Assembly: GCF_000311785.1 (NCBI RefSeq)
Contig: NZ_HE978535.1
Coordinates: 571,922 to 635,921, forward strand
DNA: 64,000 nucleotides
Direction: 5' to 3'
DNA from: Brevibacillus massiliensis
GTDB taxonomy: Bacteria > Bacillota > Bacilli > Brevibacillales > Brevibacillaceae
This document shows positions 1 through 64,000 of the stretch, piece after piece. Position 1 is the first letter of the stretch; the number at the start of each line of letters is the position of its first letter. Below the pieces are notes generated by a model that saw only the letters and a list, made by a program, of their open reading frames with translations, ran no database searches and had not been told where the DNA came from. The position numbers were made by a program, and so were the translations under genes.

Positions 1-566
1 ATAACAAAGAGATCGCGCGGCTTACTTCCATCGCCATGAAGCAAACCGGCAAGAGCGAAGATTATGTTCGTACACACCGTATTCGTTCTTTGCAGGGAAA
101 ACGGAATCGTTATGTCCAGAACTTCCAGCATCAAGCGAGCCGAAAGATCGTGGATCTGGCGCTGAAACATCACTGTCATACCATCGTCATCGGAGACATG
201 AAAGACATCAAGCAAGAGAATCCCCGCAAGATGTTTGGACAGATTCCCCATGCCCGTTATGTGGATCTCTCATCACCTATAAGGCCAAACTCCTCGGGAT
301 CAAACTTGTCAAGCAGAATGAAGCGTACACCAGCGGTTGTTCTGCTCTTGATGAGGAGATGATTTCGAAAAAAGCATACGCACCCAAGCGACGCATTCAC
401 CGCGGCCTTTTTTCTGTCCAACTCAGGGTTCAGGATCAATGCAGATGGAAATGGGAGTCTCAATATCTTGCGAAAGTACCTGGGTGGAAAAGGTAGTCCT
501 GTGCTGATCCAATCGGCAAGGGATAATGGGTGTTTGAAGCATCCGAAATGTATTCTTGTCGTATAA
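1..566 (+). pseudogene. tnpB: IS200/IS605-family tnpB remnant, frameshifted
   Basis: This is the C-terminal half of an RNA-guided nuclease/transposase accessory protein of the TnpB (IS1341/IS605 OrfB) type; the N-terminus lies outside the window. The frame is open from base 1 and reads through TIVIGDMKDIKQ and IPHARYVDL. It then needs a shift near position 263 to continue as ITYKAKLLGIKLV...YTSGCSALDEE, and a second shift in the T-run near 408-413 to reach FRINADGNGSLNILRK, the conserved RuvC-III segment with its Asp. The stop is at 564-566. The four-Cys zinc-finger region normally between these parts is degraded. Two frameshifts make it inactive. The order of recognisable blocks is exactly that of the family, so the family call is secure. 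Confidence 0.85.
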
Positions 567-569
567 GAC

Positions 570-622
570 GGGAAACATTTGAATCTCCCACCTCTAAGCA
601 AGGCGAAGGTGGCGGGAGTCTT
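570..622 (+). mobile_element. IS200/IS605-type right-end hairpin
   Basis: Four bases after the tnpB stop there is an imperfect palindrome: ATTTGAATCTCCCACCT pairs with AGGTGGCGGGAGTCTTCAAAT around a short loop. Subterminal hairpins at this place are the right end of IS200/IS605 elements and overlap the 3' part of the guide (omega/reRNA) in active copies. No partner left end is inside the window. Confidence 0.6.
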
Positions 623-739
623 CAAATCATAATGCTCATGGATGCCAGTGTCTCCATCCAAATGGTCGGCATCAAGAAGGCAACCGAACTCTATTGAGGG
701 AATCGTCAATTTTGTGGTCCGCAAGACGAGGTGAAATAC

Positions 740-2191
740 ATGTTCCTATCCGACTGGAAACCAAACCGCGCCGATCCGGTCCCTTTGTATAAACAGATCG
801 CTAATTTCATCAGGCAAAAAATTAGTCATGGAGAGTGGCCGTTAGGGAGCAAAATCCCCACGGAACGGATGTTGGCCCGGGAGTTCGGTGTAAATCGAAG
901 CACGGTCGTAACCGCTTTTGCCGAATTGACTGCCGAGGGCTTAATCGAGGGAAGCAGCGGAAGCGGAACGAGAGTGGTAAACAATACGTGGACCGTCATG
1001 GCAGCCCGCTCCGCGCCCGATTGGGATGCCTATACCAGAGCTGGGGCATACCGGCCCAGTCTGCCAACCGTTCAAGACATTAATCAAACGGAGAACAGTC
1101 CAACCATCATTCGTCTGGGAACAGCAGGCCCTCCCCCTGAACTTTTTCCGACTGACATGCTGCAATCCATCTTGCCCAAGTTGCCGACAATGATGAAATC
1201 ACTGGATTACGAGGATCCAAAGGGACTGCTCTACCTGAGACAGCAGATAAGCGAATATGCCAAGAAAAGAGGAATCGAGGCCTCGCCATCCTCCATCCTG
1301 ATCGTATCCGGAGCGCTGCAAGCTCTTCAATTGATCTCGATGGGTCTCTTGAAACGGGGATCCGTGGTTTTGGCAGAAAAACCTTCCTATGTCCAGTCTT
1401 TGTCTGTGTTCCAATCCGCGGGAATGAAGATGGCAGGGCTCCCGCTCGATAAAGATGGCCTCGTGACGGACGCGATTCCACAGCAGAAGCGGGAGCAAAA
1501 AGCGACGATCTTATACACAATCCCTTGCTTTCATAACCCGACCGGTATCTTGATGTCCGAAGAGCGGCGCAAGCAGCTGCTGACGATATGCGAGCAGGAG
1601 CAGCTCCCGATCGTCGAGGATGATGTCTATCGGGATGTATGGCTTGACCACAAACCGCCTGCTCCGTTGAAAGCGATGGATAAAAACGGTTTGGTCCTCT
1701 ACCTTGGAAGCATGTCAAAGACTTTGGGCCCCGGATTGCGGATCGGCTGGCTGATCGGCCCGGATCCTGTTGTCAACCGGCTGGCCGACCTCAAAATGCA
1801 GTTGGATTACGGATCGAGTTCCCTTTCGCAATGGACCGTCGCTGAGTGTCTGAAAAGCGGCCTGTACGAGCAGCATTTGCAGAAAACAAGAGAGACTTTG
1901 CAGAAGCGCCGGGAAGCCGCTTTACACGCGCTGGAAAGACACATGACAGGAATGGCCTCGTGGAGCTGCCCCTCTGGCGGATTTTTCATCTGGCTGCGAC
2001 TGCATCGCCCTGTTTCTATGCGAGCGCTGTTTGAGAAAGCCCTCCAACAAGAGGTCCTGCTTTATCCCGGGAATATTTACGACCGGTCTGATCATCATCA
2101 TATACGCCTTTCATACGGGAATGCATCGCCTGCCGAATTGGAAGAAGGAATTTCGCGATTGTCGAAGATCATACAGAAATGCGGACGGTAG
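740..2191 (+). CDS. MocR-type GntR/aminotransferase regulator
   Basis: This is a PLP-dependent transcription regulator of the MocR subfamily. Residues ~10-80 form a winged helix GntR domain (PLYKQIANFIRQKI, then LAREFGVNRSTVVTAF). The remainder is an aspartate aminotransferase fold-I domain with the PLP lysine in LGSMSKTLGPGLRIGW and the substrate-side motif IPCFHNPTG. An in-frame GTG at 731 is possible, but GAGGTGA sits six bases before the ATG at 740, so I chose that start (483 aa, normal for the family). The neighbours on the plus strand are only a dead IS, so no target gene is obvious. It ends at a shared terminator facing the copper operon. Ligand and regulon are unknown. Confidence 0.9.
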   Translation: MFLSDWKPNRADPVPLYKQIANFIRQKISHGEWPLGSKIPTERMLAREFGVNRSTVVTAFAELTAEGLIEGSSGSGTRVVNNTWTVMAARSAPDWDAYTRAGAYRPSLPTVQDINQTENSPTIIRLGTAGPPPELFPTDMLQSILPKLPTMMKSLDYEDPKGLLYLRQQISEYAKKRGIEASPSSILIVSGALQALQLISMGLLKRGSVVLAEKPSYVQSLSVFQSAGMKMAGLPLDKDGLVTDAIPQQKREQKATILYTIPCFHNPTGILMSEERRKQLLTICEQEQLPIVEDDVYRDVWLDHKPPAPLKAMDKNGLVLYLGSMSKTLGPGLRIGWLIGPDPVVNRLADLKMQLDYGSSSLSQWTVAECLKSGLYEQHLQKTRETLQKRREAALHALERHMTGMASWSCPSGGFFIWLRLHRPVSMRALFEKALQQEVLLYPGNIYDRSDHHHIRLSYGNASPAELEEGISRLSKIIQKCGR

Positions 2192-2271
2192 GCAAGCTGA
2201 CGGTTTGGACGAGATCCGTAAAGAGAAACAAGCCCTCCGCCACGAAAAAAATTGAGGTTGTATTTGCCTGG

Positions 2272-2313
2272 TAAAAAGCCGATATCCCTTCCCAAAGGGG
2301 AATATCGGCTTTT
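2272..2313. terminator. Bidirectional terminator between MocR gene and copper operon
   Basis: AAAAGCCGATAT...ATATCGGCTTTT forms a strong hairpin around CCCTTCCCAAAGGGG with A- and T-runs at both ends. It lies between convergent genes ending at 2191 (+) and 2323 (-), so it can serve both. Confidence 0.85.
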
Positions 2314-2322
2314 CGTGCAGCT

Positions 2323-2964
2323 TCATGCGATTATCTGGCGAATTCTCAAAGCGACCGCTTCCCGCAGCGCTTCCACCGTTACCCGGTCAATGAATGCAGA
2401 GAACTTCTCTTTCTTTTTCCCATTCTCCTGAAAATATCGAATCAAATTCTGGACAAGCGGAATCAGTTGCTCTTCGGTGACCGACGAGAGGAAGAGCCGG
2501 GCAAGCTTGGCCTTCAACCCTTTGCTTTCTCCTCCCACGTAAATATCGAAGGTATCTTTCATTTTGACAACTGCTATGTCCTTGAGCAATGGCTCGGAGG
2601 TTCCCAAAGCGCAGCCGGCATACCCGATTTTCAACGGGGAGGGGACCGCATGGCCAGCTATCGCTTCATCCAGCTTCTTCGCCGCAGGCATTCCGGCCTC
2701 TTCTGCTCCTCGGCAGAAATTGCACGTGATCAGGTTTTTGGTGTAGAAACCGGCGGGCTGAATTTCCAGCCCGGCCGCCTTCAGTTTTTCCTTTATTTCT
2801 TCCTCGCGTGCCTCCTGCACTTCCACGTACAGCTGTTTAAACGTGGTCAGCTCAATTTTGGCGTCTTCGCCCACGATCGTACCGAGCAAGGCCAACTGCT
2901 CGGGGCGAAAAATGGTTCCTCCCACTTCAAAACCGGGCGTAACCGCAAATTTCTTTGTCCCCAT
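2323..2964 (-). CDS. Siroheme (nitrite/sulfite) reductase-like domain protein
   Basis: This 213-aa protein resembles one half of a nitrite/sulfite reductase: a ferredoxin-like N-terminal half-domain (residues ~1-70) followed by a region corresponding to the siroheme/[4Fe-4S] domain. The start at 2964 is chosen because GGAGAGGGG lies about nine bases upstream; the longer open frame would run into copA. Cysteines are at 81 and 84 (TCNFCRG) and 118 (GYAGCALGTSEP). The canonical reductases have C-x5-C and C-x3-C, so one ligand is absent and the spacing is changed. It lies about 50 bp behind copA and probably belongs to that transcript. Assimilatory catalysis is doubtful; a stand-alone redox or metal-binding role is an inference. 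Confidence 0.7.
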   Translation of the reverse strand: MGTKKFAVTPGFEVGGTIFRPEQLALLGTIVGEDAKIELTTFKQLYVEVQEAREEEIKEKLKAAGLEIQPAGFYTKNLITCNFCRGAEEAGMPAAKKLDEAIAGHAVPSPLKIGYAGCALGTSEPLLKDIAVVKMKDTFDIYVGGESKGLKAKLARLFLSSVTEEQLIPLVQNLIRYFQENGKKKEKFSAFIDRVTVEALREAVALRIRQIIA

Positions 2965-3014
2965 ATGCTGGGTCCCCTCTCCGCTTGTATCCGCTGCGAA
3001 AATCCTGTTGTGTT

Positions 3015-5444
3015 TTAGACTCTCGCCCTCTGCAGCCGCAGGGCATTGAGTACAACTGACACTGAGCTTAAAGCCATCGCTGCACCGGCAATCCACGGAG
3101 CCAAAAGCCCGATCGCCGCGATCGGAATGCCCAGTGTGTTGTAACCAAGCGCCCAGAACAGGTTTTGCCGGATGTTGCGCATCGTTTTGCGGCTCATGGA
3201 AATGGCGTCGGCAATGCTGTTCAGGTCACCGCGCATCAAGGTCACATCGGCTGCTTCCATCGCGACATCTGTGCCGGTCCCGATCGCCATCCCGATATCT
3301 GCGACAGCCAGGGCGGGGGCGTCGTTGATACCGTCGCCGACCATGGCCACCTTCTTGCCTTGTGCCTGCAGCTTTTTCACTTCTTCCGCCTTTCCTTCCG
3401 GCAGGACTTCCGCGAGCACATGATCAATGCCCACCTGCTTGGCGATGGCGTTCGCCGTGCGTTCGTTGTCCCCGGTAATCATGATGACTTGAATGCCCAT
3501 CTGCTTCAAGCGGGCAACCGCTTCTTTTGACGTTTCTTTAATCGTATCGGCTACAGCGACCATGCCGGCGTATTGGCCGTCAATGGCGATCAGCATCGCT
3601 GTTTTCCCCTCTTGCTCCAGCCTTGACATGGTTTCAAACACATGCCCTGCTTCCACGTTGTATTTCGCCATCAGCTTGCGCGTACCGGCGAGCATTTCTT
3701 TGCCCTCCACGACCGCACGAATGCCGTATCCGGGTATGGCTTCGAACTCATCCGTACCCGGCATGTCGATGCCTCTGGCTGCAATACCGGACACGATTGC
3801 TTCGGCAAGCGGGTGTTCCGAATTCTTCTCCGCAGCGCCGACAAGACGCAGGAGGGAAGCTTCATCGATGCGATCCGCAACGACATCCGTCAGTTCCGGT
3901 CTCCCTTTGGTCACGGTACCTGTCTTGTCGAGGACGATCGCTTCGATTTTGTGTGTCGACTCCAAATGCTCTCCGCCTTTAAACAGCACACCGAGCTCTG
4001 CGGCCCGGCCCGAACCGGCCATGATCGAAGTCGGAGTCGCCAAACCGAGCGCACAAGGACACGCGATGACCAACACCGCGATGGCTTTTTCCAGCGCGCC
4101 GGCGAAGTCTCCCGGGGTCGCCAGGAAAAACCAGATCAGAAAGGTGACAAGTGCGATACCGACGACGATCGGTACGAAAATGCCGGAGATCACATCGGCT
4201 ATCCGTTGAATCGGCGCCTTGGATCCTTGCGCTTCTTCCACGACCTTGATAATTTGCGCCAGGGCCGTCTCTTTGCCCACTTTTGTCGCTTTGACTTTCA
4301 GTCTGCCATTTTTGTTGATGGTCGCGCCAATCACGGTGTCTCCCGCTTTTTTCTCGACCGGAATGCTCTCCCCGGTCAGCATCGACTCATCGACAGCGGA
4401 AATCCCTTCGATGACTTCTCCATCCACCGGAACCTTCTCGCCCGGCTTCACCAAGATGACGTCCCCGACCATCACTTCCTCTATCGGGATCGTCACTTCC
4501 TGACCATCGCGTACCACGAGGGCGGTTTTGGCCTGCAGTCCCATCAGCGTTTTGATGGCCTCAGACGTGCGGCCTTTGGCCAGCGTTTCAAATAATTTGC
4601 CGAGAATGACGAGGGTAATCAAGATGGCACTTGTCTCATAATACATCGCCGGAACGCTGTGGGCATCGCCCGATACCATCGCCCATTGAATGGTTACACA
4701 AAGGCTGTAGAAGTAGGCGGCCGACGTTCCGAGCGCCACCAGGACGTCCATGTTGGCGCTTTTGCTGCGCAGCGCCTTGTATGCCCCGACGTAGAACTGT
4801 TTCCCGACGTAAAACTGAACCGGCGTTGCCAGCAGCAGCTGCATCCACGGATTCATGAACAGATCGGGCACCCAGATCCACGATGTGAACGAAAAGTGGC
4901 TTACCATCGACCAAAGCAAGGGCAGCGAGAGGAGGGCCGATACCAGCAGTTTGCTCTTTTGCCGGGCGAGTTCCTGTTTGCGGTGCTCTCCCGGCTCCGC
5001 TTCTTCCTGTTTGGGAACCGCTTTGTAGCCAAGCTTCTCCACCTTTTTCTGCATGTCGGAGACAGACACATCGGCCGGGTTGTACTCGACGTGGGCCGTC
5101 TCCGTTGCAAAATTGACGGCGGCTTTTGAGACTCCAGGCAATTTGCCCAGCCCTTTTTCAATCCTCATCGCACAAGCGGCACAAGTCATTCCGACCAGCT
5201 GCAGGTCAACGGATTCCTTCGCCGTGTCGTAGCCAAGCTTCTGGATGCGCTGTTCCATCTGGCCGACATCCACTTTTTTCGGATCGTAGACGACGGTAGC
5301 CCGTTCCATGGCGAAGTTCACATTTGCTTGCTCGACGCCTTCCATCCTGTTCAAGGCTTTTTCAATTTTGATGGCACAAGCGGCACAGGTCATCCCTGTG
5401 AGCTGCAGCGTCGTTTGTTTCATCTCATTGCTAACGGCTTCCAT
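3015..5444 (-). CDS. copA: Copper-exporting P1B-type ATPase
   Basis: CopA pumps Cu(I) out of the cytoplasm at the cost of ATP. The 809-aa product has two N-terminal heavy-metal-associated domains with CAAC at residues 20-23 and 88-91. These are followed by eight predicted membrane segments, the actuator TGES (357-360), the intramembrane CPC (462-464), the phosphorylation motif DKTGT (506-510), the HP dipeptide of SEHPLAEAI and the hinge GDGINDAP. The start at 5444 has AAGAAGGGA just upstream; a second in-frame Met seven residues in is also possible. It follows copZ by 41 bp and is expected to be co-transcribed from the CsoR-like promoter at about 5870. A second copper ATPase is encoded at 53979-56168. 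Confidence 0.96.
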
Positions 5445-5485
5445 ACAAGTCCCTTCTTCCGAGGCGGTTTTATCGTTTGGCTAAC

Positions 5486-5686
5486 TCAAACGACGGTGTA
5501 CCCCTGTTCCTCAATCGCCTCTTTAATCGCATCCAGGGTGATGTTTGCTTCGTCGTAATCCACCGTTACCGTACCGTTGGCCAAATCGACTTTTCCTTTT
5601 GCTCCCAACTCTTTCATGGCACCCTCGATGCTGTTTACGCAGTGGGCGCAGGACATGCCTTCCACTTTCAGGGTTACGTTTTTCAT
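5486..5686 (-). CDS. copZ: Copper chaperone CopZ
   Basis: This 66-aa single heavy-metal-associated domain protein carries the Cu(I)-binding motif MSCAHC (Cys13, Cys16) and the usual C-terminal QGYTV. It binds Cu(I) in the cytosol and hands it to the N-terminal domains of CopA, encoded directly downstream. The start has AAAGGAG about eight bases upstream. It is the first gene after the promoter at 5859-5887 with an unusually long untranslated leader of about 165 nt. Confidence 0.96.
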   Translation of the reverse strand: MKNVTLKVEGMSCAHCVNSIEGAMKELGAKGKVDLANGTVTVDYDEANITLDAIKEAIEEQGYTVV

Positions 5687-5858
5687 GGCTCATTTCTCCT
5701 TTTGTTTGGGATTGTTATTTCGGTTTAACCGGACCGCTCGTTCGGCTTTATTTTTTCCTGGTGCTGATGTTTTCTTTCCGAAGGCACCGCACAAGCTTCC
5801 TGCAATTCTTCAAGGCAGAGGTTTTTCTGCTGCCTTTCACCTCCCCCCTTCGATTTTT

Positions 5859-5887
5859 ACTATACCCCCCTATACTATATTTGTCAA
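5859..5887 (-). promoter_or_regulatory. copZ-copA promoter with CsoR-like operator
   Basis: On the minus strand a perfect -35 TTGACA (5887-5882) and a -10 TATAGT (5864-5859) are separated by exactly 17 bases. The spacer and -10 form TATAGTATAGGGGGGTATAGT, a G-tract flanked by A/T-rich inverted half-sites as in CsoR operators. A Cu(I)-responsive CsoR repressor covering the spacer is the expected mode; no csoR gene is in the window. The promoter call is direct reading; the regulator is inferred. Confidence 0.8.
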
Positions 5888-5944
5888 TGACCTCTGCTGA
5901 TTTGTACGTAAAAACCTGTCAATAAAAAAACTTCTTCCCTTCAC

Positions 5945-6127
5945 CTATTCATTCAAACCCCTTCGCCGCCGTTTTCTTTGATTTCCTGCACAACCCGATT
6001 CAGCGGTTCTACCTGAACAACTGTAGCCAAACCTTTGCTCCTTCTGTTGCAAACCGCATCGCGACCAAGGGGTCGTACGTCCATAACCCTTTATTTTGAA
6101 AAACAAGGTAACCTCGCCGGCTTTCAA
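5945..6127 (-). pseudogene. Short-chain dehydrogenase N-terminal remnant
   Basis: Reading the minus strand from 6127 gives MKAGEVTLFFKIKGYGR, which lines up with the SDR start GKVALVTGGSRGIGR. A shifted frame then gives VAMRFATEGAKV and another ATVVQVEPLNRVVQEIKENGGEGV before a stop. These three blocks in this order match the first ~65 residues of a classical SDR (cofactor loop, helix C, ENGGEA turn). Frameshifts and the missing C-terminal three quarters make it a relic. It is an interpretation from pattern only; no block alone is decisive. Confidence 0.5.
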
Positions 6128-6143
6128 CGAGGTTTTTAACTGG

Positions 6144-6430
6144 TTATGATTTGCTGCCTTTTTTTAATTCAAGCTGATGATCTTCAATTGCATATACACT
6201 ATCGGCCACACGTTCAATAAACCTGCGGTCATGAGAGACCAAAAGAACAGTACCTTGATACGCTTCCAGAAATTTTTCCAATGCCTCCATGCAATCTACA
6301 TCTAAAAAGTTCGTTGGTTCATCCAACACAAGCACATTGTACCTTCCCAAAAAAAGCTGACACAAGATAAGACGAATGGCTTCTCCTCCGCTTAGCTCCC
6401 TAACATCTTTTCTTAAAAAAACAGAAAAGA
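6144..6430 (-). pseudogene. ABC-F ATPase C-terminal remnant
   Basis: The last ~95 residues of the frame ending at 6144 contain the ABC signature LSGGEAIR, the Walker B LVLDEPTNFLD and the H-loop LLVSHDRRFIE, ending like a ribosome-protecting ABC-F protein (Vga/Lsa/Msr type). No Walker A or first ATPase domain is present. The upstream part of the open frame is antisense to the 56-aa gene at 6501 and looks non-homologous. It is therefore a 3' fragment of an ABC-F gene of roughly 500-600 codons. Confidence 0.75.
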
Positions 6431-6450
6431 CTCTATACGAATGGCGAAAG

Positions 6451-6462
6451 TAGGGGTATAAT
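6451..6462 (+). promoter_or_regulatory. -10 element with TAGGGGTATA half-site
   Basis: TAGGGGTATAAT contains a consensus -10 (TATAAT, 6457-6462) preceded by the G4 half-site that also occurs in the operators at 5859-5887 and 8753-8768. No good -35 is visible. The start codon at 6501 is 38 bases downstream. Control by a CsoR/CstR-type repressor is an inference from the repeated half-site. Confidence 0.45.
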
Positions 6463-6500
6463 AAACCCGAGTATTTAAATCGGAAAATGGTGATTAATCT

Positions 6501-6671
6501 ATGTTTGCCTTTTTTAAGAAGGTATTCACTCATACTTGTGACAAATGCAATCATCCCCTGGAGGCCATACATACGGCTTTAGGATGTGTGAAAGTTTGCC
6601 CGGAAGGTCATTACAAGGAGGAAACATACTGCCATCTCGAGATACGGATTGTTTATGATGACTTGAAATAA
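6501..6671 (+). CDS. Small zinc-ribbon-like protein, 56 aa
   Basis: This short frame starts with MFAFFKKVFTHTCDKC and ends with EIRIVYDDLK. It holds CDKC, then GCVKVC, then a late Cys-His pair (TYCHLE), a pattern typical of tiny zinc ribbons. It starts 38 bases behind a consensus -10 and ends exactly in a symmetric terminator, so its boundaries look like those of a real transcription unit. No clear Shine-Dalgarno sequence is visible. It lies antisense to the unalignable 5' part of the ABC-F relic and converges on tusA. I do not recognise the family; a metal- or sulfur-stress role is only suggested by the promoter half-site. Confidence 0.6.
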   Translation: MFAFFKKVFTHTCDKCNHPLEAIHTALGCVKVCPEGHYKEETYCHLEIRIVYDDLK

Positions 6672-6695
6672 GCGAACACGTTTGCAGTGTTCGCT
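6671..6695. terminator. Terminator shared by the 56-aa gene and tusA
   Basis: AGCGAACAC-GTTTGCA-GTGTTCGCT is a perfect 9-bp stem between convergent genes ending at 6671 (+) and 6707 (-). The flanking T and A runs are short, so efficiency is uncertain. Confidence 0.7.
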
Positions 6696-6706
6696 CATTT
6701 CCTCAC

Positions 6707-6934
6707 CTACTTCTTTCTTACAAAAAACGTAAATACCCCATTTTCCTCTTCGTGCTTCATCATTTCGTGGTTTGTTTGCTTTACCCAAGCTTGAAAGTCG
6801 TTTACAGAACCTTTATCTGTCGCGATTACTTTCATCACCTGACCTGGCTCTAGGCTGTCCAATGCCTTTTTCGCTTTCACAATGGGCATGGGGCACGCCA
6901 ATCCTTTTGCATCAACGACAATGTCTGCTTGCAT
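6707..6934 (-). CDS. tusA: Sulfur carrier protein TusA
   Basis: This 75-aa TusA/SirA-family protein carries persulfide sulfur on the conserved Cys14 of the signature GLACPMPIV. It passes sulfane sulfur between rhodaneses, DsrE-type proteins and acceptors in the cytosol. Length and motif are standard. It is the last gene of the sulfur operon, 35 bp behind the rhodanese-MBL gene, and the context points to detoxification of reactive sulfur rather than tRNA thiolation. Confidence 0.92.
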   Translation of the reverse strand: MQADIVVDAKGLACPMPIVKAKKALDSLEPGQVMKVIATDKGSVNDFQAWVKQTNHEMMKHEEENGVFTFFVRKK

Positions 6935-6969
6935 TCTTCATCTCTCCTGACTATTCGTTTTTGTTTGTC

Positions 6970-8124
6970 TTATTTGTCGTGAACAGCACAACGGTTTGGA
7001 CCGATTTCCATTTCGCGCTGCTCTTCTTCACTTGGGGTCATTTTCCCCATATTCGTTTGGCGAATCTTTTGATAGGCATTTGGCTGCGGCGGCAAATTCT
7101 CCGTTACTGTTCTTCGGAATTCCGCTTCATCCTGAATGTGTAAACCTGGATTCGTCCGGTACAACTCCCCCATTCGGGCAGAAACCCTGCCGCCCTCACC
7201 CAGTTCGGACACTTTTCCAAAATGGGCGGGAAGTACAATCAGCTCATCCGAAAGCTCTCTGTAGCGCCTGTATAAGGTGCTGCGCAAGTCCTGGGCCCAA
7301 TCCGCTGCTTTGCCGGCCAAGTCTGGGCGGCCGATGGATGCGATGAACAAAATATCTCCTGTCAGCAAATACGTATCGTCAACAAGCAAGGAGGTGCTGC
7401 CGATTGTATGACCGGGGGAGTAAATCGGCTGGATCTTGATTTTGGTGTTGCCGACGGCAATCTCTTTGCCCTCTTCCAGTTTTTCGTAGCTGAACGTTAC
7501 CTCTGCCGCATCTTTTGGCGGGAGCCAGTAGGCTGCCCCTGCCTTGTCGGCTAACTTTTTCCCGCCAGAAATGTGGTCAGCGTGCAGGTGGGTATCGATG
7601 GTATGCTGAATGGAGACGTTCCTATCTTGGGCGAATTTCTCGTAAACCTCCGTCATCCTCAAAGTGTCAACAACGGCTGCCTCACCGTCGGAGATCACCA
7701 TGTAAGACAGGCATCCTTTGCCGATCCGAACAAATTGATAAATCGCACCGCCAGCTTTCAAGTCACCGATTTTGACGGGTTCCAAATGCTCACTCCAGGC
7801 TTTCATCCCGCCTTCAAGATAATAAATATTGGACCTTCCGGCTTCGACCATTTGCTCCGCGACAAATTTGGATGAACCTTCTTTGGCGCAGACCACAAGC
7901 ACTTTTTTATGTTCGGGAATCTTGTCCAGCGCGGAGTCTACACCCTCGAGCAGCTCAAAATACGGGAGATTGACGACCTCAATCTTGTCTCCCTCGATTT
8001 TCCAATCGTTATATTCAGTTTCACTGCGTACGTCGAGGATAAACAATTCTGCTTGATTGAAAACAATCTGCGCCAATTCTTTTGCAGACATTTTCTTTAA
8101 ACCCCCGGCTGTATTCACGGTCAT
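6970..8124 (-). CDS. Rhodanese-metallo-beta-lactamase fusion (persulfide dioxygenase-like)
   Basis: This 384-aa protein has an N-terminal rhodanese (residues ~10-115, active Cys79 in VVCAKEGSS) joined to a metallo-beta-lactamase domain (~120-370) with the metal motif THLHADH (H179, H181, D183, H184) and later SPGHT, LLTGD and LPAHFG. Such MBL domains are persulfide dioxygenases of the ETHE1/CstB group, which oxidise glutathione- or low-molecular-weight-thiol persulfides. In Staphylococcus CstB the MBL domain comes first and rhodaneses follow, so here the order is reversed. It sits between the DsrE-like gene and tusA, consistent with a persulfide relay. The reaction is inferred from family membership. 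Confidence 0.88.
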
Positions 8125-8142
8125 AGCACAAACCTCCCTGCT

Positions 8143-8538
8143 TCAGAACGATAATGTGATGTTGGCGTCCTTGGCGAAATCAAGGAAGGTCACTGCACCG
8201 CCAACTTCGATTCCGTCAATGAGGTCTTCCTTCTTCAAGTTCATCACGTCCATTGTCATTTGACAGGCAATGATTTTGACACCCATTTGTTGGGCCATTT
8301 CTACCAATTCGGGAATGGATGGCACATTGGCATTTTGAAATCCTTCAGCGAAATGTTCCTTCCCGGTTGGCATCGGCAATTGCTGATACGCTGTCTTGTG
8401 AATCAAATTCAATCCCTCGAAGGTGAAGAAGATCCCCACCTCTGCATCCGTTGCAGCTGAAGCTGTAGCGATGTTAAAGACCTTGTAAGCGTCAAACAAT
8501 CCTCCGTGGCTGGCGATAATCGCGACTTTTGTTCCCAT
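8143..8538 (-). CDS. DsrE/DsrF-like sulfur-relay protein
   Basis: This 131-aa protein has the DsrE/DsrF/DrsH-like fold: VAIIASHGGLFDAYKVF at the start, FFTFEGLNLI in the middle and VKIIACQMTMDVM near residue 100 with the candidate persulfide-carrying Cys. The start at 8538 is supported by GGAGG eight bases upstream. These proteins move sulfane sulfur between rhodanese and TusA, matching both flanking genes. It overlaps the tail of the rhodanese relic by 47 bases. Confidence 0.88.
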   Translation of the reverse strand: MGTKVAIIASHGGLFDAYKVFNIATASAATDAEVGIFFTFEGLNLIHKTAYQQLPMPTGKEHFAEGFQNANVPSIPELVEMAQQMGVKIIACQMTMDVMNLKKEDLIDGIEVGGAVTFLDFAKDANITLSF

Positions 8539-8743
8539 GATGCAGTAACCTCCATTGTTCAGTTATTGATTTTTCTCCGTCGAGCGTCCAACCGGACATC
8601 CCTGGCAGGACATTGATGACGTTTTGACAGCCCTTTTCCCTTGAGAGCCGGCATGCCATATCGCTGCGCTTTCCCGTTCGGCAAATCACACATGGATGTC
8701 TTCATCCCGGTCCAATTCCCCTAATGAAATGGGCTTGGCATCT
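8492..8743 (-). pseudogene. Rhodanese fragment, truncated and frameshifted
   Basis: The open part encodes ICRTGKRSDMACRLSREKGC followed by a V-LPGMSGW turn, the C-terminal half of a single-domain rhodanese with the catalytic Cys loop CRTGKRS intact. Just upstream, in a frame shifted by two bases (near 8690), is PISLGELDRDEDIHV, the segment that normally precedes it. The N-terminal ~35 residues with the DVRE motif are absent; the promoter follows almost immediately. So this first gene of the operon is internally deleted and frameshifted, unless the shift is a sequence error and a start further upstream is used. Confidence 0.7.
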
Positions 8744-8752
8744 TTAATACAT

Positions 8753-8797
8753 ATACCCCTATAGGTATTATTATATGCGGATGAAACCATTTGTCAA
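8753..8797 (-). promoter_or_regulatory. Sulfur-operon promoter with CstR/CsoR-like operator
   Basis: On the minus strand, -35 TTGACA (8797-8792) and -10 TATAAT (8775-8770) are separated by 16 bases. Directly behind the -10 lies ATACCCCTATAGGTAT (plus-strand reading, 8753-8768), an inverted repeat of the type bound by persulfide-sensing CstR and related CsoR-family repressors. It controls rhodanese relic, dsrE-like, rhodanese-MBL and tusA. The promoter is clear; the identity of the repressor is inferred and no such gene is in the window. Confidence 0.82.
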
Positions 8798-8869
8798 CCA
8801 TACCTGGTTCGCTGGAAGGCGTTCCATCCCATCGCACTCCATCGTTCCCTCGAAAGTCCATAAGATCCT

Positions 8870-9052
8870 TTACGCTGGAATGTCGGTTCCAATCCTCCTC
8901 CCATGCAAAGGATCTCCTTTTTCTTCCTCGTTCAGACCTTCCTCCCCCTTGACGACTGCCATGGCGAATCCCGCGACCCGACTTTGGTCAAAGGTTTGTT
9001 GAATCACTGCTTCAATTCGGTCAGCAGACAGCATCCCGACATGAACCTCCAC
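8870..9052 (-). pseudogene. Serine hydrolase (beta-lactamase family) N-terminal remnant
   Basis: The frame gives ADRIEAVIQQTFDQSRVAGFAMAVVKGEE, which resembles the start of class C-type serine hydrolases (IDAVI...IPGAAVAVVKDG). It then loses similarity and stops after 60 codons, before the SxxK nucleophile. With nothing else recognisable between 8800 and 9200, I read it as a 5' relic. The match is short, so the call is tentative. Confidence 0.4.
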
Positions 9053-9204
9053 ATGGACAGATGTAAAGCTGCAATGGATTCAAAACCATTTGTAAATATT
9101 ATCCATCCACCTTGGCATTCCTACTTTTTACAGAAGAAAAGGACAGCCCATCTGCTGTCCCAAAATCTCCCGGATACGATACGCAGCCAAGGTTCCTGCA
9201 GATC

Positions 9205-10413
9205 CTATAGCAATTTCCCGATGATCCCCTCCACGCATTCGATGATTTCACCGGAATGGATCATTTCCCGTAACATCTGCAAATGAGGATACAGGTATGT
9301 GTCTTCTTCCATCTTAGGCACTGAACGAGCAATCCGGTCTAAAACAGCGCGAGAAGATGAACTTGGCAAAAGATCACTGTCCACGAACTGATGGGCACAG
9401 TAAATGGACAACAATTCAACAGCCAAGACATATTCCAGCCTGACAGCCACCTCGCGTGCTTTTTTTGCCGCATTGTAGCCCATTGCCACATAGTCTTCCT
9501 GGTCGGCGGAAGTCGGAATCGTATCCACCGTTGCAGGGTGGGATAATATTTTCATATCATTTACGATACCTGCTTGGGAGTATTGTGGAATCATCAGTCC
9601 AGAGTTAAGTCCCGCTTTGCGGATGAGAAAAGAAGGATAGCCGGACAGTTGGCCGTTAATGAGCCGATTGTTCCGCCGTTCCGACATTTTTGCGATTGCT
9701 GTAGCGGCAATGCATGCCGAATCCAGTTCGATTCCCACATAAGATGAATCGCAATTACAGCCAGAAATGGCTCCGCCGTCTTCCTCTTCCAGCCATATAA
9801 TCGGATTGTCACAACATGCGTTCATTTCAATCTCAATCGTTTTCAACGCATCCTGTAACGTTTTTTTAGCGGCTCCATGCAGCTGGGGAATCGCGCGCAA
9901 GGATAGGGCATCTTGCAGGCGATAGTCGACGAACGTTTTGGCAATCATGGAGTCACTCAGCATTCTTCGGATGTTTGCGGCAGTATTTCTCTGTTCCTGA
10001 TGAGGGCGAACACGCATCAAACGATCGTCCAAGGCTCGTGTCGTTCCCTTTAACACTTCCAGCGTCATCGCGCCAAGAACATCGGCGGTAGCTGCTGCCT
10101 TGAGCATGTCATGCAGCGCTAGTGCTCCGATGGCGGTCGGACTTGTCGTCCCGCTGATCAGAGCCAGTCCCTCTTTTGCAGAAAGTACAATCGGTTCCAG
10201 GCCCACTCGCTTTAACGCTGCTTTTGCCGGCAGGAGCTCTCCGTCCACGCAGGCCATGCCCTCACCAATCAAAACCAATGCCATATGGGCTTCGGGACAT
10301 AAATACCCCACAGAACCTTCACGGGGGGCAAAGGGTGTAAGGCGGAGATTTAAAAACTGCCGATACATTTCCAACGTCTCGAGCCGGACTCTGGAATATC
10401 CCTGCCCCATCAT
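9205..10413 (-). pseudogene. HAL/PAL-family ammonia-lyase homologue, 5'-truncated, MIO triad absent
   Basis: This 402-codon frame aligns from GQGYSRVRLETLEM onward with histidine/aromatic amino acid ammonia-lyases, through GLALISGTT, QD-LSLR-IPQ-HGA, DNP(I) and QEDYVAMG. The family has ~500 residues, so roughly the first 100 with the catalytic Tyr loop are missing. A stop codon lies seven codons upstream, and a terminator for the preceding operon lies between it and any promoter. In place of GSVGASGDLAPLAH it has GSVGYLCPEAH (residues 33-43). The Ala-Ser-Gly that cyclises to the MIO electrophile is therefore absent and two residues are lost. It is either a relic of, or a divergent member of, a MIO-less subfamily. 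Confidence 0.7.
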
Positions 10414-10434
10414 CGTCGTGTCCGACTAGTTGAA

Positions 10435-10483
10435 CAAAGAAGCCGCCAACCGTTGTCATATCGGAATTGGCTGGCTTCTTTGG
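10435..10483 (-). terminator. Terminator of the sugar-catabolic operon
   Basis: Read on the minus strand, AAGAAGCCAGCCAA pairs with TTGGCGGCTTCTTTG across a loop of about twenty bases and ends in T-rich sequence. It lies 25 bases after the stop at 10509 and separates that operon from the ammonia-lyase relic. Confidence 0.8.
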
Positions 10484-10508
10484 AAATGAAGTGCTGTATC
10501 GTCAATGA

Positions 10509-11330
10509 TTATACATGCTCCAGATAACGCTCTTTCATCTGCGCGAGAACATCGTCACCCGGCATCTCCCAAATCGCCCGATTAAAGATCTCCACCTCGA
10601 TCGGGCCTGTGTAGCCGGAAGCTTCAACCGCCTGGCGGATGCGATGGATTTCAATTACGCCATCCCCCATCATTCCCCTGGCCATCAGCAAATCCGGGGT
10701 TGGCACGATCCAGTCCGAGACGTGGAATCCGAAAATACGGCCGCTTGCACGGGCAATCTGGTTATCCAGATCCGGATCCCACCAAACGTGGAAGACATCG
10801 ACGATGACACCAACATCTGAGGGGCTGTATTGTTCAGCCAGATCATTTGCATGGGCCAGTGTCACAATCACCGAACGTTCCGCGGCGTACATCGGGTGAA
10901 GCGGCTCGATCCCCAGCCGCACACCGCACGCTTTTGCATACGGAACGAGCTGTTCGATTCCTTCTGCCACCCATTTTCGAGCACTGCTGATATCTTTGTC
11001 CGGAGCCGGCCCGCATACGAGGACGAGGACCTCTGCTCCTAATTCCGCCGCTTCCTCCACTGCGCGGCGATTGTCATCCAGCCTCTTCTGGCGTTCCGAC
11101 ATGCTAGCAGCGGGAAACATTCCGCCGCGGCAGACACTCGAAACACGGAGCCCCGCCTCACGTACGAGTTTTTTGCTTTCCGCAAGCCCCGTTTCGGCAA
11201 TCTTATGCCGCCATAGGCTGATCCAGGGGATCTTCGCCCGGACGCACCCTTCCACCGCTTCGGGCAGGCTCCAATGCTCAGTCGTTATCTGATTCAAGCT
11301 CAGGCGCTCGATCGTTTGCAGTTTTCCCAT
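10509..11330 (-). CDS. Sugar phosphate isomerase/epimerase-like TIM-barrel protein
   Basis: This is a 273-aa member of the xylose isomerase-like/AP endonuclease family 2 TIM barrel (IolE-like). It shows the strand motifs VSSVCRGGMF, EVLVLVCG, GVRLGIEPLHP (metal Glu), VGVIVDVFHVWWD (metal Asp/His) and GPIEVEIFN (metal Glu). The start at 11330 has GGAGGG a few bases upstream; the upstream in-frame Met would overlap the next gene. It closes the MFS-oxidoreductase-DUF993 operon. By family it isomerises, epimerises or dehydrates a keto-sugar or keto-inositol; the substrate is unknown. Confidence 0.88.
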   Translation of the reverse strand: MGKLQTIERLSLNQITTEHWSLPEAVEGCVRAKIPWISLWRHKIAETGLAESKKLVREAGLRVSSVCRGGMFPAASMSERQKRLDDNRRAVEEAAELGAEVLVLVCGPAPDKDISSARKWVAEGIEQLVPYAKACGVRLGIEPLHPMYAAERSVIVTLAHANDLAEQYSPSDVGVIVDVFHVWWDPDLDNQIARASGRIFGFHVSDWIVPTPDLLMARGMMGDGVIEIHRIRQAVEASGYTGPIEVEIFNRAIWEMPGDDVLAQMKERYLEHV

Positions 11331-11340
11331 ACGTTCCCTC

Positions 11341-12504
11341 CTATCGAATGCCCGCAAGAGCAAGGACGAGGCGCATACGCTCGCTTGCCATTTCGGGATC
11401 GCGCAGCAGGCCGGCCTTGTCGGCGAGAACGAAGATGTGGGAAAGATGGACCACCGATCGTGCTCCCTCCACCCCGCCGATCATCCGAAAATGAGACTGG
11501 TGGCCGTTCAAATACGCCAGAAATACGATGCCTGTCTTGTAGGCGTAGGTCGGCTCTTGGAAAATGTGTCTGGATAATGGCACGGTGTTCTCCAGAATCG
11601 CATCGTAACGGTTTAGATCCCCGGCATCGAGAGCATGTAGTGCAGCGGCAGCCGCTGGAGCGATCGCGTCAAAGATTCCGAGCAGGGCGTGGCTGTATCC
11701 ATGCTGATCGCCTCGAATCAAGGCTGGATAGTGAAAGTCGTCCCCGGTGTACATCTTGACGTTTTCCGGCAGCAGTCTCCGCATTTTGATCTCTTTGTCC
11801 GCGTCCAGCAGAGAGATTTTGATGCCGTCCACTTTGTCGCGGTGTTCCCGAATGATCCGCAGGCAGACCGACATCGCTTCATCGACATCTTCACATCCCC
11901 AATATCCTTTCAATGCGGGATCAAACATGTCGCCCAGCCAGTGCAGGATCACCGGTCGGGACACCTGGCGGAGAATTTTCCCGTAGACTCGTTCGTAATC
12001 ATCCGGCTGCCTTGCACAAGCTGCCAAAGCCCGGCTAGCCATCAGGATGATTTGCCCGCCTTTCTCCTCTACAAAGGAACACTGCTCTTCATAGGCTGCT
12101 TCCACTTCATCCAGCGTCACCCGTGCTGCCGGCGTCAGATGATCCGTACCCGCCCCGCAGGCGATATGCCCTCCCACAGACCGGGCCTCTATCATGGAGC
12201 GGCTGATCAGTTCCTTCGCCTGCTTCCAAGCAAGTCCCATCCCGCGCTGGGCCGTATCCATCGCCTCCGCAACCGAAAACCCCAGCGACCACAGATGATG
12301 GCGATACTGCATGGTCGCGTTCCAATCAATCTGGGACTGGTGCAGGGGATCGGCGTCCGCCAAAGGATCGCATACGACATGCGCCGCTGCAAAGGCTGTT
12401 CGACACCGCGGTCTTCCCGATGGCAGCGCAAAGGAAGGTCCGTTTCCCGGAACATAGGCAAAAAGTGAGCCGTCCCGACCAGGCAATCTTATTTCCCGAG
12501 ACAT
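11341..12504 (-). CDS. DUF993 family protein (DHDPS-like TIM barrel)
   Basis: This 387-aa protein matches the DUF993 family, distant relatives of dihydrodipicolinate synthase-type aldolases. Recognisable parts are RPRCRTAFAAAHVVCDP near the start, HIACGAGTDHLTP, VILHWLGDMFDPALKGYWG and GIKISLLDA, the last carrying a lysine where class I aldolases form the Schiff base. Such genes are regularly found beside Gfo/Idh/MocA dehydrogenases and TIM-barrel isomerases, exactly as here (12 bp behind one, 10 bp before the other). A retro-aldol or hydrolytic step on an oxidised sugar is an inference; no reaction has been fixed from sequence. Confidence 0.85.
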   Translation of the reverse strand: MSREIRLPGRDGSLFAYVPGNGPSFALPSGRPRCRTAFAAAHVVCDPLADADPLHQSQIDWNATMQYRHHLWSLGFSVAEAMDTAQRGMGLAWKQAKELISRSMIEARSVGGHIACGAGTDHLTPAARVTLDEVEAAYEEQCSFVEEKGGQIILMASRALAACARQPDDYERVYGKILRQVSRPVILHWLGDMFDPALKGYWGCEDVDEAMSVCLRIIREHRDKVDGIKISLLDADKEIKMRRLLPENVKMYTGDDFHYPALIRGDQHGYSHALLGIFDAIAPAAAAALHALDAGDLNRYDAILENTVPLSRHIFQEPTYAYKTGIVFLAYLNGHQSHFRMIGGVEGARSVVHLSHIFVLADKAGLLRDPEMASERMRLVLALAGIR

Positions 12505-12515
12505 CTGATTCCCCC

Positions 12516-13667
12516 CTACACGTCCAACTTGGGGACGTCGACCCAGCGGCGTTCACGCCAGGAAACAAGCCCCAGTTCAGCCAGTTGCGTACCTTTGGCG
12601 CCCTCCAGCAGATCCCATGGGAACGGAGTAGCCGCAACCACATGCTTGAGGAACAGCTCCCACTGAATCTTGAACGCATTGTCGAAGACTTGATTGTCCG
12701 GCACCTGCTGCCACTGATCGAAGTAATTGAACGGGTTTGGTATGTCCGGGTTCCATACCGGTCTTGGCGTGTTCACCCGATGCTGAACCTTGCAATCGCG
12801 AAGTCCCGCTACGGCGCTTCCCTCTGTTCCATCAACCTGTATCGTCAGCAGATCTTCCCTGTTTACCCGCACGGCCCAGGAGGAGTTGACGTGCACGATA
12901 ATCCCCCCCTCCAGTTCAAACGTGGCATAGGCCGCATCCTCTGCTGTGCATGGATACGATTCTCCCTTTTCGTCCACGCGCCGGGGAATGTGGGTGACAC
13001 CGAGACACGAGAGGGCGCGAACTTCACCGAACAGATTGTCCAAGACATACCTCCAGTGAGGGAACATATCCAAAATCATGCCGCCGCCGTCTTCCGCGCG
13101 ATAATTCCAGGAAGGCCGCTGCCCTGGCTGCCAATCCCCCTCAAACACCCAATAGCCAAACTGCATGTTAACGGACAAGATCCGCCCAAAGAAACCAGCA
13201 TCCACAAGCCGCTTCAACTTCAATAGTCCGGGCAGGAACAGCTTATCCTGCACGACGCCATTTTTGATGCCCGCCGCACGGGCCAATCGGGCCAGTTCGA
13301 GAGAATCTTCCAGATTGGAGGCAGTTGGCTTTTCGCAGTAGATGTGTTTTCCCGCTAAGATTGCCTTGCGAATATCTTCCGCCCGGCGGTCGGTCGTCTG
13401 CGAGTCAAAATAGATGACGTTATAAGGGTCTTCCAAACACTCCTCCAAATTGGTGCTGTAGCGTGCAAGGTTGTGCGCCTCCGCCAACCCCTGCAGCTTC
13501 TGCTCATTTCTGCCGGCCAGGATCGGGTCCGGCATGATCACATCCCCGTTCGGCAGGGAAACGCCCCCTTGATTCCGAATGGCGACGATGGAACGGATCA
13601 GATGCTGATTGGTCCCCATCCGACCGGAAACGCCATTCATGATAATGCCCAGCTTGTGTACTGTCAT
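12516..13667 (-). CDS. Gfo/Idh/MocA family oxidoreductase
   Basis: This 383-aa NAD(P)-dependent dehydrogenase has an N-terminal Rossmann fold (GIIMNGVSGRMG; DVIYF-equivalent NVIYFDSQT) and the family signature EKPTA in HIYCEKPTASN around residue 135. A C-terminal alpha/beta sugar-binding domain follows, with DMFPHWRYVLDNLFG carrying the Asp-x3-His pair. It probably oxidises a hydroxyl of a sugar or cyclitol delivered by the upstream transporter, giving a keto compound for the downstream proteins. The start has AAAGGAG at proper distance. Confidence 0.92.
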   Translation of the reverse strand: MTVHKLGIIMNGVSGRMGTNQHLIRSIVAIRNQGGVSLPNGDVIMPDPILAGRNEQKLQGLAEAHNLARYSTNLEECLEDPYNVIYFDSQTTDRRAEDIRKAILAGKHIYCEKPTASNLEDSLELARLARAAGIKNGVVQDKLFLPGLLKLKRLVDAGFFGRILSVNMQFGYWVFEGDWQPGQRPSWNYRAEDGGGMILDMFPHWRYVLDNLFGEVRALSCLGVTHIPRRVDEKGESYPCTAEDAAYATFELEGGIIVHVNSSWAVRVNREDLLTIQVDGTEGSAVAGLRDCKVQHRVNTPRPVWNPDIPNPFNYFDQWQQVPDNQVFDNAFKIQWELFLKHVVAATPFPWDLLEGAKGTQLAELGLVSWRERRWVDVPKLDV

Positions 13668-13780
13668 ATGATTTCTCCTTTCTTAAAGCAATGGATAGGA
13701 TCAAACTGTACAAAATGACATCATGAGCGTCTTCCGAAACACGGAATTGCGTTCTGAAAATTGGAGCTCTTATTGGCGTG

Positions 13781-15157
13781 TTACGGCGATATTTCTTCCA
13801 GCCGCTGTTCCTTTGTCTCAATCCCAAACAGTCCGAACAGAATGCCCCCGACCAAAGCGACAAGGCCGAAGCCCAGGAAAACGTAGGGAATGGAGGAGTC
13901 TGTCAAAATGTAGCCGACAAACGTCGGGCCGACGATCGACGCCAGCCGGAGCCAGGCAGTGGCGATACTGGTTCCCAGTGCCCGCATTCGTGTCGGATAA
14001 ATCTCGGGTGTGTACAAGTAAAGCGCCATCGCGACAATCTGCACCCAAGCATAGCCGAGCGAAGCCCACAGCAGCACCTGGCCCGCAGATGTTGCCCCCA
14101 ATAACCACAGAACCAGGAAGCAGGCGGCTCCGAACACCATCGAACCGGATAGCCACAATTTTCGTCCGACCCTGTCGATCGTCAACGCACAAATGAACGC
14201 GCTTACAACTCCGGCTAAAATCAAGATCAGACCGTAAAGCAATGACTGTTCCACGGAAAGATTGAAAACGGTCTTGAAGATAGACGGCACCCAGGTGCTC
14301 ACCCCGTAAAAAGCAAGATAAGAGGTAAACCAGATGGACCATACGACCAGCGTCCGTTTCCGATAGATGCCTTGGAACAGTTCTTTGAGACGCGTTGCCC
14401 GCTGATGTTCTTTGATCGGCACGATGTTTGGCACTGGCAGCTCCGTTCCTGTCCGCATGCGAATCTGGTTCTCGATGAAGGTCATGGCTGCCTCGGCTTC
14501 CTTCTCTCTGCCGACTTCCGCCAGCCACCTCGGCGATTCAGGCAATAACCGTCTCATGTAGAGGACCAGCAAGGCAGGAAGTCCGCCGATGATAAAAATC
14601 CATTTCCATCCCATAACCGGAACGATAAAATAGCTTAGGATCGCTACCGCCAGCAGTCCGAAGGAGAAGATCAGTTCGTATAAGAGAACAAATTTTCCGC
14701 GCTTCCGGGCCTTCGTTATCTCGTTGATATAGGATGCCGCTATCGGAACCTCTCCTCCCAGTCCGATCCCCTGGATAAATCGGAACAGCAGCAAAGACCC
14801 GAAGCTCCACGAGGCTGCGACCAGAAAACTCATGATGGAATAAATCAACACCGTCCACATGGCCATCCGCAGCCTGCCTACTCTTTCCGCAAAGATCCCG
14901 CAAATCACCGCACCGATGAGCTGCCCCAGAAAACCGATCGATATGACCAGCCCGATCTGTCCGGGGTTCAGGGAGAACTCTTTGATTAAAACCGGGAGCG
15001 TATAGGCGATCGCCAGTGCGTCAAACGCGTCAAAAAATGTGGCGGCCCCCACGATCATCCGCGCTTTTACCTGCCATTTTGTCAGCGGCAAGCGCTCAAT
15101 TCTCGCTGATATTTCTTCCAGCTTGGTCGGGAACTTCGTTTCTTTCGCAACTTCCAT
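13781..15157 (-). CDS. MFS transporter (sugar/aromatic acid:H+ symporter type)
   Basis: This 458-aa protein has twelve predicted membrane segments. The MFS signature GIFAERVGRLR lies between TM2 and TM3, its pseudo-repeat DRVGRKLW between TM8 and TM9, and PESPRWL at the end of the first half. GAATFFDAFDALAIA in TM1 is typical of the AAHS and SP-like groups. It is the first gene of the operon and most likely imports the compound handled by the oxidoreductase, DUF993 and isomerase genes. About 113 bases of non-coding sequence separate it from the oxidoreductase gene; I found no clear terminator there. Confidence 0.9.
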   Translation of the reverse strand: MEVAKETKFPTKLEEISARIERLPLTKWQVKARMIVGAATFFDAFDALAIAYTLPVLIKEFSLNPGQIGLVISIGFLGQLIGAVICGIFAERVGRLRMAMWTVLIYSIMSFLVAASWSFGSLLLFRFIQGIGLGGEVPIAASYINEITKARKRGKFVLLYELIFSFGLLAVAILSYFIVPVMGWKWIFIIGGLPALLVLYMRRLLPESPRWLAEVGREKEAEAAMTFIENQIRMRTGTELPVPNIVPIKEHQRATRLKELFQGIYRKRTLVVWSIWFTSYLAFYGVSTWVPSIFKTVFNLSVEQSLLYGLILILAGVVSAFICALTIDRVGRKLWLSGSMVFGAACFLVLWLLGATSAGQVLLWASLGYAWVQIVAMALYLYTPEIYPTRMRALGTSIATAWLRLASIVGPTFVGYILTDSSIPYVFLGFGLVALVGGILFGLFGIETKEQRLEEISP

Positions 15158-15272
15158 TCATCCATCTCCCTTCAAGGTGCATTTTCTGAATTCGAAATAA
15201 ATTTTATAAAAATACAATCAATTCCGTCTTATCAAAAAAGGAACTGGACTCGCAAAATGAGAAGTAACCATC

Positions 15273-16103
15273 TCAAGACAAAGCGTGCATCTCCCGAAAT
15301 TTGTTCGGGGAAATCCCCATCACATTTTTAAACGACCGATAGAAGGTAGAGATATTTTCAAAACCAACCTCAAAACAAATTGTGGCGATGTCCTTGTCTG
15401 TCTCCACCAATAAATCCTTTGCCCGGTCGATTCTGACATTGTTCAAATATTGCATGGGCGTGGTATTGAATCTTTCTTTGAAAATGTCATTTACATAGCG
15501 GACACTGATCTCAAACAGAGCGGCCAGATCCTTGGTGGTGATATCGCTGAAATAATGGGTCTCCAGATAGGAGCGCATGCGTTCAGCGCGAAGCGTGTTG
15601 GCGTCTGTATAGGAAACGGTTGTCCTGCTTCGCTCCAGCAAAATCAGTACATTCATCAAGGAGACGAGAATCGCGTAGGTAGAAATCCGGTCTTGATTCC
15701 GCTGTTCAAACAGCATTTTCTTTAGGTGAAGCTTGATTTCACTCGCCACAACCGGGTTTAATCCAAGCACGAACGACTCTTTTTTTAACAGGTGGAAGAA
15801 GTCGGGATTGATGATCGAGGTTAAAGATTCTTCCCGAAAGGACAGGACCAATACCGTCAGTTTGGTGTGAGATTCAATGGCGTGATTGGTGTATGGAACG
15901 ATGAAGGAGATTTGATTTTGGCCAAAATGATGCGCTTTTTGGTCCAGGGTGATCGTTCCCACGCCGTCGATGGCATAAAGGATCTGGTAGATTTTATGGT
16001 GGTGCTTCGCCACCAGTCCCCCATTTTGATGCTTGCTTTCGTAGATTAAAAGTCCTGTTTCCGGCAAGATAAATTCACTGTAGGACACGCACAACCACTC
16101 CAT
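15273..16103 (-). CDS. AraC-family transcriptional regulator
   Basis: This 276-aa regulator has an N-terminal cupin-like ligand domain (HHHKIYQILYAIDGVGTI) and a C-terminal double helix-turn-helix: ITTKDLAALFEISVRYVNDIF and DIATICFEVGFENISTFYRSFK followed by MGISPNKFR. It lies just upstream of, and in the same direction as, the MFS-oxidoreductase operon, separated by about 115 AT-rich bases, and is the obvious candidate activator. The Met at 16103 lacks a clear ribosome binding site; a GTG at 16088 preceded by GGAG is equally possible. Confidence 0.9.
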   Translation of the reverse strand: MEWLCVSYSEFILPETGLLIYESKHQNGGLVAKHHHKIYQILYAIDGVGTITLDQKAHHFGQNQISFIVPYTNHAIESHTKLTVLVLSFREESLTSIINPDFFHLLKKESFVLGLNPVVASEIKLHLKKMLFEQRNQDRISTYAILVSLMNVLILLERSRTTVSYTDANTLRAERMRSYLETHYFSDITTKDLAALFEISVRYVNDIFKERFNTTPMQYLNNVRIDRAKDLLVETDKDIATICFEVGFENISTFYRSFKNVMGISPNKFREMHALS

Positions 16104-16130
16104 CCTATTTCACTTTTTCTCATTCTAACA

Positions 16131-16162
16131 AGAAAAACCCGCCTTACGAGTAAGGTCGGGCA
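16131..16162 (-). terminator. Terminator after MocR gene
   Basis: On the minus strand CCCGACCTTAC-TC-GTAAGGCGGG is followed by TTTTTC. It begins a few bases after the stop at 16168 and lies in front of the AraC gene. Confidence 0.85.
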
Positions 16163-16167
16163 TATTC

Positions 16168-17559
16168 TCAACACAGCGAACGGGTCAGGCTGACCAATCG
16201 CTTTAACCCCTCGCGCAGCTGTTGTTCATTCAAATAAGAATAGCTCAGTCGTACCCATGACGTATACTCCCTGAGCGGATCGCAGATGGAACCGGGTACA
16301 AAGGTGATGGATTGCTCCATGCCCTTGCTCAGAAGACTTTCCATCTGGATCGACTCAGGCAGCTTCACCCATAGATTAAAGCCTCCGGTCGGGCTGGACC
16401 AGTTCCAGTCCGTGACAGACAATTCTTCTTCCATGATGTCCTTGCGAATCGACAGTGCGATCCGGAGCTTCGCCAAGTGCTGCTGCATCCGTTCGGAAAA
16501 GAAATAATGCAAAAAGATCTTTTGATTCAGCAGCGGTGCTCCGCTGTCTGACAACGATTTCGCTTTGAGCAAAAGTTTCATCAAGGATGGATGGCAAGCT
16601 GCGGCGGCAATGCCGAGGCCAGGGGCAACGTATTTGCTGAAACTGCGAATGTAGATGACAGATCCGGCCGTGTCATAGGAAAAAAACGGCAGTGGAGGTT
16701 CTTCTCCAAAATAGATATCGCGATAGGGGTCATCCTCTATCAGCAAACACTGGTATTTTTCGGCCAGCTCCACCAATCTCTTCCGCTGCACGGCTGGAAC
16801 GGTGTAACCCGTTGGATTGTGAAAGGTAGGATTGAGGTAAAACAGGCGCGGCTTGTATTTTTGCATGAACATTTCTACCTGATCCAAATCATAGCCGTAC
16901 CGATGGATCTCGATCGGGATGATGCGGGCGCCTTGCCTTCTGAAGACGTCAATGGCCGGGCTGTAGGTAGGCCTCTCCAGCAAGACTGCATCTCTTGCTT
17001 TTACCAGGACTCTTGCGATCAAATCGATCGCCTCTTGAGAACCGGATGTGATCAGCAGTTCGTCCATTGTAAGATAGAAATGATGCTCATTTGTAAAATA
17101 GCGGCAGAGTGCTTCCCGCAGTTCCTGATCTCCCTGAGTGGTAGAGTAGGTTCCCAGCACTTTGGGATACAGGTCAAACACTTTCTTCACGTACTCGGAA
17201 AAATAATGATTGGGCAAAAGATTGGGATCGAGCAGCGCTTTGGAAAATTGATAGGCAGCCTGCACCTGATGGATTTCGGAGAGATGGCTCTCGTGTACGT
17301 AGGCGGAAACAATCGGATCCTGCTGTGAATCCATTGCCAGGATCCCGCCGGGTTGAACATAATAGCCGGATTTATCCTTTACATATACGTTTCGGTTCTG
17401 TTTTAGCAATTGGTATGCTTTAAAAACAGTCAGCCGATGCACATTGAATTCCGCCGCCAGCGTTCGGACAGAAGGAAGCTTCTCGTGCGCCTTCCACTCT
17501 CCGCGCCTGATCCTCTCCAGAAGATAGTCATAGACTTGTTCGAAAAGCTTATCTTTCAT
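16168..17559 (-). CDS. MocR-type GntR/aminotransferase regulator
   Basis: This 463-aa MocR-subfamily regulator is a second paralogue, distinct from the one at 740. The winged helix spans residues ~5-75 (LPSVRTLAAEFNVHRLTVFKAY). The aminotransferase domain has FYLNPTFHNPTGY, IEDDPYRD and the PLP lysine in YIRSFSKYVAPGLGI. The start at 17559 has GGGAGG five bases upstream. It is divergent from an EamA-type exporter, and the intergenic region has direct repeats overlapping its own -35, the classical arrangement for a MocR protein that senses an amine or amino acid and controls its exporter. Confidence 0.92.
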   Translation of the reverse strand: MKDKLFEQVYDYLLERIRRGEWKAHEKLPSVRTLAAEFNVHRLTVFKAYQLLKQNRNVYVKDKSGYYVQPGGILAMDSQQDPIVSAYVHESHLSEIHQVQAAYQFSKALLDPNLLPNHYFSEYVKKVFDLYPKVLGTYSTTQGDQELREALCRYFTNEHHFYLTMDELLITSGSQEAIDLIARVLVKARDAVLLERPTYSPAIDVFRRQGARIIPIEIHRYGYDLDQVEMFMQKYKPRLFYLNPTFHNPTGYTVPAVQRKRLVELAEKYQCLLIEDDPYRDIYFGEEPPLPFFSYDTAGSVIYIRSFSKYVAPGLGIAAAACHPSLMKLLLKAKSLSDSGAPLLNQKIFLHYFFSERMQQHLAKLRIALSIRKDIMEEELSVTDWNWSSPTGGFNLWVKLPESIQMESLLSKGMEQSITFVPGSICDPLREYTSWVRLSYSYLNEQQLREGLKRLVSLTRSLC

Positions 17560-17582
17560 CAAGGCCTCCCTCCCCTCCCTCT

Positions 17583-17631
17583 ATTATATCTGGCATACTG
17601 AAATCTGTTCTGTTTTATCTGATCTGTTCTG
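17583..17631. promoter_or_regulatory. MocR operator: direct repeats between divergent promoters
   Basis: ATCTGTTCTG occurs twice in the same orientation (17603-17612 and 17622-17631), 19 bases apart, with a partial ATCTG copy between (17617-17621). The minus-strand -10 TATAAT of the regulator gene is at 17588-17583, and the first repeat covers the matching -35 position. Direct repeats spaced about two helical turns are typical MocR sites. Confidence 0.65.
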
Positions 17632-17669
17632 CTCCAGTCCGCATATGATGAAGAAAAGGAGGAGTAGAA

Positions 17670-18583
17670 ATGGTACTGTTCAATTATTTCCTGATGTGTC
17701 TGATTTTCGGAACGACATTTTTGGCCATTAAGCTGGGAATTGATGCGGGCGCATCGCCCTTTTTCTCAGCCGGCATTCGTTTTTTTCTGGCAGGTTTCAC
17801 TCTGTTTTTGGTGATGGCGTGGAGAAAAAGGCCCGTGTATCGCTTCTTTTCTGCAAGGAAATGTTCCTGACAGGGCTCGGCTTAACCTTTGGGGTGTTTG
17901 CCACCTTGTACTGGGCAGAACAGTATTTGAGCTCCGGGATTGCAGCAGTCTTATCGGCAACGGCTCCGCTGATGATTCTGCTGCTTCAGACCGGCATATC
18001 TCGTCAAAGGCTCTCGGCTACATCCTGGGCAGGCTGCCTCGTTGGATTTACTGGCGTGATGCTGCTGCTTTTACCCGGCGCAGCCATTTCGTTTAACAAA
18101 TTTTGGATGTACGGATGTTTGGCTGTCCTGTTGGGCCAGGTCTTTTTTTCTGCCGGTACCGTATATTCCCGTCGCGTGATTCAACGGTTTCAGGATACGT
18201 CTCCGATCTCCTTGAATGCAGCGCAGATGATGTATGGCGGAGGGATGCTTCTTGTTTTATCGTTGTTTACGGAACAGGTGCACATCGAATCCATGCTGAC
18301 CCTAAAAGCAGTCCTTTCGCTTTTATACTTAATCGTTGTCGGTTCCATGTTGGGGCACACGATTTTCTATTGGCTCGTAGCCAAGACCAATCCTGTATTT
18401 CCATCCACTTGGCTTTATATCTCTCCATTGATTTCCCTTTGCTTGGGGGTCCTATTGTATAACGAGCCGCTTACATTGTTGTCTTTGGCAGGGGGGATCA
18501 CCATTATTATCGGAATCGTGCTGGTCAATATGGATAACTTGAGGCAGCTGGTGGACAAAAAACAAGCATATGGAGTAAAGTGA
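17670..18583 (+). pseudogene. EamA/DMT-family exporter, single frameshift
   Basis: The first frame (17670-17870) encodes the N-terminal two membrane segments (NYFLMCLIFGTTFLAIKLG...). The second frame takes over around 17850-17858 (KEMFLTGLGLTFGVFATLYW) and continues to 18583 with the rest of a ten-segment EamA transporter (two EamA repeats, ~300 aa). A one-base shift joins them perfectly. The ribosome binding site AAGGAGGAG is intact. It is either a recent loss of function or a sequencing/assembly error. Probable cargo would be an amino acid or amine, judged from the divergent MocR gene. Confidence 0.85.
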
Positions 18584-18690
18584 GCGAGGCGATAGCGGGG
18601 CTTGTGTCAAGTACCCTTTCCGGAGGGCGCCTTCAGATGTTGCGAACGTCTTCCTATCGGGCTTCGATAAGCCAAACGTCCTGAAATGGA

Positions 18691-18733
18691 ACATACCTGA
18701 GCCGTGTTCCATACAGGGCTCAGGTATGTTTTG
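18691..18733. terminator. Bidirectional terminator after the EamA gene
   Basis: ACATACCTGAGCC and GGCTCAGGTATGT form a perfect 13-bp stem followed by TTTT on the plus strand. It lies between convergent genes ending at 18583 (+) and 18774 (-). Confidence 0.9.
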
Positions 18734-18773
18734 ATTCGTCACAGTCCCAGGCTGCCGCTGCAAAATTCGACGT

Positions 18774-19709
18774 TTACGATCCTTTTGGCACCGCATTTTC
18801 CTTCTGATAAGCGGACATCCAGGCCGGAAAACCATGGACCGCAATCCCACGGAACCCATCGTATTTCTCAAGCTGATCTTTTGTTATGGCCAGCTCTTCT
18901 TCCATCTTGCGGGAACCTTCTTCATGGAATGTGGTTTTATTGCCTTCCCTGCTCTTGGAAATGTCTACGCCGACGATCACCGATTTCCCCAGGGAAGACG
19001 CCTCCTTCACGGCTTCGAGCGCATTGGCGACGATCCCGTCATCGCCCAGGGCAGTGTCCCGGTAGTCCATCAGAACAAGGGTGTTGAACCGCTTCAGGAT
19101 CCACTTGCTGAGGTAATAGTCTTGGTAACCGGGAATTTCAATCTTGTTGGCCCAAAACGGAAGATCGAACGAGACCTCCAATGGCTCAGGCGACTGTACT
19201 TCCCTCGCGATGTACTCCATGTTAGACAGCCATTCCTCCAGCGTATGATCCTGGTCGCTCTTCCATTCCGGCAAGAGGTACGGCTCGATGTCCAGGTGAA
19301 TGCCGGAAAACCGCTCATCCTCCTCGACGTTCGTGTTGTAACTTTCCACCCATTCGATAAACTCCTGAATGTACGGGCGGTTGCTCTTCAGTCCCCAGGA
19401 AGGATCGCCCCCAAGAGCCTCTACCCGGATCCCTTGATGGGATGCCGCTTTGATAAAACGTGCATATTCTTTCGCAGGCACATTCTGACGGTCGACATAC
19501 AAGTATAGATTTGTTACGTCATTTTGTTTCAGGAAGGCAATGATTTCTTCCCGATCGCTCATGATGGACGGCGTATCCCAGATCCAAGTCCCTTTGTGTG
19601 CAGGTGGGCTTTGAGCGAAATACGCTATGAGAAGCGCTGTGAAGATGCCGGCAACAACACAGCAGCCCGTCCAAAACAGCCACATCTTACTCGGAAAAAA
19701 CCTTTGCAA
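18774..19709 (-). CDS. Membrane-anchored TIM-barrel glycosidase-like protein
   Basis: This ~311-aa protein has an N-terminal membrane anchor (WTGCCVVAGIFTALLIAYFA, residues ~13-32) and an outside domain that looks like a TIM barrel: GTWIWDTPSI, NLYLYVDRQ, IRVEALGGDPSWG, GIHLDIEPYLLPEW (a DxE pair as in GH18-like enzymes), LVLMDYRD, and IVGVDIS. I do not recognise a named family; a secreted polysaccharide hydrolase or lyase role is inferred from fold and location. The start is uncertain: the frame opens with TTG at 19709 and has no well-placed ribosome binding site. It is the last gene of the exopolysaccharide-type cluster, 88 bp behind the UDP-sugar dehydrogenase. Confidence 0.7.
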   Translation of the reverse strand: MQRFFPSKMWLFWTGCCVVAGIFTALLIAYFAQSPPAHKGTWIWDTPSIMSDREEIIAFLKQNDVTNLYLYVDRQNVPAKEYARFIKAASHQGIRVEALGGDPSWGLKSNRPYIQEFIEWVESYNTNVEEDERFSGIHLDIEPYLLPEWKSDQDHTLEEWLSNMEYIAREVQSPEPLEVSFDLPFWANKIEIPGYQDYYLSKWILKRFNTLVLMDYRDTALGDDGIVANALEAVKEASSLGKSVIVGVDISKSREGNKTTFHEEGSRKMEEELAITKDQLEKYDGFRGIAVHGFPAWMSAYQKENAVPKGS

Positions 19710-19796
19710 TCGCTGTTTGATACGATTACCCCCTTCTTCGCAGAGTGGTTTGCTGCATGGGAGATGCGGTTCCCGGTACCCGGCCTGGATACGGTA

Positions 19797-21176
19797 TTAC
19801 GCTCCTACATATACTTTTACTTTTCTTTCGGTTTTGGAGATGCCCGTCCCCAATTTATAGATGTTGTCCGACTTGATATCGGCAAAAGCGTTGCGGGTAT
19901 CGATGATCGGCACGCCCAAATCGGCCAATTCCTGGTAATCGAAGCTGCGATGGTTGGTGATCAGGACCATACAGTCATAGCTGGCGAATGCACAGCGATC
20001 GTATTTGACCGAGTGTACGACATTTCCCTGTGCATCCCGGAAAGAAGTGGCATGCGGATCGTAAAACTGCACCTTGGCTCCGCTCTCTTTGAACAACTCA
20101 TAGATTTCCAGGGCCGGAGACTCGCGTAGATCATCAATATCCGGTTTATACGCCATGCCCAGGATCAGCACCTTGGAATTGCGGATGGACTTAGCGTAAA
20201 TATTAAGTACTTGTGCGGCGCAATGCAACACATATTCTGGCATATTGTCATTGATCGATTGGGCCAACTCGATAAACTTGCTGTAGAAGCGGAATTCTTT
20301 TGCCTTCCAGGACAGGTACATCGGATCAAGCGGAATGCAGTGGCCCCCGATACCGGGACCTGGATAGAAAGGCATAAATCCAAAGGGTTTGGTGGAAGCT
20401 GCCCGGATGACCTCCCAAACATCGATCCCCATCTTGTCGCACATCATCGCCAATTCGTTCACGAACGCAATATTAATGCTCCTGAAAGTATTTTCCAACA
20501 GCTTGGACATTTCTGCCACCTTGGGAGAAGAGACGGGAACCACCGTCTGGACAACGCTGCTGTAGAGAAGCACCCCTAATTCCTTGCAGGCTTCCGTTGT
20601 ACCGCCGATCACTTTTGGCGTGTTGTACGTATTGAAGCTGCGGTTGCCCGGATCGACACGTTCCGGCGAGAAGCAGACGAAGAAGTCGACACCTGCAGTA
20701 AAACCTTGCGCCTCCAGCGGCAATTGAATCAGTTCTTCTGTTGTTCCCGGATAGGTTGTGCTTTCAAGTATGATCAATGTGCCTTTTTTCATATATTTTT
20801 TGATTTCGCTCACCACACTCTTGATGTAGGAGGTATCCGGGTCCTGATTGTCATTTAACGGAGTGGGTACACAAATGCTGATCGTATCGAGCTCCTGAAT
20901 TTGGCTGTAATCTGTGGTCGGGATAAACTTGCCGGAGCGAACAGCATGGGCAACTGCGGCGTCGGGAACATCTTGAATGTATGACTTGCCGCTGAGCAGG
21001 GACTCGACTTTCCGCTGATCCAAATCAATCCCATATAAGGTAAAGCCTCCCTTTACCATCTCCATGGCCAGCGGCAGGCCGACATAACCAAGTCCGATGA
21101 CCCCGATTTTTCCTGTTTTATTCTGCAGTTTTTCTTGTAAGGCGCGATAATAGTTCGTCTTCTTCATCTTCTTCAT
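19797..21176 (-). CDS. UDP-sugar 6-dehydrogenase (UDP-Glc/UDP-GlcNAc type)
   Basis: This NAD-dependent nucleotide-sugar dehydrogenase oxidises C6 of a UDP-hexose to a uronate in two steps. The ~459-aa product has the dinucleotide motif GVIGLGYVGLPLA (residues ~25-40), STTYPGTTEE, FSPERVDPGN and the catalytic Cys in GPGIGGHCIPLDP (around residue 280), then AYKPDIDDLRESPA. The sequence type is closest to the UDP-N-acetyl-hexosamine dehydrogenase branch (WbpA/TviB-like), but substrate cannot be fixed. The ATG at 21176 overlaps the stop of the receiver gene as ATGA, showing translational coupling; further Met codons at 21167 are possible. It supplies uronate precursors for the GT2 synthase. Confidence 0.92.
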   Translation of the reverse strand: MKKMKKTNYYRALQEKLQNKTGKIGVIGLGYVGLPLAMEMVKGGFTLYGIDLDQRKVESLLSGKSYIQDVPDAAVAHAVRSGKFIPTTDYSQIQELDTISICVPTPLNDNQDPDTSYIKSVVSEIKKYMKKGTLIILESTTYPGTTEELIQLPLEAQGFTAGVDFFVCFSPERVDPGNRSFNTYNTPKVIGGTTEACKELGVLLYSSVVQTVVPVSSPKVAEMSKLLENTFRSINIAFVNELAMMCDKMGIDVWEVIRAASTKPFGFMPFYPGPGIGGHCIPLDPMYLSWKAKEFRFYSKFIELAQSINDNMPEYVLHCAAQVLNIYAKSIRNSKVLILGMAYKPDIDDLRESPALEIYELFKESGAKVQFYDPHATSFRDAQGNVVHSVKYDRCAFASYDCMVLITNHRSFDYQELADLGVPIIDTRNAFADIKSDNIYKLGTGISKTERKVKVYVGA

Positions 21177-21985
21177 CTCCACTCACCAAGTTTTTTGATC
21201 CTCCACTGAAGTTCGGAGATTGAAAAGGGCTTCGTTACAAAATCGATGGCTCCCAGTTCAAACGAGCGGTTGAGATGATCGGCCAGCTGCTTGCCTGTCA
21301 GGACGATCACCTTCCCTTTGTTTGCGCTGGCCTTCGTGATCTTATTGATCAATTGATACCCGTCTACGATCGGCAGATTCAATTCCGTTATGACCAGATC
21401 AGGCACCGCTTCCGAATAGATCGCCAGCGCTTCAGCGCCATCCTTGGCCTCGTACACCGTGTATCCTTCCAGTTCCAGATGCAGTCTGACGAACTCGCGA
21501 ACCACCTCGTCCGTGTCAACAATCAGGATGGAAGAAATCCCTTGATGGGCAGGCTGCTCGATGAACAGACGAATCTCCTTTTCTTCCCCTCGGGCCTTGG
21601 CAGCCAGCTCGATTAATTGCGATACCGTGCTCTCAGTCGGTTCCCCGCATTCAGGGAAACTGGCAACGACCAGTTGTCCTTGGAGAAGGCCGTGGTTTTC
21701 GAGGAAGTCTTTTACGATTAAAGAAGTATAGTGGGTCGCGGCAAATTTGCGTTCCTCCAAAATCATCGCAAAGACCATGTTGTGATCGTCGAACAGGTAT
21801 TTGGCTGCAAGCTCGGTTTCGCTCTGGCTCACAAAGGATTCCAACTGATCCAGAGTCTGTTGATTGATGTTGGCAGATGGCGCCAAGATCACTCCGCACG
21901 GTTGGTGACGATCACGGATCACATGGGTCATCTGCAAAAGCTGCCGGGTCAATTCACCATGCCTGTCCCGAATAAAAACCGCCAT
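21173..21985 (-). CDS. Pseudo-receiver protein with Glu in place of phosphoacceptor Asp
   Basis: This 270-aa protein has an N-terminal ~140-residue domain of uncertain type (GVILAPSANI, FDDHNMVFAMILEE and VVASFPECG-TESTV resemble the core strands of a degenerate GGDEF domain, an inference) and a C-terminal response-regulator receiver (residues ~151-268). The receiver keeps the acidic pair (D157, D159), Thr230 and Lys252, but the phospho-Asp position is Glu201 (VITELNLP). It should therefore be permanently active-like rather than phosphorylated. There is no DNA-binding domain. It is placed between the GT2 synthase and the UDP-sugar dehydrogenase, suggesting a regulatory subunit for polymer synthesis. 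AAAGGAG supports the start at 21985. Confidence 0.8.
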   Translation of the reverse strand: MAVFIRDRHGELTRQLLQMTHVIRDRHQPCGVILAPSANINQQTLDQLESFVSQSETELAAKYLFDDHNMVFAMILEERKFAATHYTSLIVKDFLENHGLLQGQLVVASFPECGEPTESTVSQLIELAAKARGEEKEIRLFIEQPAHQGISSILIVDTDEVVREFVRLHLELEGYTVYEAKDGAEALAIYSEAVPDLVITELNLPIVDGYQLINKITKASANKGKVIVLTGKQLADHLNRSFELGAIDFVTKPFSISELQWRIKKLGEWR

Positions 21986-22011
21986 GCTGACCACTCCTTT
22001 TCGTAGGCTGG

Positions 22012-23460
22012 TTATTTGTTAAACCTGGTTCTGACCATCGTCCCCCAGGTATTGTTGTTGCGCAGATAGTCGATGTGGCCGAGGAATCTCCACAGCACTC
22101 CGAGCTGCCGGTACCCCAGGAACATCAGGAAGGAATACAACAGCATCTTGTTTAGATCGCTGAGTCTGGGATAGCGACTAAAGGCGGCTTCCTCGATAAA
22201 CAGAGCGCCAAGACTAAGGATGAAACAGGAAAAGAAGTTTACCAGGGCAAAGACGACCAGCGTTTGCCAATCCGTCATGTTCAACAGCCAATACCCGAGA
22301 ATGGCGAGCAGCCCGGTTATGCGGACATAAGGATTCAACGTCTCAAAGAGAATGTTATAGGGCAAGGTCAGCAAACCGAAGACCTTGTATTTGGGCCGGA
22401 ACACCATGTGGATTCCTTCCTCGATCATGTTCTTCAAATTTCCGCGGCCCCAGCGTTTCCGCTGGCTGCTGAGGATGCGGTACGTATCTGGCGCCTGTGT
22501 CCAGCATACCGCGTCCGGGCAAAAGGCTACGCGATACGGGATCTTGTTCTCCAGGCAGTACCGGTGCAGCTTGATCACGATATTCATGTCCTCACCGGGA
22601 TACCCGCCCCGGTAGCCTTTGACGGCAATGACCTTATCCTTTTGGAAAACCCCGAAGGCACCCGATACGATGATCAGGCCGTTAATGGCGCTCCAGCCAA
22701 TCCGTCCGCCCAGAAACGCTTTGATGTATTCCACGTTTTGCAGAGCGGGAAGCAATTTTTTGGGGAACCTGACATTTTTTACAATTCCATCTTCCACCGT
22801 GCAGCTGTTTACGATTCGCACATTGCCCCCTACTGCCACGGTATCTTCGGGATTTTCCAAATACACTCTGGCAATTCGCGTCAAGGCATCTTTTTCCAGC
22901 AGGGAATCCGCATCGATCGTAGAGATCAGCGGATAGTGTGACAGGTTAATCCCGGCGTTCAGCGAGTCTGCCTTACCGCCGTTTTCCTTATCGATGAAGT
23001 ACAGAGTCGGGTATTCCGGGTTGTAATAGATCCCTCTTACCTTCTCCGTCTGGATGTGATCGGCCACGATCGGATTGATCTTTTCCAATTTGAATTCATC
23101 GACCATCACTTGGAAGGTATTATCCGTTGAACCGTCATTGATGACGATTACTTCATATTTCGGATAGTTGAGGGCCAAGAGGGATCGGACGTTTTCGATG
23201 ATCGTAAGTTCCTCGTTGTAAGCGGGCACTAACAAGGACACCGCGGGGAGATGCTTGGAGCCCGACAGCTTCTTGATGCGGTTGTACTGAATCCCTCTTT
23301 TGAGCGGGAACGTCTGGCGAATTGACAGGGCAAAGATCAAGTAATAGATCAGTGTAATGACAACGACGTAGTACATGGCAAAATAGCCGTACCCGAGCAG
23401 CAACTCTCGCAGGAAATGGAGCCATGAATCTGTTTGCAGGTAATACTCGATGAACTTCAT
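22012..23460 (-). CDS. Processive GT2 polysaccharide synthase (IcaA/HasA-like)
   Basis: This 482-aa membrane glycosyltransferase has one N-terminal membrane segment (residues ~25-48), a cytosolic GT-A domain and three or four C-terminal segments. It shows the processive set: SLLVPAYNEE, VINDGSTDNT (Asp109), TIDADSLL (D183-A-D185), PGEDMNI and SSQRKRWGRG (the QxxRW-type motif). This is the architecture of poly-N-acetylglucosamine, hyaluronan and cellulose synthases, which polymerise from UDP-sugars and extrude the chain. With a UDP-sugar dehydrogenase beside it, a uronate-containing polymer is plausible. AGGAGG precedes the start. Confidence 0.92.
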   Translation of the reverse strand: MKFIEYYLQTDSWLHFLRELLLGYGYFAMYYVVVITLIYYLIFALSIRQTFPLKRGIQYNRIKKLSGSKHLPAVSLLVPAYNEELTIIENVRSLLALNYPKYEVIVINDGSTDNTFQVMVDEFKLEKINPIVADHIQTEKVRGIYYNPEYPTLYFIDKENGGKADSLNAGINLSHYPLISTIDADSLLEKDALTRIARVYLENPEDTVAVGGNVRIVNSCTVEDGIVKNVRFPKKLLPALQNVEYIKAFLGGRIGWSAINGLIIVSGAFGVFQKDKVIAVKGYRGGYPGEDMNIVIKLHRYCLENKIPYRVAFCPDAVCWTQAPDTYRILSSQRKRWGRGNLKNMIEEGIHMVFRPKYKVFGLLTLPYNILFETLNPYVRITGLLAILGYWLLNMTDWQTLVVFALVNFFSCFILSLGALFIEEAAFSRYPRLSDLNKMLLYSFLMFLGYRQLGVLWRFLGHIDYLRNNNTWGTMVRTRFNK

Positions 23461-23481
23461 GTTTGCCGTCCTCCTAATGAA

Positions 23482-24654
23482 CTACACGACACGATAGATT
23501 CGGTTCTTTTTGCCGAGAGTCTTTTCGTAGGCGTACAACAGTGCGTTATAGCGTGTCAGTTTGTCCAAATCGTGGGGCTCGGTCGATAAATGCTTGATTT
23601 CTTCCTCGATAATTCCTTGGAGCCATTCGCCTTTTTCCTGCCCCCTGTACGCCAAAGCGCCGGTACAAAGCGCGGATATTCCTGTTTGACCGAGATTGAT
23701 CAAGGCGATCGCACTGGCGTGAACCACACGTTTGTCCTCATCCTGTAACGAATCTTTCAGCGCGTTTACGAAGGATTCGTTTCGCAGCGTCGATAATGCT
23801 TGAATCGTCAAGAGGCGGATTTCTCCATTCGCATGGTGGAGCAGCTTGTGTACGACATTTTTCGGAAAGAAAGGGGATGAGTTGAGATACAATTCTACTG
23901 CCCGCACCTGGATCTCTTCCCGTTCATGGTCGATCAACCGGTAGGCGGCAGACGCTACGCCAGGGCTGCTGTATTCTTTCAAACCGGTTAATCCGATCAT
24001 GATCAGAGTCGGGTGTTCTTCCTGGACAAACTCGGTAAAAAGGGCAAATTGATCGATATCGGACTCCTGGATGATGTCTACCAACAGATCGTGGAATCCT
24101 TTCTCGTGTTTTAACAGGCTGCGCACCATTTGTTTGACATCGTGCTCATCGCGGGCGCATTTTGCCACAGCGCGGGCGATGACAAAGAGAGAGGAATCGT
24201 GCTTGTGCTGGCGCAGCATTTTTAGCAGCAGCGGTACCGCTTCTCCCACTCTCATACAGCCCAGATGATACGCAGCGTCTACTTTTGCCCGGTAAGAACC
24301 GCTGCCGAGGCGCTGCATGTGGTATTCGATCAGTCCCAAGTCTTCACAAAGAAGCGTAAGCTTTTGCCGCTGCTTTGTGTCGGTAAAGGACTCGATCATA
24401 TCATTGAGCCAGTCTTGCAAAAAGCCGCGTTCCACCTGACTCATCGGGATGTTGGGCAAGCGCAGGCGCTCTTCACTGTGAAGATGGGCCTGGATGTATG
24501 TCAGATAGTCTTTGAATTTGATCTGGAATTGGTCGAATGCCCGCCTCGTCTTCACTTCCTTCAGCTTCATTGCGTAGACCACGACCATAAAAATCGCGTT
24601 ACATGCAACGAGAACATACAAGATGTTGATCGCTATGTTGGTTGAGGTAATCAC
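23482..24654 (-). CDS. HEAT-repeat protein with N-terminal membrane anchor
   Basis: This ~390-aa protein has one N-terminal membrane segment (IAINILYVLVACNAIFMVVVYAM) and a cytosolic, all-helical body of HEAT-like repeats. Repeat units can be seen around AKVDAAYHLGCMRVGEAVPLLLKML, IQVRAVELYLNSS, IRLLTIQALSTLRNESFVNALKDSL and RVVHASAIALINLG. The GTG at 24654 has AAGGAG eight bases upstream and is preferred over the longer frame. It lies 22 bp ahead of the GT2 synthase. HEAT arrays are scaffolds, so it may tether or assemble the synthase complex; that is inference. Membrane-anchored HEAT proteins next to GT2 synthases are not part of the classical ica, has or bcs sets. Confidence 0.85.
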   Translation of the reverse strand: MITSTNIAINILYVLVACNAIFMVVVYAMKLKEVKTRRAFDQFQIKFKDYLTYIQAHLHSEERLRLPNIPMSQVERGFLQDWLNDMIESFTDTKQRQKLTLLCEDLGLIEYHMQRLGSGSYRAKVDAAYHLGCMRVGEAVPLLLKMLRQHKHDSSLFVIARAVAKCARDEHDVKQMVRSLLKHEKGFHDLLVDIIQESDIDQFALFTEFVQEEHPTLIMIGLTGLKEYSSPGVASAAYRLIDHEREEIQVRAVELYLNSSPFFPKNVVHKLLHHANGEIRLLTIQALSTLRNESFVNALKDSLQDEDKRVVHASAIALINLGQTGISALCTGALAYRGQEKGEWLQGIIEEEIKHLSTEPHDLDKLTRYNALLYAYEKTLGKKNRIYRVV

Positions 24655-24739
24655 ACAACGAACTCCTTCCTTCACTCCCACCTGTAAAAGATAGGTGTCC
24701 GAGCTTGCCGCAGCCTTTTTGCGTCAAGCCCGAACGCTT

Positions 24740-26959
24740 TTATTTCTTTACGGGTTGATCCACTTCACGCATGGCTTTCTGCATGATGTAGTAACTCTGT
24801 TTGGGCCGCTCGACGTATTTGACATCCACGTCTTCCCAGCTCTTCCATGTGTAAAGCGGCAGTTTGGATACCGGATAGGGTGCGTCTCCTTCCAACCCGA
24901 TCACTTCCTTGGCAGCCTTATCCACGATCCAGGGAACGATGCGAATCCCCTTCACCTGGGTCGATGCAAATTGCTTGCCGTCGGTATGATCGTAATTGAT
25001 CACGCGCAGCGAGCTGGGGTCGCTAAAGCCAAGCAGCATCCATGGGATGCGAACCTCCAGAACATTTCCCCTCGCCTGCCACATCGCTTTGGAATTGTAA
25101 TCCGGCGCCGACGGATCGCTGTTTCCCCGGAGCAGATTGCCTACCTCTACGTCTTTGAACGGGTGGGCAGAACGGGAATCGGGATACTCCAGCAGGTAAT
25201 TGACCACCAGTTTCCACGGTTTGAATATGCCGGAGTCATCTTGCAGTTCTTTGCTGTCAAACATCGGATCCGCTGTTTGTTTGTACGTACGCGTATGGAA
25301 ATCGTAGTTGGAAGCAATCAACATCCTGCCCTGCTTCTCGTCCGTCAGCTCCAGCAGGGTTTCCAGGCCCTCATCCAGGGTCTTTCCGTAAAGCTGGGGC
25401 GCGTGGCGATTTCCGCCCGGCAGGGTGTCCATTCCGAAGTAAAGCGCCTGTTTTGCAGGGTCGAACCGTTGGGACAGCTTCGCCATGAGGTAGAGATAGC
25501 CCTCATCATGCGATACCCAGATTTCATCAAACCCGTCAAACTTCTGCTCGATTTTTTGCTTGTCGTCATCTCCGAGCTTGTCCCAATCGGAGGCGTCACC
25601 ATCGATGTGAATCTTGTCATCCTTGCTTGGGTACATGCCGAGGACGCCGAAGAAAGATTCGTTGGTCAGGGCGTTGTACCAATAAGCGCGGCGATCCGGG
25701 ATATCATAACGCATTGTATTCCACGTCTTTTTAAACCATTCGTCCTGCCAGGTAAAGAGTATGGCGCCGGAATACCCTGCATCATGGATTTGCCGGAACA
25801 TGTCCGCGTCCATTTCCCCTTGTTCCCGTTCGTCATGTCCGCCCTGATTGCGGCCCAGCATCCCCATGTGGGCGATTCCCTGGGAAGCCGGCACGCCGTA
25901 TTCCGTAATCATCACGGGAATGTCCTTGTGATAGTCTTTCAGCTTTTGAAGATAGGTTTTATAACTGTCTGCTTCTCCCCGATCATTTTTCATCGTCTGG
26001 AATGACTTGTCGAAAGTAAAGAAATCGGGATAGTAGGGGTAAACGTGGTAAGAAGCAAAATATCCCGCTTCCCAATTGACAGGTTCAATGTGAGTAGGAT
26101 CAACGCTCGCCATATCTTCCGCGACCAAGGGTTCCCCCGGATGCTCCAGCGGATCCGTCGTCACCCAATTGGAAAAGGCGATTGGATGCTGCCAGCCGTG
26201 TTTGGCCTCTGTTTTGGCCGTTACGTCAACCATCTCCGCCAGCCATTTTTCGAACGGGCTGGCCCCTGGCTTGCTTTGGAAGTAGATTCCTTTGTAGTCT
26301 GGAACGTCGGAATGCTTTTTGTTCGTATCTCTTACCATGAAGGGGTCCCATTCCGTGCCAATGATCCAGCCCATGAGGTAAGGACCGGCATTAAAGGCGT
26401 ACTTTCCGCTTGCTTTTCCCGAATGTTCGACGGATGGGATGTCTGCATTGCCGTACACAGCTTCCACGGCGTTTTCAATCTCTTTTGCGAACCTTTCTTT
26501 CAGCGCAGGATCGAAGGCGTCTCTGCCCGCGATCAGCTGTTCTTCTGGACTCCACACCCCTTGGATAAAGAAGAGCGGATGATCCTGATGCTTGGCATTG
26601 TAGCGGACCAGACTCTCGTAAAACTCCGGTTTTAAGATGGTGTAGACGCGGATGACGTTTGCCCCCATCTCCTGGATCATTTCAAACCATCGCTCGTAGT
26701 CGTCGTTTGAAATGGCCAGTTCTCCCGGAAAGTGTCCAGGGATCGTCGCTCCCATATTCACCCCTTTGGCAAAATAGGGTTTCCACGTCTGGTTGGTATA
26801 CTCTTCCATTTGCGAGCCATTTGCTTTGAATTTCACTTGAATGCCTGGACGAATTTCAGCACTTTCTACGTTTGCTGTTGGCGGCCATAGCCAGTAAACG
26901 CCGATGGCAGCTAGAATCGCCACAGCAAGCCCAAGTTTGGCAAGGCGGCTTTTGAACAT
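24740..26959 (-). CDS. Membrane-anchored clan GH-A-like glycosidase with beta-sandwich C-terminus
   Basis: This ~739-aa protein has an N-terminal anchor (LGLAVAILAAIGVYWLW) and then a TIM-barrel glycosidase-like domain (~50-470). The landmarks are YFAKGVNMGATIPG, ANVIRVYTILKPEFYE, GWIIGTEWDPF (candidate acid/base Glu), SYHVYPYYP and MITEYGVPAS (candidate nucleophile Glu). The C-terminal ~250 residues begin with IHIDGDASDWDKL and look like a CBM9/DOMON-type beta-sandwich, probably sugar-binding. The start at 26959 is chosen because it directly precedes the anchor and has GGAAGG upstream. It is the first gene of the polysaccharide operon. Cleavage or trimming of the exported polymer is an inference. 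Confidence 0.82.
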   Translation of the reverse strand: MFKSRLAKLGLAVAILAAIGVYWLWPPTANVESAEIRPGIQVKFKANGSQMEEYTNQTWKPYFAKGVNMGATIPGHFPGELAISNDDYERWFEMIQEMGANVIRVYTILKPEFYESLVRYNAKHQDHPLFFIQGVWSPEEQLIAGRDAFDPALKERFAKEIENAVEAVYGNADIPSVEHSGKASGKYAFNAGPYLMGWIIGTEWDPFMVRDTNKKHSDVPDYKGIYFQSKPGASPFEKWLAEMVDVTAKTEAKHGWQHPIAFSNWVTTDPLEHPGEPLVAEDMASVDPTHIEPVNWEAGYFASYHVYPYYPDFFTFDKSFQTMKNDRGEADSYKTYLQKLKDYHKDIPVMITEYGVPASQGIAHMGMLGRNQGGHDEREQGEMDADMFRQIHDAGYSGAILFTWQDEWFKKTWNTMRYDIPDRRAYWYNALTNESFFGVLGMYPSKDDKIHIDGDASDWDKLGDDDKQKIEQKFDGFDEIWVSHDEGYLYLMAKLSQRFDPAKQALYFGMDTLPGGNRHAPQLYGKTLDEGLETLLELTDEKQGRMLIASNYDFHTRTYKQTADPMFDSKELQDDSGIFKPWKLVVNYLLEYPDSRSAHPFKDVEVGNLLRGNSDPSAPDYNSKAMWQARGNVLEVRIPWMLLGFSDPSSLRVINYDHTDGKQFASTQVKGIRIVPWIVDKAAKEVIGLEGDAPYPVSKLPLYTWKSWEDVDVKYVERPKQSYYIMQKAMREVDQPVKK

Positions 26960-27350
26960 GTTTTCATCGTATCCTTCCCTTGTATTAACAGTAGTCAAGT
27001 CAACGAAGAAGACAAATCGTTTCGGTTTCCCGTATGCCCGTTCAGTGCCTTCTTTCCCCAATTGGCAAGAAGGATTCCGGCCGGCGGCATGCATCCTCCC
27101 GACAGATCAGTACCTTCCTGCGTGCAAAGGATATAGTGGGCTCAATATACTCGACATATTACGTCATTTATGCATGTTTGTCTGTGCACTATTTATGGTT
27201 TTACTGTTATAAATTACATATTTCGTCGCAACTGCATGCGATTTATGTGAAAAGAGACATAGAAAAAATAAACAGTGTACGCGATATTCCAGTTATTTTA
27301 TAATGACGTTAAAAATACGATCTCTACATGTTGATGTGATTGGAGGAGCA
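26960..27350. other. Divergent intergenic region, 391 bases
   Basis: AT-rich, non-coding as far as I can see, between the glycosidase-like operon (-) and the polysaccharide deacetylase gene (+). A plus-strand -10 TATAAT is at 27299-27304, 46 bases before the deacetylase start; its -35 is weak (GTGTAC-like). No clear operator or riboswitch was found. The length suggests regulation in both directions. Confidence 0.4.
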
Positions 27351-28508
27351 ATGAAGAAGATAACCTCGACACTTCTTGCAGGATTCGTCATTTTGTCAGG
27401 GACTTGGGTGTCAGCTGCTGCCAACTCCGATATTACACTCATGATTAACGGACAAAAGGTTCAGACAGATATTCCGCTGCAAATGGTCAAGGGGAGAACT
27501 CTCGCTCCTGTCCGCGCAGTAGCAGAGCATTTGGGAGCTTCTGTCAAATGGGATGAAAATCAACACACGGTGTTTATCACGAAAGGGAACCAAAAGCCAA
27601 ACATCACAAATACATATGCAAATAACACAAACGAGATAAAATTGGTGATCAACGGGAAAGAAGTGAAATCAGATGTGCCTCCTGTCATGATCGGCGGAAG
27701 CACGATGGTTCCGGTCCGGACGATTGCCGAGGAGTTGGGTTCCACCGTCGAGTGGAACGAAGCCAAACACACCGTCTGGATTGCCAATCGGATCATCAAT
27801 CCTGCGGCAAGCGATTTTCACGGCCAGGCGATGATTACATTCTCGTATGATGACGGGTTGGACTCGTTCTATGACCGCGCACTACCGCTGCATGAAAAAT
27901 ACGGAATTCCGGCTACGCTGAATGTGATTGCCGAGAGGATAAAAGACGGAGCCAATACCGAATTCCTCGAAGCTGCCCAAATAAAAGACGCTTATGACAG
28001 AGGCGTGGAGATCGGTTCCCATACTTATTCGCATTACGATCCGCTGACCAGCAACACCGACGACGATCTGGACTTTGAACTGGCGAAAAGCAAGGAAATC
28101 CTCTTGGGCATCGTCCCAAAAGTAGACTCGCTCTCGATTCCGTTTTCCGCCTACGATCATCGGGTAAGGGAAGCTGCCAAGAAGTACTACAAAGCCGTCC
28201 GCGTCTTTGAGCATCAGCAAAACAATCTCCCGCCGGACGATCCCTATTGGCTGCATTCGGCTATTGCGGTAACGAACGAGATGACGTTCGACCAGATCAA
28301 ATTGCGCATCGATGAGGCGGTGCAAAAGAAAAAGTGGTGCATCATCATGCTTCACGGGATCGATCCGAACGACGACGACCTGTATGAAATCAAACCGGAG
28401 CTTCTGGAGCAGACGCTCGAATACGTGAACAACCTGGGAAGGGATAAAATTCTGCCGGTGAACACGATGGACGGCTTGACGATCGCAACGCAAAAACAGG
28501 GAAAGTAA
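27351..28508 (+). CDS. Secreted polysaccharide deacetylase with two stalk (copper amine oxidase N-like) domains
   Basis: This 385-aa protein begins with a signal peptide (MKKITSTLLAGFVILSG...VSAAANS). Two Copper_amine_oxidN-like repeats follow (each with INGxxV.SDxPxxM and ApVR.xAExLG), then a NodB-type polysaccharide deacetylase from about residue 155. NodB motif 1 is TFSYDDG (the first Asp of TFDDG replaced by Tyr-Asp-Asp spacing), motif 2 is GSHTYSHYDP, and a late LHG motif carries the catalytic His. The start at 27351 has GGAGGAG immediately upstream. Divergent from the polysaccharide operon, it may N-deacetylate that polymer or peptidoglycan; this is inferred. Confidence 0.9.
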   Translation: MKKITSTLLAGFVILSGTWVSAAANSDITLMINGQKVQTDIPLQMVKGRTLAPVRAVAEHLGASVKWDENQHTVFITKGNQKPNITNTYANNTNEIKLVINGKEVKSDVPPVMIGGSTMVPVRTIAEELGSTVEWNEAKHTVWIANRIINPAASDFHGQAMITFSYDDGLDSFYDRALPLHEKYGIPATLNVIAERIKDGANTEFLEAAQIKDAYDRGVEIGSHTYSHYDPLTSNTDDDLDFELAKSKEILLGIVPKVDSLSIPFSAYDHRVREAAKKYYKAVRVFEHQQNNLPPDDPYWLHSAIAVTNEMTFDQIKLRIDEAVQKKKWCIIMLHGIDPNDDDLYEIKPELLEQTLEYVNNLGRDKILPVNTMDGLTIATQKQGK

Positions 28509-28526
28509 CCCGGCCGTAAACGCGCA

Positions 28527-28578
28527 AAACCTCTCAACCTCCAAACGAGATTCGCCATAGAGGGGTTGAGAGGTTTTT
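28527..28578 (+). terminator. Terminator after polysaccharide deacetylase
   Basis: AAACCTCTCAACC and GGTTGAGAGGTTTTT form a 13-bp stem with a T-run, 19 bases after the stop at 28508. The end of the frameshifted DMT gene on the opposite strand runs into it. Confidence 0.9.
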
Positions 28579-29156
28579 CCATGCAAGCTGTTTGAACGTA
28601 AAAGGGACCTGCTTCAGACCAAACCAGCCGAGTGAGTCCCACAATAAGGCAAATCCCAGCTGTGATGTCAGGACGATCGAGATGGCATGCGTAGGAGCTA
28701 ATCGTCTCATTGCCTGCACCAGGCAGGTTGCCGCACCGACGCCGATCAAACCGCTGAACCAGTACCAAAGCTTCATATGTTGCAAGAAAAAGAGCTGCTT
28801 CCCCTCAAAGATGAGACCCGCAGCCAGCGAAGCCAGGAACCCATGCCTAATACCAATGTCGTTGTCGCCCAAGATCCCGCGTGTTGAATAGCCGTGACAT
28901 TGCTGAAAATAATGATCGCCGCCAGAGCCCCGCCCGTCAAATACAACGGTTTGACTTGTGTAAACCCTTGCCATGTTCGCTCTCGGAAAAGCATCAGGAT
29001 CGCGAATACCGCGATGAATCCGGTTAACTGGGTAATCGTCGCTGTTTGCCAGGTGCCAATATCTTGACTAATCCGGGCATTGGCCACTCCTTGCAGGGTA
29101 ATAAAAGCCCCGCCCATGAGTGCAAAAAAAATCCCGCGCATATTTGCTCTCCCCAT
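28534..29156 (-). pseudogene. DMT transporter of the YdcZ/DUF606 type, frameshifted
   Basis: The 5' part (from MRGIFFALMGGAFITLQGVANARIS, a Met at 29141; an alternative Met at 29156 has AAAGGAG upstream) and the 3' part (GFLASLAAGLIFEGKQLFFLQH ... ALLWDSLGWFGL) are in different frames. They join at TTLVLGMG/GFLASLAAG near 28839-28842 by one missing base. Together they make the ~145-residue, five-helix DUF606 protein. The last codons read through a terminator of the opposite gene, so the natural end may be altered too. Non-functional unless the shift is a sequence error. Confidence 0.78.
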
Positions 29157-29257
29157 TGACGTCAGGTTTCTCCTTTTATTAAATGACGGATGCAAATACG
29201 CAGGGTAGAACATATGTCCTTTGAACCGAACGAATGATATTTGGTTACCGCGAAAAA

Positions 29258-29280
29258 GGCACCCTTTGGTTGCGAGTGCC
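29258..29280 (-). terminator. Terminator after alkA
   Basis: Minus-strand GGCAC...GTGCC with a 13-base loop followed by TTTTT, 18 bases after the alkA stop. The stem is only five to six base pairs. Confidence 0.55.
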
Positions 29281-29297
29281 CCTACTTCCCATATTCA

Positions 29298-30221
29298 CTA
29301 GTAGTTGTTCCACAAGTAAAAAGTAGCATATGCCTCCCAGCCGGCCCAATTCGCGAACAGCTGCTGCAGCTCAGAAGGCGTCGGCTTGCGGTCCATGCCA
29401 AGCAGTTTGCGGACGGCGTTCTGCAGTCCGGCATCGCCGATGGGAAACGCCCGCGGATCGCGAAGGCAGCGCATCCGCACATAATGCGCGGTCCACGGCC
29501 CGATGCCGCGGATACGGACCAGCTCTCGCTCAGCGGCGTCGAAGTCGCCGAGCGCAAGCAGCTTGTCACGGGACAGCTCGCCGCGGCGCATGAGGGCAGC
29601 CGTCTCGAGTACGGCCGCCGCCTTTGCGCGCGTCAGCTGGAGCGCCTGCAGTTCAGCCACATCGACGCCGGCGAGCGCAGCAGGTTCCGGGAAGCGCCGG
29701 TACGTTCGGCCTTCCCAGAGCGTGCTTTCGCCGTATGCCTCGGTCAGCCTTGCCTTGAGCTTATAGGCGAAGGCAAGGTTGACCTGTTGGCCGACGATAG
29801 CCCAGCAGAGCGCCTCGAACAAGTCCGGGATGCCGATGATCCGCAGCCCGTAGAGCCGCTCGGCCAATACGCGAAGCACCGGATCGCCGTCAGTCAGCTT
29901 TTGCCACGGCCCCAGGTCCCGGTCCAGATCGAACCAATCGCGGATATAGCGCTTCACCGACTCCAGCTCGCTTTCGCTGCCCGGCTCGCCTTGCAGGAAG
30001 CGTACCTGCAGCACCTGATCGTCCGGACAGGAGATTTCCAGCAGCAAGCTGCGGCCGGGGGTGGTTCCCTGCTCAGTCTCACTCGCCACCGCCACCAGCC
30101 TGATAATCTTTCCCTCGCAAACCTCGTACAAGCTTTCAAGCGGCGATCTCGTCATATACCCGAGGCATCGCGTGAAACGGAACGGCTGCCCTACTGCCAA
30201 CTCAAAACCGGAAGCGCTCAT
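29298..30221 (-). CDS. alkA: DNA-3-methyladenine glycosylase II
   Basis: AlkA removes 3-methyladenine and other alkylated bases from DNA. The ~307-aa product has an N-terminal beta-rich domain and a helix-hairpin-helix glycosylase domain. It shows ALCWAIVGQQVNLAFAYKLK, the HhH motif RIRGIGPWTAHYV and the catalytic Asp region FPIGDAGLQ. It is the third gene of the adaA-ogt-alkA operon and overlaps ogt by about 20 bases. The Met at 30221 has GAGG nine bases upstream; an earlier Met at 30230 is possible. The region is clearly more GC-rich than its surroundings. Confidence 0.94.
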   Translation of the reverse strand: MSASGFELAVGQPFRFTRCLGYMTRSPLESLYEVCEGKIIRLVAVASETEQGTTPGRSLLLEISCPDDQVLQVRFLQGEPGSESELESVKRYIRDWFDLDRDLGPWQKLTDGDPVLRVLAERLYGLRIIGIPDLFEALCWAIVGQQVNLAFAYKLKARLTEAYGESTLWEGRTYRRFPEPAALAGVDVAELQALQLTRAKAAAVLETAALMRRGELSRDKLLALGDFDAAERELVRIRGIGPWTAHYVRMRCLRDPRAFPIGDAGLQNAVRKLLGMDRKPTPSELQQLFANWAGWEAYATFYLWNNY

Positions 30222-30753
30222 GGCCGCCATCCTCTACACCTTCGATGCCTTCCAGCTTGAGCAGCCTGCGCTTCATCTCGAGACCGCCGCGAAAGCCTGT
30301 CAGCTTGCGGTCGGCGCCGACAATCCGGTGACACGGCAGCAGCACCGGCACCGGATTGGCGCCGTTGGCCGCGCCGACGGCCCGCACTGCCTTCGGCCTT
30401 CCGACGGCCTCCGCAATGTCGCGGTACGTTCTGGTTTCCCCGTACGGCACGTTTCCAAGCGCAGTCCACACCTGCTTTTGGAACGGCGTGCCGATCAGAT
30501 CGAGAGGCACATCGCGGAACGAAACCTGTTCCCCCGCAAAATAGGCCCGCAATCGATCGATCACGCCGGTCCGCTGCAGTGCCGCTGCATCTTCCTTCGG
30601 CTCGACCCCTGGCGCAATCCGTTTTAACCAGTCCCGCCAATCCTTCAGTCCTTCATGCGGAAAAACGATCCGGCACACGCCGCCCTCCGTCGCCATGATC
30701 AGCCAGTTCCGCCCTTCAAGCTCCAGCCTTGTCCACATCAATTGTGTTCTCAC
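30202..30753 (-). CDS. ogt: Methylated-DNA-[protein]-cysteine S-methyltransferase
   Basis: This suicide repair protein transfers the methyl group of O6-methylguanine or O4-methylthymine to its own Cys. The 183-aa product shows the winged helix GETRTYRDIAEAVGRPKAVRAVGAA (shortened here to its ends), the asparagine hinge and the active-site PCHRIVGA. The GTG start at 30753 overlaps the stop of adaA as GTGA and is preceded by GGAGGG at eight bases, a textbook coupled start; a longer frame begins at 30780. It corresponds to adaB of Bacillus subtilis. Confidence 0.95.
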   Translation of the reverse strand: MRTQLMWTRLELEGRNWLIMATEGGVCRIVFPHEGLKDWRDWLKRIAPGVEPKEDAAALQRTGVIDRLRAYFAGEQVSFRDVPLDLIGTPFQKQVWTALGNVPYGETRTYRDIAEAVGRPKAVRAVGAANGANPVPVLLPCHRIVGADRKLTGFRGGLEMKRRLLKLEGIEGVEDGGHERFRF

Positions 30754-31358
30754 CGCATGTCCCTCCAATTCCTGGTCCATCCTGCCAATGCCTGCCTATT
30801 TCCGCGATGCCCTTCGCGATACGCCGACGGGGTGACCCTGGTCAGTCTGCGAAACCATACGGCAAAATGCGACGCGCTGCGAAAACCGACGGCGGCGGCT
30901 ACTTCAGACATCGTCAGCCTTCCGCTTTCCAGCAGCCGCTTTGCTGCCGACAGCCTCGTCTGATGCAGCCGCTCCATTGGCGTCAGCCCGGTCACACGCT
31001 TATAGGTACGCTGCAGATGATACGGACTGATCGCCAGCTTCTGTGCGATCTGCTGCAGCGTAATCCGTTCGCCGTAACAAGCGTCGATCACAGCGTCGGT
31101 CTGCGCTGCCAGCAGCCCGTCGGGGCCAAGAGCGCCGGGTGTCTCCGGCTTGCAGCGCTTGCAGGGCCGGAACCCGTCCCGAATGGCAGCCTCCACACTT
31201 GGGTACAGCGTAATATTTTCCTTCTTGGGGGTTTTGGCACGGCAGGAAGGCCGGCAGACGATCCGCGTCGTTTTCACCCCCGTGTAATAGATCCCGTCGT
31301 AAGTCGACTCTTTCTTGACGATCGAATCGTACACCTTATCGAACAACTCTGCGTCCAT
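30750..31358 (-). CDS. adaA: Methylphosphotriester-sensing activator AdaA
   Basis: AdaA repairs methylphosphotriesters by accepting the methyl on a zinc-bound Cys, which turns it into an activator of the ada operon. The 202-aa product has the N-terminal zinc site Cys35, Cys39, Cys66 and Cys69 (RIVCRPSC, PCKRCKP), with Cys35 as acceptor by analogy to E. coli Ada. A C-terminal AraC-type double HTH follows (ITLQQIAQKLAISPYHLQRTYK; TMSEVAAAVGFRSASHFAVWFRR). GGAGGG precedes the start. It heads the operon with ogt and alkA and should autoregulate it. Confidence 0.95.
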   Translation of the reverse strand: MDAELFDKVYDSIVKKESTYDGIYYTGVKTTRIVCRPSCRAKTPKKENITLYPSVEAAIRDGFRPCKRCKPETPGALGPDGLLAAQTDAVIDACYGERITLQQIAQKLAISPYHLQRTYKRVTGLTPMERLHQTRLSAAKRLLESGRLTMSEVAAAVGFRSASHFAVWFRRLTRVTPSAYREGHRGNRQALAGWTRNWRDMR

Positions 31359-31501
31359 GAGTACTCCCTCCTTGTGCGAGGAGATCTTTCACATTTCTCA
31401 GTATACCGCTGCAGCAGCATCATCCCAAGCTTTCTTGCATACGACAGCAACTTTTCGACAGAGCTCCATTCCCGTACTTCGTTCGCAGCTTTTCGCCAAG
31501 C

Positions 31502-31527
31502 AAAAAAACCAGCAAAGCGCTGGTTTG
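31502..31527 (-). terminator. Terminator beyond the acetamidase relic
   Basis: Minus-strand AAACCAGC-GCTTT-GCTGGTTT followed by further T residues (TTTTTTTG). It lies right after the stop at 31531 and marks the end of the amidohydrolase/permease transcription unit. Confidence 0.85.
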
Positions 31528-31530
31528 CAG

Positions 31531-31806
31531 TCATAAGCGGAACAATTCGGAAAGAATCTGTTTTGGCACGGCAACTCTTACGGTGACCAACTCATTGACG
31601 ATTTGGCTGATTTTCAAATCGCAGGCGGCGCTTGAAAGCCGATATCCGTCTTCAAAGGAGAGCTGCAGGGCCGAACAAAGATGTTTGACCGCTTCCTCCA
31701 GACCTCTTCGAATTGCCTCTTCAAATGTTTTGCCGGACGAAAGAAACATGAAGTGCTCTGGCGTTTCAACGGATGATGTGGAGCAGCGAACCGGTGGACG
31801 CCCCAC
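31531..31806 (-). pseudogene. Acetamidase/formamidase C-terminal remnant
   Basis: The frame contains VETPEHFMFLSSGKTFEEAIR, then YRLSSAACDLKISQIVN and VRVAVPKQIL. This matches the end of FmdA/AmdA-family acetamidases (PRIETPDH-MTIG; AGDLRISQVVN; VRVALPKS). Only the last ~85 of roughly 300 residues are present, the metal-binding part is missing and no start context is seen. It lies 80 bp downstream of the amidohydrolase gene in the same direction, so it was probably the terminal gene of that operon before loss. Confidence 0.7.
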
Positions 31807-31887
31807 GGCTCGTCAGCCGGCCCGCATTCGATCCTGAATCCGGCTTGCCGCATGCCACCAATCTCTAATTCTTCATCTAGCTTCCCG

Positions 31888-33516
31888 CTAGGCTTCATAG
31901 ACGATGCTGCCATCCATCATCGTCAAGCATACTTTCGTCTGACGAATCTCTTCTGCATCGACCGCGAACAGGTTGCGGTCCAAAACGATCAGATCGGCCA
32001 GCTTTCCCGCCTCCAAGGTGCCAAGCTCGTGTTCGCGGAAATTGCCGTAGGCAGACCCGAGCGTATACGCCCGCAGCGCTTCCGCCAGCGTAATCCGCTC
32101 AGCGGGGATCCAGCCCCCTGCCGGTTCTCCGTCATTGTGCAAACGAGTCACCGCGCGGTAGATCTCAAGCATGGGGTCGAGGGCGACCACCGGGAAATCG
32201 CTGCCGAAAGCCAGCTTTGCTCCCGTTTTCAGCAAGGAATGGATCGGCCAGGCATAGGGAATGCGCTTGGGACCCAGGCGAGACACGTACGCATTCTCGG
32301 CAAATCTCTCCGCGGAGGCGATGTGCTCCGGCTGCATGGAGGCGATTACGCCAAGTTTGCCAAAGCGGCTGATATCCCCCGGATCGATGACTTCGATGTG
32401 TTCGATCGTATGGCGGGAGTCCCGCACGCCGTTTTTGCGCCGCGCTGCTTCGAAACAATCCAAACCCAGCCGGACCGCGGCATCCCCGCAGGCGTGATAG
32501 CGAATGCGAAAACCCTCCCGATCGGCCTTGATCGTCCATTCATCGATCAGCTCCTGCGGTACCAGTGTAGATCCGCGGGTTGAGGCATTGTCTGAATAAG
32601 GCTCCAGCAAAAAAGCGGTATAGGTGGCCGGCACACCGTCGAGAAAATTCTTCAATCCGGAAAATTGCAGCTTTCCTGACTTGTATTCTTCCCGCAGCCG
32701 CCTGGGTCTTTCCAAATCACCATTGCATTCTACCAAAAAATGTATGCGTACGGTCAATTGGCCCGTTTCGTCAAATTCGCGGTACATGTCGAGATTGCCC
32801 AATTCCATCGTAACCAATGGGAACATGTCTGCCACAGAAGTGACGCCGAGACTGGCGGCATGACGCAAAAACCCTTGCAACAGGCTGATTCGGCGCTCCC
32901 GCGGAAATTGAAAGGCCTGCTTTGCCAAAGCCATCGCGGACTCGTACAAAAATCCCGTGGGCTCCCCCGCCCCGTCACGGGCAATCGCTCCATAGGGCGG
33001 GTCGGGTGTATCGCGCGTGATCCCTGCCAATTTCAACGCTTTGCTGTTCAGCCACGCGCCGTGGCACTCTGCATTGAACAAAAACACCGGGCGGTCGGGC
33101 ACGTATTTGTCCAAGGTGGAGCGGTGCGGAAGCTGTTTGTTCTCCCAGTACAGGTGATACCAACTAAATCCGATGATCCAGGGATCGTCCGGACGCTGGT
33201 CGGCGTACTCTTTGACCATCCGGGCCGCTTCTTCTGCCGATTTGGCCTTCCAGAGATGGACGCACTGTTGCTGCAAGCTTCCCAGCAGCAGATGGATATG
33301 AAAATCGTGAAAGCCAGCCATGATCAGTTGATCGCCGTAGCGAAGCACCTTGGTATCCGGGCCGACCAGGTTTTCGATCTCCGATAGAGTGCCGACAGCG
33401 AGAATCCGGTTTCCTTTTACAGCGACACCTCCTGCCCTCGGCCGATCTTCGACCCCGGTAAAAACAGCGTTGCTCATCAAACAACAGTCTGCAAATCCGG
33501 CATGCTGTGTTGACAT
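31888..33516 (-). CDS. YtcJ-like metal-dependent amidohydrolase (Amidohydro_3)
   Basis: This 542-aa amidohydrolase-superfamily member hydrolyses amide or ester-like bonds of small molecules in the cytosol. Visible are the metal motif FHDFHIHLL (HxH, residues ~73-75), the long insert typical of YtcJ-type proteins, FRIRYHACGDAAVRLGLD, the HTIEHIEV histidine and GSDFPV (metal Asp). It ends with the beta-sandwich strand KLADLIVLDRNLF. GGAGGAG supports the start. It follows the APC permease by 20 bp, so the imported amino acid or amine derivative is the likely substrate. Confidence 0.92.
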   Translation of the reverse strand: MSTQHAGFADCCLMSNAVFTGVEDRPRAGGVAVKGNRILAVGTLSEIENLVGPDTKVLRYGDQLIMAGFHDFHIHLLLGSLQQQCVHLWKAKSAEEAARMVKEYADQRPDDPWIIGFSWYHLYWENKQLPHRSTLDKYVPDRPVFLFNAECHGAWLNSKALKLAGITRDTPDPPYGAIARDGAGEPTGFLYESAMALAKQAFQFPRERRISLLQGFLRHAASLGVTSVADMFPLVTMELGNLDMYREFDETGQLTVRIHFLVECNGDLERPRRLREEYKSGKLQFSGLKNFLDGVPATYTAFLLEPYSDNASTRGSTLVPQELIDEWTIKADREGFRIRYHACGDAAVRLGLDCFEAARRKNGVRDSRHTIEHIEVIDPGDISRFGKLGVIASMQPEHIASAERFAENAYVSRLGPKRIPYAWPIHSLLKTGAKLAFGSDFPVVALDPMLEIYRAVTRLHNDGEPAGGWIPAERITLAEALRAYTLGSAYGNFREHELGTLEAGKLADLIVLDRNLFAVDAEEIRQTKVCLTMMDGSIVYEA

Positions 33517-33536
33517 CTGCGCTTCTCCTCCGATCG

Positions 33537-34889
33537 TTATGCGGGTTTGTCCGCTTCATCAAAGCTCAGTTCGGGCGGCCGCCGGGTAAACAGCTTCGTC
33601 AGGTACGCGAGATAAATCACTCCGATCGCGATCCAGATGCAGCCCAGCGTGAAAGAATGAGAATCGAGATTGGTCCACAGCCAAAGGGTAAAGCATGCGC
33701 CGATCAAAGGGACGAGCAGGAATCGGATGATGTCCGGTCCGCTCCGGCGCTGATTGCGGATAAAGTAGTGGGAAATCACGGACAGGTTCACGAACGTGAA
33801 TGCTACCAGCGCGCCAAAGTTGATGAACGAGGTGGCCGTTACCAGGTCGACGAACAAGCCGGAGACGGCAAAGATGCCAACGAGCACGATGTTAAACACC
33901 GGCGTTTTGAACTTGGGATGGATGTAGCCAAACAGTGTATGGGAGATCACCCGGTCGCGGCCCATCGCGTACAGAAGCCGGGAGACGCTGGCATGTGCCG
34001 ACAAACCTGAAGCGAAGCAAGCGGTAATCATCCCGGCGATGAACACAGACCCGAACAGGATGCCGCCGACAAACTCCGCGATTTCCGAGGCGGCTGAGTC
34101 TGCGTTCTGGAAGCTGGCGTAGTCCGGATATACCATATGCGCGACATAGGAGACGATGATAAACAAAGCGCCCCCGATCAAGGTGACGAGCAGAATCGCC
34201 TTGGGGATGGTCTTCTGGGAATTGATTGTCTCCTCTGACAGCGTTGTTACGGCGTCAAAACCGAGGAAGGAGAGACAGAGGATCGATGAGCCGGCGATGA
34301 CGGATGATAATGGCACATCCGGATTGACGAACGGATTGATTGCGACGAGTGTTCCCGTCCCAATGCCATTCATGATTCCTTTGATGGATAAAGCCATAAA
34401 GACGATGATGACCATGGCCTGAAAGACGATCAGCAGCGTGTTGATATTGGTGGTTAACCTGATGCCCAAGATGTTGATCAGCGTCATGACGACGATAAAC
34501 AGGCAGACCCAGATGCCCTGCGGCACGGAAGGAAAAGCGGCAGACAGATAGATCCCGGCCACCAGGAAGTTGATCATGGGCAGAAACAAATAATCCATCA
34601 AAACGGCCCAACCAACCAAAAATCCCACCTGCGGATTCATCGATTTTTGCGTATACGTGTAGGCTGAACCTGCTACCGGGTACGCCTTGACCATCTGACT
34701 GTAGCTGTATGCGGTGAACATCATGGCCGCCAGCGCCAACAAATAGGCCAACGGCAGCATGCCTTGAGAGATTTGCGTGGCGACACCGTATGTCGTAAAG
34801 ACGGTCATCGGTGCCATATAGGCCAATCCGAACAAGACGACAGGCATGAGCGTCAGGGTACGCTGCAGCGAAGCCTGGTTTTTCATCAT
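33537..34889 (-). CDS. APC-family amino acid permease
   Basis: This 450-aa protein has twelve predicted membrane segments of the amino acid-polyamine-organocation type: VLFGLAYMAPMTVFTTYGV (TM1), AYTYTQKSMNPQVGFLVGW and ILCLSFLGFDAVTTLSEET (TM6 unwound region). GGAGGAG precedes tandem start codons at 34889 and 34886. It begins an operon with the YtcJ-like amidohydrolase and is divergent from the MerR-type gene at 35105. Substrate unknown; an amine or N-acyl amino acid is suggested by the neighbourhood. Confidence 0.92.
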   Translation of the reverse strand: MMKNQASLQRTLTLMPVVLFGLAYMAPMTVFTTYGVATQISQGMLPLAYLLALAAMMFTAYSYSQMVKAYPVAGSAYTYTQKSMNPQVGFLVGWAVLMDYLFLPMINFLVAGIYLSAAFPSVPQGIWVCLFIVVMTLINILGIRLTTNINTLLIVFQAMVIIVFMALSIKGIMNGIGTGTLVAINPFVNPDVPLSSVIAGSSILCLSFLGFDAVTTLSEETINSQKTIPKAILLVTLIGGALFIIVSYVAHMVYPDYASFQNADSAASEIAEFVGGILFGSVFIAGMITACFASGLSAHASVSRLLYAMGRDRVISHTLFGYIHPKFKTPVFNIVLVGIFAVSGLFVDLVTATSFINFGALVAFTFVNLSVISHYFIRNQRRSGPDIIRFLLVPLIGACFTLWLWTNLDSHSFTLGCIWIAIGVIYLAYLTKLFTRRPPELSFDEADKPA

Positions 34890-35015
34890 ACCAACTCCTC
34901 CGAATGCAGTTTGCGGTCCAACGATAAAATGAAGGCACTTTCAAAGAGACGAATCGCGGTATCCCCCTCCCCTCTGCTTTTTACCGTACATGATCTAGTA
35001 GTCTTCATATCAATG

Positions 35016-35030
35016 GGAAAATTCAGATAA
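35016..35030 (-). promoter_or_regulatory. Copy 1 of a 15-bp element shared with the Liv operon upstream region
   Basis: GGAAAATTCAGATAA (plus-strand reading) occurs here, 127 bp before the APC permease start, and again at 53534-53548, 60 bp before the M20/Liv operon. It lies in the divergent region of the MerR-type regulator. A shared operator is an inference. Confidence 0.4.
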
Positions 35031-35104
35031 TGACCAAAAAAACATGGAGTATACTTTACCTTTTCAGTTAAAATGAAGACCAAAATGATGGGAGGCGTAT
35101 AGCG

Positions 35105-36340
35105 GTGAAAATCGGAGCTTTTGCAAGGCATTTTCATATCTCGATTGATACGGTCCGGTATTACACGGAGCTTGGTCTCCTGGTTCCCAACAAAAGGGAA
35201 AGCCAGCTTCAATTCGATCAAAATTGCTTGGATGACATGCATGTCATTCTCGAATTAAAAAAAATGCGCTTCACGCTCCAGGAGATTCACAAGATTCTCT
35301 CCTTGAAACGGATCACGCAATTTTCCGATATGGAAGATCTTCATTTTTTGGCGGTCATGCTGCAGGAAAAGCAGCGTCAGCTTAGTGGGGAACGCGATCA
35401 ACTCAACCAGTCCATCGAACAGATTGAGGAGAAGCTGCGCTCCATCAGCCGGCAGACCACCGTCGAAAACCGGACAGGGGTCCCGCTTGCTTTCCTTCCC
35501 TTGCTGGCTTGTCCGCACTGCCAGAAATCACTGGATTTGACTGATGCCTGCATTCAAAATCAGGAGGTATTCCACGCCAGTCTGCACTGCTCATGCGGTT
35601 ATCAGGCCAGCATCAAAGAAGGCACCCTGATCACCACTTCCTCTGTATTTCACACCTCCAAACTGCAGTACTCCATTTACGACCAAAACACATGGGACGA
35701 CCTCTCCCCAAGCCTGGTCAGCCTCTGGGAAAAAGGGAGCATGTGGATATATAAACACTTAATGGAACAGGAGCTGGCGAAACGCGTCATTTTAGAGACC
35801 AATGTCGATGTCTACGTGTTCCCCCCGAAACATTTTGCCACCCTGCTGTCTGATGCGCTCTATATTTTCAGCGGGCACGGAGTGGCGACGCTGTCCAAAC
35901 TGAAGAATAAAATCGAGCAGGTCAATCCTGACCTGCAAGCGCTGTACATCGTCAATAGCGATATGATGCTGCCCATCCGCCACGGTTCGATCGATTACGT
36001 GATGGATACCATCTCATTCAACGATTATTCCATGTTTGATCAAGTCTATCCGCTGGCGAAGCTGAATCCGTACTTGACGGAAAGAGCGCAAATATTGGGG
36101 AATCATATGTATTATCCGTCGGGCGCCCGATCCCTGGGCAACATCCCCAAGCTGTATCCCGATCCGCATCCCCGGAATTTCTTGCTGGACTACATGGAGC
36201 AGCATATCCAGCTGCATGGATTTGCCTTTCAAAAACGAGAGTACATAGGCTTTACGACAAACCCAGGCAAATATCTGGACTACCACATCAAGGGCGAGAA
36301 ACTTCATCTTGTCGCCTATCTGGCACGGAGGATTTCTTGA
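35105..36340 (+). CDS. MerR regulator fused to zinc ribbon and methyltransferase-like domain
   Basis: This 411-aa protein starts as a MerR regulator: winged helix MKIGAFARHFHISIDTVRYYTELGLL (given here only as a landmark at residues 1-26), and a dimerisation coiled coil ending near residue 118. A four-Cys zinc ribbon follows (CPHC at 136-139, HCSC at 161-164) of the kind found at the N-terminus of RlmA-type methyltransferases. A ~200-residue domain then resembles a class I SAM-methyltransferase, with GSIDYVMDTISFN at the post-IV position, but without a clear glycine-rich SAM loop. GGGAGG precedes the GTG start. It is divergent from the APC permease operon. It may sense a small molecule through the methyltransferase fold; catalysis is doubtful. 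Confidence 0.85.
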   Translation: MKIGAFARHFHISIDTVRYYTELGLLVPNKRESQLQFDQNCLDDMHVILELKKMRFTLQEIHKILSLKRITQFSDMEDLHFLAVMLQEKQRQLSGERDQLNQSIEQIEEKLRSISRQTTVENRTGVPLAFLPLLACPHCQKSLDLTDACIQNQEVFHASLHCSCGYQASIKEGTLITTSSVFHTSKLQYSIYDQNTWDDLSPSLVSLWEKGSMWIYKHLMEQELAKRVILETNVDVYVFPPKHFATLLSDALYIFSGHGVATLSKLKNKIEQVNPDLQALYIVNSDMMLPIRHGSIDYVMDTISFNDYSMFDQVYPLAKLNPYLTERAQILGNHMYYPSGARSLGNIPKLYPDPHPRNFLLDYMEQHIQLHGFAFQKREYIGFTTNPGKYLDYHIKGEKLHLVAYLARRIS

Positions 36341-36383
36341 TCCTGCCGCGCTGCACCTGTTCTCCCGCTTTCATCTAGGCATC

Positions 36384-37103
36384 TCATTGTTTCTTGCAGC
36401 GGGCGATAAATGCTTCAAACAGCCTTTTCATCAGAGGATTCGTGGCGGTCATTGATTCGGGATGCCACTGCACGCCGATGGCAAAAGAGGAGCCCGTGTA
36501 CTCGACTGCTTCAATGATGCCGTCGGAAGCTTTGGCAGCAACTTTCAAATCGTCGGCAACATCCTTCAGCGCCTGATGATGCAAACTGTTTACCCGGATC
36601 CGCTGCTCCCCCAGAATCTCAGCCAACCAGCTTCCCGGCTCAAGGGCAACCGCATGCGTATCCCGGCTCCGCTCCGCTTTTTGCGAGTGCTGCAGCGGCT
36701 CACTCCACTGACTGGGTATATCTTGGATCAATGTGCCGCCCAGGGCGACATTTAAAATCTGTACACCCCTGCAGACGGCGAGCAGCGGGATGTTGTGGTC
36801 CAGCGCATGCCGGATGAGCGCCAGTTCTGTTTCGTCCCGCTCCCGGTTGGTATAGCCCAGATGGGGATGCGGTTCCTCTCCGTAATAGAGCGGGTCGACG
36901 TCCTCGCCGCCGCTCATGATAATTCCGTCGCACAGAGCGGCAGCCTCAAGTGCGGCCTCCGGATTGATAAACGGCAGAACGATCGGGATTCCCCCCGCGG
37001 CCGCTACCGATCTATGGTAGTCATGATGTACGTAGACTCCTTCCATAAACGCATTGTGTTTGATGAAAGCTCCTGTGATTCCGATAACCGGTTTTTGCGG
37101 CAT
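36384..37103 (-). CDS. Peptidase C26 / gamma-glutamyl-GABA hydrolase-like (PuuD family)
   Basis: This 239-aa class I glutamine amidotransferase-like hydrolase cleaves gamma-glutamyl amides such as gamma-glutamyl-GABA. The nucleophile Cys111 is in LLAVCRGVQILN, and the His/Glu pair is in VQWHPES near residue 214. IMSGGEDVDP and GGTLIQDIP are standard for PuuD. The start has AAGGGG upstream. The stop is 44 bp from the convergent MerR-like gene. It fits the general theme of amide and amine use in this region. Confidence 0.92.
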   Translation of the reverse strand: MPQKPVIGITGAFIKHNAFMEGVYVHHDYHRSVAAAGGIPIVLPFINPEAALEAAALCDGIIMSGGEDVDPLYYGEEPHPHLGYTNRERDETELALIRHALDHNIPLLAVCRGVQILNVALGGTLIQDIPSQWSEPLQHSQKAERSRDTHAVALEPGSWLAEILGEQRIRVNSLHHQALKDVADDLKVAAKASDGIIEAVEYTGSSFAIGVQWHPESMTATNPLMKRLFEAFIARCKKQ

Positions 37104-37215
37104 TTGCCTTACCCCTTCCTATCTGTCGATTTCGTTTTGGCGACTTTTTGCAAACACAGATACATATTCTTGACGGCGAGTACAAGTCCTTCCTTTGGAG
37201 GGAGGAAACAGACAA

Positions 37216-37240
37216 AAGGTCTCCCAAAAATGGAGACCTT
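37216..37240 (-). terminator. Terminator after the M20 peptidase relic
   Basis: AAGGTCTCC and GGAGACCTT form a perfect 9-bp stem; on the minus strand it is followed by TTG. It lies 46 bp downstream of the relic stop at 37286. Confidence 0.6.
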
Positions 37241-37285
37241 CCTCACCTAAGAGTATCCGTCAGCGCTCCGGGACCACCAGCCTGC

Positions 37286-37565
37286 TTATCGCGCTTGCTG
37301 CCCGTGCAATGCGGTCAGGATTAAAGCCTTGGTCGTATTGTAAAAAGACTCCAGATTCACGTATTCGTTGGGGCCGTGGAGCTGGCCGCCCGAAGCGCCG
37401 AAGAGAAGCACCGGAATCTCCTTATCCGCGTAGAAGGCGGCATCGGAGACCGCGACGAAACCTTCGTAACGCGGACTGATGCCAAACGCTTCTGCACTTT
37501 TCGATACCGTTGTGACCAGCGGGTGGTCGAGCGGGGTGTTTACCGGCGGTCGCTTTCCTCTTCTT
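37286..37565 (-). pseudogene. M20 peptidase (ArgE/DapE-like) C-terminal remnant
   Basis: The minus strand reads PPVNTPLDHPLV, FVAVSDAAFYADKEIPVLLFG and QLHGPNEYVNLESF, ending KALILTALHGQQAR at 37286. These are the last ~90 residues of an M20 metallopeptidase, with the metal-binding His in the LHGPNEYV segment. The N-terminal two thirds are missing and the sequence fades out towards the ABC permease gene. No ORF of normal length exists. Confidence 0.78.
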
Positions 37566-37619
37566 TTTGTTGGGTCAGGGTATGTGCCGGCAGACTCTGC
37601 GTGTCTCTACAGCATAAAC

Positions 37620-40217
37620 CTATATACTCTCCTGCTTTAATGCATCGATAATGTTTTCCTTTTTTACTTTTGCACTGGAATACAGCATGGCTGAACTGAC
37701 GATGACAAATACGGCAGCGATGACAAAAACAATACTCACCCAGGGCAGCGCGAATCCGTAGCTAAATTTGTTCATCAAGGCCCGATGGATCAATAACATC
37801 ACGACAAAGCTGATGGGAAGCCCGAAAGCCAGCGCCTTGATCCCGTAAAAAATACTTTCGTAATGCATCATTTTCGTAAAGCCTTTTGGCGTAATTCCAA
37901 CGGATTTCAGCATGGCAAATTCCCGTTTGCGCAGGGATATGCTGGTGGAGATCGTATTGAAAATATTCGCGATCGAAATCGCCGAAATCAATACGATAAA
38001 GCCATACGAGAAGACGGACATCAGCATTATCCTCTGTTCATCCTGTTTTCTCGATTGATACATATTCGAAACATGCAAATTCGGCTCGTTCATTTCTTCA
38101 ATTTCCTGTTGTGTTTTCACCGGATCTGTACTTTTCAGAAAGAGATATGTCTGTATGTTGGCTTTCTTTATATTGTCTCTCAGTTGATCCATGACTCGTT
38201 TCGAGACGATGAGATTTAACCCGCCTACCCCCGCCGACTCTGGATGAATCCCCATCGGATATTGGTCGGTCAACGCAGCAATTTTCACTTGGGGTAAACC
38301 TGTCTCGTTTCCTGTTTCGCCATCTATATCGGTCAAATCGATACTTTGTCCGACATTCGCATGAATGGCTTTCGTTTTGACATACTTTTCCGTATCCATA
38401 TCCCTATAACGGATCGTATCGATCACGATCGCAGCCAAATGATCCGGATCGGTCAGCTGTTCGTAATCTGCACCAACCGCTTTTGCATAAGCTTGCAGGT
38501 TGGAATCGTCCAAGGCATTTACCAGAATATAGTAAGGATATTTTCCGTCCCGCAGAATACCCGGATCCCGCTTTACCGCTTCCTGCAATTCGTCGGCGAT
38601 TGCTGCTTGTTCAATCCAGGCATTCACATTTAGCCCGTGGATGACGCTGTATTCTGTTACATCATCAAGGGATGCGATCGATCTGATCAACGAATCATCC
38701 AGTTCTTTTTCATCGAAGTACCATGCTTGGATATCGTAATTTACGCCTTCCTGCGAGAGTGCCAGGGATTCTTTCAAATTGGCGGTAAAAAAGGATACCG
38801 TTAAAAACAGAACAATACTGATGACGAGCGAAAATACGGTGGCGTGGTATCTGCGTTTGTTCCTCTTTAGGTTTTTCAGCCCGATCTCCGCTTCGATACC
38901 GAAGAGCTTGCGAATGAACGTAGACGTTTTCACCGCCTTGCTGGTCAGTTTCACATCCGTTGTTTGCCTGATCGCATCAATGGCGGAGATTCTGGATGCC
39001 TTGATGGCAGGGAGATAGGTTGAAATGAAGATCGTCATCATGGAAACTGCACTGGCGATCAGGAGCGATAATGGCGTGACGATGAGCGTCAGCTTTTCCG
39101 TAATCCCCAATGCTCCTTGAATGATGGAGTTAATGAACCAAAAGGTAATGCCAATCCCGACAAGACCGCAGATGATTCCGATGGGAATACTGATCAAGCC
39201 AATGACGACGCCCTCAAAAAAGACGGAATTTCTCTTCTGCCTCTTCGTGGCCCCTACGCTCGCAAGCATGCCCAAATGACGGGAGCGCTCCGAGACGGAA
39301 ATCGCGAATGCATTGTAGATCAACGAGACCGAGCCAATGATAATGACCGCCATGATGATGGCTGACAGGGGATAAAGTGTGCTGCTCAAGCCTTCGCTTT
39401 TGATCGCGCCGTAATAGCGAAGCAATTCATTATTATACTGGACGGATTCGATGTTGTTTTTCTCCGCCATATTTTCCGCATGAGCAAACAAGGAACGATT
39501 GACTTTTTGCAGGACAACCGCGGCATTGACTTTATCGCTTGCTCCCATGATGTTTTCATCGACATAGCTAATAATGGTATACCCCGGCGCCCACGTCGGC
39601 TCCCAGGTGGGGCGTTTCATGTAGCCTACGACCGTGTAGTTTCTCGTTGTCGTATTTTTTAAGGTTTCGGTCATTTCGCCATCTGCCATGCGCAATGATT
39701 CAAATTGGTCCAGCGGTTGATCATTGTCTTCCGAGAATCGCTGGCCAACATGCAGGGTGAGATGATCGCCAATCTCGTATTTTACCTTGGCGTTCGCAGC
39801 GATATCCTCTGAAATAACCACTTCATGGTCTGTTTGCGGAAGCCGCCCCTTGCTGAGTTCAATCGGAAATTGTTGAAATCCTTGTGAGTTGTACTCCTTG
39901 ATGAATACATAGGGCTTGTGATTATTTTGGCTCCCTTCCAACAGGGCATAGCCGCGATCCCGCGAGATCGCAACGGTTTTTGTTGCGTCATCATTTTTGA
40001 TCGCTTCAAGCTGTTTGGTGTTCACATCTTTGTAGAGGACATGCCATTCTCCACCATCTGCGATTGTCTGCCGTTTCATCAAATCCAAAAAGGAGACACC
40101 AAGTGTTGCGACAGCCGTCACCATAGCGACCGAAATAATGACGCCAATGACCGTCACAAGCGTTCGTCTCTTGTTTTGCTTTAAATGTCTGATCGTCAGT
40201 TTATTGACAATATTCAC
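37620..40217 (-). CDS. MacB/FtsX-type ABC transporter permease
   Basis: This 865-aa permease has an N-terminal membrane segment followed by a large extracytoplasmic MacB-like domain. It has two FtsX blocks of membrane segments, around residues 280-410 and at the C-terminus (~750-860), with a second N-terminal-like segment after KRNKRRYHATVFSLVISIVL. This duplicated layout is common in Firmicutes peptide-sensing or lipid-handling transporters and differs from ten-segment BceB proteins. The GTG start overlaps the ATPase stop as GTGA. It probably removes an envelope-active peptide or moves a lipoprotein/lipid; the cargo is unknown. Confidence 0.9.
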   Translation of the reverse strand: MNIVNKLTIRHLKQNKRRTLVTVIGVIISVAMVTAVATLGVSFLDLMKRQTIADGGEWHVLYKDVNTKQLEAIKNDDATKTVAISRDRGYALLEGSQNNHKPYVFIKEYNSQGFQQFPIELSKGRLPQTDHEVVISEDIAANAKVKYEIGDHLTLHVGQRFSEDNDQPLDQFESLRMADGEMTETLKNTTTRNYTVVGYMKRPTWEPTWAPGYTIISYVDENIMGASDKVNAAVVLQKVNRSLFAHAENMAEKNNIESVQYNNELLRYYGAIKSEGLSSTLYPLSAIIMAVIIIGSVSLIYNAFAISVSERSRHLGMLASVGATKRQKRNSVFFEGVVIGLISIPIGIICGLVGIGITFWFINSIIQGALGITEKLTLIVTPLSLLIASAVSMMTIFISTYLPAIKASRISAIDAIRQTTDVKLTSKAVKTSTFIRKLFGIEAEIGLKNLKRNKRRYHATVFSLVISIVLFLTVSFFTANLKESLALSQEGVNYDIQAWYFDEKELDDSLIRSIASLDDVTEYSVIHGLNVNAWIEQAAIADELQEAVKRDPGILRDGKYPYYILVNALDDSNLQAYAKAVGADYEQLTDPDHLAAIVIDTIRYRDMDTEKYVKTKAIHANVGQSIDLTDIDGETGNETGLPQVKIAALTDQYPMGIHPESAGVGGLNLIVSKRVMDQLRDNIKKANIQTYLFLKSTDPVKTQQEIEEMNEPNLHVSNMYQSRKQDEQRIMLMSVFSYGFIVLISAISIANIFNTISTSISLRKREFAMLKSVGITPKGFTKMMHYESIFYGIKALAFGLPISFVVMLLIHRALMNKFSYGFALPWVSIVFVIAAVFVIVSSAMLYSSAKVKKENIIDALKQESI

Positions 40218-40897
40218 GGGCGAATCACCTCATCTTTGGCAATCCTTCCGTCTTCAATCGCAATGATCCTGTCAGCCTGCAGAGCAATTCGCTCATCATG
40301 GGTAATGACGATCAATGTCTGATGATAGGTTTTGTTAAACACTTTTAACAGGTCGATGATTTCACTGCTATTCTTGCTGTCCAGGTTGCCGGTCGGCTCG
40401 TCAGCCAGCATAATCGCGGGATTGTTGATCAGCGCCCTGCCAATCGAGACCCGCTGCTGCTGTCCGCCGGAAAGCTGATTGGGCAGATGGTGTAAACGAT
40501 TTTCCAGATGCAGCTTCTTCACGATCTCATCAAAATGGTTCTTGTCTACCTTCTGTTCGTCAAGCAAGAGCGGCAGCGTGATATTCTCTTCAACCGTCAA
40601 GACGGGAATCAGGTTGTAGAACTGGTAGATCAAGCCGATTTGCCTGCGTCTAAAGATGGCCAGCTGGGTTTCATCCAGGCTGTATATGTCCGTGTTATCG
40701 ACGAGGACTTTTCCGTTTGTCGGCCTGTCCACACCGCCCAGCAAATGCAGAAGCGTTGATTTCCCCGATCCGGATGGGCCAATAATCGCGACAAATTCCC
40801 CTTTTTTGACCGAAAAAGAAACATCGTCAAGTGCCCTTACCGCCGTTTCGCCCTTTCCATATAATTTGGATAGATGTTCAATTCTCAAGATTTCCAT
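40214..40897 (-). CDS. ABC transporter ATP-binding protein (MacB/LolD-type)
   Basis: This 227-aa ATPase carries all motifs: Walker A GPSGSGKST, Q-loop YQFYNLIP, signature LSGGQQQRVSIGRAL, Walker B MLADEPTGNLD and H-loop VITHDER. It is the partner of the overlapping permease gene. GGAGG is six bases before the start. It is 93 bp downstream of the histidine kinase gene, whose system probably controls it. Confidence 0.95.
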   Translation of the reverse strand: MEILRIEHLSKLYGKGETAVRALDDVSFSVKKGEFVAIIGPSGSGKSTLLHLLGGVDRPTNGKVLVDNTDIYSLDETQLAIFRRRQIGLIYQFYNLIPVLTVEENITLPLLLDEQKVDKNHFDEIVKKLHLENRLHHLPNQLSGGQQQRVSIGRALINNPAIMLADEPTGNLDSKNSSEIIDLLKVFNKTYHQTLIVITHDERIALQADRIIAIEDGRIAKDEVIRP

Positions 40898-40990
40898 TGT
40901 AAAACCTCCATCATTTTACCGATGGTTCCATCTTATCTGTCCAAAATGACTTTCAAGTGACTGTGAAAATGACAATTTCGTCACTTGCGG

Positions 40991-41992
40991 TTAAATTACT
41001 TGCTTGTAAAATTTAATCCGAAACTGCGTGCCCCCTTTGCTGCCGCTGGAAACATCAATCACTCCGTTTTGTCTTGCAATAATGCTGTGAGCCATCGCAA
41101 GACCAATGCCGATGCTGCCCTCGCTGGCATTCTTCCCCTTGTAGAAACGCTTGAATACATAGGGAATGTCTTCCTTGGGAATTCCTGTCCCGTTATCAGC
41201 GATTACAATTTCTGTAAATAGTGCGTTTTCGAAAAAAGAAATGGCGATTTCTCCGCCTTCAGGAGTGTGCTCCACACAGTTTTTCAAAATATTGATGACG
41301 GCTTCAGCGGTCCAATTGAGATCGCCAAGAAAGGTGACTTTGTCGTCACCCTTGATCGAAACCGTTTGTGCTTTAATATCCATCGGAATCAGAACCGGCC
41401 CTAACGCCTTTTGGATAAGCTCTCCGATCTTGACTTGATCTTTTTTGAATAGAACCGTCCCCGCATCGATTTTCGAGAGCTTTAATAAAGAAGAGACAAG
41501 CCAATCGATTCGTTCAAGCTGAATCCGAATATTGCGGGTGAACTCCATTCTTTTTGCGACAGGCAGTTTGGGGTCGCCGAGCAGATCTGCCATGACCGTC
41601 ATGGAGGTAAGCGGCGTTTTGAGCTGATGGGATATATCGGAAATGGCATCCGTGAGCTGAATTTTGTCTTGCTGTAAAAGGGATCTTTGCTCCGACAGCA
41701 TGAGCGTCACTTTGTAAATGTCATTTTTTAAAATACTCAGCTCGCCTTCCTTATTATCTCGAACATCAAGTGAATCATTTCCACTGCTAATCTGCCGCAA
41801 GTAGAGGGACAGCTTCTCGATTTCGCGATATCTCCACTTCGTAAAGACCAAACTGCTTCCCATGAGCAAGGCAGACGTGATCAAAACGAGCACCGCGGCT
41901 GCAGATGAAAGAAAGGCAGCAGCGACGATCGCCGCCAAACTGATGGAGCACATGACCAGCAAGAGAATCTGAATCTCCCGATTTCGCAGCAT
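40991..41992 (-). CDS. Sensor histidine kinase with two membrane segments and short loop
   Basis: This 333-aa kinase has two N-terminal membrane helices joined by almost no external loop (residues ~8-50), then a HAMP-like linker. The dimerisation box has His122 (SDISHQLKTPLTSM), and the ATPase domain has N-box ILKNCVEHTPEG, G1 IADNGTGIP and G2 GIGLAMA. The lack of an external sensor domain resembles intramembrane-sensing kinases, which often read the state of a partner ABC transporter. It starts one base after the response regulator stop, so both are co-translated, and the ABC genes follow. Confidence 0.92.
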   Translation of the reverse strand: MLRNREIQILLLVMCSISLAAIVAAAFLSSAAAVLVLITSALLMGSSLVFTKWRYREIEKLSLYLRQISSGNDSLDVRDNKEGELSILKNDIYKVTLMLSEQRSLLQQDKIQLTDAISDISHQLKTPLTSMTVMADLLGDPKLPVAKRMEFTRNIRIQLERIDWLVSSLLKLSKIDAGTVLFKKDQVKIGELIQKALGPVLIPMDIKAQTVSIKGDDKVTFLGDLNWTAEAVINILKNCVEHTPEGGEIAISFFENALFTEIVIADNGTGIPKEDIPYVFKRFYKGKNASEGSIGIGLAMAHSIIARQNGVIDVSSGSKGGTQFRIKFYKQVI

Positions 41993-41993
41993 G

Positions 41994-42704
41994 CTAATCC
42001 CCCACCTTATAGCCCAGACCGCGCACGGTTTTGATCAGCGTCGGATCTTGCGGATGATCCTCCAGCTTCTCCCTCAGCCTCTTGATATAAACGGTTAGCG
42101 TATTATCATTGACGAAGTCGCCGGCCACATCCCATATCTGCTCTAAAAGCTGATTTCTTGAAAGGACTTGTCCAATATGGTTGCCGAAGACGAGCAGCAA
42201 GCGATACTCTAGCGCCGTCAAGGGAATTTCGGCGCCATTCTTGTAAACCTTTCCTTCAAGCGTATTGATGCGGACATTTTTTATGTCGATGACCGCTTTT
42301 GTCTGAGACGGCTTGTGGTATCTCCGCAAGACTGACTTGATCCGCGAGAGAAGCTCGCGAATGCGGAAGGGCTTTGTAATGTAATCATCGGCTCCCATGT
42401 CAAGCCCCATGACGACATTCCCCTCATCATCTATCACCGTTAAGAAAATAACGGGAATATCCCTCTGCTTTTTTACCAGCTGGCACAGTTCATAGCCGCT
42501 TCCGTCCGGGAGGGACAAATCAAACAAACATAGAGCGAATTGATCGATTTGTTCAGCCAATACTTTTTTTGCAGATGCAACATCATGGCAAATGACGGTA
42601 GAAAAGTGATCTTGCTGCAGCGAATATTCAAGACCGGACGCGATCGTTTTATCGTCTTCCACGAGCAAAATTTTCATCTGATGATCATCCTCACTACATT
42701 TCAT
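41994..42704 (-). CDS. OmpR/PhoB-family response regulator
   Basis: This ~236-aa regulator has a receiver domain (ILLVEDDKTIASGL; phospho-Asp in LCLFDLSLPDGSG; Lys in DYITKPF) and an OmpR winged helix (LTALEYRLLLVF, VYIKRLREKLEDHP, VRGLGYKVGD). The ATG at 42704 has AGGGAGGA seven bases upstream; a second Met at 42677, directly before the receiver, would give a shorter protein. It is the first gene of a four-gene unit with kinase and ABC transporter, a common antimicrobial-peptide or envelope-stress module. Confidence 0.94.
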   Translation of the reverse strand: MKCSEDDHQMKILLVEDDKTIASGLEYSLQQDHFSTVICHDVASAKKVLAEQIDQFALCLFDLSLPDGSGYELCQLVKKQRDIPVIFLTVIDDEGNVVMGLDMGADDYITKPFRIRELLSRIKSVLRRYHKPSQTKAVIDIKNVRINTLEGKVYKNGAEIPLTALEYRLLLVFGNHIGQVLSRNQLLEQIWDVAGDFVNDNTLTVYIKRLREKLEDHPQDPTLIKTVRGLGYKVGD

Positions 42705-42780
42705 GGGTATGTCCTCCCTAAATGTAACAGAAAATGAATGGAAAATCTTTTTCCAAACGCGAAAGTATGAATTTGGCAAA

Positions 42781-42821
42781 CAAAAACACCCTTGCCCCAT
42801 CACTTTCGTCGGCAAGGGTGT
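42781..42821 (-). terminator. Strong terminator upstream of the two-component operon
   Basis: Minus-strand ACACCCTTGCC and GGCAAGGGTGT form an 11-bp stem followed by TTTTTG. It is placed after the short relic at 42830-42939 and isolates the downstream response regulator gene. Confidence 0.9.
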
Positions 42822-42829
42822 GTGGAAAT

Positions 42830-42939
42830 CCAGCCTCCGTCATTTTGCGGGCTTGTTCCTCGTCAAATACATAGGGCGCAGTAAGCAAGCCTAATTCGTG
42901 GGCATGGCGGATCATGTCAGTGATTTTTCCATCACCCAC
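42830..42939 (-). pseudogene. PEP hydrolase-like TIM-barrel protein remnant (tentative)
   Basis: The frame reads MIRHAHELGLLTAPYVFDEEQARKMTEAG, resembling the end of a barrel segment in the phosphoenolpyruvate hydrolase-like family (MIRLAHELDLLTTPYVF..EEA..MAEAGAD). After that the frame simply translates a terminator. About 35 residues remain of a protein of ~270, so this is a gene fragment lying just in front of the terminator. Confidence 0.45.
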
Positions 42940-43001
42940 TAGTATGTTGAACTCTTATACGTTATGTTTGCGCCTTGCCTTTCCGAGGGGAAATGTGGCA
43001 G

Positions 43002-43048
43002 AAAAAATGCAGCGGCTGCTTCCTGGCAAGGTACCAGGCATCAGCCGC
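43002..43048 (-). terminator. Terminator after the YcdB/YcdC-like gene
   Basis: Minus-strand GCGGCTGATGCCTGG pairs with CCAGGAAGCAGCCGC with two mismatches around TACCTTG, followed by TGCATTTTTT. It lies 67 bp behind the stop at 43115. Confidence 0.85.
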
Positions 43049-43114
43049 GCCTTAATCGCCTACTTAGTGGTTGTCTGCTTGACAGGGTTATGCCTGTTTT
43101 CTTACGTCCTGTTT

Positions 43115-45382
43115 CTACTTCACGATTACTTTTCCGGTTACGGCATCGATCCGGAACGACTTTGCAGCGTCAGCTTCGCTGCTCATGGGCACATAGGCCA
43201 GGATGGGCGTCTCGTGCAGTTGGCCGTTTACATCTCTGACCAGATAGGCAAGCTCGAGCGGAAGGTATTTCAGATATTCCTCAACCGCTTCCTCGACCGG
43301 GACGACTGATGCTTTATCGGGAAAACTCTCTGCCCCCATGGACGCTGTCCCGCCCGCGTCATCTCGCGCCCCATACATCAAGGCAGGGGTATTTCTGAAG
43401 TAGTTCGCCTTGCCTGTCGATGGGTCGACGGTTACCGTATACGCGTCTCCGCCGGTTGCGTCGAGCAGCGGCACACCATCGTGACTCTTGAAAAAGCAGA
43501 ACTCCCAATCGCCGGAAGACGTATACCCATTGCCCAGACCTGCCGGGATGACTGTGGCAAGCTGAACTTCCTCGACATTCGTATCGATGTATTTTTGCAG
43601 GAACCGGGTTGCTTCCGCCAATGCTGCTTGCTCGGTAATGCTGTCTTTTTTATCTGCGCGCGGATAGTTCAACTGGATGACCTGACCGGTACGGGCATCA
43701 GTGGTTACCCAGGTCTCTTTGCCGGCAGCCGTTTTCCAAGCATAGGTCTTCGTGTTTTGACTCTCGCTTCGCTCCCTGTAGATGAGTTTGCTCAGATCAA
43801 CGTCAAACTCTGCTTGCAGCAGCTGAGCCGCCTCTGCCTTCGATTTTACGATGACCGGCTGCTTAGGCGGCGTCACAGGAATCGGCGCAGTCCGTTTGGC
43901 TCTGTCGTAATCAATTCCGTTGTTGCCGAAGCCATACTCCATCTTCCCGCTCTTGGCGTCGATGTACCATGCCGGCGACGGCGACCTGCCCAGGGAGATT
44001 CCAGTGACCGCCGGCGTATACTCGAGCAAGGTTCGCGTTTCCAGCGGTTTGTTTGTTGCCGGATCGCGCCGGGCGACGTAGCCCTGCTCGTATTTCAGCT
44101 TCATATTGGCCGCCAGTTCTTTTTTTGCCGCTTCCTTGGACACGGCTTCCGTCAAAGACGGGAAGGCCGACTGATCAAGCGTCGGGACGTCGCGGCTGAA
44201 GGAGCGGACCTGGCCTGCCCCATCTACAGAGACGCGCAGCGTGTCCCCGATTACGGGAATACCGTTGACGTACCGTTGGAAGGAGGTCGGCCCATCGTAC
44301 GTCAGCCGACGATAATTGCCGCTGTCCGCGCCGACGATCTGCTGAATGAACTGGGTTGCTTTTTCAATCGCCAGCGCATCAGGTGCCTTCCCTGTTTCAG
44401 CTGCACTTTCTCTGTCAACGCTATAGCCGATTAATTCGCTTTGCGGTCCGCTGACACTGATTGATATGTGTTTGGCTGCCAGCTGCGTATCTTCCGTGCG
44501 AAGCAGCATGGAGTAGCCCCGGGTGTCCGGCGTCTTCGCCTCCAGTCGGTACGCCTGCACGGAGGGAATCGCTTTGCTGAGCGCCTCCAGCGTCTTTTCT
44601 TCTGCCTCGTTCGTCCGCGCGAAAGCGATGACTTGACCGTCTCCATCCAGGCTGATGACAATGTTGTCAAAGGGATGCGGCTCATTTCGCTGATCTCGCT
44701 GGAACAGCACTTTTGTCACATTCTCTGTTTCATCGAACGCATCCCGTTTTCCGGTATACGTCATCTGAAGCTGATACGCTTTGCTGTCTTCTCCGAGGAT
44801 CGCCTGCACAAAAGCAGTTGCCTTTTCTTTCGCGGTTGATTCAGCAAGCTGCTTTTGGCCACTTTGTTCGCTGTAGCTGCGTTCATAGGTTTGCAGTGCG
44901 CCTGTCCTGCTGTCCAACATCAAGTGGACATACTGATTATCTGCTGCCCTTAGTCTCACGTTCACCCGGTAGATGAGATTGTCTGTTGATTCAATGCGAT
45001 AGGCTCGAAGCTCAGGGGCAGCCAGATACAATTTTTCCAGTTCCGCCTGCACCAGCTTGCCGACTGTCTCGTTCGTCAACGGCTTCGTCTCCGGTTTTTC
45101 TTTTTGCGGACTCGTTTCGTGCAGCGGGGAAGGTTCCTCTTTTGAAAAGGCGGCGGAAACCGCCTCTTGGGCGAGACGGAGCAGCGGTGGAATGCAAACG
45201 ATGGAGACGGCCGCAGCAGCCGCAATCGTGGCAATGGCGAAACGGCTGCGATTTCCGCGCTTCTTGTCGGCAGCGATCCGCGTATGAATCTTTTGCTCCA
45301 GCTCCTTGGAAAAGCGAACCCCCTGCAAATTTCTTTGATTGGCTTCGCGTACGGCTTCGCGAAATGCGTTGTCTACGTCCAT
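43115..45382 (-). CDS. YcdB/YcdC-type PepSY-like membrane protein, probable sigma-factor partner
   Basis: This 755-aa protein has a short cytosolic N-terminus (residues 1-45), one membrane segment (FAIATIAAAAAVSIVCIPPLL) and a long outside region. That region has repeated units of the YcdB/YcdC family (ATKFIQQIVG..SGNYRR, KATAFVQAILGEDS, EATRFLQKYID, and recurring GQVxxF/L strands), which resemble PepSY domains. Its start overlaps the ECF sigma gene by ten bases, the usual place for an anti-sigma factor. The N-terminal FREAVREAN...ELEQKI stretch could bind the sigma factor. Anti-sigma function is inferred from position and topology. Confidence 0.82.
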   Translation of the reverse strand: MDVDNAFREAVREANQRNLQGVRFSKELEQKIHTRIAADKKRGNRSRFAIATIAAAAAVSIVCIPPLLRLAQEAVSAAFSKEEPSPLHETSPQKEKPETKPLTNETVGKLVQAELEKLYLAAPELRAYRIESTDNLIYRVNVRLRAADNQYVHLMLDSRTGALQTYERSYSEQSGQKQLAESTAKEKATAFVQAILGEDSKAYQLQMTYTGKRDAFDETENVTKVLFQRDQRNEPHPFDNIVISLDGDGQVIAFARTNEAEEKTLEALSKAIPSVQAYRLEAKTPDTRGYSMLLRTEDTQLAAKHISISVSGPQSELIGYSVDRESAAETGKAPDALAIEKATQFIQQIVGADSGNYRRLTYDGPTSFQRYVNGIPVIGDTLRVSVDGAGQVRSFSRDVPTLDQSAFPSLTEAVSKEAAKKELAANMKLKYEQGYVARRDPATNKPLETRTLLEYTPAVTGISLGRSPSPAWYIDAKSGKMEYGFGNNGIDYDRAKRTAPIPVTPPKQPVIVKSKAEAAQLLQAEFDVDLSKLIYRERSESQNTKTYAWKTAAGKETWVTTDARTGQVIQLNYPRADKKDSITEQAALAEATRFLQKYIDTNVEEVQLATVIPAGLGNGYTSSGDWEFCFFKSHDGVPLLDATGGDAYTVTVDPSTGKANYFRNTPALMYGARDDAGGTASMGAESFPDKASVVPVEEAVEEYLKYLPLELAYLVRDVNGQLHETPILAYVPMSSEADAAKSFRIDAVTGKVIVK

Positions 45383-45939
45383 GTTATGCCCTCCTTTTCG
45401 GCCCGTTTTTTAAATTGTTTACGCGCTCTGTGCAGTTTGGTCCGCACAGTCTCCTCCGATACGCCAAGCGCGTGGGCCGTTTCCTTGATCGTCAGATCCT
45501 CGTAGTAAAAGAGCGTAATCACCTGCCGGTACTGCGGAGACATCGACATCACGATTTCGGCAATCTCCGCTTTGTCTTGTTTGGTCATGACAATGGTTTC
45601 CAGATTGATTTGGTCAGCCGTCTCCACGGGCTTTTCATCCTTCGTCTTGATCGTGGAAAAGATCTTGCGGAACGACCATGAACGCAAATATTTCTTCGTC
45701 TCATTGATCGCGATTCGATACAGCCACGTCTTGTAGCTGCTTTCACCGCGGAACGTCTCAAGGTGGCGATACGCACTGATAAACACTTCTTGCGTAATAT
45801 CCTCGGCAATCGTTCGATCCTTGACGTTGAGGTAAACGAGTTGAAGAATTTTATCGCCATACTCGCTCATCAGCCCTTCGAATACGGCATCCTTCGTCGG
45901 CTGCAGCGCCCATTTGATTTCATCAGCTTTTGCATTCAA
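45373..45939 (-). CDS. ECF-type RNA polymerase sigma factor
   Basis: This 188-aa sigma-70 family member has region 2 (ILQLVYLNVKDRTIAEDITQEVFISAYRHL cut here to its core DITQEVF) with FRGESSYKTWLYRIAIN, and region 4 (SPQYRQVITLFYYEDLTIKE and GVSEETVRTKLHRARKQFK). The TTG start at 45939 is chosen because AGGGGGTGA lies seven to eight bases upstream; the frame extending to 46008 lacks a site. It overlaps the membrane partner gene downstream and probably drives its own operon, though I found no convincing ECF promoter consensus in front of it. Confidence 0.9.
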   Translation of the reverse strand: MNAKADEIKWALQPTKDAVFEGLMSEYGDKILQLVYLNVKDRTIAEDITQEVFISAYRHLETFRGESSYKTWLYRIAINETKKYLRSWSFRKIFSTIKTKDEKPVETADQINLETIVMTKQDKAEIAEIVMSMSPQYRQVITLFYYEDLTIKETAHALGVSEETVRTKLHRARKQFKKRAEKEGITWT

Positions 45940-46025
45940 GTTTCGTTCACCCCCTTTTTGAAGTATACATGGATTTGATCCAGCCAACGGGAATTTGTGA
46001 CAGCTCAAATAACATTTTTTGAAAA

Positions 46026-46063
46026 AATCACGCCTGGAACATGATCGCTCCCGGCGTGATGAA
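46026..46063 (-). terminator. Terminator of the Liv/nitrilase operon
   Basis: Minus-strand ATCACGCCGGG and CCAGGCGTGAT form the stem, followed by TTTTTT. It is about 200 bp behind the nitrilase stop at 46262; the 200 bases between hold no gene that I can support. Confidence 0.85.
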
Positions 46064-46261
46064 ATGGCTTTCCCGCGTAATCCCCGTCAACGGACACCAC
46101 ATTGCCGGGGAAGAAAACAAATAAAGTCAACAAGTACAACGTTTTCCGCGCTACCTTGGCTGTCACCGCCAGCAAAACAGGAGCAGAGACGGCAACCTTT
46201 TCACTTGGATATCATTTTCGCGTCTGTCACTGTCTTCGTTCTCTGAGTCTGCCAACAATCG

Positions 46262-47155
46262 TCAAACCCCGCAATTTTCATCACGGGGTCTGGCGAAAAG
46301 ACATGCTTTCGATTGTGTTGGATCGTTTCCCTCACGAATCGCCAAGGAATATACCTCGGGTCTTCTGTTCTGCAGCGAGGGCATTTTTCTTCTTACTTCC
46401 TGCAGAAAGCTTGTATCGATCTCGGCTAGTACCATCGTTTCAACATCGGAAGCGGAAGCAATCACATTGCCCCACGGGTCGATGATCATCGAACGGCCGT
46501 AACACCTCATATCGTGTTTATCCCCTATCTGGCCGGGAGCAATCACGTAGACCTGATTTTCGATGGCCCTTGCCCGGAGCAGCACTTCCCAATGGTCCTT
46601 GCCGGTGTACATGGGGAATGCGGCGGGGACCGTCATGATCTCGGCACCTTGCAGGGCTAAAAGACGATACAGCTCCGGATACCTGACATCGTGACAGATG
46701 GTAAGGCCTACTGTTGCAAAACTCGTCTTGTGTACAACTATTTCACTCCCAAAATTTTTCGTCCTGGATTCCATGTATCCATCCTCAATCTGCGCATCAA
46801 ACAAGTGAATTTTTCGGTACCTGGAAACGATTTCTCCATGTGGGTCAAACAGAAGTGTCGTATTATAGTACTTTTCCATCCCTTCCACTTTTTCGAGGAT
46901 GCTTCCGCCGTGCAGCCAAACCCCCAGCTGTCTGGCCAGGCGGCTCAGTAACTGAGGCGTTGCACCTGTCGGAACCACCTCTGCATTTCGTTCTTCGTCC
47001 TCCTCAGGTCCGATAAAATTGAAATATTCAGGCAAACAGATGTACGCTGCTCCCTTCGCTGCTGCCTCACGTATCAGCTTTTCTGCTTGCCGCAAATTCG
47101 CTGCCTTGTTGCTTTGGGAGTCCATTTGGACAGCAGCCGCCATGATCGTACTCAT
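46262..47155 (-). CDS. Carbon-nitrogen hydrolase (nitrilase superfamily, Nit/omega-amidase-like)
   Basis: This 297-aa amidase-type nitrilase-superfamily enzyme has the full triad: Glu43 (CLPEYFNF), Lys115 (RYRKIHLFD) and Cys154 (LTICHDVRYPE). The arrangement YRKIHLFD...G...E and DVRYPELYR is that of the Nit1/Nit2 branch, which hydrolyses deaminated glutathione or omega-amides. AGGGG precedes the start. It follows the Liv transporter genes and an M20 relic, so its substrate is probably an amide brought in by that importer. Confidence 0.92.
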   Translation of the reverse strand: MSTIMAAAVQMDSQSNKAANLRQAEKLIREAAAKGAAYICLPEYFNFIGPEEDEERNAEVVPTGATPQLLSRLARQLGVWLHGGSILEKVEGMEKYYNTTLLFDPHGEIVSRYRKIHLFDAQIEDGYMESRTKNFGSEIVVHKTSFATVGLTICHDVRYPELYRLLALQGAEIMTVPAAFPMYTGKDHWEVLLRARAIENQVYVIAPGQIGDKHDMRCYGRSMIIDPWGNVIASASDVETMVLAEIDTSFLQEVRRKMPSLQNRRPEVYSLAIREGNDPTQSKACLFARPRDENCGV

Positions 47156-47173
47156 ATCGCTGTACCCCTTTCT

Positions 47174-47485
47174 TTACCGATCTCCATCATTTCTTCCCTT
47201 ACACCAATCCAAAATAAATGCGGCGTAAGTCTTCGTGCAAGCCTTCACACTGGGCAAATCAACCCATTCATCGGGCGCGTGCATTTTGCCCTTGCAAAAT
47301 CAGGCTCTTCCCGATTTTCGGGCCATCTGCCGCCAGTTTGCCTACGACGATCGGACGTCCCGCATGGCTCCACTCCGCTGGCGAGAAGCCAGGGTGCTTG
47401 GATATCGCCCAAGCTTCTGCAAAAAGCCAACCTGTTCTTCCCAGCTGTCGTCAATCACCTTCATGACATACTCCAGCACGCTCAT
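47174..47485 (-). pseudogene. M20 peptidase paralogue with internal deletion
   Basis: From 47485 the minus strand reads MSVLEYVMKVIDDSWEEQVGFLQKLG, close to the start of the intact M20 gene at 53474 (EEVMDKIDSLWEEEVAFLQKIG). After a shift come pieces matching its PGYSPVEWSYEGRPVVVGK and SLILQGHVD segments. It then jumps to DEWVDLPSVKACTKTYAAFILDWC, nearly identical to the end of the same gene. About 300 central residues are gone. It looks like a collapsed duplicate at the other end of the same Liv cluster. Confidence 0.8.
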
Positions 47486-47513
47486 ATGCAAACTTCCTTT
47501 CCTTTACCATCTG

Positions 47514-48527
47514 TTATAATTCTTTTGCCTTTGGGAAGAGTTTTCTCATAAATCCTTCCGGCAGGAAAAGAATGACCACGACGAGAAGTGCCCCGTAAAT
47601 CAACATGCGGTAGTCGCCAAGAAATCTCATATACTCCAATCCGATGACCAAGACCATCGAACCCACTATCGGACCAATCATGGTGCCCAGTCCCCCAATG
47701 AGTGTGATGACCAAAATTTGCATCATCACGTCGATGTTCATCACGGAAGTCGGTGTCAAGGTATGAATGTAGTGAGCGTAAAATGATCCGGCGACGCCAG
47801 CCAAACAGGAACTGACGACAAAGGCAAACAGCTTGTAGCGGGTTACGTTCACTCCGAGACTTTCGGCCGCATCCTGCGATTCGCGAATCGCTTTTAGGGC
47901 AAAGCCGGTGGGGCCCTTCATGATTTTATAGATGACGAAAACCGTCAAAAGCATGATCAGCAAAATGAGGTAGTAGCTGTTTTCCCGGTGGGCCAAGGTA
48001 AAGCTGATCGGGCCTATTTTGTCAAAGGACTCGATTCCATTGAGCCCCAATTCCCCGCGGGTCAGGTCAACCAGGTTGCTGGCAACCAGTTTGATGATCT
48101 CGGCAAATGCCAAGGTAACGATGGCGATATACGGTGCGGCCCGCAAGCGAAGTACCGGCAAACTGACAACCAACCCGGCCAAGGCGGCAGCAAGCCCGCC
48201 CAGAACAAGTCCCAACCAGGGAGAAATCCCCAGTTTCATTGAACCCAGCGCGGATACGTAGGCGCCAAGCCCGAAGAAGGCATGATGTCCAAACGAAAAG
48301 ATACCCGCATATCCGACAAGCAAATTCCAACTCAAGGCTAACACGGCAAACAGCAAGGACAAGATGAGAATGTGCAGGGTGTAGCTGTTTTTGATCAATA
48401 ACGGCAGGGCTAGCAGAAGTACGATACCTGCCGTATAAAGAAAAGGTTTGGATTGCCACATCAGCCCGGTTTCATTTTGAAAGAAGGACTTTTTGCGCTT
48501 CACAGTTTGTTGGTTTTGAATATCCAT
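47514..48527 (-). CDS. livM: Branched-chain-type amino acid ABC permease LivM
   Basis: This 337-aa inner-membrane permease of the LivM family has about ten membrane segments, a conserved YAGIFSFGHHAFFGLGAY and the EAA-like loop AIRESQDAAESLGVNVTRYK. It pairs with LivH to form the channel for a substrate delivered by the binding protein at 50892. Starts nine bases behind livH. Despite the name, members of this family also import amides, short-chain amides and urea. Confidence 0.93.
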   Translation of the reverse strand: MDIQNQQTVKRKKSFFQNETGLMWQSKPFLYTAGIVLLLALPLLIKNSYTLHILILSLLFAVLALSWNLLVGYAGIFSFGHHAFFGLGAYVSALGSMKLGISPWLGLVLGGLAAALAGLVVSLPVLRLRAAPYIAIVTLAFAEIIKLVASNLVDLTRGELGLNGIESFDKIGPISFTLAHRENSYYLILLIMLLTVFVIYKIMKGPTGFALKAIRESQDAAESLGVNVTRYKLFAFVVSSCLAGVAGSFYAHYIHTLTPTSVMNIDVMMQILVITLIGGLGTMIGPIVGSMVLVIGLEYMRFLGDYRMLIYGALLVVVILFLPEGFMRKLFPKAKEL

Positions 48528-48536
48528 GTGTGGTCA

Positions 48537-49406
48537 TCACCAAGCCTTTGCTCCAAATAGTCCTGTCGGTCTGATCCAGAGGACGAGGATGAGGACGGTA
48601 AAAGCGACAACATCCCTCCATTCCGAAGAAAAGAAAAAGACTCCCAGACTTTCCAGAACTCCTAAAACAACCCCGCCGATAATCGCGCCTTCCAGGCTCC
48701 CCAGACCACCCAGAACCACTACCGTAAAAGCTTTCAACAATGGAGGAGCTCCCATCCATGGATTTACGGAATAGATGGGCGACAGCATAACAGCGGCAAG
48801 TGCGGCCAACGTCGCACTGATGCCGAATGTAATCATGTAAATCACGTAAATATTCACACCGTAAATGGCAGCGGCATCACGGTTCTGGGAGGTTGCCCGC
48901 AGGGCCATGCCGTACCGGCTAAACTTCAAAAAGGCCCAGAAGAGCACCACGACCACGATCGCGACGACAAAGATCAAAATGCGTTGATAGGACATTTCAA
49001 CCCCGGCAATGTTCGCATTTCCGTCCGCATAATACGGAATATTCTTGAATCTCTCGCCCCAGACACGCAGGGCGAAGTTTTGCATGAAAATAGAGATCCC
49101 GATCGTCGCGATAAGCGGGCTAATATCCCAGCCGGGTTTATCCAGGAGATGGTGAATGACCGTTCTTTCGATCAGCACGCCCAGCAAGAATACGGCAACC
49201 AGACTGAGCGCACAGGCCAGAAGCGGGTTCATACCGGAGGCGACATTGGTAAAATACATCAAATACCCGCCGACCATGTAAAACTCCCCGTGGGAGAAGT
49301 TAAGCATCTTCATCGTTCCCCAAATCAGGGACAATCCACTGGCAACAAGCGAATACATGGAACCGATAATCAGCCCATTCAGCAGCTGCTCAACGAGTAC
49401 ACCCAT
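48537..49406 (-). CDS. livH: Branched-chain-type amino acid ABC permease LivH
   Basis: This 289-aa permease shows LivH hallmarks: GLIIGSMYSLVASGLSLIWGTMKMLNFSHGEFYM (here only as landmark at the start), RATSQNRDAAAIYGVNI (EAA-like cytosolic loop) and AFTVVVLGGLGSLEGAIIGG near the end. AGGAGG precedes the start. Together with LivM it forms the membrane part of the importer. Confidence 0.93.
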   Translation of the reverse strand: MGVLVEQLLNGLIIGSMYSLVASGLSLIWGTMKMLNFSHGEFYMVGGYLMYFTNVASGMNPLLACALSLVAVFLLGVLIERTVIHHLLDKPGWDISPLIATIGISIFMQNFALRVWGERFKNIPYYADGNANIAGVEMSYQRILIFVVAIVVVVLFWAFLKFSRYGMALRATSQNRDAAAIYGVNIYVIYMITFGISATLAALAAVMLSPIYSVNPWMGAPPLLKAFTVVVLGGLGSLEGAIIGGVVLGVLESLGVFFFSSEWRDVVAFTVLILVLWIRPTGLFGAKAW

Positions 49407-49417
49407 CAGCTCGCCTC

Positions 49418-50122
49418 CTAGATACCCAAGTATGCTTTCTTTATATAGTCGTTATTTTTCAACTCTTCCCCGCTTCCTTGCAGAACAATTTTACCCGTCT
49501 CCATCACATATCCTCGATGTGAAATCTCCAGCGCGAGATGGGCGTTTTGCTCAACTAAAAGGATGGTGATTCCCTGGCGATTCAAGTCTTGCAGCAGTTC
49601 AAAGATCGATTCGACGATCTTGGGTGCGAGTCCCAGCGAAGGCTCATCAAGCATCAGTACTTCCGGCCGGCTCATCAAGGCCCGGCCGATGGCAACCATT
49701 TGCTGTTCGCCTCCCGACAAGGTGCCGGCTTCTTGTTTTTTTCTTTCCGCCAGTCTTGGGAACATCCCGTAGATGTAAGGCAGTCGTTCCTTCCGCTGCC
49801 CCCAGGATTTCTTTGCAAAAGCCCCCATCAACAGATTCTCTTCGACTGTCATTTGCGGGAAGAGATGCCTCCCTTCAGGGACATGGGCCACCCCCATGCA
49901 AATAATGGAGGAGGGCCGAACGTGCCGGATATCCTGATGATGAACGTTGACCGTCCCGTTCTTTGGCCGCAGCAAACCGGAAATCGCCTTCAACGCGGTC
50001 GTTTTTCCTGCGCCGTTCGAGCCTAACAGGGCGACGATCTCCCCCTTCTTTACCGTGAGAGATACTTGATGAAGGACCTGCACATCACCGTAATAGACAT
50101 CGATATTTTGTATGTCAAGCAT
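49418..50122 (-). CDS. livF: ABC importer ATP-binding protein LivF
   Basis: This 234-aa ATPase has Walker A GSNGAGKTT, signature LSGGEQQMVAIGRAL, Walker B VLMLDEPSLGLAP and H-loop LLVEQNAH. ARGLEP-like DEPSLGLAPKIV and the C-terminal YLGI are typical LivF features. Its ATG lies inside the last codons of livG, giving an eight-base overlap and translational coupling. Confidence 0.95.
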   Translation of the reverse strand: MLDIQNIDVYYGDVQVLHQVSLTVKKGEIVALLGSNGAGKTTALKAISGLLRPKNGTVNVHHQDIRHVRPSSIICMGVAHVPEGRHLFPQMTVEENLLMGAFAKKSWGQRKERLPYIYGMFPRLAERKKQEAGTLSGGEQQMVAIGRALMSRPEVLMLDEPSLGLAPKIVESIFELLQDLNRQGITILLVEQNAHLALEISHRGYVMETGKIVLQGSGEELKNNDYIKKAYLGI

Positions 50123-50852
50123 GTTTCATGCCCCCAAGATACGCCTCGATCACCAAGGGATTTTGCGCAATTTCTGCCGGTGTCCCCTCGGCGATTACCT
50201 GGCCGTAGTGCAGAACCAGCATTCGATCGGAGAGGCCCATGGCCGCCTTCATCACATGCTCGATCATCATGATCGTGACGCCTGTCTCTCTGATTTTTCG
50301 GATGATCTCCATCATCTCTGCTGCTTCTGTGGGAGTGAGTCCTCCCATCACTTCATCCAGCAGCAGAAGCTTGGGATTTGTGGCAAGCGCACGGGCCAAC
50401 TCCAGCTTTTTTCGATTCCCGATCGACAGCTGCTTGGCTTCCTGGTGCCGCAGATCTCCCATCGAGAGAAATTCGAGCACTTCTGCGGCCCTTTTTTTGG
50501 CAGCCTGAAGATTTCCTCGCTTTTTTCCGAAGTAGGCGCCAACGGTGACATTGTCAACCAGGCTCAGGTTTAAAAAGGGCCGAGTGATCTGAAAGGTACG
50601 GGCAATTCCCAGCTGGCAGCGCCGATCCGGGCCCATGTTTGTAATATCCCCGCCTTCGTACAGAATCGTTCCCACATCAGGAGTGAATGCACCGGCGATC
50701 ACGTTAAAGAGCGTTGTTTTTCCTGCCCCGTTTGGTCCGATCAGACCCAGGATCTCCTGTCGGGAAATGCTGAAACTTGTCTCTTTTAGCGCAACCAATC
50801 CGCCAAAGGCTTTCGTAATCTGCCGAGCCTGCAAAAGGGGTGAATGGCTCAT
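50115..50852 (-). CDS. livG: ABC importer ATP-binding protein LivG
   Basis: This ~245-aa ATPase has Walker A GPNGAGKTT, the LivG-type insert (ARTFQITRPFLNLSLVDNV), signature LSIGNRKKLELARAL, Walker B LLLLDEVMGGLTP and H-loop MIEHVM. The ATG at 50852 is preceded by GGAGGAGG; the longer frame to 50882 has no site. It forms the nucleotide-binding heterodimer with LivF. Confidence 0.95.
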   Translation of the reverse strand: MSHSPLLQARQITKAFGGLVALKETSFSISRQEILGLIGPNGAGKTTLFNVIAGAFTPDVGTILYEGGDITNMGPDRRCQLGIARTFQITRPFLNLSLVDNVTVGAYFGKKRGNLQAAKKRAAEVLEFLSMGDLRHQEAKQLSIGNRKKLELARALATNPKLLLLDEVMGGLTPTEAAEMMEIIRKIRETGVTIMMIEHVMKAAMGLSDRMLVLHYGQVIAEGTPAEIAQNPLVIEAYLGGMKHA

Positions 50853-50891
50853 CTGCCTCCTCCTCCGCGTGTTTGATACCAATCGAAACGC

Positions 50892-52151
50892 CTACTTCAC
50901 CCATGGCTGTGGAACCGGGCTTGATGTAGAGACGTTTTCAGGCCAAATGAGCTTATTTTCGCCATTCTGAATCTGCGCTGCGGGCACTGGCAGGTAGTCG
51001 GCACCGGCTTTAATCTGGTGATTTTTCTGATCGAAGACATATTTCCCCAATAACCCCTCCCGTTCGAGATTGGATAGTTGTTTTGCAATTTTCGCTGAAT
51101 CGAGACTTTTTGCCTTTTCGATGGCAGTCAGCGCATTGACCATCGCATCGTAGCCAGATGCATGGTCGGAAGTGGAAGCGACTTTGTATTTGTTTTGAAT
51201 GGATTCGGCAAACTTTTTCTGACGTTCGATTTGCTTGGGATCGTAGCTGAGCGGCGTCCAAATCAGGTTATTTGCGGCAGGGCCCGCCTGTTCGATAAAT
51301 TCCGGACGAACAGGATAATAAATGGCCAAATGGAGGGCGCCGGCTTTGGTTTCCTGAAATTGTTTGACAAACGCTACCCCGGAAGCGACTGATGTAAAGC
51401 AGGTTACGATGACATCAGGCTTCAGGGAATGAAGCTTGGACAGCTGCGGATAAAAATCGGTATAGCCCAACTGCACGGTCTCGGCGGCGGCGATCTTCCA
51501 TCCGTCATGTTCAAACAGTTTGCCGGTTACGTCAGCGTTGGAACGCCCGTAGTCCGTATCCTCAACGACAAAGGCGACCGTTTTCGTTTTGGGGGTGTAT
51601 TGCTTGTTCGCCTCCAGGTATTTATAGGTTTCAAAAACGGTCTCGGCGTAGGCAGAACTGCCGAAATTCCCCTTCCAGAAAAATTGGTACTTTTCCGGGT
51701 CCTTCTCCACCTTCTCGGCGATCGCTTCGCTGACGGGTTCGCCGCTCAAGATGGGAATTTCGTATTGGGATGCCAAATCCATCACAGACATCGTCACGGA
51801 ACTGGCAAAAGCGTCCCCGATCAGCAGGTGAACCTTTTGCTGGTTAATCAGCTTCTCCGCGCCGCTCACTCCTTGTTCGGGTTTGCTCTGCGAGTCTTCA
51901 AAAAACACCTTTATCGGCAGCTTTTTGCCGTCTACTTCAATTCCTCCCTTGGCGTTCCATTCTTCAGCAGCCAACTCGATCCCCTGTTGAAGAGCGACGC
52001 CGGCATTGGCTGCCGGCCCGGTTAATGGGGCAATGGCGCCAATGCGTATCTCTTCGGCAGTCGATCCTGCGTTTGATGAGCAGCCGGTTAATGCGCCCAT
52101 TGCCGCCAATACGTGGACAGCTGCCAGCCCAAGCCATTTTTTCACGTTCAT
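50892..52151 (-). CDS. Amino acid/amide-binding lipoprotein (LivJ/K-like)
   Basis: This 419-aa substrate-binding protein of the leucine-binding type has a lipoprotein signal peptide with lipobox LTGC (Cys24), so it is anchored on the outer face of the membrane. The Peripla_BP_6 fold follows (IRIGAIAPLTGPAANAGVALQQG, VHLLIGDAFASSVTMSVM, VAFVVEDTDYGRS). The ATG at 52151 has AAGGGG at nine bases and gives the normal signal peptide. It lies between the M20 peptidase gene and livG. Ligand not deducible. Confidence 0.93.
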   Translation of the reverse strand: MNVKKWLGLAAVHVLAAMGALTGCSSNAGSTAEEIRIGAIAPLTGPAANAGVALQQGIELAAEEWNAKGGIEVDGKKLPIKVFFEDSQSKPEQGVSGAEKLINQQKVHLLIGDAFASSVTMSVMDLASQYEIPILSGEPVSEAIAEKVEKDPEKYQFFWKGNFGSSAYAETVFETYKYLEANKQYTPKTKTVAFVVEDTDYGRSNADVTGKLFEHDGWKIAAAETVQLGYTDFYPQLSKLHSLKPDVIVTCFTSVASGVAFVKQFQETKAGALHLAIYYPVRPEFIEQAGPAANNLIWTPLSYDPKQIERQKKFAESIQNKYKVASTSDHASGYDAMVNALTAIEKAKSLDSAKIAKQLSNLEREGLLGKYVFDQKNHQIKAGADYLPVPAAQIQNGENKLIWPENVSTSSPVPQPWVK

Positions 52152-52181
52152 TTTGGTCACCCCTTGATTTTCATCGCCTGT

Positions 52182-53474
52182 TCATGATTCTCTCATATCG
52201 CACCATTCGAGAATGAACGCAGCATAGGTCTTCGTTACGGCTTTGACACTGGGCAGATCGACCCATTCATCCACTCCGTGCATGTTCCCCCCGGTCGGGC
52301 CGTAACAAGTCGCGGGGATCCCGTAATATAGATTGTAGAAACGGATATCGGTCGTGGCTGTGGCAGCGGCATACTGCAGCTTTTGAGAAGTCGTCCTTTC
52401 ATGCGCGCTTTCCAACACGCGGAAAATCTCCAGATCCCGATCCAGTGCAACGCCTTCCGCGTGGAACCCGTAAAACGTAATCTCCGGCTCTGCCTGAATC
52501 AGCCAAGGATCTTGCTTTGCGGCCTCTAGCAGCCATGATTTTACTTCGTCTTTCACCTGCTGCGGGTCTTGTCCCGGGTACAAACCGATCCGCGCTTCAA
52601 ACGTGCACAGCGAGGGGACATTCGAAGCCCAGTCTCCGGAACGAATGATACCTACATTTACATTTAATGGATGACTGTGATTTTGAAAGCTTGGATGCTT
52701 GGGCAACCCATTGATATAACGGCGGTACTCATCAAGGGCGTTGATCAGCACGTACGACTTTTGAATCGCATTTACCGCCCGGTCGGCTCTTTCCACATGG
52801 GCTCCTGCTCCTCTCACCCTGACCCTCATCCAGATGACCCCGACTTGAGCTGTCAGCGCGGTCGGCCCGAACGGCTCTGGTATCAAGGCGCCGTCAGCCA
52901 CATAGCCTCTTGCCAACGTCGCAAGGGCTCCGTTGCCGGTGCATTCTTCTTCAATCACCGTTTCCAGCAAAACATCGGCTCCCAGCTTCACTCCTTTCTC
53001 TTTTATCGCCTTTACGGCAAAGATCATGGCGGCAATTCCCGATTTCATATCTTGCAGGCCCCGCCCATACATTTTGTCTCCTTCGATCGTTGAGCCCCAC
53101 GGATCATAATTCCAAAACGCAACAGGTTCGGGACTAACCACATCCACATGTCCTTGTAAAATCAAGCTTCTGCCGGTTTTCGGCCCTTCAGTCTGCCACT
53201 TACCTACCACTACAGGTCTGCCCTCGTACGACCACTCGACTGGGGAGTAGCCGGGGAGCTTTGAAATTATTTTATGATCGGGGACAAACACATCGGTTTC
53301 CAGACCTAGTTCGCTGCTGAAATAATCGGCGATAAAATGCTGTACGCTTGCTTCATTCCCCAATGTACTGGGGTATCGGCCAATCTTTTGCAGAAAAGCC
53401 ACTTCCTCTTCCCAGAGTGAGTCGATCTTGTCCATTACCTCCTCAAATACCGCTGACTTGTCCTTTCTTAGCAT
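52182..53474 (-). CDS. M20 metallopeptidase (ArgE/DapE/acetylornithine deacetylase-like)
   Basis: This 430-aa dinuclear zinc hydrolase cleaves N-acyl amino acids or dipeptides. Metal and catalytic motifs are SLILQGHVDVVSP (His and Asp), MYGRGLQDMKSG (bridging Asp), TVIEEECTGNGA (general base Glu, metal Glu) and GPTGGNMHGVDEWV (last His). The lid domain lies between. AGGAGG precedes the start. It is the first gene of the operon with the binding protein and LivGFHM, so the imported substrate is probably an N-acylated or amide-linked compound. A collapsed copy lies at 47174-47485. Confidence 0.93.
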   Translation of the reverse strand: MLRKDKSAVFEEVMDKIDSLWEEEVAFLQKIGRYPSTLGNEASVQHFIADYFSSELGLETDVFVPDHKIISKLPGYSPVEWSYEGRPVVVGKWQTEGPKTGRSLILQGHVDVVSPEPVAFWNYDPWGSTIEGDKMYGRGLQDMKSGIAAMIFAVKAIKEKGVKLGADVLLETVIEEECTGNGALATLARGYVADGALIPEPFGPTALTAQVGVIWMRVRVRGAGAHVERADRAVNAIQKSYVLINALDEYRRYINGLPKHPSFQNHSHPLNVNVGIIRSGDWASNVPSLCTFEARIGLYPGQDPQQVKDEVKSWLLEAAKQDPWLIQAEPEITFYGFHAEGVALDRDLEIFRVLESAHERTTSQKLQYAAATATTDIRFYNLYYGIPATCYGPTGGNMHGVDEWVDLPSVKAVTKTYAAFILEWCDMRES

Positions 53475-53533
53475 GTTGTTCCTCCTTTTTAAAGGGCATT
53501 CTTTACGATATTAAAGCTATGTTTTCACCGGAT

Positions 53534-53548
53534 GGAAAATTCAGATAA
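53534..53548 (-). promoter_or_regulatory. Copy 2 of the 15-bp shared upstream element
   Basis: GGAAAATTCAGATAA, identical to 35016-35030 and in the same orientation, 60 bp before the first gene of the M20/Liv operon. It is close enough to the start to lie in the core promoter region. Confidence 0.4.
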
Positions 53549-53564
53549 AATTTAGCTTACAAGT

Positions 53565-53603
53565 AAAAAAAGCCTTCTTAAGATATCCTTAAGAAAGCTT
53601 TTT
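53565..53603. terminator. Terminator between the 69-aa gene and the Liv operon
   Basis: AAAAAAGCCTTCTTAAG and CTTAAGAAAGCTTTTT form a stem with one bulge around GATATC, with A- and T-runs on both sides. On the minus strand it ends the small gene at 53636. Confidence 0.85.
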
Positions 53604-53635
53604 GACCAAGGTCCACTTGTGGTTCGCCCCGGTGA

Positions 53636-53845
53636 CTATACGTAATGCTTGAAAATAATAGACAAAAATACCGCGGTGCTGACCACAGAGCCGAGCAGCA
53701 GCAGGACGCCGCTGCGTATGTGCCGCTGAAACAGGCGAAGAAAACCGAAGCTGAACAAAAGGCCGGTTATCATGAAATAGGCAGCGCCAATCAAAAACAA
53801 ATCCCATGACAAAAGCGAAAAATTTACGATGCCCATGCCGGACAC
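53636..53845 (-). CDS. Small two-helix membrane protein
   Basis: This 69-aa protein consists almost wholly of two membrane helices (LLSWDLFLIGAAYFMITGLLFSFGFL and SGVLLLLGSVVSTAVFLSIIF, landmarks only) joined by a basic loop (RLFQRHIRSG). The GTG start at 53845 has GAGGG close by. It is a single-gene unit with its own terminator, downstream of the second copper ATPase. I do not recognise the family. Confidence 0.65.
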   Translation of the reverse strand: MSGMGIVNFSLLSWDLFLIGAAYFMITGLLFSFGFLRLFQRHIRSGVLLLLGSVVSTAVFLSIIFKHYV

Positions 53846-53978
53846 ACCATCCCTCTAAACAAAAATGTAAGTATAGCTGCATTATAACAGATGCTTGCCT
53901 ATTATAACCTTCAGCGTGTGCAAACGTAAAGAAACTGTCATGAATGGGAAACGAGGGAGGAGGTTGTACATCCCGCGT

Positions 53979-56168
53979 CTACAGGTGTACGCGTTTTAAG
54001 CGCAGCGAATTCAACACGACCGAGATGGAACTGAACGCCATTGCAGCTCCGGCCAGCCAGGGGGACAAGTACCCGAGCATCGTGAGCGGGATGCCGAGGG
54101 AGTTGTACGCCAAGGCCCAAAACATGTTTTGTTTGATATTGGCGATGGTTTTTTGACTCAGCCGAATGGCGTCTGAAATCGCCCGCACATCCTCTTGCAT
54201 TATGATGACGTCGGCGGCTTCGATCGCGATGTCGGTTCCGGTGCCGAGCGCGATGCCCACGTCAGCCGCGGTCAGGGACGGTGCGTCATTCATGCCATCC
54301 CCCACCATTGCGATGGTTCTCCCTTGCTGCTTCCACTTTTCGATGATCGCTGCCTTCTCCTCCGGCAGCATGCCGGAATAAACCCTGTGTATTCCGATTT
54401 TTTTGGCGACGGCTGTCGATGCCATCTGATGGTCTCCTGTCACCATAATTACCTCTTTCCCCATTTTCCGTAACCGGCGGACGACTTCTCGGGCCCCCTC
54501 CTTGACCGTATCGGCGGCGGCAAGCAGGCCGGCAAGCTGCCGATCGACGGCGACGTACAGGACGGTTTTTCCCGCGAACTGCAGTTGGTTCACCAGCGAA
54601 TCTGTTCCCTCTATGGCAATTCCTTCCCTGATCATCAGTTTTTCTGAACCGATGATGACCTGTTTCCCCTCCACAACCGCTTTGACCCCGTAGCCGGGGA
54701 CGGTTTGGGACTCGGCGGCCCGCAGCCTCGGCAGCCCTCGTTTTGCAGCGGTCTGTACGATCGCCGCAGCGAAGGGATGCGGGGAACCCGTTTCTGCAGC
54801 GGCGACGAGCTGCAGGAACGCCGATGTTTCGCCCTGGCAGTAGACATCGGTTATCTCCGGCTTCCCTTTGGTGACCGTGCCGGTTTTGTCCAGGACGACG
54901 GTATCCACTTTCTGCAGGGTTTCCAGATGTTCTCCTCGCTTGAATAAAATCCCCGACCGGGCCCCCCGTCCAGAAGCGACCAAAATGGAAGTAGGTGTGG
55001 CCAGTCCAAGCGCACAAGGGCAGGCGATGATCAGCACCGCCATTGCCTTTTCCAGCGAATCGCCAAAATCGCCCGGGCGCAGCAGGAAGTACCAGGCCAA
55101 AAAGGTGCTGGCCGCAATCATAACCACAAGCGGGACGAATATTTCCGTCAGCTCATCGGCGTACCTCTGAATCGGAGCCTTCTTGCTCTGGGCTTCTTCC
55201 ACCACTTTGATGATTTGCGACAGTGCCGTTTCCCCGCCGATTTTCACTGCCTTTACTTGCAGCAGGCCGTTCTGGTTCAACGTCGCTCCAATGACAAAAC
55301 TCCCCGCTTGTTTTTCAACAGGGATGCTCTCCCCCGTGATCATCGATTCATCAAGGGTGGAATTGCCGCGAACGACAATTCCATCGGTGGCCACTCTCTC
55401 CCCGGGCCTCACGATAAAAATATCTCCCGCTGCCAATTGTTCGATCGGAATTGTCAGATGCTCGCCGCCGCGCAGAATCACGGCCGATTTGGGCTGCAGC
55501 TGGTACAGGCTTTTGATCGCCTGAACCGTCCGCCCCTTCGCAGTCGCCTCGAGAAGTTTTCCGATCAACAGAAAAGTGATGATCACGGCACTTGTCTCAT
55601 AGTACAGCGTCACATGCTGCGAAGGGCTGCCGACGGACTGCACGGTTAAGGAATGGCTGTAAAAAAAGGCGGAGGACGTGCTTAACACAACCAGCAGGTC
55701 CATGTTGGCGGACCTGTTCTTCAATGCCCTCCAGGCCCCCTCGTAAAAGGAAAAACCAATCCAAAACTGAATGGGAAACGTTATGGCAAGCTGAAAAAAG
55801 GCGTTTTCGAACAAGGCAGGCACCCAAACCGACGATGCAGCCAAGGGAAAATGAGAGACCATCGACCAGATCAAGGGAATGGACAAAACGGCGGAGATCA
55901 GGCACTTTTGCTTTAGCCTGTTGATTTCATGCAGGTGTTTGTCTTCCTGCTCTTCTGTCGCTTTATACCCCAGTTTTTCGATTCTTCCCGTTATGTCTGC
56001 CTGATTGATGACGTCAGGCTGGTAGGAAATCGTCGCCTTTTCAATTGCGAGGTTCACTTGCACGGTTTCTACTCCGTTTAGCTTGCCGAGGACTTTTTCA
56101 ATGCGGTTGGCACAAGCCGCACAGGTCATCCCCGAAATATGCAAGGTTACTTGCCTGGATATTCCCAC
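53979..56168 (-). CDS. Second copper P1B-type ATPase, single HMA domain
   Basis: This 729-aa P1B ATPase has one N-terminal metal-binding domain (CAAC at residues 15-18), eight predicted membrane helices, TGES, the membrane motif [20 protein letters not shown] (the HP motif as GSPHPFAAA) and GDGMNDAP. The YN and MxxSS residues that specify Cu(I) are present (ALAYNSLG; AMAFSSISV). AGGAGG precedes the GTG start. It is divergent from a YtkA-like lipoprotein and near a SafE-like membrane protein. By analogy with CopA2/CtpA/FixI-type pumps it may load respiratory oxidases rather than detoxify; that is inference, since copA with copZ exists at 3015-5686. Confidence 0.93.
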   Translation of the reverse strand: MGISRQVTLHISGMTCAACANRIEKVLGKLNGVETVQVNLAIEKATISYQPDVINQADITGRIEKLGYKATEEQEDKHLHEINRLKQKCLISAVLSIPLIWSMVSHFPLAASSVWVPALFENAFFQLAITFPIQFWIGFSFYEGAWRALKNRSANMDLLVVLSTSSAFFYSHSLTVQSVGSPSQHVTLYYETSAVIITFLLIGKLLEATAKGRTVQAIKSLYQLQPKSAVILRGGEHLTIPIEQLAAGDIFIVRPGERVATDGIVVRGNSTLDESMITGESIPVEKQAGSFVIGATLNQNGLLQVKAVKIGGETALSQIIKVVEEAQSKKAPIQRYADELTEIFVPLVVMIAASTFLAWYFLLRPGDFGDSLEKAMAVLIIACPCALGLATPTSILVASGRGARSGILFKRGEHLETLQKVDTVVLDKTGTVTKGKPEITDVYCQGETSAFLQLVAAAETGSPHPFAAAIVQTAAKRGLPRLRAAESQTVPGYGVKAVVEGKQVIIGSEKLMIREGIAIEGTDSLVNQLQFAGKTVLYVAVDRQLAGLLAAADTVKEGAREVVRRLRKMGKEVIMVTGDHQMASTAVAKKIGIHRVYSGMLPEEKAAIIEKWKQQGRTIAMVGDGMNDAPSLTAADVGIALGTGTDIAIEAADVIIMQEDVRAISDAIRLSQKTIANIKQNMFWALAYNSLGIPLTMLGYLSPWLAGAAMAFSSISVVLNSLRLKRVHL

Positions 56169-56330
56169 GAAAACGTCCCCTCCTGGAACCCGCTATGTCT
56201 CGAGCATGTCCGTTACGAACATCATATGCGCGCCGGGGGAAAAGAGAATCTCATTTTTATACTGAATAAGAAATAATAAGAATGAATACCTATATATAGA
56301 AAATTCTATCTTACAAAGGAGAGATCGCGT

Positions 56331-56783
56331 ATGGCCGGAAGCAGCAGATACCTTGGGATTCTTTTGATCGTGCTGGCAGCAGGGATACCCTGGATCGCCG
56401 CCTGTTCTGCACAAGGACATCAACATGCCGCAGCAGCAGCCCCGGCAGACGCTCATCCTGAACAGACAGCGGCAAGCGCACAAGAGGATGGGCTGCAAAT
56501 CAAGCTGGTGTCGGAGCCGGTCAAAATTCTCATGGAAAACGAACTGCAGATTTCCCTGCCAAGCGAGCAGGCAGAAGGGATGAAAGACGCTGTAGTGACG
56601 GTAAAGCTGTCTATGCCGGAAATGGATCACGGCGAACTGTTGTTTTCAGCGGAGCGCGGGCCGGACGGTGTCTTTACCGCAAAGCTGATTCCCACGATGG
56701 TGGGCCGATGGGTCGCGCAGATTGTCGTGGAAAAGGACGGCCAAACCATCGCCTCCGAGTTTGGCTTCGATGCACAGCCCTGA
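56331..56783 (+). CDS. YtkA-like lipoprotein
   Basis: This 150-aa exported lipoprotein has signal peptide and lipobox WIAAC (Cys25), a His/Ala-rich linker (GHQHAAAAAPADAH) that could bind metal, and a C-terminal YtkA/FixH-like immunoglobulin-type domain (VKLSMPEMDHGE, GRWVAQIVV). AAGGAGAG precedes the start. It is divergent from the copper ATPase and converges on the SafE-like gene. YtkA-like domains are found near cytochrome oxidase and copper-handling genes, which fits. Confidence 0.85.
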   Translation: MAGSSRYLGILLIVLAAGIPWIAACSAQGHQHAAAAAPADAHPEQTAASAQEDGLQIKLVSEPVKILMENELQISLPSEQAEGMKDAVVTVKLSMPEMDHGELLFSAERGPDGVFTAKLIPTMVGRWVAQIVVEKDGQTIASEFGFDAQP

Positions 56784-56790
56784 TGCCGGC

Positions 56791-57477
56791 TCACCAAAGC
56801 CAGGGATTTATACTGGGCATCCAGCCGCTCATGACCAGGCCCCGCATGATCAGGACAAAGCCGATGCAGGCAGCGAGAGCGTTGGCGAAGAGCAGTACCT
56901 TTGTCCGCAGCGCCTTCCCGAGCACGACGGAAAGCACCCCGGTACAGAGTAAAGCCGGCAGTGTACCCAGGCCGAAACAGGCCAATGTCGAGGCCCCCTC
57001 CCAGATGTTCCCCGTCGCAGCCGCTTTCATCTGCATGGCATACGTTAAGCCGCAGGGCAAGAATCCGAGCAAAAGGCCGCTGATAAAGATAGGCGCCAAG
57101 GCCGTTTCACCTTTTGTCCGGGAGAGCATCCGCTGAACCGCAGGAAGCCGCAGGGGGCTCCATTTGGCCAAGGGAATGGCAAGCTTTCTGCCTACCCAGA
57201 GCAGAATAAACAGCCCGCCCAGTATATTGGCTGCTCCTTGTACCCCCACGAGCCTGCCGGCCACGCCGACAAACGAACCGACAAAGCCCATACACGCGCC
57301 TACAGCCGTATAAGTCATGATCCGGCCGAGATTATAGGCCATGACTGTTTGCAGCAGGGGGGCATTTGAATGCAGTGTCCAGGCAGACATGATCCCCCCG
57401 CACATCCCGATGCAGTGTGGAGCGCTGGCCAAGCCGGTCAGCATGACCAACAGATACTCATAAATGCTTCCATACAT
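56791..57477 (-). CDS. SafE/UreH-like heavy-metal membrane protein
   Basis: This ~228-aa membrane protein has six predicted helices of the TauE/SafE (UreH_2) type. It has the conserved first motif GLASAPHCIGMCGGIM and a second GLLLGFLPCGLTYAM, whose Cys/His residues are thought to bind metal. Family members beside FixI/CcoI-like ATPases take part in copper delivery to cbb3 or similar oxidases. The ATG at 57477 has GGGGGAG upstream; the longer frame to 57549 lacks a site. Sulfite export is less likely in this context. Confidence 0.88.
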   Translation of the reverse strand: MYGSIYEYLLVMLTGLASAPHCIGMCGGIMSAWTLHSNAPLLQTVMAYNLGRIMTYTAVGACMGFVGSFVGVAGRLVGVQGAANILGGLFILLWVGRKLAIPLAKWSPLRLPAVQRMLSRTKGETALAPIFISGLLLGFLPCGLTYAMQMKAAATGNIWEGASTLACFGLGTLPALLCTGVLSVVLGKALRTKVLLFANALAACIGFVLIMRGLVMSGWMPSINPWLW

Positions 57478-57672
57478 ACTCGTCTCCCCCGCCCCGTTGT
57501 TGGCGTTTGCACGATCAGCAGCCATTCGCGTACCGTTTCGTGATATCATAACTAATCATACGAGGACCGACGCCTTTTCAAGCTGGCTCGTTTGAGCTAT
57601 TTCTTCAGGATGTACCGTTTCGTATGATAGAAACTGGGTGTTTTGCAAACCAGCAAAAAGGAGAGAGTTTCG

Positions 57673-58329
57673 TTGAGCGCAACCTGTCGCGTCATTCTGG
57701 CAGACGATCATCCCCATGCGCGGGAAGCCATTCGCTCTGTGCTGGCTGAGAGTGATTTGTTTACGATTGTCGGCGAGGCAACCACCGGTCCTGAAGCATT
57801 CGAATTATGCCGCCAACAATTACCTGACCTCGTGTTAATGGACATTCACATGCCCGTATGGGACGGCTTGGAAGCGACGAGGAAAATCAAAGAGGCGTTT
57901 CCAACCATAAAAATCGTCATCTTAAGCGTATCCGACAACATCAAGGATCTGTTTGCCGCGATCCAGCTGGGGGCCCAAGGATACCTGTTGAAAAACATGG
58001 ACCCGGATGACTGGCTGGCCTATCTGCATTCGCTGATTCAAGGGAATACGGAGACTTCACGCGAGCTCGCCGGACGAATTTTTTACCAGTTTCGCGAAGG
58101 GACGAATGAAGATCCTCTCCCCAGTGTCCTGACCTCCCGAGAAAAAGAAATCCTGAAATACGTCGCCTCTGGCGTCACCAATCGGGAGATAGCCAAGACC
58201 CTCGTGATCGCGGAAAATACCGTCAAAAATCACATCAAAAATCTGTTGGAGAAGCTGCAGCTCGAAAACCGCGTGCAGCTTGCCTCTTACGCCGTAAGAC
58301 ACGGTTTAACCAGGCAGGGACAGAAGTAG
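57673..58329 (+). CDS. NarL/LuxR-type response regulator (orphan)
   Basis: This 218-aa regulator has a receiver (VILADDHPHAREAI, phospho-Asp57 in LVLMDIHMP, Lys in YLLKNMDPDD) and a LuxR helix-turn-helix (LTSREKEILKYVASGVTNREIAK, ENTVKNHIKNLLEKL). The TTG at 57673 is five bases behind AAAGGAGAGAG and is preferred to an upstream ATG that overlaps this site. No sensor kinase gene is adjacent. Related regulators respond to oxygen or nitrate; given the copper/oxidase neighbours, respiratory control is a guess. Confidence 0.92.
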   Translation: MSATCRVILADDHPHAREAIRSVLAESDLFTIVGEATTGPEAFELCRQQLPDLVLMDIHMPVWDGLEATRKIKEAFPTIKIVILSVSDNIKDLFAAIQLGAQGYLLKNMDPDDWLAYLHSLIQGNTETSRELAGRIFYQFREGTNEDPLPSVLTSREKEILKYVASGVTNREIAKTLVIAENTVKNHIKNLLEKLQLENRVQLASYAVRHGLTRQGQK

Positions 58330-58358
58330 ATCCCGGGAAGGCAGCGGCCGCTGTCGGC

Positions 58359-58404
58359 AAAAAAATACGCCGGCTTCAACTGCGCGATGGCGTTGAAGCG
58401 GCGC
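58359..58404 (-). terminator. Terminator after mqnD
   Basis: Minus-strand GCCGCTTCAAC and GTTGAAGCCGGC form the stem, followed by TATTTTTTT. It lies 23 bp behind the mqnD stop and also sits after the convergent response regulator gene. Confidence 0.88.
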
Positions 58405-58426
58405 GACTCTCTTGCTTTCGATCCTG

Positions 58427-59260
58427 TTATCGCAGCGCGGCCAAATCCACTTCCGGCACAAGCCCTTCCCGCGCGGCCCGGTCGAGCAGGGCGGTTACCG
58501 CTGCGTACCCGTCCTCGCCCAAATCGGCGGTAAACTTGTTTACGTACAGATCGATGTGGGCCCTTGCCACCTCGGGAGCCAGCTCCTGAGCGTGAGACAT
58601 CACGTACTCTTGCGACACCTCCGGGTGGGCCCAGGCGTATTCGACCGATGCGCGCGTCCAGCCCGCGATCGCGTCCAAATCAAGTGTCCGGCGGGCGATG
58701 ATGGCACCAAGCGGTATCGGCAGGCCTGTGTCGGCCTCCCACCAGCTGCCGAGGTCGGCAAGGAGGGCCAATCCGTAAGCAGGATAAGTGAAACGAGCCT
58801 CGTGGATCACCAGCCCGGCATCGATCAGACCGTCACGGACAGCCGGCATGATCTGGTGGAACGGCATCACGACAATCTCGCCCACGCCCCCCGGGACGTT
58901 TTGGGCTGCCCACAGTCGGAACAACAGGTAGGCCGTCGACCGCTCACTCGGCACCGCTACCCGGCGGCCAGACAGCACAGCCGGATCAGCCGTGCCGCCG
59001 CCTTTGGTCAGTACCAGAGGACCGCAGCCTCTGCCAAGCGCCCCGCCACATGGCAGCAGCGCGTAATCAGACAAGACCCAAGGCAGGGCTGCATACGATA
59101 TCTTGAGCACCTCCGGCCCGTCGGGACGAGTTGCCAGGCCATTGGTGATATCGATGTCTGCATACGTGACGTCCAGCTTCGGCGCACCGGGCACGAGTCC
59201 GTGCACCCACGCGTGAAAGACAAAGGTGTCATTGGGACATGGGGAAAAAGCAATCTTCAT
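58427..59260 (-). CDS. mqnD: 1,4-dihydroxy-6-naphthoate synthase
   Basis: MqnD converts cyclic dehypoxanthine futalosine to 1,4-dihydroxy-6-naphthoate in the futalosine route to menaquinone. The 277-aa product opens with KIAFSPCPNDTFVFHAWVHG, the signature of this branch of the periplasmic-binding-protein-like MqnA/MqnD fold. It also has KISYAALPWV, VAVPSERSTAYLLFRLW and DAGLVIHEARFTY. Its ATG overlaps the mqnB stop as ATGA. Other mqn genes (A, C, E) are not in the window. Confidence 0.95.
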   Translation of the reverse strand: MKIAFSPCPNDTFVFHAWVHGLVPGAPKLDVTYADIDITNGLATRPDGPEVLKISYAALPWVLSDYALLPCGGALGRGCGPLVLTKGGGTADPAVLSGRRVAVPSERSTAYLLFRLWAAQNVPGGVGEIVVMPFHQIMPAVRDGLIDAGLVIHEARFTYPAYGLALLADLGSWWEADTGLPIPLGAIIARRTLDLDAIAGWTRASVEYAWAHPEVSQEYVMSHAQELAPEVARAHIDLYVNKFTADLGEDGYAAVTALLDRAAREGLVPEVDLAALR

Positions 59261-59952
59261 GGTAATACCTCCCGTAATACTGAGCTTGCAGATTCCAGCG
59301 CGCGCAAAGCTTCTTCGATTCGCCAGGCTGCCCGGTTGCGTGGGCCGACCTGGTTGGATATGGACCGAATTTCCAGAATCGGCAGTCTCTGTTGATGCGC
59401 TGCGGTCGCGACGCCGTACCCTTCCATCGCCTCGGCGGCTGCGCCCGCCACTCGTTTGGCCAGTTCGTCAGCAGTCTCGGCCGTACCTGTCACCGTCGAT
59501 ACCGTGAGTACGGGGCCAGTCTTGGCGGCCAGCCCGGCGGCCTGCATCGCCTCGGCTACTCGGGCGGCGAGATCGCTGTCAACCGGGATGCGGGCGGTTC
59601 CGAATCCAAGCTTGTCCAGGCTGCAAAAACCTTCCGGTGTCTCCGCACCCAGGTCGGCGGCGACAATCTCGCTCGCCACCACGATCGAGCCCAGCTCCGC
59701 TATGCCGGAAAAACCGCCGGCGATTCCGGCGCAGATCACCAGGCTGTACCGATCAGCGGCCAATACCGCTGCTGTGCTGGCCGCCGCCGCCGCTGGTCCG
59801 ACGCCTCCTGCGACGACGTCAAATCGGCTGGATCCGCGCAGGCCGCGCAGTACAGCGTCCCGTTCGGCCGGGACAGAGGTCATCACCAGCACGCGCCTCC
59901 CCGCTTCCTGTTGACGGGAGTCTGAGGTTTCTGGGGTACTTTCTACATTCAC
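59257..59952 (-). CDS. mqnB: Futalosine hydrolase
   Basis: MqnB removes hypoxanthine from futalosine. The 231-aa product is a nucleoside phosphorylase-like (MTA/SAH nucleosidase fold) enzyme with VLVMTSVPAERDAV, VAGGVGPAAAAASTA, VICAGIAGGF, STVTGTAETADEL and the catalytic region AEAMEGYGVATAA (Glu for nucleoside ribose). The GTG at 59952 has AAAGGAG nine bases upstream; the longer frame to 60021 does not. It forms a two-gene coupled unit with mqnD. A hypoxanthine-releasing pathway implies an intact futalosine route elsewhere. Confidence 0.94.
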   Translation of the reverse strand: MNVESTPETSDSRQQEAGRRVLVMTSVPAERDAVLRGLRGSSRFDVVAGGVGPAAAAASTAAVLAADRYSLVICAGIAGGFSGIAELGSIVVASEIVAADLGAETPEGFCSLDKLGFGTARIPVDSDLAARVAEAMQAAGLAAKTGPVLTVSTVTGTAETADELAKRVAGAAAEAMEGYGVATAAHQQRLPILEIRSISNQVGPRNRAAWRIEEALRALESASSVLREVLP

Positions 59953-60100
59953 GTTTCCAATCTCCTTTGATGTAGGATGCAATGGGACCCTCGCTGGTTC
60001 AGGGCAAAAGGATGTTCCCATTGCCCGTCCAAGCTCTCCCTTTCAACGTTAGCGCTATCTCAGACTTATGTAAAGAGGTTTCTTCGTACGGAGTTTTGAA

Positions 60101-60145
60101 AAAGAAAAAGCCGATTTCCCAGCGGTTGGGAAATGATCGGCTTAT
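60101..60145 (-). terminator. Terminator after the endonuclease/61-aa gene unit
   Basis: Minus-strand AAGCCGATCATTTCCC and GGGAAATCGGCTT pair with a two-base bulge, followed by TTTTC. It is 64 bp behind the stop at 60209. Confidence 0.85.
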
Positions 60146-60208
60146 GGAGGGTATCATTCGTTTTGGGCTATGCTCAGATGCAAAGCAAAATATCAAATCT
60201 TCGGCGGC

Positions 60209-60394
60209 TTATTGCAACCCGACCCGATCGATAACAGGTTTTTCGGCCTCATACAACTTTTCGTCGATAAGCCTCCTTGAAATAGAGTTTGGCCCTGCAA
60301 ACCGGATGGCAAGGTCGAGTACACGGTGCAGAGGTAACTCCTCAGACTGTCTGGACCATTTTTCCCCTGTATGCCTCCACACTCCGATTTTCAA
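60209..60394 (-). CDS. Hypothetical 61-aa protein coupled to the endonuclease gene
   Basis: A TTG start at 60394 overlaps the endonuclease stop (TTGA), with GGGAGG four bases upstream, and a terminator follows. These three signals support a real gene. The product is basic and acidic by turns (MKIGVWRHTGEKWSRQSEEL...), without membrane segments or Cys motifs, and I recognise no family. Position suggests a partner, perhaps an inhibitor, of the nuclease; that is speculation. Confidence 0.5.
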   Translation of the reverse strand: MKIGVWRHTGEKWSRQSEELPLHRVLDLAIRFAGPNSISRRLIDEKLYEAEKPVIDRVGLQ

Positions 60395-61245
60395 GAACCC
60401 TCCCTGTCCATGACCAGATCAGCCGCCTGGCGAATCACCTGTCTGACAAGCGCAGGCGCAAACCCTGCTTCCGTCAGGCCGCTGACCGCCGCAAACAGCG
60501 GGTCTGCTTCATAGAGGCCGGGCTTGAACAGCAGCCCTGTCTCTCTGGTTATGGTACCAAGCGGCACCTGATACGTTTCCAGGTGTTGATATTCGCAGGC
60601 TTCGTTCAAACGATCCGGACTTTGCCGGATGACGAACGACAAGCTTGTGATGCGATGTTGCCGGCTCACAAAAAAAACACTCTTCCAAAAGCCGAACGGA
60701 ACTTTTATCTGGCAGCCGGGCCTGTCGTTGACGCCGCAGTACTCTTCATCTGTTTCCTTGTAAATCGGACCGGTGATCACGAGCATTCTTTTCCCGCTTT
60801 TCAGACGATGGAGAATCCAGTCCTCCAGGCAGTTCCAGATCCCCGTGTTGAAATTGTGGTGCTGCAGGACAATATTGGCGTAACAAAACGAGTCATAGTT
60901 GGCTTTTTCCGCTTCCGGGCGCGTTCCCCAGCAGACGTCTTTTCTGCGCGTCAAATGCCCCCTGTCGTAGTCGTTCTGGACGTAGTATTCAGGGCCGACT
61001 TGATATTCTGCGCCGATCCGCTCATCGAAGTGCCACGACTTGTTCTTCCTCGGGATCTCCAAAAATTGGCCTTCATCCACGCACGCGGCAGAATAGACCG
61101 CGAATTTTCGCCTTGCGTTCATCACAATCGAAAAGTGGGTAAAGTCATACACTCTGCCATCCTGCAGCGCATCTTCCGCCGTTTTTCCCTGCAAGCGGGG
61201 CAGCGGAACCTCCTCTCCGAGAAAAAAAGGATCGTAACCCGTCAT
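60391..61245 (-). CDS. DNA/RNA non-specific endonuclease (NUC1/EndA family)
   Basis: This 284-aa beta-beta-alpha-metal nuclease has the family signature DRGH (residues 94-97, His97 as general base) followed by LTRRKDV. The downstream Asn-containing helix (FCYANIVLQHHNFNTGIWNCLED) binds the metal ion, and MLVITGPIYKE completes the core. The start at 61245 is supported by GAGAGGAGAGG and avoids overlap with the ATL gene. No signal peptide is visible, so unlike most secreted NucA-type enzymes it would be cytosolic, unusual for a non-specific nuclease. The usual role is nucleotide scavenging or defence; here a protected or toxin-like role is open. Confidence 0.9.
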   Translation of the reverse strand: MTGYDPFFLGEEVPLPRLQGKTAEDALQDGRVYDFTHFSIVMNARRKFAVYSAACVDEGQFLEIPRKNKSWHFDERIGAEYQVGPEYYVQNDYDRGHLTRRKDVCWGTRPEAEKANYDSFCYANIVLQHHNFNTGIWNCLEDWILHRLKSGKRMLVITGPIYKETDEEYCGVNDRPGCQIKVPFGFWKSVFFVSRQHRITSLSFVIRQSPDRLNEACEYQHLETYQVPLGTITRETGLLFKPGLYEADPLFAAVSGLTEAGFAPALVRQVIRQAADLVMDREGS

Positions 61246-61306
61246 CGCGCTGTCCTCTCCTCTCCCGTTTACATGGTCTTTAGGAGCTGGACTCCCTTTG
61301 TATCCA

Positions 61307-61657
61307 TTATACATCCATGTCAGGGTCGAACGGCAAATCTCTGCCGCTTGGATGGTGTTGACAAACGGCCAGATTAACGCGATGATCGTCCGTAAACACA
61401 ACGCCTTCCCCCTGGAGATAGAGCAGCTGCATCGTGTACAACTCATCGTCCTTTAACCCGATCTCGCCTTTTGCGTTGATCACTCTGTGCCAGGGCAGAC
61501 GATGCTTTCTGCTCATGGCGTGCAGAATTCTGACGACCTGCCTGGCTCCCCTCGGGCTACCGGCCAATGCCGCGATTTGCCCGTATGTCATCACTTTTCC
61601 CGGCGGAATCTGTTTGATCATCTCAATAGCCCGTTCCGTAGACTGCTTCATGCTCAT
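61307..61657 (-). CDS. Alkyltransferase-like protein (ATL)
   Basis: This 116-aa protein has the DNA-binding domain of O6-alkylguanine transferases (PPGKVMTYGQIAALAGSP, ARQVVRILHAM), but the active PCHR is replaced by PWHR (Trp56). ATL proteins cannot accept alkyl groups; they bind O6-alkylguanine lesions and pass them to nucleotide excision repair. The true transferase is encoded at 30202-30753. Length is standard (100-120 aa). It lies upstream of the endonuclease gene in the same direction. Confidence 0.94.
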   Translation of the reverse strand: MSMKQSTERAIEMIKQIPPGKVMTYGQIAALAGSPRGARQVVRILHAMSRKHRLPWHRVINAKGEIGLKDDELYTMQLLYLQGEGVVFTDDHRVNLAVCQHHPSGRDLPFDPDMDV

Positions 61658-61789
61658 CTACCATCCTTGTTTTTCGCTGTGCGGCCTCTGAAGGATCAGG
61701 TCAACCCCTGCGAGACCCCGGAGCAGGGCGGGCGGAAGCTGCTTTCCCTTCTTCCGCAGATGCGTATCTGCTACAATCCCCAGCTTCAT
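61658..61789 (-). pseudogene. YfcE-type metallophosphoesterase N-terminal remnant
   Basis: The frame reads MKLGIVADTHLRKKGKQLPP, then LLRGLAGVDLIL, the first ~33 residues of a YfcE/YsnB phosphodiesterase with the first metal motif ADTH. The next motif (HAGD) is missing, and the frame runs into the ATL start region. GAAGGG lies before the ATG at 61789, so the original translation start survives. Confidence 0.65.
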
Positions 61790-62038
61790 GCGATTCCCTT
61801 CTTTTTCGTTTTTTGCTTCCTCTCTGTTTGGCGACTTGTATCCATACATGGAATGGTCGGCCCATACCTTGCGAATGGCTAACGAAACGGGCAGCCCCCG
61901 AGCCACCCAACGCAAAGCTGACAAAATGTTGGCCTCATCGTCAAATTGTACAACAATCCGCATCGTCGTTGGATTCAGATCATGTTTCAGCTCTTCCCAG
62001 CCCATCGCTGAGTACCCGTCATTTCCGTATGTTCGCAA
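61790..62038 (-). CDS. Uncharacterised open frame (low support)
   Basis: The frame from 62038 (MRTYGNDGYSAMGWEELKHD...) continues in phase into the metallophosphoesterase relic. It includes IVVQFDDEANILSALRWVARGLPVSLAIRKVW, which looks protein-like rather than random, but matches no family I know. No ribosome binding site is evident. It may be the degraded end of another gene fused by a lost stop codon. Confidence 0.25.
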
Positions 62039-62180
62039 ATCTGCGAAGTCTTGGAATTTCGGGTTTTTTTATCTGCATCAAGCGGCGAATGGCTCTGGCG
62101 CATTCGGGATGTATGGTTGGGTTCGTCCGCAAGCGCTCAGCCACCTTCTCTGGTTGATCGCATCGAATACAAAAAATCAT
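62019..62180 (-). CDS. Uncharacterised 53-aa open frame (low support)
   Basis: MIFCIRCDQPEKVAERLRTN...IRRLMQIKKPEIPRLRR lies directly behind the aspartokinase terminator. It is basic, helical in character, and overlaps the next open frame by 20 bases. It has no clear ribosome binding site or promoter, and I do not recognise it. It could be a small gene or a relic. Confidence 0.25.
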   Translation of the reverse strand: MIFCIRCDQPEKVAERLRTNPTIHPECARAIRRLMQIKKPEIPRLRRFANIRK

Positions 62181-62206
62181 ACACGGTTTTTCCAAAAAAT
62201 ACAAAG

Positions 62207-62231
62207 ATGCCCCTCCGGCAGAAGGGCATCC
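62207..62231 (-). terminator. Terminator after aspartokinase
   Basis: Minus-strand GATGCCC and GGGCATC around TTCTGCCGGAG, followed by TTTGTATTTTTTG. It lies 21 bp behind the stop at 62252. Confidence 0.85.
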
Positions 62232-62251
62232 GCTTGGCTGCGTCGTTTCGC

Positions 62252-63631
62252 TCAAATGGCCTGACGCGATTGTTGTTGATCGGCAAAAAACTCGTTGTAC
62301 AAAGCGATGACGGCCCGGTCCGCATCTACCTCTTTCACCCCGAACATCATGCTGACTTCGGACGAGCCTTGATTGATCATTTCCAGGTTTACCTTTGCCT
62401 TCGCCAGCGCAGCCGTCGCTTTGGCGGAAGTGCCGACCGAATGTCTCATTCCCTCGCCGACGATCATGACGAGAGCCAGGTCATCTTCAATAAAAACATC
62501 ATCGACTTGCAATTCCCGGCGAATTCGTTCCACCACCCGGGACCGAATGGCTTCGGTGAAATCCTTTTTGCGCAGGATGACGGAAATATTGTCGATTCCC
62601 GAAGGGGTGTGTTCGTAGGACAAACCCTCTTCTTCAAGAATTTGCAGCAGGCGCCGGCCAAACCCGATTTCCCGATGCAGCAGGTACTTGCTGACATAGA
62701 TGCTGCAAAAACCTGTGTCGCTCGCGATGCCGGACACCCGATTTTCGCTGGCCTCTCTCTCCGATACGATCATCGTGCCGGGAGCGCTTGGGTTGTTCGT
62801 GTTTTTTACGCACACTGGAATCCCCGCACGGTATGCCGGAAGCAGCGCTTCCTCGTGAAACACGGTAAAGCCCGCGTAAGAAAGCTCTCTCATCTCGCGG
62901 TATGTGATTACGCGAATTTCTTTGGGATGCTTCACCAAATTCGGATTGACGGCATAAACGGAGTCGACGTCGGTGAAATTTTCGTACAAGTCCGCCTTGA
63001 CGGCTGCCGCCAGGATCGAGCCGGTGATGTCTGAGCCGCCCCGGGAAAATGTGACCAGGATTCCTTCTTTCGTATATCCAAAAAAACCGGGGAAAATCAC
63101 GATTCCTTTGCGGTCCCGCAAAGCGCGCAGCCGTTCGTATGATTCAGGCAGGACTTGAGCGTTTCCGGCTTCATCCGTGACGAACAGCCCTGCGTCGAGA
63201 GGATTTACATACTCGGCTTCTTCGCCCAGGCTCCTCAGATAATGAGCCACCAGCTTGGCGCAAGTGTCCTCACCTGCCGCTTTTACTGCATCGATAAACC
63301 GGGCAGCGTCCGCGGTGTTTTTTGCCGTCAGGATTTCCTGCAGGTCGGCCGTGAGCGTTTCCGTGACCTCCCGGGAAAGCTGAAGCTCCTCGGCAATTTC
63401 TGTATAACGTTGGAAAATCTTCTGTTTGATCTCTTCTGCCTGGCCATCGGCGAGGTATTTTTCCCCGTAGGCGATCAAGAGATCCGTCACTTTGATGTCT
63501 TCTTTGAATCGTTTTCCCGGTGCCGAAACCACGACCAAACGCCGCTCGGCATCCGCTCTGATGATGTCACACACTTTCCTGATCTGGGCTGCGCTCGCAA
63601 GTGAGGTTCCCCCGAATTTTGCTACTTTCAT
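62252..63631 (-). CDS. Aspartokinase (monofunctional, ACT-regulated)
   Basis: This ~459-aa enzyme phosphorylates L-aspartate in the first step to lysine, threonine, methionine and diaminopimelate. It has KFGGTS at the start, VVVSAPGKRFKED, VIFPGFFGYTKEG, FSRGGSDITGSILAAAVKADLYENFTDVD (cut as landmarks) and two C-terminal ACT domains. In these EGMRHSVGTSAKATAALAKA and VNLEMINQGSSEVSMMFGV form the feedback site. The ATG at 63631 follows GGAGGAG. It is monocistronic with a terminator. No lysine riboswitch is recognisable in the 140 bases upstream. The length is that of the single-chain type rather than the 400-aa alpha/beta LysC with internal start. Confidence 0.93.
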   Translation of the reverse strand: MKVAKFGGTSLASAAQIRKVCDIIRADAERRLVVVSAPGKRFKEDIKVTDLLIAYGEKYLADGQAEEIKQKIFQRYTEIAEELQLSREVTETLTADLQEILTAKNTADAARFIDAVKAAGEDTCAKLVAHYLRSLGEEAEYVNPLDAGLFVTDEAGNAQVLPESYERLRALRDRKGIVIFPGFFGYTKEGILVTFSRGGSDITGSILAAAVKADLYENFTDVDSVYAVNPNLVKHPKEIRVITYREMRELSYAGFTVFHEEALLPAYRAGIPVCVKNTNNPSAPGTMIVSEREASENRVSGIASDTGFCSIYVSKYLLHREIGFGRRLLQILEEEGLSYEHTPSGIDNISVILRKKDFTEAIRSRVVERIRRELQVDDVFIEDDLALVMIVGEGMRHSVGTSAKATAALAKAKVNLEMINQGSSEVSMMFGVKEVDADRAVIALYNEFFADQQQSRQAI

Positions 63632-63773
63632 CTCCGTCTCCTCCACTATCTATCCAAGCTGTGAAAAGCTCTTTGTCGTCATTTGTATGCAATTGGCTAT
63701 CCATGCACATGAGTCTAGGTTAAATGACTTTTTGCAAAAAGACAAGTGTTCTTTTGGGGTGGACACGAATCAT

Positions 63774-63983
63774 TTACGATTTCTCGATAATCGCCTGAAC
63801 CCTGCCGATTTGCCCGTCCTGGAGGCGAACCTTGATTCCCCGCGGGTGATGAGCTGAATTCGTGAGGATGTCTTTCACAATCCCGCGTGTTGTCTTCCCG
63901 GTTTTTTGATCTTTTTTCAAAATGATCTCTACCTCGCGACCTGGGTGGATGTCTTTGCGATGTTGTCCGTGTTTGTTCGTCAT
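63774..63983 (-). CDS. YwbE family protein
   Basis: This 69-aa protein matches the YwbE (DUF2196) family: IHPGREVEIILKKDQKTGKTTRGIVKDIL and HHPRGIKVRLQDGQIGRVQ (landmarks). It is a small basic beta-barrel-like protein of unknown function, widespread in Bacillales. GGAG lies about ten bases before the start. Probably monocistronic; about 140 bases separate it from the aspartokinase gene. Confidence 0.9.
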   Translation of the reverse strand: MTNKHGQHRKDIHPGREVEIILKKDQKTGKTTRGIVKDILTNSAHHPRGIKVRLQDGQIGRVQAIIEKS

Positions 63984-64000
63984 TTGGTCTGGAGTGCTCC

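Follow-up and report, generated by a model that had tools for sequence, protein, structure and literature searches.

A MerR-type regulator divergent from a permease-amidohydrolase operon

Within the window, i.e., the whole stretch of 64,000 nucleotides of Brevibacillus massiliensis DNA analysed here, a single open reading frame on the plus strand (35105-36340) encodes a protein of 411 aa. It starts with GTG, is preceded by a GGGAGG ribosome site, contains no internal stops and, according to a search of the source genome, is present there as a single copy. The features of the locus, with the evidence for each in brackets, are:

35105-36340, plus strand: putative MerR-(Trm112-like zinc ribbon)-pseudo-methyltransferase regulator, 411 aa (open reading frame, Pfam, AF2 model, 57 family sequences)
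35105-35320, plus strand: MerR winged-helix DNA-binding domain, residues 1-72 (Pfam MerR_1; PDB MerR-family matches)
35330-35449, plus strand: long dimerisation helix, residues 76-115 (DSSP of the model)
35486-35638, plus strand: zinc ribbon, residues 128-178, with Cys136/139/162/164 (invariant Cys; Trm112 profile matches)
35642-36337, plus strand: class I methyltransferase-like Rossmann domain, residues 180-411 (model, structure matches, Pfam-positive class I homologues)
35789-35833, plus strand: former SAM motif I, residues 229-243, ILETNVDVYVFPPKH replacing E[LP]G[ST]GxG (family alignment)
33537-34889, minus strand: APC-family amino acid/amine permease, probable target gene 1 (Pfam AA_permease, E 5.7e-40; same order at locus L035)
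31888-33516, minus strand: YtcJ-type amidohydrolase (Amidohydro_3), probable target gene 2 (Pfam, E 1.4e-98)
34983-35013, minus strand: predicted MerR-type promoter of the divergent operon, TTGATA-19 bp-TACGGT (motif comparison across loci)
35046-35057, no strand assigned: second dyad GGAGTATACTtt, 8/10 consensus positions, probable own-gene operator (family score)

Pfam MerR_1 matched residues 1-66 above its cut-off (E 3e-12; 46.9 bits versus 21.6), and in the AF2 model of the chain (a monomer model, mean pLDDT 91.5) the DNA-binding domain is followed by a long helix spanning residues 76-115, as in the MerR family, where such a helix serves antiparallel dimerisation. Through this domain the protein would be expected to bind DNA. 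The first-pass annotation had placed a MerR regulator, a zinc ribbon and a methyltransferase-like domain in one chain and had described the gene as divergent from a permease/amidohydrolase operon. Both descriptions are borne out, the former by Pfam, the invariant Cys residues and the model, the latter by the position of the permease and amidohydrolase genes, both of which lie on the minus strand.

Just past the amidohydrolase, at 30202-31358 (minus strand), two overlapping genes represent an alkylation-response pair, namely an Ada metal-binding domain with an AraC HTH (AdaA-like) and an O6-methylguanine-DNA methyltransferase (AdaB-like).

A zinc ribbon, probably Trm112-like, joined to a methyltransferase fold

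Structure prediction, which had been proposed at first pass as a check, gave a class I methyltransferase fold, with the C-terminal domain modelled as a class I Rossmann fold. A structure search with this model returned hundreds of class I methyltransferases, with RlmA(I) in first place. This top solved match (1p91; Z 15.4, 235 residues, 4.4 A, 12% identity) aligns with residues 133-411 and so spans both the ribbon and the methyltransferase fold; among the matches listed it is the only one that does, the others beginning later and covering the fold only. For the model of a class I relative (the classes are defined below), the best match was likewise RlmA(I), with a Z of 16.4. By sequence, Pfam detected no methyltransferase family in the window protein, and the RlmA family models of Pfam and NCBIfam gave no match to it at E up to 1, which leaves a clean RlmA relationship at this level unsupported. 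Three relatives in alignment A1 did match the Pfam families Methyltransf_31/25/11. The earlier comparison with RlmA consequently stands for the structure but not for the sequence, by which the ribbon appears to be Trm112-like.

The ribbon follows the pattern C136-P-H-C139 ... C162-S-C164-G. The CPHC/CSCG motifs, already pointed out at first pass, can be taken as real because all four Cys are invariant, both in an alignment of 16 and subsequently in one of 38 sequences. The assignment of the ribbon as Trm112-like is made by sequence: the model NF038101 (Trm112_arch) matched at E 4.6e-4 (20.3 bits, below the cut-off of 77), the regulator alone reached 13.6 bits with the Pfam Trm112 profile (below the cut-off of 22), and the family profile matched PDB chain 6zxw_H, which we take to be a Trm112-like protein, at E 1.7e-8.

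Loss of the SAM motifs in one class of the family

A scan of genome contigs with alignment A2 recovered relatives, where the single protein had found nothing. (Near) full-length relatives occur in six other Brevibacillaceae genomes among the 39 searched (two more match in the MerR part only), as well as in several families of Bacilli, across the Bacillota and in one Thermotogae MAG. The nearest relative is L035 from Brevibacillus fluminis (66-67% identity), and the sole annotated relative found carries only the name "MerR family transcriptional regulator". After their neighbourhoods had been fetched, 57 family sequences were compared, and the relatives were sorted into groups by tree. Class I (16 aligned sequences) retains ExGxGxG in its SAM loop as well as the ribose acid; class II consists of the window protein and 16 others (17 sequences). 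Pfam methyltransferase families are matched by class I proteins but not by class II proteins.

That a glycine-rich SAM loop is missing from the window protein, as the first-pass annotation had suspected, is confirmed by the alignment, in which ETNVDVY stands where class I relatives carry E[LP]G[ST]GxG. The glycine positions of motif I (233, 235 and 237 in the window protein, occupied there by N, D and Y) are Gly in 16/16 class I and in 0/17 class II sequences, and residue 257, which is D/E throughout class I, is replaced in class II by G, A or C (G257 in the window protein). The combination of GxGxG and ribose acid that marks an active class I methyltransferase is thus absent from the window protein and from all of class II, and the window protein also lacks the SAM site of the RlmA family. 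In place of the SAM motif, class II keeps a pattern of its own, E-[TPA]-[NSC]-x-[DE]...P-K, in which the conserved residues are N/S/C, D/E, mostly aromatic ones and P-K, P241 and K242 both being present at 94%. Its invariants further include F255, Y281, G332, S343, P352, G382, P387, G388, H394 and Y405, most of which are variable in class I.

Omega for the methyltransferase domain is about 0.11 between the window protein and L035, a pair whose dS approaches saturation, and the other informative pairs within class II gave 0.11-0.23. Such codon-based estimates indicate that the class II methyltransferase-like fold is under purifying selection, and the conservation pattern is as expected for a pocket that has been retooled. 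Loss of the motif alone is no proof of lost SAM binding, which for class II we infer from the sequences. Pseudogene decay was considered and rejected, given the intact frame, the full-length Brevibacillaceae homologues with 39-67% identity and the low omega.

Further groups carry other degenerate loops, e.g., ELDNCVGRF in L065/L066. These two belong, together with L068 and L069, to a third group with the loop ELDNCVGRF or DPCxCLF, whose regulators are co-directional with a gene for an FAD_binding_2/FMN_bind fumarate-reductase-like flavoprotein. At L107, 6091-6972 encodes a ribbon-methyltransferase alone (294 aa, without MerR) in which the SAM motif is largely intact, and it is possible that this protein gives an image of the captured ancestor.

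Operons associated with the two classes

Class II genes are divergent from transport/catabolic operons that encode amidohydrolase, APC permease, DAO-type oxidase, aldehyde dehydrogenase and amidase. The permease-amidohydrolase gene order of the window is retained at L035 in Brevibacillus fluminis, and the cluster to which the window amidohydrolase belongs (c1) is represented 12 times in the neighbourhoods of the family. In Peribacillus and others, the genes concerned are those for a DAO-type amine/amino-acid oxidase, a betaine/aminobutyraldehyde-type aldehyde dehydrogenase, a MATE exporter, a cupin and an amidohydrolase; the operon faced in Paenibacillus carries an amidase, that in B. reuszeri an M20 peptidase with an SSF symporter and that in Ammoniphilus an HpaB hydroxylase. 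In Vescimonas, the genes faced by a deep relative (L110) are those for a sodium:solute symporter and for a member of the ornithine cyclodeaminase family. For the DAO enzyme, nothing matched in the PDB at E up to 1e-20. The theme shared by these operons would be that amines, amides or amino acids are imported and degraded, and since the neighbouring enzymes differ between paralogues, to assume one class of ligand is guesswork.

In the window, the gene at 36384-37103 (minus strand), convergent with the regulator, encodes a Peptidase_C26 glutamine amidotransferase related to the gamma-glutamyl-GABA hydrolase PuuD, which is in keeping with a theme of amine catabolism; similar genes are also located near the family members L057 and L074. 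Paralogues can occur side by side in one genome. Brevibacillus fluminis G032 harbours four class II members (L035, L036, L039 and L051), each divergent from its own transport/catabolic set. At L067 (G701, Bacillota), two regulator paralogues (6614-7831 and 11486-12637) are about 4 kb apart; only one of them sits directly upstream of an MFS gene, and the second has no obvious start codon before the MerR part of its frame.

An MFS exporter gene is located directly downstream of the regulator on the same strand at 15 of the 19 loci with an intact motif (one of these 15 has an intervening gene) and at 0/37 of the others. The Fisher p of 2e-10 for this association overstates the independence of the loci, because it essentially compares one clade with the rest.

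One could imagine that class II proteins still bind SAM or SAH via a non-canonical loop, and either sense SAM status or methylate a small molecule during induction. The class I methyltransferase fold is, after all, intact in the model, and the sister class I proteins have kept ExGxGxG and the ribose acid. In class II, however, 17/17 sequences have lost the ribose acid along with all three glycines, other residues being conserved there instead, and the operons faced are concerned with amine/amide catabolism and not with methyl metabolism, which makes such a scenario unlikely.

Many MerR proteins sense metals or thiols, and with four invariant Cys the zinc ribbon could itself be the metal or redox sensor, leaving the methyltransferase fold as a mere scaffold. 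We consider this highly unlikely, since conservation of the ribbon does not differ between class I and class II, which is what one would expect of a structural site, since metal-transport or oxidative-stress genes do not recur among the annotated neighbours, and since the C-terminal fold has class-specific invariants of its own.

A predicted promoter with a 19-bp spacer ahead of the divergent operons

In promoters controlled by MerR regulators, the -35 and -10 elements are 19-20 bp apart (PMC8113463). In all 20 class II loci tested, a TTGnnn-19-TAnnnT pair directed towards the divergent gene is located 60-95 nt from the regulator start. In the window it reads TTGATA tgaagactactagatcatg TACGGT (35013-34983, minus strand), and it is conserved at L035 as TTGATA tcaagacggcttgagcatg TACATT. 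For 14 representatives, the summed best score at spacer 19 was 167.5 compared to 96.6 +/- 7.1 in dinucleotide shuffles, which for the divergent direction corresponds to a z of 9.6-10; in the same direction, spacers of 15-18 and 20-23 bp gave z values of -2.2 to 1.5 and a spacer of 14 bp gave 2.6. Nothing comparable to the 19-bp signal was found in the other direction or in class I/III regions, and a forward promoter of the class I/III regulators with 19 or 20 bp spacing, tried as a candidate, likewise gave no signal. The rule had been spotted before it was tested, so that the forward and class I controls serve as checks, together with L110 (Vescimonas), which lies outside the set that defined the rule and has TTGACT-19-TATAAT as its top pair. 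The score of the window promoter (9.2) is the lowest of the set, and an 18-bp pair elsewhere in the region scores 9.3.

Most loci carry a family dyad, GGAGTnnACTCC, ahead of the regulator gene (score 122 versus 89.2 +/- 2.6 in shuffled sequences). The clear signal was obtained with a fixed GGAGT/ACTCC dyad motif that was picked after the sequences had been viewed; a search without a fixed motif gave scattered matches in about half of the loci. In the window the dyads are imperfect, and the one within its own 19-bp spacer is weak.

It appears scarcely plausible that the regulator acts on a target elsewhere and lies next to the permease operon only by chance, for although different paralogues adjoin different operons, the 19-bp promoter points towards the divergent operon in 20/20 loci within a narrow range of distances, and the gene order of the window is retained in Brevibacillus fluminis L035.

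A putative sensor derived from a methyltransferase

From our point of view, it is likely that the protein represents a dimeric MerR-type repressor/activator with an effector domain derived from a zinc-ribbon methyltransferase of the Trm112-like type, which has lost SAM binding and has been retooled for a small molecule. The ligand would most likely be an amine, amide or amino-acid derivative handled by the divergent permease-amidohydrolase operon. This reading draws on computed results, namely the architecture, the fold, the loss of the SAM motif compared to an intact sister class, the selection on the domain, the 19-bp promoters and the operon theme. It also agrees with the first-pass idea of a sensor built on a dead enzyme fold, which is supported as the best reading by SAM residues that are lost subfamily-wide and kept in the sister subfamily, by purifying selection on the domain and by the recurrence of the 19-bp-spacer promoter across loci with different operons.

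As to the mechanism, the ligand-free dimer may occupy the 19-bp spacer (34989-35007), a site deduced from comparison between loci, and keep the promoter inactive. Ligand imported by the permease would then bind in the remodelled former SAM/substrate cleft. Judging from the DNA-binding domain and the promoter geometry, the dimer would in turn undertwist the spacer and thereby align the -35 (TTGATA) and the -10 (TACGGT) elements for RNA polymerase, a mechanism that is established for MerR, CueR, BmrR and EcmrR (PMC8113463, PMC9909328). Repression of its own gene could proceed from the GGAGTATACT dyad at 35046-35057.

Relation to known systems and implications

The multidrug sensors BmrR and EcmrR of the MerR family likewise combine a MerR DNA-binding domain, a long dimer helix and a large C-terminal ligand domain, and they activate promoters with a 19-bp spacer (PMC8113463), the spacing also found in the window. 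Their effector domain is GyrI-like and their target is drug efflux, whereas the regulator described here carries a zinc ribbon with a methyltransferase fold and has an uptake/catabolism operon as its predicted target. The 23S rRNA m1G745 methyltransferase RlmA(I) (1p91) shares with the window protein the succession of zinc ribbon and class I fold, but has a working SAM site and no MerR domain, whereas the window protein has a MerR domain and lacks the SAM motifs. Trm112-like domains fused to methyltransferases have been recorded in some bacteria and archaea (PMC5372719). These fusions are described as methyltransferases and have no DNA-binding domain, and the window protein, whose ribbon matches Trm112 profiles (below the cut-offs when searched alone), differs from them also by the lack of SAM motifs. 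The sensor domains known for MerR proteins include metal-binding, GyrI-like, thiopeptide-binding and cobalamin domains. In the open-access literature searched, we found no description of a MerR-methyltransferase regulator.

Regarding the family as a whole, we see about an even chance that it represents a Bacillota-wide group of one-component regulators that arose when a MerR domain captured a zinc-ribbon methyltransferase and that exists in two states, namely SAM-motif-intact members linked to MFS genes and pseudoenzyme nutrient sensors in which the SAM site has become a ligand pocket. The SAM-motif-intact members are possibly regulators that methylate or that sense through SAM. Within the family, the domains carried on a common DNA-binding chassis form a natural series, from those with an intact SAM motif to those without one, and come together with predicted operators and target operons, so that the transition from enzyme to sensor becomes directly testable. 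Brevibacillus fluminis G032, with its four paralogues, would be a good strain for pairing sensor with ligand, and the family could be a source of new switches that are inducible by amines or amides.
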